In this document: positions 1 to 64,000 of the stretch, piece after piece
Layout: each line of letters begins with the position of its first letter
Position numbering within the stretch: position 1 is the first letter of the stretch
Assembly (NCBI GenBank): GCA_000442125.1
Contig: KE546983.1
Coordinates: forward strand, 377,581 to 441,580
Length of the DNA stretch: 64,000 bases
Direction of reading: 5' to 3'
Origin: Opeltia flavorubescens
Lineage: Eukaryota > Ascomycota > Lecanoromycetes > Teloschistales > Teloschistaceae
Made by a program: the position numbers and the translations under genes
Notes under the pieces: generated by a model
The model's input: only the letters and a program-made list of their open reading frames with translations
The model's database searches: none
Told to the model about the DNA's origin: nothing

Positions 1-3000
1 CTCCTATAATTAAAATAAACGATAATTTAAAATTAAAAAGGTACCTTTAAACTAGCTAAATATCTTTAAATTTAAAAGTTTAACGCTTTTAAAATTAGAG
101 TTAAAGATTAGCGCTTTAATAATATTAATTTATAATACCTACTCTAAGGATAATAAAATTAATAAGACTCGGTTAATAATAATATACCTCGATTAAAATA
201 TTATTAAAAGATGAATTATTAGTAGTATCTTCTATAAATAGAAACGATTAATTTATTAAATTCTTTTAATAATTTTAGAAAGCGAATTAGTAGGTATTAT
301 AGTAAAAAGAAAGTAATTTCTAATTCAGTTTATATTCGCTATAACTATTAATAAATTATAAAGGTAAACTTTAAACTATATCAGCCTAGATCTTCGGATA
401 CCTATTTTTTTATATAAGTAACTATATATAGTTTTATTTTAAGTTACGGATATTATAGGTATATTAATATACTTTATTATAGGTTCTAAAAGGTTTATAA
501 AGAATCTAGTATAGTTAGAAGTATTAATAAAATAGCCGACTTAAATAAAATAATAATTTTTATATTATTATATAAAAATTAAATTAATTTAGAATCGATT
601 AAAAATAAATACTATTATAATAAAAAGATTTTATCTAATACTAATAGTTACTACTAAAGCAGCCTATAATAAATTCTAATTATTACTATTATAGTAGCCC
701 GAAATAAATCCTAATATCTACTATTAAAGTAGCCGAAAATATATTCTATTTATAATTATCGAAGTAGTTTTTAATTTAAAGAAAAAAGATACTATTAAAA
801 TAATCGAAATAATTTTTAATTATTATAGAATATATTTTTTAAAACTCTAATATTATTTATACTCTTTAAAATATATATATCGCCTTTAAAATCTATTCTA
901 AAATCCTTAAAAATATTATTATTAGGATTAGTCGCAGCTATTACTTTTTATAATATTAATTATTACTATATTAACTTTAACTTCTTTTTAAATTCTTCGA
1001 TTATATCCCCCCCTAGATTTATTATATAAAAAGAAGATATTACTAGTAATATAATTAGTAATAGTATAATATAAAAAAATAGTATAAATTATTATTCGAT
1101 TCCCGACCGTTTTATATATTTCTATTATACTTAATACCTGTAATACCTAAATCGTACTTTTTCTTATATTTATTTATATCCGAATCTAACCCTATAAAGG
1201 CTTGCTTTTTAATAAATATTATAATAGACGTAATAAATATTATAACGGGCGTAATATCTTCCGTAGCGAGCGCTACGGTTTATTCCTTCTATTCTTTTTT
1301 CTATTTCGTCTATTTCGCTTTTAAATACTATTTAAGATTCAAATAAACTTTTATAAATCGAATATTTATAGCTGTATTAAAGGCTACTTCGCCCTAATTA
1401 CCTAGATACTATTAAAAATAATAATTAAGGAATAAAAAACGGTTTATATATAAAAGCTATAGGATATATTAAAATCTAAATAATAATAATTTATATAGCT
1501 TCTACTAAAATATCTTTTTAAAATAATATATTCCGTAAATAGCCTATTTCTATATTTATAAGAATTATACGGTCTTATAACAACTATACCTATAATCTAT
1601 AAAAAAACAGCCTCTTAATTTAACTATTTTTTATTTCCTTAGTATTAAAACTTTCCGAATTTTATAGTTTATAATATTAGTAATTAAAAAATATAATTAG
1701 TTTAAATAATTATCTATTATTATATTATACGATTCTATCTATTTATATTATTAACTAGCGCTTATAATAACCAACGTATTAGCTAAATCAAGTAGAAACG
1801 TTCCGCTTCTATTTTATACGGTTCGTAAATAGATTTATTAATTTCTTCTATTTATAATAGATTCGTAAAACTTAGCGATATTATTAATAATTACTACTAT
1901 TATTAATAATAACTTAAATTTAATTCGACTTTAATTTTAATTTACTTAATTTATAATATAAATTGGAGCGCGGGTTACTATAAATACCGTAGTATTATTA
2001 TTCTTAAATATAAAACTCGAACTTAAATTCGAATCCAACTCTTTATTTAAAATCGATATCGTTAATTTTTTATATTTACTACCCGTAACCTCCTTACGCT
2101 TCTTTTATATACTAGTTTCCGTTTAATTACTACCCGTTTTAGGAATAGTTACGCTCGCTTCTATTTTAAAAATAATTATACTCGCTTTTACCTAATTTAG
2201 GCCGGCTTTCTACTATTTTTTACCTAGAAGATACTAAATCTATATTAATAATATTTTAATATTAAAAATATCAGCTTTAAAATTTTTAATATTAATAAAA
2301 GTTATAAATAATATAGTTTATATTAAATTTATCTTTTTTAATATTTCTTAATACCTTTTTTTAATCGATTTAGTAAATTTTAATAAACGCGTATATTTAT
2401 ATATTACCTATTATACGGCTAAATATATATAGTTAATACTTATTTTTATTTTAGCAAATTAATAATAACTATTACCGGTAAATTCGGGTTTTTTAATATA
2501 ACTAGAATTAAATATTATAGTTTCGAGTTATTTTACGATTAAAGAAGTTACTAAATTAGTATTAGTTCTAGATTATAGTTTATCCCTAGGCGAATTATTA
2601 GTTTTTATAGTAGATTAGTAGATACGAATTTAATTATAAAAGTATTAAGAAGTTATTAACGAATCGGTTAGTTACGAAATTATAAAAAAGTAAAAAAAAA
2701 GCCTATCTAGTTAAATAGAAGCTTAAAAGAAAAAAAAAAAAAAAGGAAAAATAGGTTTATTATATAGGAATAATTTCTTGGCTAGTAGACGCTTAAATTA
2801 AACGCTTTAAGCTTTTAGGCGCGTATATTTAAAAATAGCCTGTAATCTTTAAATAATATAGAAGAATTATATCGATTAATTGATTCTATTAATAATATTC
2901 GTAAAAATAATTACTATTTATTTTAATTAATTAAAATATTCGATTTTTTTTTCTATTATTTATTCGATTCGATAAAAATTATAAAAATTTTAATTATTAT

Positions 3001-3057
3001 ATATTGATTTTTCGAATCGAATTTTTTCAACTTTTCGGAATAGTGGCCCGATACTAG
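1..3057 (+). mobile_element. Degenerate Helitron-like element, copy 1 (3' part)
   Basis: This stretch is repeated in the same orientation at 27076-30784, apart from a 680-bp insertion in that copy. The match is visible from the first bases (1-110 against about 27080-27200) to the shared terminus at 3057/30784. The left end lies outside the window. On the plus strand, long runs of one frame look coding. They would be rich in Ser, Thr, Pro, Asn and Gln around 300-1100 and rich in Lys around 2640-2760. Stops of the TAA/TAG type are frequent, as RIP of CAA and CAG codons would give. I recognise no domain. The Helitron assignment rests only on the 3' end (ttcaac, weak hairpin, CTAG before a T) and on the target-site join with the gypsy element at 3058. 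It could instead be another DNA transposon or a captured gene. Confidence 0.5.
3035..3057 (+). other. Helitron-like 3' terminus of copy 1
   Basis: A short stem (tcgg 3035-3038, ccga 3048-3051, 9-base loop) is followed by CTAG at 3054-3057, and the next base is T. Helitrons end in CTRR behind a hairpin and insert between A and T. The uninterrupted gypsy copy near 19739 reads a/tatttaa at the matching point, which is what such an insertion needs. The stem is only 4 bp, so the hairpin itself is weak. The 3' end of the clear Helitron (57264-57330, minus strand) has the same order of parts. Confidence 0.5.
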
Positions 3058-6000
3058 TATTTAAAAGCCTTTTATTTAATTATATTAAAAAATAAATATT
3101 ATTTTTTATTATAATAGAGTAATTTTTAATTTTAATATTATTTATAATTTTTATTAAACTATTTTAATATTATATAAACGCTTAACGAATTATCGAATAA
3201 TTTTTTTTTTAAAAATACTAATTTTTGAATTATACTATTAAGTTTTTAAAACCCTTTTATAATATAATAAAAAAATAATAAAGGTATATTATATATATTT
3301 TTTAAAGCCGCTTTTTTAATAATTTATTACTTTAATTATAAATTTTTAAAATTATTAAAATTATTTAAAAGAATCGATTAAACGTTGCTATATATAGTAA
3401 TATTAGGTTTATAAAAAGTTTTTAACTTTTTATATACTTTAAAATTATAAATTTTTATTAATATCTACCTTTTTTTATTTTTAAAAACTTCCTTTTAATT
3501 ATAAAAAATAGAGTTAATACTTTTATATCGCTTTTTAAAATATTTTTATCTTTTTTTTCTATTAATATTAAAGGTATCCTTTAATTATAAAAAAATATAG
3601 ATAATATAATATTATCGCGTTCCTTTATATAAATATTAAATACGCGACTTTTTATTAGAAATCTATATTTAAAAGTATTTTTTAAAAGCTCGCCTTTTTT
3701 ATTAAAAATATTAGCTTTTATTTTTTTTATTATATAATATATTATTACTGCTTTTTAAATATTTTTAATAGTAGTTTTAATATTTTTAAATAACTTTTAA
3801 AAGCTTTTTTAAATATTTTTAAAGTTAATTAATAATATTTTATTATTAAAATAGTTCTTTTTATTGTTTTTTAATAACTTTTTAATATTATTTAAAATTT
3901 TTTATAAGTTTTTAGATTTATTTTTATCTTATTTTATAAAAGTTTTAAATAGATAACGCTAGATTTTTAAAAAACTTATAATTAATTTTATATTTTTTTT
4001 AAAATTCTTTTAAAACTTCTTAAAGTATAAAATTAAATAGATATATTTTTAATTTAAAATATTAAAAACGGTATAGGNTTTAAATATTTTATAATCGCTT
4101 TTCCGTAATATTATATTAATAAAATTTAATTTATTTAGTCTATACTTTAGGTTTAGATTTAATCTAACTAGTTATTTTTATTATCTAGCGTTTTTATAAC
4201 TAAGCTCCTTCTTTATAAAGAAATTATAAAAATTTATATAATTAATAATAATTTTTATTCTATAAAAAATTCCTTTAATATAATATCGCTACTATTTATA
4301 AATATAAATAATAACTAGTATTTCTAAATCTTTAATACTATAGTTACGCTTAACTATCGTTTTTTTCTAGAACTAATAGGCGATAAGGTACCAGCGGATC
4401 TATATACTAATACTAAAAAGCTGCGAGATAATTACTAAAATAATATATTTTAAAACGTTTATTTTAATACGAATTTAGAATATATAATCGAATTATTATA
4501 AAATAAATATTATTATAAAACATTCCTTTAACGCTTTAAATATACTAGTTACTTTTTTAATTAGAATAAACTTAATATTAAATTTTCTTTTATTACCGCT
4601 TTTTAATAATAATATTAACGGTAGTACTACCCGCGAGAATACTTTAATAAAATATTAATAAAAGTTTATAAATTTAAAAAAATATTATATATCGCGGTAT
4701 AATTTTAAAAAAGACTAATTCCTTATATATTTAATATAGGATTCTTTTATTATAACGTTATTAAAGCGAATAACGAATTTTATAAACCTAATTTTATATA
4801 TATTAAATAAATACTTCTTTAATTTAATATATAGCCTATATTATAATAGCCTTATAAAAACCTTTTATATATATATCGGGTATTTAACTTTATTTTTAGA
4901 GTAAATAAGTAAATTATTTATATATATTATAATAAAAAGGTTTAGGAAGTTTTTAAAAATATTATTAATATATTTTTAAAGAGTAGCTAAAGTATTTATT
5001 AAATTAAATAATATAATATAATATTCGAAATAGCTATAATAAATATAGAATATTATTTTTTATTTATCGCCTTTTCGGATTCTAATATAATAATAGATAT
5101 TCTAAATATTTAAATAAGTAAAGATTATTATTTTATATAGCCTATTTAAAGCTTCTAATATTAAAGAAAAAAAATACCGGTTTTTAATAGTAACCCGATT
5201 TAACCCCTAATAGTTAATATAAAAGTAAAAACTATTATTTTTCTTTTTTATAAATATAATTAAAGCGCTAGCTTATAATATTAAATAACGGATAAACCTT
5301 TTTATTAGATTCTTATTAATATAAATCTATAAAACCTTTAATTTAATAATTAAAAAATTATATAAAAATCTAAATAATAGATTACCCGTTATTTTAAAGA
5401 TATAATTACTTATAAAATATTTAAAGAGTTTATTAGCTTTTTAAAAATTATAAATCTTTTTTAAATTAATATACTTTTTAAATAAAATCGCCTTTTTAAT
5501 ATTATATAAAGCGATTATATTATTTTTATTATATAATTTTATATTAAAAAAATATAATTATTTAAATTCTTTTATTTTTAATAAATATCCTAATTTTTTA
5601 ATTAGGATTAGTTTAATATCTATTCTTACTAGAATAATACTAGAATCACGCTATATTTATTATATATATACCTAGTTAATATCTAGATTATATCGATATA
5701 ACTATAAAAGGCTAAATATAATATTAAAAAACTTAATATTTATTTTAATATATTTATTTATTATTATTCTAAATTTCTTTTTTAAATTAATAAGATTAAC
5801 CGGAAGTTTATATTTTTAAAAATAAATTAAACTTATACTATTTAATATTCTAACCGGCGCTTTAATATTACGGCTATTATATAATTTTAGCTTTTTAATA
5901 TAATATTATAATATAAAATTCAGGCTTATATTATAATTAATAAATATAGTTAATTTAATCTCCTATTCTTTTTTTTAAATAGTTATATTTATAACTAAAT

Positions 6001-7496
6001 AAAATATTTATAGCTCTATTTATTAGCGATTTAATAGTATAAAAGTAATATTTATTAAATCTTATTTTTTTCTTTTTTATTTTTATAAAGATAATCGGGT
6101 TTTTTATAACCTTTTTTATTATATTTTTAATAAGTAATTATCGTTAATATATTACTATTTTTATAAAATCTATAATTATTATTTAAACTATACTTTTAAA
6201 AATTATACTAGCCTTTATAATCTCTATAACTAATTATTATTATATTCGCGTTAATTACTAATATAATAGTATTAAACGGATTCTATCTTTTTTAACTACT
6301 TTTATAATTTTTAAAATTTAATATTTTAGTATTTATATTTTTATAACTAATATATATCTAATATTATAATTAAACTAATTTATTTTAAATTATTTAATTA
6401 ATAATCCTTTAATATATTTTTAAAAAATTAAATATTTTAAATATTTTATTAATTATACTACTCTAAAAGGTGTTTATTAAAATATTTACCCGAATATAAT
6501 TTTATAAGAATTCTTTTATATAATTTTTAAAGTTTTTTAAATATTTAATAAATAAAAAAATATTTTATTTATTATAATATTTTATATTAAAATATTATAA
6601 TATTATTTTAATATCGCGGATAATTTAAAGATCGAGCTAATCTAATAAAAATTTTAACTATTCCTTTTAGATTATTTTAAATCTAATATTTAAATTTACT
6701 TTTTTAATTTAGTTTTATATATTTATTAAATAGCGATTAAAGTAGCCTATATAAAATAAAATTTTTAAAGATTCCGTCTTATATATAACTAAATAAGTTT
6801 TAAAAACGTATTTATATTCGCGCTTAAATAATATATATTCTATATAATTTTTACTTTTATATTAAATAGAATTAAAGACCTTTAACTTCGATTTTTTATT
6901 AATTTTTTATTTTTTAATATATTTAAAATTATTAATTAGGGTTTTAAAGGTTTACTATTAATATATAATAATAAATAGCTTTAAAAATTTTAATTTTTTT
7001 TTGGTTTTTAATATTTCTAACCTTTTTTACTAATAAACTAGAGCTTATTCTATTTTAAAAGCTCGAATTTCTATATTTAAAATATTATTAATAAATTTAT
7101 TTATATTATTATTTTATAATATAGCTATATTTATTAGCGGTTATAATTTAATTATAGGCGCGGTATTATTATTATTACTTTATATTATAGCTTCGCGATA
7201 TAATCGAATTACTTTTTATAAAAAATAGAAATATTAAAGTATAAAAAGAATATAATAATAGAGAAACTATATAAAAATATAAGTAATAGTTTAATATTTT
7301 ACTTTTATATATATAGAGCTATATATAGAGAATATATATATATTAATATCTAAAAAGCTATAAATATTAGGGGGAATTCCTTTAACTATATAGGCCCTCT
7401 TTTCTACTAGTATAATATAGCGATATAACGTTTTAATCGAAGCTATATAACGGCTTTATAATATTATAATAAGCTAGATTATTATTAATTATAATA
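3058..7496 (-). mobile_element. Partial Ty3/gypsy chromovirus fossil, family 1 copy A
   Basis: This is a long direct repeat of about 19739-24177 and an inverted repeat of about 50209-54647. It therefore represents the 5' part of a roughly 7.7-kb LTR retrotransposon on the minus strand. The parts, in order from the right, are: 5' LTR (7240-7496), gag region with a nucleocapsid-type stretch, protease region, reverse transcriptase (about 4875-5335) and RNase H. The left edge falls in the zinc-finger part of integrase, where the Helitron-like element at 1-3057 abuts. The right LTR edge directly meets copia RT coding sequence, so this element inserted into that copia copy. It is an old fossil, broken throughout by RIP. 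Confidence 0.85.
7240..7496 (-). repeat. LTR (5') of gypsy family 1 copy A, 257 bp
   Basis: It aligns end to end with the two LTRs of copy B (16497-16753 and 23921-24177) and, inverted, with 50209-50465. All four are 257 bp by the same end definition (tg/tataaaa start, aactataata end). Conserved landmarks are a block reading gggggaattcc and a block reading tatataggccc. Confidence 0.9.
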
Positions 7497-9060
7497 ACTA
7501 TAACGAAATTTTTACTTTAATAATAAAACTAATAAATTATAAAGTAATTTTTGTTATAATAGCTGCCCTAGATTTTAAAGTTAACTAGATAGATATAAAA
7601 ATAGCTTTCCTATATAATAAGATTAAGGAAATTGTATATATAGAATACTCCTATAGTTTTAGCGACCTTGTTTATAAATTAAATAAGGCTCTGTATAGGT
7701 TTAAATAAAGCCCTCGAGTTTAATATAAATACCTCGCTTGTTTTTTTAAATTAATTAGTTTTTAACCTTTATTATTTAATTATAATATATTCTATAACGG
7801 GCGTATTATTATTAATATATATATAGACGATACTTTTATCTATAAATACCGTTTAAAGGTTGATATTATTAAAAACGGTTTAATAATACTTTTTAAATAT
7901 TAAATTTAGGCTTTATTAACTATTATTTAGGTATAAAAGCTACTAAAAATTGTAAAACCGGCGCTCTTTATTTTAATTAAATAGTCTATATCGAATAAAT
8001 TCTAAACGATTATAGAATAATATAATATAAACCGGTCTATACGCTAAAATAACTAATTATTATTTTATTCCCTCTATTAACCTATAATATAAGTATCTAG
8101 TAAAGCTAAAGCGCTAATATTAAAGCGTAATAGACTTATTAATATACGCTATACTAGAAACTCGGCCTAATATTACTTATATAGTATTAGTAGTTAGCCG
8201 CTTTATATCGAATCCGATAAAATTTTACTTCGTTATTATTTAACGGATTTTTTAGTATTTATAAACTATTAAAGATTTAGTTTTAATATATACTAGAAGT
8301 TTAGAATAATTTAAAAACTAAACGGATTTAGATTAAACTAGTAATTCTAATATAGTACGTTCTATATTTAGTTATATTTTTTATATTAATAGTGGAGCTA
8401 TTAGCTGGTTATTTAAATAATAGAATATAATAGTATTTTTTATCTATAAAACTAAATATAAAAGCTAAATCTAAGCGATTAAAAAAATAATCTAGCTATA
8501 AAACTTATTTAATTAATTTTTTATTAATAGTACGAATAACTTAAATTCGGAGCTAGCAACAGTAGTACTCTATAGCGATAACTAGAGGGTTATTACCCTA
8601 GCTAAAAATCTTTAATTTTATAGGCGTACTAAATATATAAATATTAAAGTTAAGTTCTTACGCGAATAGCTAGATAAAAAAATAGTAGACCTAGTTTTTA
8701 CGCCTACGGATAAATAAATTGCTAATAGATTTATTAAAGCCTTTAATAGGCCAGCTTTTAAACGCTTCTATAATATATTAGGTTTTTAATAGCTAGAAGA
8801 CTATATACCGCTAATACCGCTAAAGATAAAATTTAGATAATTATATATACGCTGTAAAGTAAACCTTTAACTTGTTTCTTTTTACTATTATTATCGGAAC
8901 TCGCTATAACTTTTTATTTTAGACTATAAAAGCCTTAATAATCTACCGGGCTATAGAATAAACTTATTTTTATTACTAAATACTAGGGATTATCCGCTAT
9001 AGGCGCGTAATACGCGGTTTTAGTATACTTTTAAGCGTAATCTACGGGCGTAATCTACTA
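7497..9060 (+). mobile_element. Partial Ty1/copia fossil (RT and RNase H)
   Basis: The plus strand reads as the second part of a copia-type reverse transcriptase. The block around the first catalytic Asp (D.KTAFL type) is near 7584-7620, the LYGLKQSPR-type block is near 7690-7715, and the Y.DD box is near 7810-7830. RNase H follows at about 8340-8790, with the GAISW-type block near 8395 and the TKH-type block near 8620. The order RT then RNase H with no integrase after it is typical of copia. The 5' part is cut off by the gypsy element ending at 7496. The 3' limit is uncertain, since I could not define an LTR. It is old and broken throughout. Confidence 0.8.
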
Positions 9061-9362
9061 TAATACTATAAATATTTTTTTTAATAGTATTATTAATTTT
9101 TATCCAATTAACGCTATATTTATATAAGATATTTAGGTATTCTATAATTATGAACCCTCGTTATTAAATTGGGTATATACCGCCTATAACTACCGCTATA
9201 GACTTGTTATTATTTACCTGGCTACTAACGTATAAAATCGTTATAAAATAACGAAGGCTTTATTCCTATATATCCTACGGGCCTATTTTTATTTAAAATT
9301 CGCGAATCTGAACTTGTAGTAAAATTTTATTTTTAAAATATATACGAAAGTATAAAAAGGGT
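9061..9362. other. Interval without recognisable gene
   Basis: This is probably the 3' untranslated or LTR part of the copia fossil. It holds a few CG-containing words that survived RIP, for example near 9240-9310. No second copy of it was seen in the window, so an LTR cannot be defined. Confidence 0.4.
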
Positions 9363-9368
9363 ATATAA

Positions 9369-9515
9369 TATTACTAGAAGTATATTGTATTATTAGAAGT
9401 ATATTATATTGCTAGAAGTATATTATATTACCAGAAGTATATTATTGTATTACTAGAAGTATATTATATTACTAGAAGTATATTATATTACTAGAAGTAT
9501 ATTATATTACTATAG
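9369..9515. repeat. Minisatellite, about 19-bp unit, 8 copies
   Basis: The core agaagtatatt recurs seven times, plus a degenerate eighth copy (tatagatatatt). Most units read attactagaagtatattat, and two have a 2-3-base extension (gt). The units are closely alike, and differences are mainly C/T changes at one position (ctag, ttag, ccag). Confidence 0.85.
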
Positions 9516-9523
9516 ATATATTG

Positions 9524-9543
9524 CACGAAATTCCCCTTTCGTG
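9524..9543. other. Perfect 7-bp hairpin next to the minisatellite
   Basis: The arms are cacgaaa (9524-9530) and tttcgtg (9537-9543), with the loop ttcccc. It keeps CA dinucleotides, unlike the surroundings. It could be a transposon end or a terminator-like fold. Its function is not known. Confidence 0.5.
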
Positions 9544-10090
9544 AATAATAAAGGAGGTCGGTAAAATATACTTAGTAATTAATTTTTATTAAAGTCGGTA
9601 AAATAGATTTATAATAGGTAAAATAAATATATATATTTTATATATAGCAAATCAGTACTAATACTGTATAAAAGCACGCCGCTGCTATAGGGGGTTTAAT
9701 ACTATAGGAGCTTTATATTAGCTATTCTATACTGAATTATTTGGCGCTAAAAAGTCTATTAGAATTACTGGAATAGCGGGTTAATAAGCCTATAGGAGCT
9801 CTATATTCCTTTTTTTTTATCTAGTTTTCTTCTACTTCTTTTTAATTAACGTAATTATATATATATTTATTTTTCCTTTTAATCTTCTATTAAGGCGTTA
9901 GTAATATAATACTTGTATAAAAGTATCGAAAATATATAAGCAGTATACTACTAAGTATACCAAGACGGGTACTCCTATAGAGCTTTAGTAGAGCCTTACT
10001 TACCTAATCGGGTTAGACTGGTATAGGAGTATCCCCAGCTACTAGATTCATCTATATATAGAGTGGGTAGAGCCTACTAGTAAATCAATT
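9544..10090. other. Weakly RIPped segment with short direct and inverted repeats
   Basis: CA and TG dinucleotides are common here, for example near 9650-9680, 9950-9975 and 10030-10060, in contrast to both sides. The word tataggagct, followed by ttatatt or ctatatt, occurs at about 9684 and 9789. Its inverse (actcctatagagct) occurs at about 9970, and a variant occurs near 10020. No protein is readable. It may be a small insertion (SINE, MITE or solo LTR) that arrived after the main RIP episodes, or a unique segment that RIP spared. Confidence 0.45.
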
Positions 10091-12499
10091 AAATAGTATT
10101 TTATATATATAATTTTAATAAATAGGTCCGGATTTTTTATAGATTTATAATTTTCGGCTCCTTTAACTTTAAATATTACTTTATATCGGGCTACTATATT
10201 TATAATATAGCGATAAAAGAGAATTTAATATTAAAAGTACTAAATATTATATAGTTTATAATTTATAATAGATATTGATATTAAATCTAGTATAATTAGA
10301 TAATAGTTTAATTTAATAATTTTATTAGAATTAAATAAAAAATACTATTAAGATTATTGTTTTTAGTAAAAATTATATAATTTTATTTAAAGTTTTATAA
10401 ATATATTAATTTATAAAGAATTAGAATAAAATTAAATATTATTAATCTTTTATAATAAATTTACTCTATTTTTACTAAATTTTATTTTTTAAAATTTTAA
10501 GCTAATATAGTTTTTAAAAGGATTAGAGGCTATTAATAATAGCGGTTAAAAAAATGGATTAATATATTTTACCGCCTGTTTATTATTTTAAATAACGATT
10601 CTATTATATAATTAAAAGCGAATAGTAAATTAAAGAAAACCGCGGCTTTTAAAACTAATAAAAAAGAAATATTTAGTAATATAATAGATATAATTTAAGC
10701 TTTTAACATTATTATAAATAAAGATAAAAATAAGCGTATAATTTATAATAATATATTTTAATAATATAAATTTTAGTTTTATTAACTACTTATTAGTTTT
10801 AAGCTTTAAGAATATTCTATAAACTAAAGCTAAAAAAAAAGATTATAATTTTATAATAAAGATTCGGGTATTAAATTTATAAAATAATTATAATAAGTAT
10901 AAAAATATAAATAATACGTTTAATATTTAAATAAATATTTTTTTTTAATTTTAGTCTTATATTTTTTTTAGGACCTAATTATTAAAGTTATTATTAATAG
11001 GATTACTTTTTTATCTAGTATTCGAAATCTAATATCTAAAGAAATAGTTAATTATTATAAAATTAAAATAAACTTTTATATAATTTTATTAATAGTAGAG
11101 TAAATAATAATAATTTAAATATATATAAAAAGTTATTTATTTTATTTTTTTATTAAAAGTATATAATTAAATAACTAGATAATTAAATAATTAGAGACGA
11201 GCTTAAAAGAAGGAATTAATAGTAAAAATAGAGATAATCTAGTTAATAATATCTTTAAAGTATTTTAAACTTAGATATATATTATTAAACGAAAAAAATA
11301 TCTTTAAATTATATTTTTAAAAGGTATTATATTAGAAATAATTAATTAAACGATTTTTTAATATTATATTTATTCGTGTAATATATAACTATTATATATT
11401 ATATAAAAAGGTAATATAAAAAGGTAATATATTATTATTTATCGAGCTATAAAAGTTATATTTTTAGTCTCGTCTATTTTTATTAAATTTCTAGCTATTT
11501 TTATAATAATCGATATCCGAATAATTATTTATTAAAATAACCTAGATTATATATAAATAAAAAGATAAACTCTATATTTTTCTTTTTAATAGTAATATAC
11601 TTAGTATAAATAACTATAAATCTAACGTCTATTAATAGTTAGTAACTCCGTTTTAGTAATATAAAGCGTTAATATATTTATTAGTAAAAAAAACGATAAT
11701 ATAGATTTTTATTATTTTTTAAAGTATATATAGAGTCTATAATTAAATACAAAGCCCTATATTAAAATAATAGTCTAGAATAATTTTTTAACGAGTTATA
11801 TAAAGATTATTTTAAGGATAAAAAGTTCTATTATATATTATAAATAGCGGATTTTTTAAAGGGCGACTATATCTAGTTTAAAATAAAAACGACGTTTAGA
11901 TTAATAAAATATTAATCTAATATAGTAAATTTATTTAATTATTATACCTATTTTAATAATATTATTTTAGTTTAGCTTTGTATTAAAAAGGGATTTTTTT
12001 TTATAACTAGAGTATTTTTAAGGTATTAGGATTTATAAGTATTTTATTTATTAAAATATATAATTTTAATATATTATCTTTAATTAGCGCTACAACTTAG
12101 ATAATAGTATACCGTATATTATATAGTATATTTCTAGATATTAAATTCTCTATATAATAATAATATAGTAGAAGGTTAATAGTAGTAGTATTAAAGTTAA
12201 AAAATAATAAATAGTTATAATATTTTAACCTTATATACTAAGGCCGTAATTACTTAAAATTTTATTTATATAATAAGTCTTATATATAATAACTCTAAAA
12301 ATATTAAATTTATTATCTAAAATTATTTAATTATATATTATTATTTTATTATTTATAAAATTTTTATAAATTAGGAGCTATAAATATATAATAAGAAGAT
12401 AAAAATTAAAATCCTTCTAATAAAAATAGATACTTTTTATAGATAATATAATAAGGTAATATAATTATAACAATACTATTTAATAGTATATTCTACTTA
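10091..12499. other. RIP-degraded repeat DNA, no gene identified
   Basis: This is extremely AT-rich with almost no CA or TG. I found no matching copy elsewhere in the window and no protein motif on either strand. By continuity it probably belongs to the same element as the coding-like stretch that follows. Confidence 0.35.
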
Positions 12500-15150
12500 T
12501 TACTACTTTTAGAGCTTTTAGTATAGAAAACTTTTATAGTAAAATATATATCTAGGTAATTTTTTCATATATATAGATATATCTTACTAATCTTATTATT
12601 AATTATAGCTAGCTTTTTATTATAGATAATAATAAAGCGGTTTAGAATAATTATTTTAGTATTATCCCCGCTATAATATAATTCTTTTATTTTATTTTTT
12701 TATTAGCGGTAAGCTTTATTTAAATTAGATATTAAGTCGCTACCTTTTATATAGTATAGAATCTACTAGGTAATTAAATCTATAATTAGCTTTTCGATTT
12801 ATATAAAGATAATTAGTATATATAATATTCGTTATATTATAACTATAGGACTTATATTTATAAAATCGAATATTTATTATTAATTTTTATATTTTATAAT
12901 TATTTTTATTTATAAAGTTAATTCGAGGTATAAAATTAGAAAATTATTAATATATAATAAGTCTATATTACTTAAATATATTATTATAAAGCTTTTAGTA
13001 TTTTTAATTTTTATTTATTTTTTAGCGTTTATTTTTTTTTAACGTTTTTAGGTTTATTAATAATTTCTACTAAATAATACTATATAATTATATTATAGTA
13101 TTATATTATATTTAGGCGTTAAGTAAAGACCTTCTATAAATATTATATCTAGCTTTATATTATTTTTTCGCGTATTTAATAGATCTTATTAATTATAGTT
13201 TATCCGTTTCTAATATAATAACCGGTATCTATAATAAAGTTATATTAGCGCTTCAATAATAAATATTTAATATAAATTAATAATACTAATAATAGTAATA
13301 AAATAAAAAATAATTTTATTATAGATTAATTTTATATAGATTAATTTATCTATAGAACTTTAAATAAGTTATTACTTATAGAATCGTTTTATTTTTAATA
13401 ATTATTTTAACATTTAGTATTCTTATAATTTAATATAGATAAAATATAGTACTAACTACTAAAGGTAATATGCTCTATTAGTATATTATTAATAATTTTA
13501 ATATTAATCTATTAAAGTAGCTATTAAAAAAGCTATATATAGGGGAAATAGTATACTAAATAGTTATAATATAAATAAGGTTACTAAAATAATATATTTA
13601 AATAATATATTTAACTATAATATATTTAATAATATTTAGGTAAAGCGTCTAATTAAACTAGAAAAAACAGCGTTTTATAAAATCGTTCGCTATTAGAAAT
13701 TGATTGATTTTATTATTTTTAAAGTTCTATTCGCGCGATTAATATAAAAGCTAATAGTAAATTATTTAAATAGAAGTAAACGAATTTAGTCTATAGTATT
13801 AATTATATTATAAAAGGCCGCCGAAGTATAAATATATAATTTATTCTATAGTTAGTATATTACCCCTATATATTATTAAAGTTAAGATATTAAAGTTTTT
13901 TTAGATATTTAATTAATAATAATTTATAGGAAGCGGATAACTTTTTTAAAAAAAATATAAAATTTATTTTTAGAACTATAATAAATTTTAATATATTATT
14001 TTAATAAATAGGCTTTAACTTTAGTAAAATATTGGATAAGTCGCGCTAGATAGGTTTTTAATTTAGATAAAAAAAAAGGTTTAAATCGCGCGTTTTTTAT
14101 AATTAAAAAAATTTAATCGTTTTATTTTATTTTTATATTTTATTATTAAAAAAGTATTAAAAATTATTTAAAGCCCTTAAACTTATAATAGACTAGATTT
14201 TTTTTTTAGACTCCGCGAGTCTTTTTTTATAAAAGAAGACTATAATATTTATAAAATTTTTTCGAACTTTAAAAACTTTTAGATTATTTAATAATAATAA
14301 TTTATAGAGTTAAAAACCGAATAATAAAAATATTAAAATAATATTTAAAAGTAATATATTTTAGATTTTTAGGCTATTTTATTTATTATTATTTTTATTA
14401 TATAAATCGCTCTTTAAGGGCTCTATATTTCCTCGTGTAGTATACCTTCTAATAACTTTTTTTATTTCTTTATCGACTTTTTTAATTATTCTATTATTAT
14501 CGCTAGTATATAGTAAAAGGATTTTTTTATTTTTTATATTTATAGCGGTTCTAAACTCTTTTATAAATTTTTTATTTTTTTTTTAGATTTTAAATACTAG
14601 TAAACTTTAATTTATTAAACCCTGTTTTATAGATAACGCGTTATATAATATACTAGACCGTTAATATTATATATTTTAATATTATTACTAACGCGTCTTT
14701 TATTATTTTATATATTTTATATTATTTAAAATTAGCGGTTATATTTATTGAATTATTAAATTATATTACTAGTAAAGTTAGTATTATTATAGTAAATCTT
14801 TTTTTAGCTAGTAATACTATTTTTTTTATTTAAATTACTTCCTTTTAATTTTATAATTTACACCGTTTTATTTTATAGTATAATATTTAAAGATAATTAG
14901 TAGAAATATAAATTATTTTATTTTAATATATTACTATATAGATTATTTATAATTTAAAAATTATTTCTTTAAACCCGGCGATTCTATTTAAATACTTTCT
15001 TCTCCTTTTTATTAGTTATTTAATAAGTAATAGTTTTTTTAAATTTTTATACCGTTTTAAATTAGATTTAAAAGTTTATATTCGTTTATATTTATAATTT
15101 CTGTTCCTTTAATATTATATTATAAAATCGCTATATATTATATATTAATA
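12500..15150 (+). pseudogene. Degenerate coding-like stretch, unknown family
   Basis: One plus-strand frame reads with mixed, protein-like composition over long runs, interrupted mainly by TAA and TAG. This is what RIP of CAA, CAG and TGG codons gives. The clearest part is about 13570-14650, with basic stretches (KRLIKLEKTAFYKIVR type) and aromatic-rich runs near 14250-14650. I do not recognise a transposase, polymerase, integrase or host family. No LTR or inverted termini were found, and the family-1 gypsy element at 16497 interrupts its downstream flank. It is probably the main open reading frame of an undetermined transposon. A host gene caught in RIP leakage is less likely. Confidence 0.35.
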
Positions 15151-16496
15151 ATAGATTAGTAGAATAAGATATAGTAGTATATAATAAAATATTATTAAGT
15201 ATAATAAAGTAGAACTTTATATATAATAATATATATATTTTAATATTAAAGTAAAAACTTTAAATATAATTTAAAATTTTGTATTAAAAGTTAAAGTTTA
15301 ATTATAAAATTCTACTTTAATTAATTAATGAATTCTAATACTTCTTTTATTTTATATACTATAGAATTATCTTATTTAATAGCTTTAATATATTTTTATT
15401 TATATAGAGTATTTATACGCTCTATATTTATTATATTTATTTTTACTAGTAACTTCTTTATTTTATTTACTAGTTAGATTACTATATATTTTTATTAATA
15501 ATAATAAAGAATATATTTATATAATTACTAGGTACTAAAATATAAAAGAAATATATTAGTAATATATTATAGTAATATATTTAAAATATTATTATTTATT
15601 AATTTTAGATAGATTTAAATAATAAAATATATATAGCTAAAAATAGTAATTTACCGATTTACTCGAATCTATAAAAAAGCAGTTATTTATTAAATAATAA
15701 AAAGTTAACCTTTTTATATTCGCGTAAAAGTAGTTATTTTTCTAAAAATATCTTAAATTATATATTATAAGATAGTAGTTAGATTTTAAACTATAAAAAT
15801 TTATTAAATATAAGCTTATTTAATAATAGGTTAACTTTTAATCGGCGAAATTTATATATTAAAAAGAAAGACCGTTTTAAATTATTTTAGATTATAGATA
15901 TTTAAAATAAAAGGGATATATAAAATAAAGAAAGTAATAGAAAAATAGTTATTTATAGTATAAAAATCGATTATAAAAGAGAAATTTATTATAATAAAAA
16001 AGTCGGTTAAAAAAAAATTAATAAAATAATTTAAAATAGTAATATTTTATTTATATAATAAAATAAATTAATATTAATAATAGTATTATTTTAAATTAGA
16101 TACTATTATTTTATAGGAAATCTATTAGTATTAAAAAACTTCTAAATTATTATTTTTAAAGGTACTATTTAGCTATCTAATACGGAAATTATTTTTTAAT
16201 ATATAGGGTTATAAGGTTAATAATTATAAAAATTCTATAATTAATTATATTTAATTAAATATATTAAATAAATTATATAAAGCTATAGAAGCCTATATAA
16301 TTATATTTTTTAAAAGTAAATATATTACCTCTATATATTACTAGTACTATAATTCTAATATATAATAGATATCTAATTAATTATAATATATATAAAACGT
16401 ATAACTATTTAAAATAAAAATATATAGTTTATTTTTAGTTTTATAGATTAACTCGGTATTATTATTAATTAAATATAGTATATATTTAAATTAAAT
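15151..16496. other. RIP-degraded DNA flanking the gypsy insertion
   Basis: No gene or repeat partner is recognised. The last five bases, TAAAT at 16492-16496, are the left target duplication of the gypsy element that follows. The sequence therefore continues across that element at 24178. Confidence 0.5.
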
Positions 16497-16753
16497 TGTA
16501 AAAGGGATGCAATGGTAGGGAAACTGTATAGAAGTATAGGCAATAGTCTAGCGTCCTATTATCGCACACACGGAGCTATACGTAGAGAATATATATATAT
16601 TAATATCTAGAGAGCTATAAATATTAGGGGGAATTCCTNTAATTATATAGGCCCCCTTTCCTATTAGTATAATATAGCGATATAATATTTTAGCCGAAGC
16701 TATATAACGGTTTTATAATATTATAATAAACTAGACTATTACTAACTATAATA
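16497..16753 (-). repeat. LTR (3') of gypsy copy B, 257 bp
   Basis: It begins TGTAAAAGGG and ends aactataata. It keeps clearly more CA and TG than its partner at 23921-24177, for example near 16507-16515 and 16560-16580. Confidence 0.9.
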
Positions 16754-19700
16754 ATATTTTCTCTTCTATAGTAGTATTCTTATTATTCTATAGTTAGGCG
16801 ATATATATATAATAGATAGCTAAGCCCTTAATATAAAACGCGTATATTTAAACGCGTATTAGTTAAATTAATAATTTAAAGGTGCGCGACGCTAATATAT
16901 ATTTATATATAAAACGTTTTATTATTATATATAAGATATATAAATAGCTTTACTTTATATATTAAAGGTTATTTAGTATTAATATTAGTATTAGTTATCG
17001 CGTTATAATATATTATTAATATCTTTTAATATTTATTAAATATTTATATTAAGACGTATTTATAAAAATTAATATCGCTTAATAGCTCTACTTAATAGCT
17101 ATATTATACTATAATAATTATAAATAATTAAAGCTATTAAATTTTANATAATTTAATTTATATTANTANNNTTATAAANCTCGCGTTAAATAGTATAATT
17201 CTATTTTTTACTTATAAGTATATAATAAACGTTTCTCCCCTAGTATAAATCTATTTTCTAATTTAGGTTTTTATTATCTTTATTATATTTTATTTTTATT
17301 TATTAGTTTTATTTTTTTATAAACCTTTTTTAACTTTTATATCTTTTATTATAGATTTTAAAGTTTTTAAAATTTTTATAATTAAAAAAATTCTTTAAAA
17401 CGCGTAGACGCCTGATACTTTAATATTACTAAGTATTTTAGTTTTATAAAAGGATTACTACTATTAGTATATTAAAGCTAGTATTATAATATATATCGCT
17501 TATTTAATATTATTATTTAATAATTTTTAATAAGAAATAGTTAAAGAATAATTTTACTATCTACTATATTTTTATCTACTATATAAAGCCTAGTATTAGT
17601 TTTAAACGTTATACGCGTTATTTTAAACTTTATAAAAAATATAAACTAATATATTAAGTTTATATATTACGGTAGCTTTTTTAATTTATATAAATTTTTT
17701 AGAAATTTATTTTAGTAGTTAATAAAATAATTTCTGCTATTATTACTACTAATATTATTAATAAAAATAAAAAGCGATATATTATATATTACTCGCGTAT
17801 TATTATTCTTTCTAGCTATAAATAAATCGAGGCTTAAAAGAAAGCTAAAATATAGTAAAAAAAGACTATTAGTACTTTTAATATTATTAAAGCTATTTAT
17901 ATTTTAAAAAAGTCGATTAATATAAATATTAATATAATATATTTTATTATATATTTACTTTTTTTATATAATTTTATATATTAATTTTATATTAAAACCG
18001 TTTAAATCCTTTAATCGTTAAGAAGAAATAGTTAAATTTAATTAAAAAAGATAATTTTTTCTCTATTAATAAGAGCGAAGTAAAAAAGAGTAGTATTATT
18101 ATATAGTTTTATATTTATCTAATATTTTATATTTATCTTTAATATTTATTTTTATATATTTATTTTTATATTTTACTTTCGGGTTTATATTATTTTTAAG
18201 TAATTATAACTTTAAAGTTTATATTTTAATAAAGTTTTCTTTTAACTTTAATCTTTCTTAATAATATACCTTATAATATATATTTTTTAATATATATTCT
18301 ATTAGTAAGCTTCGGTAATTATATAAAATTTTGTTTTTATTACTATTTTATATTTTTAGTATTACTTATTTTTTTATTTATTACCTTATTTATATATTTA
18401 TATATAGTTTAGTTATAATTTATTTTTTTTTTTGTCTTTTTTTTAAAAAGCTCTTTTTACTATTATTTAGTAATTTTTTAGAATATATATAATAGAAGTT
18501 CTTTATATATTTACTAGTTTTTAATATTTTTTTAGTATTAAGCTAGTTATTATTTTCGGGGCTATAGTTAAATTATTTTACTAGATATTATAATTTTTTA
18601 TAGTACTATTTTAAATTAAATATTTTTTCTATTTTATATTATTCTTTATTATCGATAAATAAAAATAATAAATCTTTTTTATCTTTCTCTTTTATTATTA
18701 TATATAATTTGAGAAAAAAGATATAAAAAATAGGATAGATATAATTTATTAATATTAGAAGTTTTAGACGATATAATTATAAATTTACTAGTTCTATTAT
18801 TTTAAAAAACCTATAAAATTTATAATTTAGTTTCTTTAATAGCCTTTTTATTTTAATATTACGCTTATTTAATTATATTATATCGTTAGTAGTAAAGGAT
18901 TTTATAGAATATTTTTAATTATAGTATTTAAATTACTTTTTTATTATTATTTTCTATTAGTTTTTAAATTAAATATATATATATATATATCTTTTAATAT
19001 ATTAACGCGCTTTAGGTATATTACTTTTAATATTATTAATTTAGATATTATTTTTTAAATTAGAATATTTACTAATAATAGTAAAAAACGGTATTATATT
19101 AATAGAAGTATACTTACTATTATTATACGTAAATTTTATAAAGAATAGTTATTTATTTTAATCGTCCTAATTATAGTTAATAAAGCTTTTTAGAAATTAT
19201 TTTAGGGTTTAATTTTATTATTTAGTTTACTTATCGATTTATAGATAAAAAGCGGTATTTAAATAGCGTTTGATTTTTAAATAATAGTAAAGGGCAGATT
19301 AAAACTATAAAATAAAAAGAGTTTCTTAATTAGAGACTAGCGATTTAAGTATATTATAATAATTATATACCTTATTAATAAAGGTATCCGCTAGCTTTTT
19401 TATAGTTATAATTATCTAGTATAAAATATATATAGCGAGTTTTATATAGCGGTCGACTATTATAAAAATCGAATTATATATAATACGGAGGTGTTTATAT
19501 AAAGGTAGGTTAGTAATAAAATTTATAATTAAATCGCTAAATAGTTTTAAAGATTTTTTTAGCGGTTATATTTCGCTGTATAGCTTATATTTTATGGGTT
19601 TTATTTAATAGTATATATTATAAGTATATATATAGTATTTAATATCCTTTATTATATTTAATTAAAAGTATTTTTGATAAATGAGCTTTAATATTTTTTT

Positions 19701-22700
19701 ATAGCTAAAGTAATCTATTATAAAATTATTATAATTATATTTAAGGGCCTTTTATTTAATTATACTAAAAGATAGATACTATTTTTTATTATAATAGAGT
19801 AATTTTTAATTCTAATATTATTTATAATTTTTATTAAACTACTTTAATATTATATAAATACTTAATGAATTATCGAGTAATTTTTTTTTTAAAAATATTA
19901 ATTTTTTAATTATATTATCGAGTTTTTAAAACCTTTTTATAATATAATAAAAAAATAGCGGGAATATATCGTACGTATTCTTTAAAGCCGTTTTTTTAAT
20001 AATTTATTACTTTAATTATAAGTCTTTAAAATTATTAGGGTTATTTAAAGAAATTAATTAAGTATTACTATATATAGTAGTATCGGGTTTATAAGGAGCC
20101 TTTAGTTTTTTATATACCCTAAAACTACAAGTTTTTATTAGTATCTATTTTTTTTTTATTTTAAAAGACTTCCCTTTAATTATAAAAAATAAAATTAATA
20201 TTTTTATATCGCTTTTTAAAATATTTTTATTTTTCTTCTTTATTAATATTAAGGGTATCCTTTAACTATAAAAAAATATAGACGATATAATATTATCGCG
20301 CTCCTTTATATAGGTATTAAATACGCGACCCTTTATTAAAAATCTGTATTTAGAGGTATTTTTTAAAAGTTTACTTTTTTTATTAGAAATATTAGCCTTC
20401 GCTTTTTTTATTATATAACGTATTACTACTATTCTTTAAATATTTTTAATAATAGTTTTAATATTTTTAAATAACCTTTAAAAGCTTTTTTAAATATTTT
20501 TAAAATTAATTAATAATATTTTATTATTAAAATAGCTTTTTTTATCGCTTTTTAACGACTTTTTAATATTATTTAGGGTCTTTTATAAACTCTCGAATTT
20601 ATTTTTATTTTATTTTATAGAAGTTTTAAATAGATAGTATTAAATTTTTAAAAAATTTATAATCGGTTTTATACTTTTTTTAAAATTTTTTTAAAATTTT
20701 CTAAAATATAAAATCGAATAAATATATTTTTAATTTAAAATATTAAAAGTGGTATAGATTTTAAGCGCTTTATAATTATTTCTTTATAATATTATATTAG
20801 TAGGGTTTAATTTATCTAGCCTATACTTTAAGTCTAGATTTAATTTAATTAGCCGCTTTTATTATCTAGTGTTTTTATAGCTAAGTTTTTTTTTTATAAA
20901 GAAATTATAAAGATTTATATAATTAATAATAATTTTTATTTTATAAAAGGCTTTTTTAATATAATATCGCTACTATTTATAAATATAAATAATAGCTAGT
21001 ATTTTTAAATCTCTAATACTATAATTATATTTAATTGTTATTTTTTTCCGGGACTAGTAAATGATAAGGTACTAGCGGATTTATATACTAGTATTAAAGG
21101 GCTGCGAGATAATTATTAAAATAATATACTTTAAAATATCTATTTTAATATGAATTTAGAGTATATAATTAAATTATTATAGAATAGGCGTTATTATAAA
21201 GCGTTCCTTTAATATTTTAAACGCGCTAGCTATTTTTTTAATTAGGATAAATTTAATATTAAATTTTTTTTTATTACCGCTTTTTAATAGTGATATTAGT
21301 AGTAATACTATTTATAAAAATACTTTAATAAAATGTTAGTAAAAGTTTATAAATTTAAGGAAATATTATATATTATAATATAATTTTAAAAGGGACTAAT
21401 TTTTTATATATTTAATACGGGATTTTTTTATTATAATACTATTAAAGCGAATAATAAATTTTATAAATCTAATTTTATATATATTAAATAAATATTTTTT
21501 TAATTTAATATATAGCCTATATTATAATAGTTTTATAAGGATCTTTTATATATATATTAAATACTTAGTTTTATTTTTAAAATAAATTAGTAAATTATTT
21601 ATATATATTATAATAAAAAAGTCTAGAAAGTTTTTAAAAATATTATTAATATATATTTAAAAAATAGCTAGGGTATTTATTAAATTAAATAGTATAATAT
21701 AATATTTAAAATAGTTATAATAAGTATAGAATATTATTTTTTATTTATTGCCCTTCCGGATTTTAATATAATAGTAGGTATTTCGGATATTTAAATGTAT
21801 AAAAATTATTACTTTATATAGTCTATTTAAAACTTCTAATATTAGAGGAAAAAAGTACCGGTTTTTAATAATAATCTAGTTTAGCCTCTAGTAATTAATA
21901 TAAAGGCGAAGGCTATTATTTTTTTTTTTTATAAATATAATTAAAGCGCTAACTCGCGATATTAAATAATAAATAAATCCTTTTATTAGATTTTTATTAA
22001 TATAGATTTATAAAATTTTTAATTTAATAATTAAAAGATTATATAAAGGTTTAAATAATAGATTACCCGTTATTTTAAAAATATAATTATTTATAGAATA
22101 TTTAAAAAGTTTATCGGCTTTTTAAAAATTATAAACCTTTTTTAAATCGGCGTACTTTTTAAGTAAAATTACCTTTTTAATGTTATATAAAACGATTATA
22201 TCGTTTTTATTATATAATTCTATACTAAAAAAATATAATTATTTAAATTTTTTTATTTTTAATAAATATTTTAATTCTTTAACCGGGATTAGTTTAATAT
22301 CTATTCCCGCTAAAATAGCGCCGGAATCGCGTTATATCTATTATATACGTATCTAGTTAATATCTAAATTATATCGATATAATTATAGGAGGCTAAATAT
22401 AATATTAAAAGATTTAATATTTACTTTAATATATTTATTTATTATTATTCTAGATTTTTTTTTTAAATTAATAAAATTAATTAGAAGCTTATATTTTTAA
22501 AAATAAATTAAGCTTATATTATTTAATATTCTAATCAGCGTTTTAATATCGCGGCTGTTATATAATTTTAGCTCTTTTATACGATATTATAATATAAAAT
22601 TCAGGTTTATATTATAATTAATAAATATAATTAATTTAATCTTTTATTTTTTTTTTTAAATAATTACGTTTATAATTAGATAAAATATTTATAGCTTTAT

Positions 22701-23920
22701 TTATTAGCGATTTAATAGTATAAAAATAATATCTATTAGATTTTATTTTTTCCCTTTTTATTTTTATAAAGGTAATCGGGTCTTTTATAATTTTTTTTAC
22801 TATATTTCTAGTAAATAATCGTCGTTAATATATCGCTATTCTTATAAAATCCGTAGCTATTATTTAAGCTATATTTTTAAGAATTATACTAGCCTTTACG
22901 ATTTCCGTAATTAATTATTATTATATTTATGTTAATTACTAGTATAGTAGTATTAAATAGATTTTATCTTTTTTAACTATTTCTATAATTTTTAAAATTT
23001 AATACTCTAGTATTTATATTATTATAATTAATATACGCCTAATATTATAATTAAACCGATTTAATTTTAATTATTTAATTAATAATCTTTTAATATATTT
23101 TTAAAAGGTTAAATATTTTAAATATTTTATCGGTTATACTATTTCGAAGGGCGTTTTTTAGGATATTTACCTAAATATAATCCAGTAAAAATTTTTTTAT
23201 ATAATTTTTAAAATTTTTTAAATATTTAATAAATAAAAGAATATTTTATTTATTATAATATTTCGTATTAAAGTATTATAATATTATTTTAATACCGCGG
23301 ATAATTTAAGGGTTAAGTTAATTTAATAAAAGTTTTAGTTATTCTTTCTAGATTATTTTAAATCTAGTATTTAAATTCGTTTTTTTAATTTAGTTCTATA
23401 TATTTATTAAATAGCGATTAAAGTAGCCTATATTAAATAAAATTTTTAAAGCTTCCGTTTTATATATAACTAGACGAGTTTTAAAGATATATTTATATTC
23501 GCGCTTAAATAACGTATATTTCGTATAACTTTTATCTTTATATTAAATAAGGTTAGGGATTTTTAACTTCGATTTTTTATTTATTTTCTACTTTTTAATA
23601 TATTTAAAATTGTTAATTAGGGTTTTAAAGGTTTATTATTAATATATAATAATAAATAGCTCTAAAAATTCTAATTCCTTTTCAACTTTTAATATTTTTA
23701 ACTTTTTTTATTAATAGGCTAGAGCTTATTCTATTTTAAAAGCTTAAATTTTTATATTTAAAATATCGCTAATAAGCTTATTTATATTATTATTTTATAA
23801 TATAGCTATATTCGTTAGCGGTTATAATCTAGTTATAGGCGTAGTATTACTATTATTACCTCGCGCTATAACTTCGTAATATAGTCGAACTACCTTTTAT
23901 AAGGAGTAGAGATATTAAAG

Positions 23921-24177
23921 TATAAAAGGGATATAATAGTAGGGAAACTATATAAAAGTATAGGTAATAGTTTAATATTCTACTATTGTATATACGGAGC
24001 TATATATAGAGAATCTATATATATTAATATCTAGAGAGCTATAAATATTAGGGGGAATTCCTCTAACTATATAGGCCCCCTTTCCTACTAGTGTAATATA
24101 GCGATGTAATATTTTAGCCGAAGCTATACGATAGCTCTGCGATATTATAATAAGCTAGACCATTGCTAACTATAATA
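23921..24177 (-). repeat. LTR (5') of gypsy copy B, 257 bp
   Basis: It matches 16497-16753 over its full length without a length change. It is followed directly by the TAAAT duplication. Confidence 0.9.
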
Positions 24178-24455
24178 TAAATAAAGATTTTAGATATTTA
24201 GAGTTTATTAATATTTAATAATTTTTTATATTTATTATAACTATAAATAAAGGAAATAAATATATTTCCTTTTAATATTAATAAAGAATTTTATTTAAAA
24301 TTTAAACTATTTAACTTTTTTTATTAAAGCTTTATTTATTTATTAATATAATTAAATTAAATTTAAAAATAATATAATTTAAAAATAATAATAGGGTAAA
24401 AATTTTATTTAAATCCTAAAACTTAAATTTTTATTAGTATAATCTATAGAAAAAT
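24178..24455. other. Flank after gypsy copy B, no gene seen
   Basis: It starts with the right target duplication and continues the sequence interrupted at 16496. It is AT-rich and without a recognisable product. Confidence 0.4.
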
Positions 24456-24670
24456 CGGGTCGGATTAGGTTATTAGGTTAGGTTATCGGTTTAAATTTTA
24501 TAATTTAACCCGACTTTTAGTTTAAAAATTAGGATCTAAAACTAACCTAACTTACTAGTAACCCGATTTAAATTTAACTCGACTCGCTAATAACCCGATT
24601 TAAAACCGACTGCTAAGTTAAAAACTCGGGTTTAACTCGACTCGATCCGACCCGATCTAACCAGTCTAAC
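24456..24670. repeat. CGGGT/ACCCG cluster with inverted arrangement
   Basis: Words of the type cgggtcgga, aggttaggtt and cgggtt lie at the left (24456-24492). Their complements (aacccgattt, aactcgactcg, atccgacccgatc) fill 24540-24665. The left word tcgggtcggat reappears inverted near 24645-24656. Such G-rich subterminal clusters are known near the ends of some hAT-type DNA transposons, but no transposase or exact end was found here. GC content is far above the surroundings. Confidence 0.55.
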
Positions 24671-27075
24671 TACAAGTTTAAAATAGGCTGAAAAAATTCT
24701 AATATTAAAATTAAATTAAGAGATTATTAATTAATTAAATATTATTAAAAAAAAATTAGAATTTAAAAAAAAATTATTAAAAAAAATTAAAGTTAATATT
24801 TTTAAAAAGTTTTTAAAATAGATATTAATTATTAAATATTCAAACTAGAATCTTTTTAATTTATATTTACTATATTTTATTATCTATTAAAAAATACTTT
24901 AAAGTATTAATATAATTAATTAAATAACTATTATTGAATTACTATTAATTAAATTAAATTTTAGTTATTCTTTAACTAGAATTATATAGGGATTTTTAAT
25001 ATATAAGCAATAAAATAATATATACACTAATTTATATAATTAAATCTCTTAATAATAGTTTAAAATAATATTTAAAAAAGTTTTTTAAACTATTTAAAAA
25101 AAAAGAAGTTTCTTTAATAATAACTCCATTAACTATTAATAATTTAATAATAGTTATATTAAAATTGAAAAAGATCTTTCTTTTTAAAAAATAATAGATT
25201 ATATTTTAAAATTTATATTTTAATAATTAATGCAATTATTATATTAATATTAAAATTTGTTTTATTTTTAAAATAGTTTAATATATTTATAAATATATTT
25301 GTAAAAATTATTATTATAAACCTATTATAATAATTTAAAAAAATATCAAAAATAAGATAATAGTATAGTATTTAAATAATAAGGTTATTAGTTTATTATA
25401 AATTTATTAAAAGCTTTTTAAATATTAAAGTTATTAAAAATATTTACCGATTTAAAGATTTTATTTTTATTCTAAAAAAATATATAGAATTATATATTTA
25501 AACGAAATTTTAACTAATATATTAATTTAATAAATAGAAAATATAAGTTTAATTTTAATAAAATAATTTTAAAATAATATTAAAAATAAAAATAGGTAGA
25601 ATATTTTAGATTAGAATTTTCTAAAATAATATATCTAAAAGAAAAATTATTAAATATTTTAAAAAAAAGTATTTTAATTAATTATATATATTATAATAAT
25701 CTTTTTAAAAAGAAATAATATTTTCTTTTATAGTTATCTTTTAAATTTTCTATTATAGAATTATTTATTTATTTTAAAATATATAAAAAGGTTATATATA
25801 ATATTTTTTATATAATATACTTTATACGCGATTTAATATTTAATAATTTTAAATAAATATATTATTTTAAAAAATCCTTTTTATTTATAAAAAATAAATA
25901 GATATAAAGCTTTTTAATTCTAATATATATTTATAATATATTAAATTATTAATAATCGCTTGAGAAATAGTTTTAAAAATTAATTTTTAATAATATAAAA
26001 TTTCAATTTAATATAAAGCGTTTTAAAATTTTAAAAGATTTTAAATATTTTAAATAAAACTATAAACTATACTAAATATTAAACTTCTTTATAAATTAAA
26101 ATAAAAGTTTAAAATAGTTTTAATTATAGTTTTATAAATTTAATTAAAATTATATTATTAAAAATCTTCCAATTATAATAAAGTTGAAATATAATATTAA
26201 TAAATAATAACGGCTATTTAAAGAAATCGGTCGAAATTTAATATTGAATGGTAAATAGTATATAATTATATTATTTTAAAGTTTATAAATAAAAATTAAC
26301 CTTTTTTTTAAAGGCTAGACGGTATAAATAAAACCTTTTAATATTAGATTTTATATTATTATTCTTGTATCTATAATTAAATTATAATTTATATTATATT
26401 TTCTATAATTATTATATTACTATTATTATTTAAAAGTTAAATATTATACTAATATTTTAAAATCCTAATTAATATTTTAAATAAATCTTTGTATTTTAGT
26501 AATTAGAGTTTAAAGTTTAATAATCTATATTAATAAATAATAATAATTATTTAAAATAAAACTCTTCTATAATATAATTAATATTCTATAATTATCGACT
26601 GGATAATATATAATATATATAATAAAATTTTTTTTTAAAAGAAAATAAATAATATTTAATAGTAATTATATTAAAATTCTTTTATTATATCTACTAACTT
26701 TAGAAATATTATTATTAAAATAAATATCTAATATTTATTTCTTTAATATTATTTTAAATAATTATATTTAATTTAAAATATACAAATTTAAGATAATATT
26801 ATTAATATTTAATTTTTACAATAATTTAAAAGAATATTCAATTTTTAAATAATTTATAATATAATTTAACTCTAAAATAATATTAACTAGATAATAAATT
26901 TTTTAAACTTTTAAAAATAAATTTTTTTAATTTAAAAGCTTTAAAGTTTATAATATAATCTAAATTTCTTTTAAAACTTTTTAATCTTATTCATATATAA
27001 TAAAATAGATAATCTATAAAATTCAAAATTATTATAAAATTTATATAAAAAGTTTCAAATTTATTATAACTTTAA
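24671..27075. other. AT-rich degenerate DNA, no gene identified
   Basis: Homopolymer runs and short AT words dominate. It may be the unshared 5' part of the element whose shared part starts by 27076, because no boundary is visible there. I saw no partner copy in the window and no motif. Confidence 0.35.
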
Positions 27076-29353
27076 CTTTTATAACTAAAATAATTAATAA
27101 TCTAAAATTAAAAAAATACTTTTAAACTAATTAAATATCTTTAAATTTAAAAGTTTAATATTTTTAAAATCAGAATTAAAAATCGGCGCTCTAATAATAT
27201 TAATATATTTTATTTACTTTAAAGATAATATAATTAATAGGGTTTCATTAATAATAAAATTTTTTAATTAAAATATTATTAAAGAATAAATTATTAATAA
27301 TAGTATTTTTAAATAAAAGTAACTAATTTATAAAATTATTTTTATAATTTGAAAAAACGAATTGAAATATATTATAATAAAAAAACAATATTTTCTAATT
27401 TAATTTATACTCGTTATAATTATTAATAAATTATAAAAATTAATACTAATAGTTTAAGTTTTTAAATACCCGCTTTTTTATAAAATAACTATAAATAGTT
27501 TTATTATAAACTAGAAGTATTATAAATCTATTAAATTACTTTGTAATAAATTTTAAAAAATTTTATAAAAAATCTAATATAGTTAAAAATATTAAAAAAT
27601 AGCTAATTTAAATAAAATAAATATTTTTAAATTATTATATAAAAATTAAATTATATTAAATCCGATTAAAATAAATTCAATAATAATAAAAAGATTCTAT
27701 TAAATATTAATAATTACTATAATAGTAATTTATAGTAAATTTTTATAAATACTATTATAATAATATAAAATAAATCCTAATATATACTATTAAAATAATC
27801 TAAAATAAGTTTTATTTATAACTATTAAAGCAGGTTTTGACTTAAAAAAAAGATACTATTAAAATAATTAGAAGAAATTTCAATTACTATAAACTATAAG
27901 TTTTAAAATTTTAATATTATTTATACTCTTTAAAATATTTATATTATTTTTTAAATCTATTTTAAAACTTTTAATAAAACTAATATTCGAATTAATTATA
28001 GCTATTTCTTTTTATAATATTAATTACTATTATATCAACTTAAATTTTCTTTTAATTTCTCTAATTATATCCTTTTCAAAATTTATTATATAAAAATAGA
28101 ATATTATTAATAATATAATTAGTAATAATATATTATAAAAACGTAATAGAGACTATTATTTGGTTTTAATTATTTTATATATTTCTACTATATTTAGTAT
28201 CTATAATATTTATATTATAATCTCTTTTATATTTATTTATATCCGAACTTAACTTTTTAAATACTCGCTTATTAATAAGTATTAGAGCGGGTATAATAGA
28301 TTTATAATAGGTATAATATCTTTTATAATAAATACTATAGTTTTTTCTTTCCGCTTTTTTTCTATTTCGCCTATTTTATTTTTAAAGCCTATTGAAAATT
28401 TAAGTAGATTTTTATAAATTTAATATTAATAATTAAATTAAATATTATTTTGTTTTAATAGTTTTGAAATTATTAAAAATAATAATTAGAAAATAGGAAA
28501 TAGTTTATATATAAAAACTATTGGATATATTGAAATCTATATAGTAATAATAATTTATAAAGCTTTTATAAAAATATTCTTTTAAAATAATATATTTTAT
28601 AAATAACCTATCTTTATATTTATAAAAAATATATAGATTTATTGCAATTATACCTATAATTTATAAAAGAATTGCTTTTTAATTTTACTATTTTCTATTT
28701 TTTTAATACTAAAGCTTTCTGAATTTTATAATTTATAATACTAGTAATAGAAAAATATAATTAGTTTAAATAATTATTTATTATTATATTATATAGTTTT
28801 ATTTTTTTATTCTATTAACTAGCGTTTATAACGATTTATATATTACTTCTATTTCTATTTTATTTAGTATATAAATAAGTTGATTAATTTTTTTTATTTT
28901 TAGTAGATTTATAAAATTTAATAGTATTATTAATAAATATTATTATTATTAATAATAATTCAAGTTTAATTCGACCTTATTTTTAATTTATTTAACTTAT
29001 AATATAACTAAAAACGCGAGTTACTATAAATATTATAAAATTATTATTTTCAGATTTCAAATTTAAAATTAAATTTAAATTCTTTTTATTTAAAATTAAT
29101 ATTATTAATTTTTTTCATTTATTACTTGTAATCTATTTACGTTTTTTTTATAGATTATTTTCCGTTTAATTATTACCCGTTTTAAAAATTATTATACTCG
29201 CTTTTACTTTAAAAATAATTACGCTTGTATTTGCTTAATTATAGCTAGTTTTTTATTATTTTTTATTTAAAAAAAACAAAATTTATATAAATAATATTTT
29301 AATATTAATTATACTAATTCTAAAATTTTTAATATTAATAAAAGTTATAAATA
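27076..29353 (+). mobile_element. Degenerate Helitron-like element, copy 2, part 1
   Basis: It is a direct repeat of 1-2296, with the same order of landmarks throughout (for example 27118-27190 against 41-110, and 28300-28700 against 1250-1640). It was more eroded towards A/T than copy 1 in most places. The coding-like plus-strand frame of copy 1 is also present here. The repeat is interrupted at 29353 by an insertion and resumes at 30034. Confidence 0.6.
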
Positions 29354-30033
29354 CCAAATAGCTATATAGGATATTTCTACTACTATTGCCTGATAGTTGT
29401 AAAAATCTCGTGCAACTTTCGTGCAACCTTCGTGCAACCTTTAGGAGAAAGTCACGCAACGTCTATTCTTACCTTATAAAACCTCTTGCAATAGTTGCGC
29501 AACCGTTGTACAATAATTTTAATAGTAATAGATAAGTCGATATATCGATATTATTAGTATCTTCTAGGCTGCATTAGAATAAACTAGTCTAAAATATACT
29601 AGTTTTAACCGCTGACTAAGCTTAATTAAATAGCTATTAGCGTTTAAAAAAATTAAACTTAGAATTTATAACGGATTCGAACCGAGGAAATTATTTTTTT
29701 TACTTTAATAACTTCTACTAACTATACTATATAAAACTATATTAAATTTGCGCCTTTTTATTAAATATATAGATATTATTATTAGATTTAAAAAAAAATC
29801 AATTATTTTATACTAAAATAATTCTTTTATACTAGTTGCGTAACCGTTTCCTAAAGTATTTAAAAATCTTGCAACCGTTATTTGAAGTACTTAAAAATCT
29901 GCAACTATCTGCAACCGTTGCCTAAAGTATTTAAAAAACCTGCAACTTTCCTGCAATTTTCGTGTAACTATAAAACGGTTGTGTAACTATTATACAACTA
30001 TTGTACTATTATTGTATAACTAATAGGTGAACC
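29354..30033. mobile_element. 680-bp weakly RIPped insertion with TGCAAC motifs
   Basis: It is absent from the equivalent site in copy 1 (about 2297-2305), so it is a precise insertion. It is flanked by tataaata (29346-29353) and tataaag (30034-30040), an imperfect 6-8 bp duplication. CA and TG dinucleotides are frequent. The word TGCAAC, or a one-base variant, occurs at least ten times, clustered in the first 170 and last 200 bases. The ends are loosely inverted (about 29384-29405 against about 29975-30010, sharing an atagttgta core). A tRNA-like sequence lies inside on the minus strand. It carries no coding frame. It may be a SINE or a non-autonomous DNA element. Confidence 0.65.
29665..29735 (-). 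ncRNA. tRNA-like sequence (Pol III-type boxes)
   Basis: On the minus strand a perfect B box (GGTTCGAATCC, 29673-29683) lies downstream of an A-box-like word (tagtatagttag, about 29718-29729). The outer six bases pair (tttata with tataaa), giving a 71-base unit, the size of a tRNA. The anticodon arm does not fold cleanly and the acceptor stem is AT-only. It is therefore more likely a tRNA-derived SINE head or a decayed tRNA than a working gene. Confidence 0.45.
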
Positions 30034-30784
30034 TATAAAGTAATATAGTTTATATAAAATTAGTTTTTTTTAATATTTTTTAATATCTTTTTTTAAAAAA
30101 TTTAATAAATTTTAATTAATTTATATATTTATATATTATTTATTATATAAATAAATAGATATAGTTGATAATTATCTTTATCTTAATCTACGAATTATAA
30201 GTCTTTCTAGTATATTTAAGTTTTTTAATACTATTAAAATTAAATATTATAGTTTCGGTTTATTTTATAGTTGAAAAAGTTATTAAATTAATATTAAATC
30301 CGGATTATAATTTAATTTTAAGCGAATAAATAGTTTTTATAATAGATTAAAAAATATTAATTTAGTTATAGAAGTATCGAATATATATTAATACTTTAAT
30401 TAGTTATAAATTTGGAAAAAAACAAAAAAAGAGTTTATCTAGCTAAATAAGGTAAAAGTTTAAAAAAAAGGAAAAATAGGTTTATTATAGAAGAATAGAT
30501 TTTTAATTAAAAAATATTTAAATTAAACGCTTTAAACCTTTAAACGCGAATATTTAAAAATAAACTATAATTTTTAACTAATATAAAAGAGTTATAATAA
30601 TATAATTAATTCTTTTAATAATATCTATAAAAATATTTACTATTTATTTTAATAAATTAAAATCTTTAATTTTTATTTTTAATTATTAATATAATTTAAT
30701 AAAATTTATAAAAATTTAAATTATTATATATTATTTTTTTAAATTAAAATTTTTCTATTTTTCGGAACGGTAGCCCGATATTAG
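30034..30784 (+). mobile_element. Degenerate Helitron-like element, copy 2, part 2
   Basis: It is a direct repeat of about 2297-3057. It ends with ttcggaacggtagcccgatattag, matching the terminus of copy 1, with TTAG at 30781-30784 in place of CTAG. The next base is A, not the T expected after a Helitron, so this end is less convincing than copy 1. The sequence after it belongs to a gypsy family-3 fragment. Confidence 0.55.
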
Positions 30785-31867
30785 AAATAGATATTAGAAT
30801 ATTTTATTTACTATATGGAAGTTTTTTATAAAATTCAAATAAATATTTTTTAAATCTATTAATTAATTTATATTTGATAGTTTTAAAAGCGCTTTTTTTT
30901 CAAAAATTATATCTTTAAATTTAGTACTTTAAAATAATAATAAATTTTTTATAATATTTAATTATAAGATTTACAAAGAATTATATATATATATAGGTAA
31001 ATTTTATACTTTTATAAATATGTTTTATTAAAGAAAATAATTCTAATAATTTTTTTTCAAATATAATAAATTTATAAATAATAATTTGAAATTTTATTTT
31101 AATATTTTATTTAATCATTTAATTGAAAATAAAATATAGTATTATTATTTTTTTAAAAAATTCAAATAATAATAAAACAATCTCTAAGAATTATTTATAA
31201 ATAATAAATTTTTGATATTAATAATTCCCCGTATAACTTTCTAATATTTGATAAAATCGCGCTATAATACTTTTATAACTCTTTTTATAATAATACTTAA
31301 AGTAATAAAATTTAAAAATATAAAATCAATTTGTTTATCTACTAATATAAAAAGTAAATTATAGGTTTTTTTATATATAGATCGGTTATAAAAAATAAAT
31401 TAATAATAAAATCTTTTATTATTCTCTTCAATCTTTTTAAATATTTTTGTTAGATTTATTCTAAGAATATCTTTTATAATAATCTTTTAGTTTTTTTTAT
31501 TTTTTTTTAAATAAAAGTATTTATTATATATCCAATTTTTGATTCTTTTTTTTTAAAAAATAACTCGTTTTAAAATTATTATATTTTATATAAAAGAACT
31601 CTTTTTTTATTATAAGTAATTAGATATATAATATATTAGCCTTTTTTTAAAAAAGTTTATTCTCTTTAATTTTCTAATTTAAAAGTTTTTTTTAATTAAT
31701 AGTAAATTTTTAAAACCATTCCTTTTTTATCCTATAAATATCCTTTTATAAAAATTTCAAAAGCTACTCCGCTAAAAGTAATTATATATTTATATAGAAT
31801 CTTTTTTTTATTTATTAATCTTTTAAATAAAAAACTAGAAATTTATAAAATTTAAAAATTTATAAAT
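30785..31867 (-). mobile_element. Gypsy family 3 fragment, left part
   Basis: It aligns with about 34430-35555, an internal part of the complete family-3 element that follows, in the same orientation. It is therefore a piece of a second copy. The piece is cut at 31867 by that element and resumes at 46425. The last six bases, ATAAAT (31862-31867), are repeated at 46425-46430 as target duplication. By position it covers the region between RT/RNase H and integrase. It is old and broken throughout. Confidence 0.7.
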
Positions 31868-32079
31868 ATAAGGTCGCTAGGTAAGCAGCCTACGAATCTT
31901 GGGTTAACGAAGCTGCGTAGTAGGATATAAAAGACGATTATTTAGATAATAACAGAACTAATTACTAAAAAATTAGTAGTTTAAAACCTATAAGGTTTTT
32001 ATTAAANATANGCGCTACTTATATTAAATATAGCCCTATTTCCTATAAACTTTATACCCGCTAGGCCTCCGGTTTTATA
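31868..32079 (-). repeat. LTR (3') of gypsy family 3, 212 bp
   Basis: It matches 46213-46424 over the whole length. The shared central landmark is actaattactaaa followed by attagtagtttaaaac. It holds ambiguous bases near 31987-31992. Confidence 0.9.
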
Positions 32080-35000
32080 ATTATATCTTTTCTAACTAGA
32101 TTTAATCCGTTAAATCCTATTAGTAGATAATAAATTTATATAGTATATTTCTACTTTCTATTAGCCGGTATATAGCTATATTAGAATCTATAAAAGTTAG
32201 CCTTATAAGTTATAAATAAACGAACTTTATATATAATTATAAAATCTAAATATCTTATAATTTAGCTAAAAACGTAATTATTTTTTTAATTTATTTAATT
32301 AATTTAAATAAATTAAATTAATAATTCTAACTTTATTTAATTAATTATAAGTTATAAGCTTTTTATTTATAATATTTATTTAATATTATTTTATAAAATT
32401 TAAAAAATTAAATTCGTAAATAAATATATTAAAATTTTATTTTTTAATTTATTATAAGATAATTTAAAATAATATAAAACTTTTTTAAAATTTTTTTAAA
32501 GAATAAAATCTATAAATTTCAATTTTTAACTATATTAAATTATTTTTAAATATTAAATTTATAAATAAATAATACTTTTATTATATAATTTTCTTTTTTA
32601 GAATATTATTTTATTTATTATATAGCGATTAAATACTTTAAGTTTACTTTAATAATATTAGACTATTTTTTATTATATAAAGTTATTTAAAACTTGATTT
32701 TCGGCTTTAATTTATTTTTAAAAAGTATATAATAATAGATATAAAATAGGCTAAATTTTTTTTAAAATTATATTCTTTAAAATGCTATTAATATAATAAA
32801 AAAATAAATAATTATTTTTCTATATAACTATTATTTACTAAATCTTTTTTTATTTTTATAATATTTTTCCAGCGAATATTCCTTAAAATATTTAGATAAT
32901 TATACTTTTTTTTAGATTTTTATTCTTTATTAAACTACGAATTTTTTATAATATTTTTTTTATTTTATATTTAAGGTTATAATCTATTATATAAATATAA
33001 TTTTTAGCTATTATTATAATTTACTTACTAAATTATAGCGCTAGAATTATAAATTCCCTTTATTTCCCTAAACTTTTCGCCTAATTTAATAAATTCTAGC
33101 TAATCTAGTAGATATATAGATTTAAAATTAATTTTTTTTAACTTTTTATATAACCTTTATTATAGCCCTTTTATCTAAAAAAAACTATAAAAAAGAATCG
33201 TAGTTTAAAAATATATAAAAAATAGATTTTTTAAATATTTAAATTATAATCCCGTAATTTATAATTTTAATAATACTTTTAAATAATTATTTAAATTTTT
33301 AAATTATTTTAATTAAATATTAATATAATTTTTTTAATTAATAAAAGTTTAATTTAATATATATAATATATTAAACGCCTTATAATAAATTCTATATATA
33401 TTTATTATATATTTATAGAAAAAAATATTAAATATAATTACTATACTTCTATTAATTATTAATATAACTAGAATACTTATTTTTTAAAAGAATAATATAC
33501 ATTTAGAAATTTCTACTAATATCCCCATTTAAAAGCGAATTTTAAGGTTACTTTTACTTTCTAATAAAAATATTTCCGGGAATTTAAAATAAAGCTTGTT
33601 ATAAAATATAGGTCTATTAATATTACTACTTTAATAGTAGTAAATATAATTGAATTATTTATTTTTATAATAATAAAAGCTTCTACTTCGCTATAAAATA
33701 TAGTATATAATATTTGATAAATCGTTAAAAAAATATATATTAGTAATTATTTCTTTAATTATTTATTTAAAAACTTTTATTAATAATTTACTTTTAAATA
33801 TAATAGTTAATAGTTTTATTTAAAAATATAAATATATTATAAACTAGTTTATAAAAATAATAATTATTTAAATTAATATAGTAATATAAATTTTTAAATT
33901 TATATTTAAATTTTTAATAATAATTTTCTAAATAATTATTAGATTTTATATAGTTTATTCCTTTTTTTTTTACTTTTAAATATATTTTTTATACTAGCTT
34001 TTATTCTTTTTAAAATACTTACCTTAAATTTTATTTATTTAAAATTCTTAATCGATTTTTTATATTATTTAAATTACTAACTAATTCTTAAAAATCTTTA
34101 AAAAATATAATAATAACCTAATAAATTAATAATTAAAACTTATTTTCAACTATACGCTTATTAAATATTTATTTTATTTTTTATTTTTTTTAATCTTTTA
34201 TTAGAATAGATTAAAGTTTAAAGTTTTTATTATAAAAATACTATAATATAAGTAAGCTAATATAAAATATAAATTAAATTCTTTTATATTATTTAAATAG
34301 TTTAAAAAAATAAATTTATTTTTTAATTCTTTTTAAAACTTTAAAAGGCTTTAATTATTTATAATTTAGCTTTTTTTTAAATCTTAAAATTTAGATATTA
34401 ATATTTTAAAGTAATATTTTTTTACTTTTTTAAAAATTTATAACTTTATAATAAATATTATAATATTTTATTTATTATTTAAAAACTTTTTTATAAAATT
34501 TAATTAAATATTCTTTTAAATTCTTTAACTAATTTACTCTTTTAAATATTAAAAACGCCTCTTTTTTAGAAGTTATATCCTTAAATTTAATTTTTAAACT
34601 AGTAATATACCCTTTAAATAGTTTATTTAGCGGTTTACTAATATTTATATATATATTATTATTATAAGTCAATTCCGCTAAAAATAAGAACTCTAATTAA
34701 TTATCCTACTTATAATTATAATAAATTTATCAATAATATTCTATAATTTAGTCTTAATACTTTATTTAACTATTAATTAAAAGATAAAATATAATATTAA
34801 ATTTCCTTTTAATATTTAAATAATAATAAAAAATATTCTAAAATTTATTTATAAAAAACGACCTTTTATTATTAATAATTTACCGTATAGCTTTATAGTA
34901 TCTAATATATTCGCGTTATAATAGCTCTATAAACTTTTCTATATTAATATTTTTAATAATAGGAATATAAATTATATAGTTAATTAACTTATTTATTAAT

Positions 35001-37142
35001 ATAAAAATTAAATTATAGGTTTTTTTTATATAAAGATTAATTATAAATAGTAAATTAAAAATAAAGTCTATTATTATTGTATAAAACGGCTTTATATCTT
35101 TTAATAAAATTAGTTTGAACTAGTTATAAAACCTATAATAATAGATTTATACTTTTTAATAATTAAAGTATATTTTATAATAATTTTCTATTTTTTTAAT
35201 TATTTCTAATTAATAATATTTTTTATAAACCGAATCCTTTATTTTTTTTTTATAAAATAACCCGCTTTAGAAATATTATAATTTATATAAGAACTGTTTT
35301 TTTATTATTAGATTATTAAATATATAAAGTATTAAATTTTTTTAAAGTAGTTTATCCTTTTTAATTTTTTATTTTAAAAGTTCTTCTTAATTAATAATAA
35401 ATTTTTAATATTATTTTTCTTTTATAATAAAAGCGTTTTTTTATTAAAATTTAAAAAGTTATTTTATTATAAATAATTATATATTTAAAAAGAATTTATT
35501 GAATTTAATAATCTATTAAATTAAAAGTTAGAAATTTATAAAATTAAAAAATCTATAAATATTTTTAAATTTTTTTTTATTTTTATAAATAATAAGAGTA
35601 TTTATTATAAGTATATTATTTAATTATACTATTAAAATTACTATAAATTTAATATTTATAAGTACTTTATTTTTTTTCTATAATTTAAGCTAGTAATTTC
35701 TATTATAAAGTTATTTTATAAAATAAATAAAAAATTCTTATTATTATTTTCGCTACTATTAGGTTTTATAATTTTAGACCTTTTAAATAATATATCGGCT
35801 AGATTTAATAAAGTTTTTTAGTACTTTATATAGAAATTAAATATAGTTAGTTTTTTTACTTATTAAACTTACTTCGTAATAAGCTTTTTTATAATTATAA
35901 AATATTTAAAGTTATTATAATTTATAATTATATAAATTGCTTTTTTAACTCTTTATAAATAATATCGCTAATTTTTAAAACCTAATATTATAATATAAAG
36001 CTTTTTATTATATATATTTTAATAGAATTCTATACTTTTAAATTTATAATTAAAAAATATTATTAAATATTAATATAAACTCTCTTTTAATTTTTAATTA
36101 AGAATTCCCCCTATTTTTTATTTCGACGTATCCGTTATTATATATATTTTAGTATTTATATTATAATATTATAAAATAAAGGCTAAAATAAAAAGTTTTT
36201 TTAGCTTTTTAAAAATTTTTACGCTTTTTTAAATTAAATAAATTTAGGTTTAATCTATTCTTTTTTTATACTTTATATTAGATCGATTAAAGGAGTAACT
36301 ATTTATAAAAAATCTTTTATAAATTGCTTATAAAATTTTATAAATTTTAAAAATACTAGAATATCCTTTATATTTTTCAGTACTAGTTATTTATTTATAG
36401 CCTTGATTTTTAAAAATTTTATATAAATTTTTTATTAATTTACTATAAAGCTTAGAAATATAATTTTAGTATAATTAAAAATATATTTTAATAGCTTTAT
36501 ATATAAATAATACTTTAATAAAGCTTTAATATTTATATAAATATATTTTTAATATTTCTTTTTATTTTTAGAATAGATTAATATATTATTTGAATAAATT
36601 ATATAAAATATATCTAAATAAAATTATAACGCTTTATTAATATATAATTAGAATATAGTAGGAATATTTATAAAGTTAAATAGTATAATTTAATATTTAA
36701 ACTATTTATAATAAGTTTAAAATATAGTTTTTTATTTATTTTTTTATTTAATTTAAATATAATAATAGAGATTATAAATATCGATTTTAGTAAATTACTT
36801 TATATATATAAACCCATTTAAAGTTTTTAATAATAAAAATAAAAAATATTTATTTTTAATAGTAATTTTATTAAAACCCTTATAATTTAAATATAATTAT
36901 CAACTATTATCTACTTTTTTTATAAATAGTACTAGTATTTTAATTAAACTATTTAAAGGTTTTATTTAGCTTTTAGTTTATATACTAGCGAGATAATCTC
37001 GAATTACCGCTAATTTATCTAGTAATATATTATAAATTAAATTTATTTTTAATTATTTATTTAGTTCTAAATTTATAAAATATTCTATTTAATTATATAT
37101 ATTTAAACTATTAGTAAATTTTTTAAAAAAAAACTCTATTAA
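32080..37142 (-). other. Internal 3' part of gypsy family 3 (RT to 3' end)
   Basis: The block contains the RT (about 36960-36450), RNase H and integrase remains. The segment 34430-35900 is also present in the neighbouring fragment of the same family. From 32080 to about 34000 no protein is recognised. By comparison with family 1 this should be the integrase tail and untranslated region. The last five bases, ATTAA (37138-37142), are the target duplication of the nested element. Confidence 0.6.
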
Positions 37143-37347
37143 TATTGCGGCTATACCGTATAAGCAGAAGGCTAATAGGGCAGGTAGGGCTGAATGGCTA
37201 CCGTGGCCCGAAGAAGGCCTTTTAAATATATTTACCTAGTTAGGTTTAGCGCCTTTTAGCGCCTATATTTATTTAGTTATAGATTTTATAGATAGATATT
37301 TCTTCGCCTTTAATATAATACTATTACCCTATACTTACTATATAATA
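37143..37347 (+). repeat. LTR (5') of gypsy family 2, 205 bp
   Basis: It starts tattgcgg and ends ctatataata. It matches 44114-44318 and 48841-49045 at equal length. Conserved landmarks are the word accgtataag and the doubled word tagcgcc near 37247-37262. Confidence 0.92.
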
Positions 37348-40300
37348 AATAGTAGTAATTAAAGGTAACCCGTATAAAATACGGTACTATTAACTTTTAT
37401 ATATATATATTATTAACTATTATATAGTACTCGATTCTTCGGGTAGGTCTAATACTCCTCCGCTTATTAAATTACCGCTTTTATACTAATACTCGGTTAA
37501 TAAAGTTAACTAATATATATTCTAACTTTTAGCCTTTTTAATAAAATTCTAAATATTTTCTATAATAATTTAAAAGACCTAATCGACTTTATTATTATAC
37601 TAGCTTTTATTATAATTATCTTCTATATTAAAAAGTTTTAAATATATATTAAACGGTTTTTAGAATAGGATTAGGCCTTTATAATAATCTTAAAAACCTA
37701 TATCGACTATATCTATAAAAAAAGTCCAGGCCTATACCGTTCTTTAATATAGGAATCTTCTAGTAGCTAGATAATTCACGCTAGTACAGCTCCTATTACT
37801 GCTTATCCTATAAACTGGGGCGAGTATCTATAAATCTTTACTAAAGTAATAAGCGATTTCTATAATAATACTATTATAGTTTTTAAAAACGAAAGCTTTT
37901 AAATTTATATTTAAAAGCTAGCTATAAATTTTATTTAAAATAGTTTAAATTTTTATTTTTATTTTCTAGGCTCGCTAGAAGACTTATAACGGCTCGACGA
38001 ATTTATAAATATTATTAAATTTATTAATACGTTTAAATAGCGAAATTATATTTTTAGTACTAAATCTAGCCTATTTTACTTAATAAAATCGAAAGGGAGC
38101 GCTATATTACCGCTAGATATAATAGGAATTCTACTATAATAATAGTAGGGTAGATTTATAGGTAATAATAATCTATTATAATAATAATAAGCTTTTTTAA
38201 ATAGGCAACTATTTATAAACGCCCGTCTAGTTTAGCTACTAGAATTTTTTATATAAAACTTCTAGAATTAAATAATTATTATATTAGTAAATCTAGTAAC
38301 TATATTAGTAATTATTAAATTATAATAGAGGGTTTATAATATTAATCTATTTTAATTAGATAGTAATAAACCGTTTATAGAATTTATAAAGTTGTATAAT
38401 ATTTATTATAATATATATACTTTTACGTAATATATAAAAATTAAATATAAAATAATAAATATATTATTAATATATTATAACCTGGATTTTTATTTATAAA
38501 ATAAAATAGTTATATAATTTATTATTATAATTAATAAATTTACCTATAAGTTATTATAATTAGATAAAAATATTAAATTATAGTATATATTTTTTAAAGA
38601 TTATTTCAGCGAGCTATTATTTACTATACTAGCGTAGCTAGAGTAAATATATTATATTATTAATAGTATATAGATTTAAAAGGACCCTTCGAAATATTTT
38701 TATAATATTATTATTAAAGTAAAAAATATAAAAATAGTATTTATTTAAAATTTCTAAATAATAATTAATATTAAATATTTTAATACTCGGTTATAAATAT
38801 TAATTTTAAATAAAATTATAATAATTATTATTAAAATCTTTTATAAATTCCTTCGGAATAAAAAAAATAATTAATTTAATATTTATAGTAGTAATAAGAA
38901 CCGTAAAACGTTAAAACTAAATCCTTTATAAAAGAATAAAGATAAATAATATAAAGGAGTAGTAGTATACTAGTTATTATAAAATAATTCTTTTTATATA
39001 TCTAGATATTTATTTATATATCCGAGCTATATATAAAAAAATTAATTGAATATATTTTCTACTATATATTAATACCGGAATTTTTTTATAACTCTATAAA
39101 TTCTATTAATTAAAAGCGAGCCTAGTATATAAAATAATTAGCGTATTATTTAAAATAATTATTAATAGTTTCCGTTTAAAATAATTACTCCGCCGTAATA
39201 AAAATAAACCGGAAATTAATAAAGCTATAGCTATTAATAATATAATAATAGCTAGAATTTATATAAAAGCCGCTAGTTGAATAACTAGCGAGTTTATTTC
39301 TAATAGAAGGCTTTTAATAAGTAGGTTTTAAGCGATAAAATAGAGTAGTACTAAAATTACAAGAATAGTTTTTACTAATTAACGGATTTTACTAGAGCTA
39401 AATATATAATAAACGAGGAGTCTAATAAAACTCTATATACTACTATTAAAAATCCTATTTAATATAATAATATAGTAGAATTTTATTTTACTATAATAAA
39501 GCGCGCGGAATTTAAATCAGTTAAAATATACTAATACGATAAATATAACGAAATTTTTAAATTAAATAACGCCTTATATCGGTATCTACGCTCCGGCTAA
39601 AGTAAAAAACTATTTCTAGCTATAGCTACTACGGTTAAGCTAACTATTAAACTAAATATTCTACTAGTACTAGCGTAAACTTATTTAAAATCAGTTAAAT
39701 TATTTAAAAATCTATTAGAGGTCGTTAAATTAGAGGTTATTAAGTAGCTACTACTATAAGCACTTTAATTAATTTATTTAACCGCGAAAAATACGTTAAT
39801 AATAAGCTTTACCTTCCAAAGATACTATTATATAATTATAAATATTCGCTTATAATTAAACGCTAAGAATTATAGCTTTTATTAAGATATAAACTATATA
39901 ATAAGCCTAATTAATTGAAAATTTTTACTAGAATAGCTATTATATATTATAATTTAAAAAATACTAGCTTCTATAATTATTAAAGGTATTAGCGAGAGGC
40001 GATATAATATTATTAAATTTATAATTATTAAAATCTTTATATTTAATAAAAAGGCTATAAAGTTTATTATTATTATACGCGAGCTTTATTTAATAGACGA
40101 TCTAAATATTAATATACTTATTAATATCGATATTATAAAATTTATAGATATTAATATATATTTATTTATAAATATAATAACTATTAACTCCTATAATAAT
40201 ATAGTAGTACTAATTACGATTAGTATTAAAGGTACTAGAATAAACGCTATTATTTATAATACTTAATATATTATAATACCGCTATACGCTAGTAAAATTA

Positions 40301-43300
40301 TTAGAATTATTAATCTACGCTAAAAACCTTTAAATCTCCTATAAAACTATAATCTTATTTATAAACTAAAAACTCTAAATACTCTCGCTAGTTATATATA
40401 TATTATAGATTATATATTTAAATAAGTCTACGTTTAGAATAATTCACTATTTCCTATCTAATTAGCTATAAAAACTTAACTAGATATTATTTATAAATAT
40501 AAAGCTAATAAATACTATTAAATTAGTTTAAAAAACTATAAACTAGTTATTAAAGCGTTAAAATAAAAGTTTAGATAGTTTTTAAAAAACTTTAAACGCT
40601 ATATAATAGCTACTATAATAGTTATTATAGTTTTAAATACCGTTATTATACTATTTATTAATTCTAATTATTAAATAGAAGTAGTATATTTTATAAAAGT
40701 AATAATCTTTAGAATATAAACGGAATAAACTATTTTAGCTACCTCGATTAAACGCTACCCGCGTTTATAGTAAAATACTAATAATATAATTAATATACCG
40801 GAGTTAAAATATATAAATATTCTATTAATAGAAAATTAAAAATAGATTTATAAGCCTAAATAAGTTTATATATACTTTATTAATATTTATAATAAAAAGG
40901 TTATCAATAAAACTTTTAATAAATTTTATAAATAAAATTAGATAGAATAAATTACTATAACTACTTTATTTTTATTTTTTTATTTTATAGTTTAAAAAAA
41001 TATTAATTAGGGTTTTAAAGGCTATATTATTATTAATATTCGGGTATTTAATAAAATTATAATACTAAATACCTATTTAGTTTTATTATAAACGGAAATT
41101 CTAATATAAATTTATAGCGCTAAAATCCTTTTTATAATTAATTTTATAAATTTCTTCTATTAATAATAAATTAATTAATAGTACTACTACCGTTTAATAA
41201 TAGTTTTATATTAAAAGTAAAGAATATTTAAAGTACTAGTAATAAGTTATTATAATTTACTAATTTATATATAATAAATAATAGATAGAATTTTATACTT
41301 ATTTTACTCTTTTTATAAAGCTTATATTAATAATATTATAATATTTTCTTTTTTAATAAAAGAATATATAAAGTATTTTAATTAGATTTTTAGTATATTT
41401 AATACTATAAATCTATATTTATTATCTATAAAATCATTTATTAGCTATATATTTATATATTTATTAGACTAGAAGGTTAATACTTTTAAGCTTATTATAA
41501 TAAAAGATAAGCTAGAAGTAATTTTAAAACTTTTATTTCTATATATATTCTAATAATTAAAAAAATATTTAAATTTAATAAACTACCTTCGGTAGTATAT
41601 TAATAATTATATAGCTATTATAAAACTATTTTAGGAATATAAAATTTATATAAACCGCGATATTACTATTAAAGGTAACGCTAATAAAAAAACTACTATC
41701 CGGAATTTATTAATAGTATCTATATCTAAAAAACTTAATATATTTTATTATTTATAAAAGCTCTTTTTATTACTATTAATCCTAGTCTATTTTAATAAAA
41801 GTTTAGTACTATATATAGACCTAGACGCTAATAAAAAGTTCGGTTTTATAGCCTATATCTATTATAATATAGACGAAACTACTTATAAACTAGATAAAAA
41901 ACCTAAATAGAAATTTAAATAATTAATCTTATTCTTTAACCGCTTACTATTAGATATTAAAATACGCTATTAATCTATAGAATTAGAGATTATAGATATT
42001 ATTTAAATAGTTAAAAAGATTTATTATATAATTAAAGTAATTAAATATATTATTATTATCTATATAAATTATTCTATTATAGTTAATATTTTATATTAAA
42101 CTAGCCTAAATATAATATTTATAAAAAAGCTTAACTTCTATTTAATATAAACTTCTAAATACTTTTAATACTTTAAACTTAATATTTATTATAAATTTAA
42201 AATTATAAATATAGTTTTAAATATATTATTAAAACTCGCTAGCCGTAAATACTATCTAAAAATAAATAAATCGCTAGATATAAAGGCCTTTATAGTATAT
42301 TACTTTCTAATAAATCTAGTAGAAATATTAGCCGAATTCCGCTAATAATTAATTAATAGATATATAAAAAAAAGCTATTAAATTAAAATAAGGAATTTAT
42401 TAAAATTAATATAAAATTAGATAATAATATTATTAAACTACCGTATTATATTATTAACGCGTTATTTTACTTTAATAATAATAAGCGAGGTCTATATTTA
42501 GTAATATCTATAAATATAGAAAAAAAAGTATTCTAGCTAATATATAATAAAATAAGCTACTCCGATTATATATATACGTATAAATATTTAATAAAAGGCT
42601 TTTATATATATAATATATTAATAAAACTATATAAATTTATTCGCTATTATCTATAATATTAAGTTAATTAAATATCTTACTACCGCTTATATAAAGTCCT
42701 ATAACTAATATTTAGCTTAGTAAAACCGTTCTATATATTTATTATCGATTTTATTTTTATTCTACTAAAATTATATAAAGGATNTAATTATTATATATTA
42801 ATAATAAATAAATTTATTAAAGTAGTTATCTATATATTTAAAAAAACTATTTAAAATAATAAATAATAGATTAAATAGCTATTAAATAGACTAGTAAAAT
42901 TAAATTAAAGCGTATTAAAATTAGTAATTTTAAATCGCGATAAAAAGTTTATAAATTAGTTATAATACTAGATATTTAAAATATTAAAAGTAGATTTATA
43001 ATATTTTATTATTTAATATCTATAAATTAATAGTATATCGAAATAATTTAATTAAACTACTAAAATTACTATATACTAGTATATTACTATATTAAATAAT
43101 TTTAAGCTATAATCTACTATTTTTTTATAAATATTAACGGCTTTTAATAATTCTATAAATTATAGCTCTATATTTAAAGTACCTATTTAAATATTATTTA
43201 GATTTAAAACTTGCGAAATACTAGACCTTTTATATCTACTAAACCCTAAATAGATTATTTAACTAGAAGATACGCTAAGCTTTAAAACTCCCGCCGATAC

Positions 43301-44113
43301 TTTTATTAAAAAGCTAGCTGCCTTTCTAGCTATAATACGGATAGCTCGTTACTATAACCCGATTATTTTAAAGGCTAGCGAGCCTATAAATATATTTATA
43401 ATACGGAATATAATAGTAATAATAGCTATAAAAGAATACCGGCCTATATATATTAATATTAAAAATACTATTACCTTTATTATAATAAAAATAAAAAAAT
43501 ACTATAATATATATTATTAACTAGTTTATTTTAAAGTTAGTAATTTTATAAAAATACGCTTATATTAAAGCTATAATATATTAAAATTTACTTCTAAAAA
43601 GATTAAATAATAGCTAATAGGCCCTTTTAAAATTATTAAATATATTAAATTATTAGCCTACTATTTAAAACTACTATCTATTATTAAAATTTATAATATA
43701 ATATTAATAGTATATTTAGAATCTACTACTAACTCTAATAATAATCTCTACTAGCGCTATTATATACCTATACCCCTAATTATCGTTAATAATAATAAAA
43801 AATTCGAAATCGAACGAATCCTCTATAAGCGCTATATCTATAAAAATAGAGATTTTTCTATTTAATACCTTATTCGTTAGGTTAATTATAGATTTAAAAA
43901 TAATTAATAGATGTTTAAATACTATTTAAGTAATATTAAAATACTAGTAGAAAAGTATAAACGCTATTTTAGCCCAGAATCGGTTTTAAATTATAATAAG
44001 ACCGCTAATAATACTAATACTAATATTAAATAGTAGAAATAAGCTAAAAAACCGCTTATTAGCAAGGAAGAGCCTATTATTAAGGGTTAATAGCTTTATT
44101 CGTTACCGGTATC

Positions 44114-44318
44114 TATTACGGCTATACCGTATAAGTAGAAGGCTAATAGGGCAGGTAGGGTTAAATAGCTACTATAGCCCGAAGGAAGCCTTTTAAATAT
44201 ATTTACCTAGTTAAATTTAGCGCCTCTTAGCGCCTATATTTATTTAATTATAGATTTTATAGATAAATAGTTCTTCGCCTTTAATATAATACTATTACTC
44301 TATATCTACTATATAATA
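44114..44318 (+). repeat. LTR (3') of gypsy family 2, 205 bp
   Basis: It is the partner of 37143-37347, with no length difference. Most mismatches are of the C-to-T or G-to-A kind. Confidence 0.92.
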
Positions 44319-46212
44319 ATTAAGCTTTATAAAATCGATGGAATTTTAGAATTTTTAATTTATATTATACTATATTTTATTATTTTTAAAATAGCTATTT
44401 TTACTTTTAAATTAAATATTAATTAATAAAAATATTTAATTTATATACTATATTTTTTATATATTATTAGTATTACTAATCTAGTAAATTTTTTTATAGT
44501 ATAAATACCGATTTAATTTAATACCGCTTTATAAATAGTAAAAATACTTTTATAAATCTAATTTTAATTTTATTAATAAATATTAGAATCTATTTTTATT
44601 AGTTAAGAATAGCCTAAAATTATATTATATCTATATATATTTATTATATAATAATTTTTTCTTTAATACTTTTTTACCTCTTAATTATCTATTAAATTTA
44701 TATTTAGTAGGTAAAAACTATAAAATAAAATTCGACGGCTATTTATTATTTTAATTTACTTTAAAATATATCGATTTTTAAATAAAAAAAATTTTTTTAA
44801 TAAATATTTGTAAAATAAAATTTCTTTTTATACTAAAATTAATTAAATAATAAATTATTTAAAATTTTATAAAGATATTAATATATAAAAAAACTATTAT
44901 AATAAATATTTACTATTTAATTATAGGTAATCCTAGTATAATAATAGTATATATTAGAACTTATTTTTTCTCTATATTCCTTTTCTTTTCTAATATTTTT
45001 TCTACTTTTCTATAAATTTAAAATATATAGGATTATTTATTTTATACCCTTTAATTTTATAAATTTAATATTTTATTTTATACGCTACTTTTTTAAATTT
45101 TTTTAGGTATTTAATTAAATTCTAACTATTATTTTTACCGCGATTTAAATCTCTTTTTTATTTATAAATTTCTCCTTCGATTATTTTATTTAAAAAACTA
45201 GATATTTCTATAAAATATTTTATACCCGAGTTTAAATATAGTATTTAATTTTTATAATTATTATTTTAATATAATATATTATATTAAAAATATTTAGTAA
45301 ATTTTTAATTTTTTAAAATTTTATAATATTTTATTATTAATTCGCTTATCTACTTTAATTTATAAATAAAAAATCTTTATAAATTTATCTATTAAATAAT
45401 CTAAATCGCTATATTATTATTATAAATACTAGTTAAATATAGATACTAATTATAATTCTAGCTATTTTATAGATTTTAACTAAACTTTTATTTATATATT
45501 CCGGATTATTAGGTTATTAAATATATTTTTATAATATTTAATAAAATCGTTTTAAATAAATAAATTATTTCTAGCATTTAATAATTTAATATAATCGCGT
45601 TTTAAAACTTTAAATTTATTATTAAATCTAAAATCTATTTAATAAACCTTTTTTTTTATAGAAAAATCCTTTTATAAAATATTAATATATTTTTTATAAT
45701 TAGTAAATTACTATACTAAATTCTTTCATTTAGTATATAATTATTCGTTAGATATTTTCGGTCTACTGGTTTTCTTCCTAATATTTAAAAAAAATCAGTA
45801 AAAATTATCGCTATACTATTTTTAATAACCCGCGCTAGCTTTTAATTTAATAATTTATAAATTAGTTTTTAATAATTTATTTTTTAATTTTAATTCCTAA
45901 ATACGAAAATAAATTTATAATATTTATACTTCAGCTTTTTCTTTTAATAAGGTTAATTTATTAAAGGTTCCGTTTATATAATCGCTTATTATTCTAATAT
46001 TTTTTTTACCGGACGAAAATTCGTTCGTTAAATTATTTTATTATTTCCGCCCGGGTTTCTAAATAAATTTTATTTATTATCACTAAACTTTATAATTTAG
46101 TCCTTTTATAAGGCTTTTAATTATTTTAAAGCTTATACGCGAGGCTTTCCTCTTTAAATTCCTCTTACTATTTTAGTAGGTAACTCCTTATAATTAAAGA
46201 GTAATTAGAATT
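44319..46212 (-). other. Internal 5' part of gypsy family 3 (gag side)
   Basis: It begins with the right ATTAA duplication of the nested element and leads to the 5' LTR at 46213-46424. By position it holds the leader and the gag region on the minus strand. No clear motif was read. Two CG-rich words near 46040-46055 survived RIP. Confidence 0.55.
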
Positions 46213-46424
46213 ATAAAGTCGCTAGATAAATAGTTTATAAACCTTAAATTAATAGAGCTACGTAATAGAATTTAGAAAATACCTATTTAAATGATAGTAG
46301 AACTAATTACTAAAGAATTAGTAGTTTAAAACCCGCAGGGTTTTTATTAAATATAGGCGCTACCTATATTAGATATAGCCCTACCTCCTGCGAACTTTAT
46401 ATCTACTGGGCCTCCGGTCTTATA
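46213..46424 (-). repeat. LTR (5') of gypsy family 3, 212 bp
   Basis: It is the partner of 31868-32079. It is slightly richer in surviving C and G (for example near 46350-46420) and is followed by the ATAAAT duplication. Confidence 0.9.
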
Positions 46425-46790
46425 ATAAATTCTATTAAATCTTTTTTTTATTTTTATAAATAACGGGAGAATTTATTAATTATACTATCTAATTATTCTA
46501 CTAAATTTATTATAAACTCAATATTATAAATATTCTATTTCTTTCTATAATTTAAACTAGTAATTTTTATTCTAATATTTATTCTATAAAATAAATAGAA
46601 AATTATTATTATTTTTATTATTTTTATTATTATTAGATTATTTATTATTCGGCTTTTTCTATAATATATCCGCTAGATTATCGAATCTTTTTTAGTATTT
46701 TATATAGATATAAAATATAGGTAGCTATTTTATCTATTATATTTAATTTATAACAGATAGCTATTCTATATAACTAGGTATATTTTACTT
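46425..46790 (-). mobile_element. Gypsy family 3 fragment, right part
   Basis: It continues the fragment interrupted at 31867. 46430-46740 aligns with about 35555-35865 inside the complete family-3 element. The similarity fades near 46790, where less mutated DNA starts. Nothing beyond that point belongs to the fragment as far as I can see. Confidence 0.65.
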
Positions 46791-46816
46791 ATAATAGGTA
46801 TATATTAGTTATATAG
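46766..46816. other. Perfect 11-bp inverted repeat at the element boundary
   Basis: The arms are ctatataacta (46766-46776) and tagttatatag (46806-46816) around a 29-base loop. With mismatches the arms extend to about 23 bases. It lies where family-3 similarity ends. It may be a remnant end of a small element. Confidence 0.45.
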
Positions 46817-46976
46817 AAGTTATAAAATATTTATATAATACTTATTGTATTTTCAAAAAAATACTAAAATATTATATAATATCTATTATTATCTAATACT
46901 CTCTTTTGTAATAGTTACTAAAAGGTTGCTAATACTATATAGCTACAACGATATTCTTAGATACTTGTTATAGAAA

Positions 46977-47008
46977 GTATCAGCACTTATTATAGTAAAT
47001 GCTGATAC
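46977..47008. other. 9-bp perfect hairpin
   Basis: The arms are gtatcagca (46977-46985) and tgctgatac (47000-47008), with a 14-base AT-rich loop. CA and TG are intact in both arms. Confidence 0.55.
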
Positions 47009-47067
47009 CGTTCTTAATACCTATTATAATAGAAGCTTAAAACCTATTTTTCGTATTAAACCTTCTT

Positions 47068-47434
47068 AGATATTAGGTATTAGATATCAGGTGCTAAATA
47101 TAGTAAGAAAAGATAAAATAGTATATAGTAGTTTAAATAATATAGTTATATTTTATATATAAAAATCGATAGATCGATATTAATTTATTTTTTATAGGGG
47201 AATTATCTGATTTAAACTCGTATAAAAAAATTTTAACGCTATTTTCTACGCTAATTATAAAAGGTATATAAACCGAAGCTGGAAATATATAAATTTAGTA
47301 TTCTGGACTATATACTAATTTTTACTCTACTTAAAAAAAAAATTTAAAATTTTTTTTAGTATTTTTAAGAACCTGAATCCTGGTTTTTAACTCCTAAAAA
47401 TTACTTAAAACCTAATACCTAATACCTAATATCT
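47068..47434. repeat. 367-bp segment bounded by inverted 16-mers
   Basis: agatattaggtattag at 47068-47083 is exactly inverted at 47419-47434. Extra tandem copies of the word aggtatta or tacctaat lie at both sides and again near 47620. It could be a small inverted-repeat element. No target duplication was recognised. Confidence 0.45.
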
Positions 47435-47657
47435 TCTAGAGAAAGTTTGAAATTAAATAAAAAGTTTTTATATATAATAGGCTAATAGGGCAGCTGTTCT
47501 TTTTATATTTAATCTATTTACGTAAGCTTTAATACTAACGGCTTTTTAGTTATATTAAAAATAAAATTTTTATTTTAACTTATTTTGAAAGAAATTCTAT
47601 TAGTATTTTCTAATATTTTATACCTAATACCTGATTTAGTATCGAAAAAGTATTTAC

Positions 47658-47693
47658 CGAGAAAATACTAGATAATTATCTAGTATTTCCTCG
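47658..47693. other. 36-bp near-perfect palindrome in a larger imperfect one
   Basis: 47663-47688 is a perfect 26-bp palindrome (aaatactagat and its complement around aatt). With one mismatched pair it extends to cgag at 47658 and ctcg at 47693. Weaker inverted similarity continues outward to about 47575 and 47775 (for example the atactattttaaaa-type words to the right, matched by attctattagtatt to the left). Confidence 0.65.
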
Positions 47694-48229
47694 TTTAATA
47701 CCTCTATACTTTCTCTCGTCTATTCTAATACTATTTTAAAAGGGTTTTCAAGTTATCGATAGGCCTATAAAGTATTTGTATAATAGTTTCAGAGAAAGTA
47801 GTAGGTATCGTTAGAAGTTTTAGAGTATATTAATTAAATATTAAAATTAATTCTATTTTAAATTTAATTATTTGCTGAAAATTAAATATATATACTAATT
47901 TAAACTGTATTTATTAACTAGAGCTTAAAATTTACGCTAACTTTATCTAATTCGATTTGAATAGATTAGTTTTTTTTGTACCTTTTACTTTTTTATAGCT
48001 CTTTTTTATTATATTTATATACTATCTTATTAAAAATTCTTTAGTATATTTTCTATATAAAGTGGTTCTTTATTATATTTCTTTTATTATTTAATAATTT
48101 TATCGTTAAATTAAATCTTTTTTTATAGTTATTTTATTTCTATTAAATAGTATTAAAGTATTTTTGAATCTTATAAGCTATTTTAATAGGAATAAAATTC
48201 TTTTATTTTAATTTTCTACGCTAGAATAG

Positions 48230-48840
48230 TTTCTAAAAGGCGCTACGAAGCTTATCTCGATGTCGATCTCAAAGTTATTAGCTAATCGGAAGCTTTTTAA
48301 TTATTTTATCGGGAAAACTTATTCTAAGCTTTTTAAATCCCTCCCGCCTATAAATTGGTAGTTTTTATAGCTATACTACCGCCTAAAAAATCGTTCTTTT
48401 ATTTATATTATACTGAGAAATTTAAAATAATAAAATCTAATTATTATAAAACTACTTTACTTTTTATTAAATTGGAAAATCAATTTTTTAGAATACTAAC
48501 CTATATATTATTAAATTAAAAAATTTGGCTTTTATATCGCGACTTTATATTCAATAAAAGGAAATTAAACTTTTATAATCTAGATATAAAATATATTATA
48601 CTAGGAAATCTAGCTTTTTTATTTTAAAAATAGTCGATTTTCTAATAATAATATAAAAACAACTATCGCTAGATAATATTCTATTAAACTTAGTTTATTA
48701 TAGATCGATATAAAGCTCTAGAATATAATAGATTTATTTATTTAAAATAGCGGGAAACTTTATAATTTATTATCTAGCCGCTTTTATATAAATAGGAGAA
48801 TTTAAAATAAAATCTATTATTATAAATTATTATTATTGTT
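48230..48840 (+). pseudogene. Broken coding region of unknown function
   Basis: One plus-strand frame reads as protein over most of this stretch. An uninterrupted run of about 57 codons starts near 48347 (IPPAYKLVVFIAILPPKKSF) and ends in TAA near 48519. Before and after it the same frame continues, with TAA or TAG at intervals. The composition is ordinary, with charged, aromatic and proline residues, unlike the low-complexity translations elsewhere. I do not recognise the family. The right end is cut by the insertion of the gypsy family-2 LTR at 48841. It may be a host gene hit by RIP leakage or an undescribed transposon protein. Confidence 0.4.
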
Positions 48841-49045
48841 TATTACGGTTATACTGTATAAATAAAAGGCTGATAGAGTAGATAGAGCTGAATGGCTACT
48901 GTAACTCGAAGGAAGCCTGTTAAAAATACTTATCTAGTTAGGTTTAGCGCCTTTTAGCGCCAATATTTATTTAATTATAGATTCTAGAAATAAATAATTT
49001 TTTACCTTTAATATAATACTATTATCCTATATTTTCTATATAATA
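48841..49045 (+). repeat. LTR (5') of gypsy family 2 fragment, 205 bp
   Basis: It has the same ends (tattacgg to ctatataata) and the same length as the two LTRs of the complete family-2 element. Confidence 0.9.
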
Positions 49046-50208
49046 AATAGTAGTAAATAAAAGTAATCTATATAAAATACTATACTATTAACCTTTTAAT
49101 ATAAATATTATTATTTATTATATAATACTATATCCTTTTAATAAGTCTAATAATTTTTTATTTACTAAAACCTACCGCTTTTAAACAAATACTCGATTTA
49201 TAAAATTAATTAAAATATATTCTAGTTTTTAGTTCTCCTAGCGAAGTTTAAAATTTTATTTATAATAGTATAAAGGGTATAATTAAATTTATTATTAATA
49301 AAGCTTATATTATTATAATTTTCTATATTAAACCATTTTAATATTATATAAATCGNATTTTATCTAGGATAAAACGCTTATAATAATTGTTAGAATTTAT
49401 ATTAACTATATTTATTCAAAAATTCCGAATTTATACTATTTTTTAATATAAAAATTTCTTAATAATAAAATAATTTAAACTAGTATAGTATCTATTATTA
49501 TTTATTTTATTACTTAAAGCGAATATTTATAGATTTTTATTAAAATAAAAAATAATTTTTATAATACTACTATTATAATATTTTAAAATAAAAGCTTTTA
49601 AATCTATATTAAAGAACTAGTAGAAGATTTTATTTAAAAAAATTTAAACTTTTATTTTTACGTTTAAAAATTACAAAAAGATTTATAATAGTTTAATTAT
49701 TCAATAAATTTTTAAATATTATTAAATTTATTAACTTATCTAATTAGTAAAATAAAAATACTTTTTATATTGAATTCAGTATATTTTATCGAATAAAAAA
49801 TAAAAAGCTATCCCGCTATTCAATATAATAAGACGTTAAATAATAGAATAATAAAATAAACTTATAAATAAAAATAATTGACCCTAATAATAGTAAATAT
49901 TTCTAGATAATTTACTATTTATAGATACCCGCCTAGTTTAACAACTAGAATTTTTTGTATAAATTCTCTAAAGTTAATTCGTTACTATATTAATAAATAT
50001 ATATACCTATTTTTATTATTATTAAATTATAATAAAGTATACAAAAATATTAATCTAATTTAATTAAATAATAGTAAATAATTAATTAAATCTATAAAAT
50101 TATATAATATTTATTATAATATATGAATTTTTATATAGTATATAAAGATTAATAATAAAATAATAGATATATTTTTAATATATTATAATTTAAAGTTTTG
50201 ATTTTATA
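48841..50208 (+). mobile_element. Gypsy family 2 fragment (5' LTR and gag part)
   Basis: It aligns in the same orientation with 37143-38545: LTR, leader and the start of the gag region. It is cut at 50208 by the LTR of a family-1 element. The remainder is not in the window. The fragment is old and broken. An ambiguous base lies near 49356. Confidence 0.82.
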
Positions 50209-50465
50209 TATTATAGTTAGTAATAATCTAGCTTATTATAATATTATAGAACTATTATATAACTTCGGCTAAAATATTATACCGCTATATTATATTAATA
50301 GAAACGGGGGCCTATATAATTAAAGGAATTCCTTTTAATATTTATAACTTTCTAGATATTAATATATATTTATTCTTTATATATAGCTTTATATATATAA
50401 TAGTAAAATATTAAATTATTATTTATATTTCTATATAAATTTCTTATTATTATATTCTTTTTATA
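50209..50465 (+). repeat. LTR (5') of gypsy family 1 copy C, 257 bp
   Basis: It is the reverse complement of the LTRs at 7240-7496 and 23921-24177, with identical length. It starts tattatagtt and ends ctttttata. Confidence 0.9.
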
Positions 50466-53400
50466 CTTTAATATCTCTATTTTTTATAAAAAGTAGTTCG
50501 ATTATATCACGAAGCTATAATGCGAGGTAATAATAATAATATTATATTTATAACTAGATTATAACTATTAATAAATACGGCTATATAATAAAATAATAGT
50601 ATAAATAAACTTATTAGCGATATTTTAAATATAGAAATTTAAATTTTTAAAATAGAATAAGTTTTAATCTATTAGTAAAGATAGTTAGAAATATTAAAAA
50701 TTAAAAAAAAATTAAGATTTTTAAAGTTATCTACTATTATATATCGATAAGAAATTTTTAAAATCTTAATTAATAATTTTAAATATATTAAAAGATAAAA
50801 AATAAATAAAAAGTTAAAACTAAAATTTTTAATTTTATTCGATATAAAGGTAAAAGCTATATAGAATATATACTATTTCAATATAAATATAAATTTATTT
50901 TTTAAAATTTTTTAATTATATATAAAATAAAAGCTTTAAAAATTCTATTTAGTATAAACTACTTTAATCGCTATCTAGCGAATATATAAAATTAAATTAA
51001 AAAAGCGAATTTAAATATTAGATTTAAAATAATCTAAAAAAAATAATTAAAATTTTTATTAAATTAACTCGATTTTTAAATTATTTATAATATTAAAATA
51101 ATATTATAATATTTTTACGCGAAGTACCGCGATAAATAAAATATTTTTTTATTTAATAAATATTAAAAAAATTTTAAAAATTATATAAAAAAATTTTTAT
51201 TAAATTATATTTAAATAAATATCTTAAAAAACGCCTTTTAAAATAATATAATTAATAAAATATTTAAAATAATTAACTTTTTAAAAATATACTAAAAGAT
51301 TATTAATTAAATAATTAAAATTAAATCGGTTTAATTATAATATCGGGCGCGTATTAAGTATAATAATATAAATATTAAAATATTAAATTTTAAAAGTTAT
51401 AAAAATAGTTAAAAAAAATAAAATCTATTTAATACTATTATACCGGCGATTAATACAAATATAATAATAACTAATTATAGAAATTATAAAGGCTAATATA
51501 ATTTTTAAAAATATAGTTTAAATAATAGCCGCGGATTTTATAAAAATAGTAATATATTAATAATAATTACTTATTAAAAATATAATAAAAAAGATTATAA
51601 AAAACCCGATTATTTTTATAAAAATAAAAAAGGAAAAGATAAAATCTAATAAATATTACTTTTATATTATTAAATTATTAATAAGCGGAATTATAAATAT
51701 TTTATTTACTTATAGATATAACTATTTAAAAAAAAAGATAAAAGGTTAAATTAACTATACTTATTAATTATAGTATAATTTTAAATTTTATATCGTAATA
51801 CTATATAAAGGAGTTAAAATTATATAATAACCGCGATATTAAAATGCTAGTTAAAATATTAAATAATATAAATATAATTTATTTTTAAATATATAAACTT
51901 TCGGTTAATTTTATTAATTTAAAAAAAAATCTAAAATAATAATAAATAAATACGTCGGAGCGAATATTAAATCCTTTAATATTATATTAAGCCTTTTATA
52001 ATTATATTAATATAATTTAAATATTAATTTGGTACGTATATAATAGATATAACGCGATTTTAGTACTATTTTAATAGAAATAAATATTAAACTGATTTTA
52101 ACTAAAAAATTAAAATATTTATTAAAAATAAAAGGATTTAAATAATTATACCTTTTTAATATAAAATTATATAATAAAAATAATATAACCGCTTTATATA
52201 ACGTTAAAAAAATAATTTTACTTAAAAAATATACTAATTTAAAGAAGATTTATAATTTTTAAAAAGCTAATAAATTCTTTAAATATTTTATAAATAATTA
52301 TATTTTTAAAATAATAGGTAATTTATTATTTAAACTTTTATATAATCTTTTAATTATTAAATTAAAGATTTTATAAATTTATATTAATAAAAATCTAATA
52401 AAAGGGTTTATTTATTATTTAATATCGCGAACTAGCGTTTTAATTATATTTATAAAAAAAAACGATAGCCTTCGCTTTTATATTAATTACTAGAGGTTAA
52501 ATCGGGTTATTATTAAAAACCGATATTCTTTTTTCCTAATATTAAAAGCTTTAGATAGGCTATATAAAATAATACTTTTTACCCGCCTAAATATTCGGAA
52601 TACCTACTATTATATTAGAATCCGGAAGGGCGATAAATAAAAAATAGTATTTTATATTTATTATAACTATTTTAAATATTATATTATATTATTTAGCTTA
52701 ATAAATACTCTAACTATTTTTTAAATATATATTAATAATATTTTTAAAAACTTTTTAAACCTTTTTATTATAATATATTACTAGTTTATTTCGAAAATAA
52801 AACTAAGTACTTAATATATATATAAAAGGTTCTCGCGAGGCTATTATAATATAGATTATATATTAAATTAGAAAAGTATTTATTTAATATATATAAAGTT
52901 AGGTTTATATAATTTATTATTCGCTTTAATAATATTATAATAAAAAAGTCCTATATTAAATATATAAGGAATTAGTCCCTTTTAAAATTATATTATAATA
53001 TATAGTATTTCCTTAAATTTATAAATTTTTACTAATATTTTATTAAAGTATTCTAGCGGGTTGTATTATTACTAATATTATTATTAAAAAGCGGTAATAA
53101 GAGATAATTTAATATTAAATTTATTTTATTAAAAAAAATTATTAATATATTAAAAATATTAAAAAAACGCTTTATAATAGTATTAATTTTATAATAATTC
53201 GACTATATACTCTGAATTTATATTAAAATAGACGCTTTAAAATATAATATTTTAATAATTATTTTATAGCCTTTTAATATTAATATATAAATCTATTAAT
53301 ATTTTATCGTTTACTAGTTTTAAAAGAAAATAATAACTAAATATAACTATAATATCGGAAATTTAAAAATACTAGTTATTATTAACGCCTATAAATAGTA

Positions 53401-56400
53401 GCGATATTATATTAAAAAAGCTTTTTATAAAATAGAGGTTATTATTAATTATAAAAATTTTTATAATTTCTTTATAAAAAAAAAGTTTAACTATAAAAAC
53501 ATTAGATAATAAAAACGGCTAGTTAGGCTAAATTTAAATTAAAAATATAAATCGAATAAATTAAACTCTATTAATATAATATTATAAAAAAGTAATTATA
53601 AAGTATTTAAAATTTATACCGCTTTTAATACTTTAAATTAAAAATAGATTTATTTAATTTTATATTTTAAAAAGTTTTAAGAAAATTTTAAAAAAAATAT
53701 AAAACTAATTATAGGTTTTTTAAAGATTTAGCGCTATTTATTTAAAATTTCTATAAGGTAAAATAGAAATAAATTCGAAAATCTATAAAAAACTTTAAAT
53801 AATATTAGAGAATTACTAGAAAATAATAATAAAAGCTATTTTAATAATAAAATATCGTTAATTAATTCTAAAAATATTTAAAAAAGCTTTTAAAAATTAT
53901 TTAAAAATATTAAAACCGCTATTAAAAATATTTAAAAAGCGGTAGTAATATATTATAAAGCGAAAAATATAAAGACTAATATTCTTAATAAAAAAAACAA
54001 ATTTTAAAAAATATTTTTAAATACGGATTTCTATTAAAGGGTCGTATATCTAATATCTATATAAAAAAACGTAATAATATTATATTATTTATATTTTTTT
54101 ATAATTAGAGGATACTTTTAATATTAATAAGAAAAAAAAATAAAAATACTTTAAAAAACGATATAAAAATATTAATTCTATTTTTTATAATTAAAAAAAA
54201 GTCTTTTAAAGTAAAAAAAAAGTAGATATTAATAAAAACTTATAGTTCTAGAATATATAAAAAGCTAAAAGCTTTTTATAAATCTAATATTATTATATAT
54301 AGCGACGCTTAATTAATTTCTTTAAATAATTTTAATAATTTTAAAAATTTATAATCGAAATAATAAATTATTAAAAAAATAGCTTTAAAAAATATATATA
54401 ATATATTTTTATTATTTTTTTATTATATTATAAAATAGTTTTAAAAGTTTAATAATATAATTAAAAANTTAATATTTTAAAAAAAAAATTATTTAATAAT
54501 TTATTAAGCGTTTATATAATATTAAAATAGTTTAATAAAAATTATAAATAGTATTAAAATTAAGAATTATTTTATTATAATAAAAAATAATATTTATTTT
54601 TTAATATAATTAGGTAAAAGGCCTTTAAATATAAGTATAATAATTTTATAATAGATTACTTTAATTATAAAAGAATATTAGAGTTTATTTATTAAAAATA
54701 CTTTTAATTAAATATAATTAAGGATATTAAATACTATATATATATTTATAATATATACTATTAAATATAATCTATAAGGTATAAATTATATAGTAAAATA
54801 TAACTATTAAAAAAACCTTTAAAATCGTTTAGTAATTTAATTATAGATTTTATTATTAACCTATTTTTATATAAACGCTTCCGCGTTATATATAATTTAA
54901 TTTTTATAGTAGTTAATTATTATATAAAGCTTACTATATATATTTTTTTAAAATAATTATAAATATAAAAAAACTAGCGGATACCTTTATTAATAAAATA
55001 TATAACTATTATAATATATTTAAATTATTAGTTTCTAATTAAAGGACTTTTTTTATTTTATAATTTTAGTTTATTTTTTATTATTATTTAAAAATTAAAC
55101 GCTATTTAAAAACCGCTTTTTATTTATAAATCGATAGGTAAATTAAATAATAAATTTAAACCTTAAAATAATTCCTAAAATATTTTATTAATTATAATTA
55201 GAATAATTAAAATAAATAATTATTTTTTCCGGAATTTATATATAATAATAGTAAATATACTTCTACTAGTATAATATCGTTCTTCGCCGCTACTAGTAAA
55301 TATTTTAATCTAGAAAATAATATTTAAGTTAATAATATTAAAAATAATATATTTAAAGCGCGTAAATATATTAAAAAATATATATATATATATATATTTA
55401 ATTTAAAAATTAATAAAAAGTAGTAATAAAAAAATAATTTAAATATTATAACTAAAAATATTTTATAAAATTTTTTACTATTAGTAATATAGTATAATTA
55501 AATAAACGTAATATTAAAATAAAAAAGTTATTAAAAAAACTAGATTATAAATTCTATAAACTTTTTAAAATAATAAAACTAGTAAATTTATAATTATACC
55601 GTCTAGAATTTTTAATATTAATAAATTATATTTATTTTATTTTTTATATTTCTCTTCTCGAACTATATATAATAGTAAAAAAAAATAAAAAAAATCTATT
55701 ACTTTTATTTATTAATAATAAAAAGTAATATAAAATAAAAAAAATATTTAATTTAAAATAATATTATCGAAAATTATAATATTTAATAAAATCGTTTAAT
55801 TATAATTTTAAAAATAATAGCTAGTTTAATATTAAAAAAATATCGGGAGCTAGTAAATATATAGAGGACTTCTATTATATATATTTTAAAAAATTACTAA
55901 ATAATAATAAAAAAAACTTTTTAAAAAAAAGATAAAAAAAAAATAAACTATAATTAAATTATATATAAACGTATAAGTAAAATAATAAATAAAATTATAA
56001 ATAATATTAAAAATATAAAATAATAATAAAAATAAAATTTTATATAATTATTAAAGTTTAATAATAGAATATATATTAAAAAATATATATTATAAAATAT
56101 TTTATTAAAAAAGATTATAATTAAAAAAAGATTTTATTAAAATATAAACTTTAAAATTATAATTATTTAAAAGCGATATAAGCTTAAAAATCGAATATAG
56201 AAATAAATATTAAAGATAAATATAAAATATTAAATAAATATAAAATTATATAATAATATTACCTTTTTTTACCTCGCTTTTATTAATAAAAAAAAGATTA
56301 TTATTTTTAGCTAAATTTAATTATTTTTCTTTAATAATTAAAGGATTTAAATAATTTTAATATAAAATTAACGCGCGAAATAATATAATAAAGATAAATA

Positions 56401-57263
56401 TATAATAAAGTATATTATATTAATACTTATATTAATCGATTTCTTTAAAATATAAATAATGTTAATAATATTAAAGGTATTAATAATCTTTTTTTACTAT
56501 ATTTTAGCTTTTTTTTAAATTTTAATTCGTTTATAATTAAAGAAAATAATAACGCGTGAGTAGTATATAATAAATCGCTTTTTATTTTTATTAGTAATAT
56601 TAGTAGTAATAATAATAAAAATTATTTTATTAACTATTAAAATAAATCTTTAAAAGATTTATACGGGTTAAAAAAACTATTATAATATATAAATTTAATA
56701 TATTAGTTTATATTTTTTATAAAATTTAAAATAATACGTGTAATATTTAAAATTAATACTAGCCTTTATATAATAAATAAGAATATAATAGATAATAAAA
56801 TTATTTTTTATTTATTTTTTATTAAAGGTTATTAAATAATAGTACTAAATAAATAATATATATTATAATACTAGCTTTAATATATTAATAGTAGTAATTC
56901 TTTTATAAAATTAAAGTATTTAATAATATTAGAATATCGGGCGCTTATATATTCTAAAAAGTTTTTTTAATTATAAAAGTTTTAAGAACTTTAGAATCTA
57001 TAATAAAAAATATAAAAGCTAAAAAAAATTTATAAAAAAATAAAGCTAGTAAATAAAAGTAAAATATAGTAAAAATAATAAAAACCTAAATTAGGAAATA
57101 AATCTATACTAGAAGAGAAATATTTATTATATATCTATAAATAAAAAATAAAATTACACTATTTAATATAAAATTTATAACGTTAGTAATATAAATTAAA
57201 CTATTTAAAATTTAATAATTTTAATTATTTATAATTATTATAATATAGTATATTTATTAAATA
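50209..57263 (+). mobile_element. Ty3/gypsy chromovirus fossil, family 1 copy C, 3' end missing
   Basis: It is an inverted copy of 17100-24177. Plus-strand parts are: 5' LTR (50209-50465), gag about 50700-51450, nucleocapsid-type stretch about 51490-51640, protease about 51700-52050, and reverse transcriptase about 52380-52830 (DYRGLN-type block near 52490, WKT block near 52640, Y.DD box near 52780). RNase H follows about 53130-53500, then integrase about 54550-55300 (the DFI block near 54845), the FHVSLL-type block near 55640 and a chromodomain about 55730-55920. It inserted into the family-2 fragment and is cut at 57263 by a Helitron. Its last part and 3' LTR should lie beyond the window. 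It is broken throughout by RIP. Confidence 0.88.
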
Positions 57264-57290
57264 CTAGTATATTCGCCGCCTTCGGCGGCG
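57264..57290 (-). other. Helitron 3' terminus: hairpin plus CTAG
   Basis: Read on the minus strand, cgccgccgaaggcggcg (57290-57274) folds as a 7-bp stem with a 3-base loop. It is followed by aatata and CTAG (57267-57264), and then by a T of the interrupted gypsy element. The hairpin position and CTRR end are standard for Helitrons. The stem has no CA dinucleotide, so RIP could not erode it. Confidence 0.8.
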
Positions 57291-57746
57291 GTTGAACGTT
57301 TATATTCGAAAGTTAATATACGATTATCTAAGTTTAGAATAAATTATAGTATATTTTTATATTAATACTATATATAAATATTCTACTATTATTCTAAAGA
57401 AAAAATTCAAGTTTAGGTTAATTCAGTCCGGGAGAAAAATTTTAAACCGCTCGTTATCTAAACTCTTTATTTAGAATTATTCGTTCTAATAATAAAATAT
57501 TTAAGAATCTATTTTTAACTTACTACTATTCGTATTATTATTTTCGAGAATTTTATTATTTAATTTATTTAACTATTTCTAGACGTTTTTAACGCTATTT
57601 CCTATTATAACTCCTAGATTCTTTAGTTTAGTATTTAGTTCTAATATATATTCTATTATATAAATAAATTAATATTAAATATTTTTTTCTTCTAGTTCGA
57701 CTATAATTAATTCCGGTAAATAATTATAGATTTTTTAAACGGGGCG

Positions 57747-57854
57747 AATATAGGGTTAAATATTTTCGATATAAATATAGGTCTAAAGCTTTTAAATATA
57801 AATATAGGTATAAAGTTTTTAAATATAAGTACGCGGCTAAATTTTTTAGATTTC
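57747..57854. repeat. 27-bp tandem repeat, two clear and two degenerate units
   Basis: Units start near 57747, 57774, 57801 and 57828. The middle two differ at two positions. The unit length of nine codons would keep a reading frame open, so it may mark a former coding repeat. Confidence 0.6.
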
Positions 57855-59699
57855 CTATATAAAGGCGTTCGAAAAACTTTTCGGCATTTTTATATCTTTT
57901 TTTAAAATAAAGATAGATAAAAGTAAATAAGATAGTATACGCTTTATATTAAATATAGGAGCCGAAGTTTAAATAGCTAGAACTGGGTTAATAATTAATA
58001 CGGGTATTATTATTTATTATTAGCGCGGTAGCCCGAGACGCTATTTAAAATTAATAAGTTTATTTTTATTATTTTTTACTATTATATAAATAAATTAATA
58101 TAAATAATAAAATTTAAATTTTATATAAATACTAATATAAACGTTTTATAATATTTTTAAACGCTAAAGCTTTCTTTATTATTTTAATTATTAAATTAGT
58201 TAGAATATTTATAAATATAAAGTATAACTTTATATTTACTAAAGTCTATAATATAAACTTATTTTTTATATATATAATTAAAGTAATATTTATTATTAAA
58301 TAGATTTTACTTATAATATCTTTTAAAGTAGCTAAAATTCGTACTTTTATAAAAACGGTATATATCGATACTGTTTTAATTATCGCCGAATATATAAATA
58401 ATTAACCTATACTATTATCTATTATAGGTCTAGACCTATTTATAATTAGTTTATATTATTTATTTATATAAAGGAAGCCTATATAAATAGATTTTTATCT
58501 CTAAACTTTAAAACGATATTTTAACCGTCGAGCTAGTACTTTTAAATAATATAATAGAATTTATATAAAAAAATATATAAGCGGATTACTTTATTATAGA
58601 TAAGTTTTTTAAAATTTCGAATAATAATATTTTTCTTTATACTATTATTCCAGCGTTTATTACTAAATAAATTATATTCAAATCTAGCTATTTTAAAATA
58701 TTTAATAATTAATCCTAGTACTAGATTATTATAATAATATACGTTAGGATTTAAACTATAATTAATTAAATATCCGGGTTAAATATATAAAAATACTAAA
58801 AATAATTATATATAAATAATATAAAAGTATATAGAATTACGCGAAAAAATAATAAGCGAATTATTTTAAAAATTTTAAATATTTTAGGCGTTCGAAACGT
58901 TTTAAGCGTTCTCTAATTTAAAATTAATATAGATTAGAGGTTATTTAAGAAATTTAGAGAAGTTTTTATTAAATATAAAAGCTATTTTAATAATTGGACG
59001 AATTATATAAAATAAAGTAGATAATACTACCTATTTATATTAAAAATTAAAAATAATTACCGAAAGATATATATAGATATTTTTTATATAGAATTCGATT
59101 ATTTTTATCTTTTTAAATCTATAATAATTACGTTTAATTATTTAATAGAATATTATTTATTAATATTTAATATATCCGAATTATCTATATTAAAGTCTTT
59201 ATAAAATAAATAATAAACGAATATATATATATTATAAAAAGAATATATTGAAATACGTATTAAAATAAAAGTATATTATTAAAAATAAAATAAAAAATTA
59301 GAATTTAAATTATAATCTATATATTAACTATAATACAAAATAGCTAATTAAGTAGAAATAGAAAGTTTAAAGGTTTTTAGTATATTATATAATTAAAAGT
59401 TTATTAAATATAAAACTTTATATTATATATTTATATATATTAAATATATAAATTTTATATAAACGATTAAACGCGTATAAATATAAAAATATCCTTAAAT
59501 AGTTATTATATTTAAATAAACGTATATTAGTTTTTTTAATTTAAATATTATATAAATATTTAAATTTTATAAACGAAATATAAAAATAGAAAACTTTGAT
59601 ATATTCTATATATAGTATTTTAATATAGTAAAAAATATTTTAAAAATAAAAATTAAATATAAAAATTAATATAAAATAATATAGAATAAAAAAAATAAA

Positions 59700-59791
59700 A
59701 TTTATAAAATTTATAAAAAAAAGTTATAAAATTTATAAAATCTATAAAATAGAGTTATAAAATCTATAAAATCTATAAAAATTAGAAATTA
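59700..59791. repeat. Short tandem repeat of tataaaatc-type words
   Basis: Repeated ttataaaat and ctataaaat words of 9-10 bases fill the interval. It lies just downstream of the helicase end. Confidence 0.6.
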
Positions 59792-60059
59792 GATTTATTA
59801 AATAATATATACTATTTAAAAGAAAATTTAAAAGATAAAAATTATTAATATAATAAATACGGTTCGATTAATTCGCTAGCGTATTTTTTTATATAAGTTA
59901 AAAAAAAGCGCGCGTTTTTTAATTTTAGTATATTTTTATTTTTAAATAGTATAAAAACCCGATTATAGCGGTTTAAAAATAAAAACCGAATATTATTATA
60001 TAATATAAACTCTATAGAATAATAAAAGATAAAAATATACTATAATAGTAGAACTTTTA

Positions 60060-61300
60060 GATATTATATATTATTTATTTTACCGTTTTATTTTAAATAT
60101 TATAATATTATAAAGTTATTTATATTTATAACCCTCGAAAATCTAATATATAATTATTTATAATTAAAATATAAATAATAAAAATCGAGTTTAATATTTA
60201 TTAAAAACTACTTTTAATTTTTATTAATTATTATTATAAAAGCTATATAAATTAGAAATTACTTTTAAATAATTATTTAAAGTAGTTCGCTTTTATTATT
60301 AAATAAATAAATCTAGAAAAAACCGTATATTTATTTTTTAAAAGGACCTATAATAATATATATTTAAATAATAAATCGGGATAGTTTTATAATAATTAAG
60401 CGAGTTTTATTATATATTTCCTTATTCGGGTATAAATTATATATAAGTATAACTAGCGTGTTAACTTTTAGTTTAAACGTTATAGGTAATAAAAATAAGG
60501 GGTTTAAACTTATAAGAATTTCTAGAAATAATATATTTATTATATTTTCGCTTTTATTTTCGATCTTATTAATAATTAAAAAGCTATATAAATCCTTAAA
60601 TATATAATTTAAAACTTTAATATTAATTTTTTAAATATTATTATTATATAGGGCTAGTATTATTTATAAAGTAATAAAATTATTTAAATATAGTCTAATT
60701 AGTAAACAATATTTAAAGTAGATATAATTAATTAAATTTAATAATTTAATAATCCGATTATATATTAAATTAAATATTTCTATTATATTATTTAATAAAC
60801 GATTAAATAATATTACTATTAATTATTAAACCTATTTTATATTTATTAATTTAATATCGATATATATATTTTTAGTAAAATAAAAAATCTTTAATTTAAA
60901 TTAGAATATAGATTTATAGATATATATACTAATAATATTCTATATAAAACCGTTCTAAATAATAGGTAAATACTACGTTTAATTACTATTAAATAAAATA
61001 AAAATCTTTTTAAACGCTATTTTATTATTATAAATATCCAAAAAAATTCGATTTATAGCTTTTATAATATATTAATATTATATAATAGCTTTATTCTAGA
61101 TAATAAATTATATATAGTAAAATAATTCTATTAGTTTACCCTATTTTAAAATACTATAAGTACTAGTTTTATAGTAGGGTATAAAGATTTTAAAGTATAA
61201 ATAGGCCGTTTAATCGTTAGAAAATAAAAGAGACGTAATATTAGAAAATATTATATATAAAACGATTTTTCTTTAGAACCGAAACTTATATATAAGTATC
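60060..61300 (-). pseudogene. Pif1-type helicase domain of the Helitron, degenerate
   Basis: On the minus strand successive blocks of the Helitron helicase are readable. They include a FKIFIPYYKTSTYSILK block (61195-61145, typical FKIPIP..ETSTC), a LIIWDEA-type Walker B region near 61112-61085, and a LTKNMRL-type block near 60881-60853. The C-terminal blocks LKVNTLVIL (about 60475-60447) and YNKTRLIIIKLSR (about 60413-60375) match LKVGAPVIL and CNGTRL. Roughly 66 codons around these last blocks are open. The enzyme would unwind DNA during rolling-circle transposition. In-frame TAA/TAG stops elsewhere show it is inactive. Confidence 0.78.
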
Positions 61301-64000
61301 TAGTATAAAAAGATTTTTTCTATTCCTCCCGAGCCGTTTAAAAAAAAGGAAAATAGTTAAATATTATTTTTAATAGCTATAATAATAGTATTATAAGCTA
61401 TTCGTTATCCGCGATTTATTTACGTTAATTAGATAATTAGGATAGTAGCTTTTATAACCGTATTATAATCTAGTTCTATTATAACCCGGGTGTTTATAAA
61501 TCGCTGTTTCTAGTTTAATACCGGTTTAGAAAGGTTATAATTAGAAAAATTTTTAATTATATAACTATAGTTTAGTTATAATTAAATATAGGCTATAATT
61601 AAATTCGGGATATTCTATATTTATAAATAGATTTTATAGTTTTTAACGAATTTAATACGAAAAATTATCGTATAAATTTATATTAAATTGATTTTAAAGC
61701 GCTTATAGATTATTAATTATATTTTATTAAAGGGCTTTAATAAATATATTATAAATTATTCGATCTAATCGCTATAAAGTAGCTTTAGTAAAGTATAATA
61801 TCTATTTTTAATTATTATCCGGTAGTTTAAGCGTATAATAGGTATTTTTAAATATTAAATATTTATATTTATTTATAGTTTAAAAGTTCTAGAATAAAAT
61901 TAACCTAAAAACTATTTATAATATTTCTATAAAGTAATAATATTCGCTATATTCTAATTATAAGAATATTATTTTTTTAATATTTATTTTTTATTCGCGA
62001 GTTTTTTAATATTAAAGCTGCTTTTAAATTTAAATAAAATACTATAAAAAGTTTTTATAAAAGTACTACTTTAAATTTTTATATTTAGTATTATATCTAA
62101 AAAATATAGTTAATTTAGATATTAATATTTCTAGTACTTTTTTTAAACCGACTTCATCTATATTATCCGCGAAAAATACCGGCTATTAATTTTTAAGGTA
62201 GATTTCTAATTATTCGACTATTAACTATTTTTTAAAAATATAAAATTTATTAAATTAGTACGCGGTTTATATCGAGCTAATATAGCGGCCGTTTAGATAT
62301 TATATAATTTTATTTTAATTTATCCCGGTTTATATAACTAGGATTATTTAATCTTTTCTTTTATATATATATTTATAAATATATTTAATTATAAATACGC
62401 CTTTATTAAATTTAATATTAATATAATAGTTATATTTAAATAATAGATATAAATTATATAAAACGATTTACTAATTTATTATTATAATTATTTTTTTATT
62501 ATAAATTTGTTTTACGCTTCGACTGTTTTTATATTAGCGGTACCGTAGGTATAAATTTTTATCTATTATTATTTAAAGCTAAAAGGTCTTCGGGAAATTT
62601 TTTAAATAAATATTTTTTTTATATTTATTTTTAGTTATATATAATAATTTAAAATTAATAGAATTACTATAAAGCTTATATAATATTATATTTTTTATAA
62701 TTTTCTATAATTTATTTAAAAGGTTAATTATAAAATTAGGAAATTTCGTATAAATAATTTTATTAATTAAAACTAGGTTTAAATAGCGAGCTTATTTATT
62801 AAAAATTAAAAGAATATAGTAATATAGAAGATCTCGTTTTTAGTATTCGATTATTTAATATAGATTTTTATATATTTTAAACGCCTTTTATAAATTTTAA
62901 AATAGAGTTTTTCGTTTTAAATTAAAGATTTATATTATAATAGTTAGTATATTAATTATATTGATATTTAAGAAAAGTATAATTAATAGATTAAACTATT
63001 TTAAATTTGTTGTTATTATTATAAATAGGGTTAAAAAATTTTATACTTGGGTAATTATTATAGAATTTTAAAATAATTTATATATAAACCGATCGCTATT
63101 AATAAATAATATTAATAGGATTATTTTTTATTAAATACTCGCGCGTTTATATTCCTTTAATATATTATATTTTATAAACTATTATATAGCTTTATATAAA
63201 TTATATATTAATAGTATACTACTTAATTAAAACGCGCTTTTTTAATAATTATATAGGAATCTATAATAAACCGTTAAATAAATTTATATAAACGCTAGAT
63301 AATATTAAATTAGTTTTTTTATTTAAATTTATAATATTTATACTTTATTTATTACGTAAGTTTAATCCGGTTATTCTTTTTTATTTCTCCTAAAATTAAT
63401 TCGAATAAAAAATCCTATCTAGAATTCTAATATAAAAAAAAAAGGGGTATTAAAAAGGTATATATTTAGGATATATTAGCTAAATTCTATAGAAGTTATA
63501 GTTTTATTTATTTTTATTTTTTTAAAAAAGTATAATATCGCGCGCTATTATATCCGGATCGTCCGGGATTATTATAACTATTTTATTCGATATAAATATA
63601 TTATTCCGCTTTTAATCGGCCGTTTTAATTATAATTAGCTATATATAAAGATTAAAGATAAAATAAACCGGGTTTATTAAAATTTAATTAAGGATTTTTT
63701 TAACCGTATAATAGAATTTAATAAAAGGATTTCTATAATATTTAAATATTTTTATTAAGCTTTAAAGAATCGGTTTCTATAGAAGCTCTATATTCTCTAT
63801 ATAATTTTTTTTATAGCTTAGAAACCTAGAACTACTAGCCGTTTAAAGGTCGTATAGGTATATTTATATAAAGGTAGGCGGGTTTATATACTATAGTAGC
63901 TTATAAAAATAATAAAATTTACCGCGAATTATATATAATTATAATCTAGTATTATTAAATAGATTAAATTAAGTACTAATATAGAATATAAATACTATTA
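61301..64000 (-). other. Upstream part of the Helitron open reading frame, unresolved
   Basis: This should hold the helicase N-terminus (Walker A) and the region between Rep and helicase. Protein-like runs exist on the minus strand, for example around 61380-61510, with Tyr-, Lys- and Arg-rich blocks. I could not place the Rep HUH motif or the Walker A loop with certainty. The plus strand also gives long protein-like runs at about 61700-63200, so the coding strand here rests on the helicase downstream, not on motifs seen. Confidence 0.4.

Follow-up and report, generated by a model that had tools for sequence, protein, structure and literature searches.

The right end of the window (the whole 64,000-nucleotide stretch analysed here, C19:377581-441580) is occupied by the larger part of a Helitron, a rolling-circle transposon, lying on the minus strand inside a long terminal repeat (LTR) retrotransposon. 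The whole Helitron is C19:434844-442915, 8,072 bp, equivalent to window 57264 to 65335. Its 3' five-sixths are inside the window and its 5' end, at window-equivalent 65335, falls 1,335 bp outside. A first-pass annotation of this DNA had given the interval as 57264-61300, of which the 3' boundary holds and the extent does not. The features are as follows, in window positions unless a contig is named.

50211-57263, plus strand: left part of the host LTR retrotransposon, a one-piece match to an uninterrupted copy on C3
about 50209-50465: left LTR of the host, a 257-bp repeat that recurs in the right LTR
C19:443251-443507, outside the window: right LTR of the host
57264-64000, minus strand: in-window part of the Helitron, delimited by ends common to its relatives and by empty sites in host paralogues
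57264-57267, minus strand: CTAG at the 3' terminus (CTRR motif), with T next at 57263
57274-57290, minus strand: 3' subterminal hairpin, folding as a 7-bp stem with a GAA loop, 6 nt before CTAG; also in the C8 copy
57480-58079, minus strand: relic of a second gene, last exon; aligned over 199 aa with C8:1047460-1048062 at 44% identity, 19 stops
58467-59039, minus strand: second exon of that gene, also a relic, 42% identity to C8:1046512-1047075 with 12 stops
60046-61554, minus strand: RepHel relic, Pif1-type helicase half, from alignment to the C8 relative, with a PIF1 profile match at 60862-61416
61309-61335, minus strand: Walker A, GSGGIEKIF against GPGGTGKTF in C8
61556-64000, minus strand: RepHel relic, N-terminal and Rep part, from alignment to C8, which runs on to window-equivalent 64187
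62360-62386, minus strand: two-tyrosine motif, kept
62807-62833, minus strand: HUH motif, HCH changed to YYY
about 62807-63345, minus strand: equivalent of Helitron_like_N (Rep), from alignment to C8

Read on the minus strand, the 3' end consists of the hairpin CGCCGCC-GAA-GGCGGCG (57290-57274), AATATA, CTAG (57267-57264) and a T (57263). With up to 3 mismatches allowed, the 31-mer at this end is found a single time in the window, and in 0/100 shuffles. We searched the genome (34.4 Mb in 23 contigs) with window 57200-57700 and obtained 27 matches, sixteen of which start exactly at query base 438, the T at window 57263. The remaining eleven comprise six Helitron copies, three matches starting at 449, and two at 435 or 436. 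Because 16/27 matches start exactly at this T, the edge of the dispersed host repeat is the end of CTAG, and the earlier claim that hairpin, six bases, CTAG and T stand exactly where the host similarity stops is borne out. The 5' TC end, TCTACTAATAATTAC at C19:442915, is common to the copies on C8, C15, C20 and others. It had been predicted to the right of the window, preceded by A; the TC is there, and the preceding base is T here and C or T in the empty sites.

Window 50211-57263 aligns in a single match with the uninterrupted C3 copy (C3:912620-905533), at 85.5 per cent over 7,089 columns, so the host is one LTR element. It picks up directly beyond the 5' TC end, at C19:442916-443507 (592 bp, LTR included), in line with the roughly 0.6 kb plus LTR that the annotation had expected there. 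Its call of a gypsy element stands as far as an LTR retrotransposon; gypsy itself is compatible with a marginal RVT_1 (reverse transcriptase) match in the uninterrupted C3 paralogue (29.2 bits against a cut-off of 29.6).

Inter-contig blastn at low stringency drowned in AT-rich noise, and stricter scoring was adopted. We read the empty site in six paralogues out of the 27-match search (C16, C6, C11, C2, C3, and C19:369-372 kb). In all six the left part of the host (to C19:434843) joins C19:442916-442920. The filled site is AATAGTTT [TCTACTAATAATT ... CTAG] TATTTAATA; the empty sites on C16 and C6 are AATAGCTC joined to TATTTAATA, with C/T and G/A differences elsewhere. Comparing filled and empty sites, no target bases were duplicated and none were lost, and there is no target-site duplication. 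The junctions are known from the assembly alone, which would be compatible with a rearrangement breakpoint or an assembly join and no insertion at all. Yet 6/6 paralogues read are colinear with the host on both sides of the segment and the breakpoint is a Helitron terminus to the base, and we regard this explanation as extremely improbable.

A nest on C3 (C3:901251-913222) involves the same two families. There a Helitron copy (3' end C3:903245) adjoins the same retrotransposon family as the window host, and another copy of that family (C3:904940-912620) sits inside the C3 Helitron. Since the C3 nesting occurs in both orders, the two families were active in overlapping periods.

The PIF1 profile matches the window copy with E 5.7e-16 at C19:438442-438996 on the minus strand, and the helicase block in the alignment with the C8 relative lies 2.8-4.3 kb from the Helitron 3' end. 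This agrees with the helicase noted in the first pass at about 2.8-4 kb inward on the same strand. The Rep part expected upstream of it is also on that strand, as a domain seen solely through the C8 relative. The profile search suggested for the two domains was successful for the helicase and not for Rep: a genome search with the Rep profile PF14214 reported four places, and the window copy is absent from them. Against the C8 protein, the relic covers residues 288-1668 in four blocks that are gap-free internally, and the DNA alignment contains 3 single-base indels. In the HUH region GLPHCHILL of C8 has become DLLYYYILL, with both HUH histidines gone, and at the two-tyrosine motif KYIHKYVYK has become KYIYKYIYK, with the tyrosines kept.

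The genome contains 22 PIF1 matches, some of them probably cellular, and one could imagine a chance hairpin lying beside an unrelated captured or cellular Pif1 helicase. This account is refuted by the empty sites and full-length relatives, and we give it practically no weight: the same two ends flank the same protein in other copies, and the host paralogues are without exactly this segment. Both ends, empty sites and RepHel relic agree on the Helitron type, orientation and nesting originally proposed. The first pass had named two outcomes that would overturn it, a missing upstream Rep domain and a gypsy copy that fails to resume, and neither is the case.

The C8 relative (C8:1040036-1048263) is 8,228 bp with 48.5 per cent GC, compared to 16.9 per cent in the window copy. 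A 645-base run of N falls in the N-terminal coding part of its RepHel, so the frame is verified as open for the last 1,383 codons only. Both domains score above cut-off in this one protein, PF14214 (Helitron_like_N) with 171 bits and PF05970 (PIF1) with 212 bits. The C8 copy is set in flanks of about 4-13 per cent GC, and it either escaped repeat-induced point mutation (RIP) or came after it.

Over 7,570 columns, the window copy differs from C8 by 2,422 C>T or G>A changes, 40 T>C or A>G changes, and 72 transversions. C>T/G>A changes thus account for 2,422/2,534 differences. CpA sites are changed in 875/911 cases, followed by CpG (715/1,144), CpT (440/792), and CpC (388/817). The non-RIP (transversion) distance to C8 is about 1 per cent; from the C15 copy, the window copy differs by 26 transversions in 8,070 columns. 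With 109 of the 1,381 RepHel codons compared turned to stops and both HUH histidines lost, the window copy is dead.

Canonical Helitron ends have been described as TC, a hairpin, and CTRR, without inverted repeats (PMC4289320). The same account describes HELPO1 and HELPO2 of Pleurotus ostreatus with a CT[A/T]G 3' end, a subterminal hairpin, insertion at AT, and RepHel. The present element is like them in 3' end, hairpin, and RepHel, though their host is a basidiomycete. Helraiser, a canonical animal Helitron transposase (PDB 7lcc), arranges its HUH Rep and Pif1-type helicase in the same order, and the C8 RepHel matches it with a phmmer E of 2.3e-240 over query 1-1360. Unlike Helraiser, the fungal element has a second gene, and its window copy is RIP-destroyed. 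The likely assignment to the canonical (Helitron1-type) class draws on the ends and on RepHel, for which Helraiser is the only reference protein compared.

Most Helitrons of Pezizomycotina are reported to group with Helitron2 (PMC5148889), which would make this a non-canonical element like FoHeli of Fusarium oxysporum, a type with a hairpin at each end and asymmetric inverted repeats. FoHeli elements are likewise autonomous ascomycete Helitrons with RepHel, and their ends are described in that report as Helitron2-like, TCAG...ATTTT or TGCCT...CTCCTGT with asymmetric inverted repeats. The present element has TC, a hairpin and CTAG instead. In neither the C8 nor the window copy do the outermost 80 bases of the two ends share an inverted match of at least 8 bases, and the 5' 80 bases have weak 3-5-bp stems only, the strong hairpin being near the 3' end. 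The target of the window copy also departs from A-T: T stands before the 5' end (the empty sites have [C/T]) and T after the 3' end. Among ten copies read, however, A precedes the 5' end in eight (C8, C15, C20, C3, C4, C12, C18, and C19:670412) and T in two, the window copy and C4:1730986. T follows the 3' end in 8/10; of the other two, C12 has G, at a telomere, and C4:1730986 has a 3' end that is unplaceable to the base. Since the element has neither asymmetric inverted repeats nor a hairpin at each end, we set Helitron2 membership aside and consider that class very unlikely. Canonical ends in ascomycetes are not new, because Helitron families 98 and 765 of Mycosphaerella graminicola are reported from a RIP genome with CTRR and a hairpin at the 3' end (PMC4522978). 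Likened by that description, they share the 3' hairpin, CTRR and RIP with the present element and differ in a 5' TA.

Downstream of RepHel, the C8 copy carries a second gene (C8:1046363-1048065), with a predicted 4-exon model of 483 aa built on splice-like sites and a weak DUF3716 score. The gene is probably spliced. One piece (L018:1151-1420, where L018:364-2066 is C8:1046363-1048065) is open too, out of frame with this model, and may be an alternative reading of the exon. A genome search with each of the two exons that have relics in the window hit one and the same set of six Helitron copies, those that have the 3' end, and at its sensitivity nothing outside them. That the gene is in all six points to a resident component of the Helitron and not to a one-off capture. 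HELPO1 copies are described as bearing extra genes downstream of RepHel (PMC4289320). The likeness to HELPO1 is one of position, and here the gene is at the same place in all six copies keeping the 3' end.

The Cys-rich stretch of the second gene scores 20.9 bits with DUF3716 (E 0.00035), under the curated cut-off of 22, and 22.3 bits with UPAR_LY6_2, above the DUF3716 score and further below its own cut-off of 31.5. A PDB search with this stretch gave a best E of 0.066 and no significant match, and DUF3716 is not mentioned in the literature searched. A genome search with DUF3716 found two loci, on C17 and C3, and did not report the Helitron gene. Capture from either locus is unsupported (best tblastn E 0.87).

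Smaller relatives are also present. The C8 copy's opening 264 bases have thirty matches in the genome, of which seven run at least 240 bases and twenty-three end within the first 95. A 356-bp non-autonomous relative with the 5' end in common has thirty-eight matches, twelve reaching both ends. One complete copy (C12:453-98, minus strand) ends ...TTACCTAG and is followed directly by GGTTAGGG repeats, the (TTAGGG)n telomere, to the contig end; on C4 the same element end is followed by TATAAATT. The C12 join is ambiguous by 3 bases because TAG is common to both sides. It is the sole case, as a 32-letter pattern with up to 3 mismatches found no other Helitron-telomere junction. Either the telomere was added onto the Helitron end or the element inserted beside a telomere. 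It is tempting, and in our view unlikely, to suppose both that the second gene encodes a RepHel partner (a Cys-rich DNA- or protein-binding cofactor with a role like that of the RPA genes of plant Helitrons) and that the exact CTAG terminus of a small family member can prime telomere addition, giving the chromosome end on C12.

Two other Helitron sequences were seen on C19. A 2.1-kb non-autonomous element (C19:670412-672518), mostly AT-rich filler and an N run, begins with TCTACT after an A and ends in GTGTACTAG before a T. Window 77-469 (plus strand), leftward into C19:374112-377540, is a C-terminal RepHel remnant from another and more distant Helitron.

We put at about 96 per cent the probability that the right end of the window holds an autonomous-type Helitron with canonical ends, inserted into an LTR retrotransposon and later hit by RIP. 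It entered its host from 5' TC to 3' CTAG, with target bases neither duplicated nor deleted. Following the established Helitron model, a formerly active RepHel would have nicked the donor strand, the Pif1-type helicase would have unwound it, and RepHel would have halted at the 3' hairpin and CTAG, with the ends joined into the target. RIP afterwards struck both Helitron and host, removing both HUH histidines and placing stops throughout.

Helitrons nested in retrotransposons are of a known kind, and the window element is a new, well-documented example. It documents a canonical Helitron to the exact base in a genome that is heavily mutated by RIP and looks like that of a filamentous ascomycete, a group for which mostly non-canonical Helitrons are reported (PMC5148889). 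A single genome shows the element's two ends, its landing site in the empty state and a relative that is well preserved. Because the C8 relative looks unmutated and is so close in transversions, the loss of each functional motif to RIP is directly readable. Two further leads, independent of this, are the second gene and the small copy fused to a telomere.
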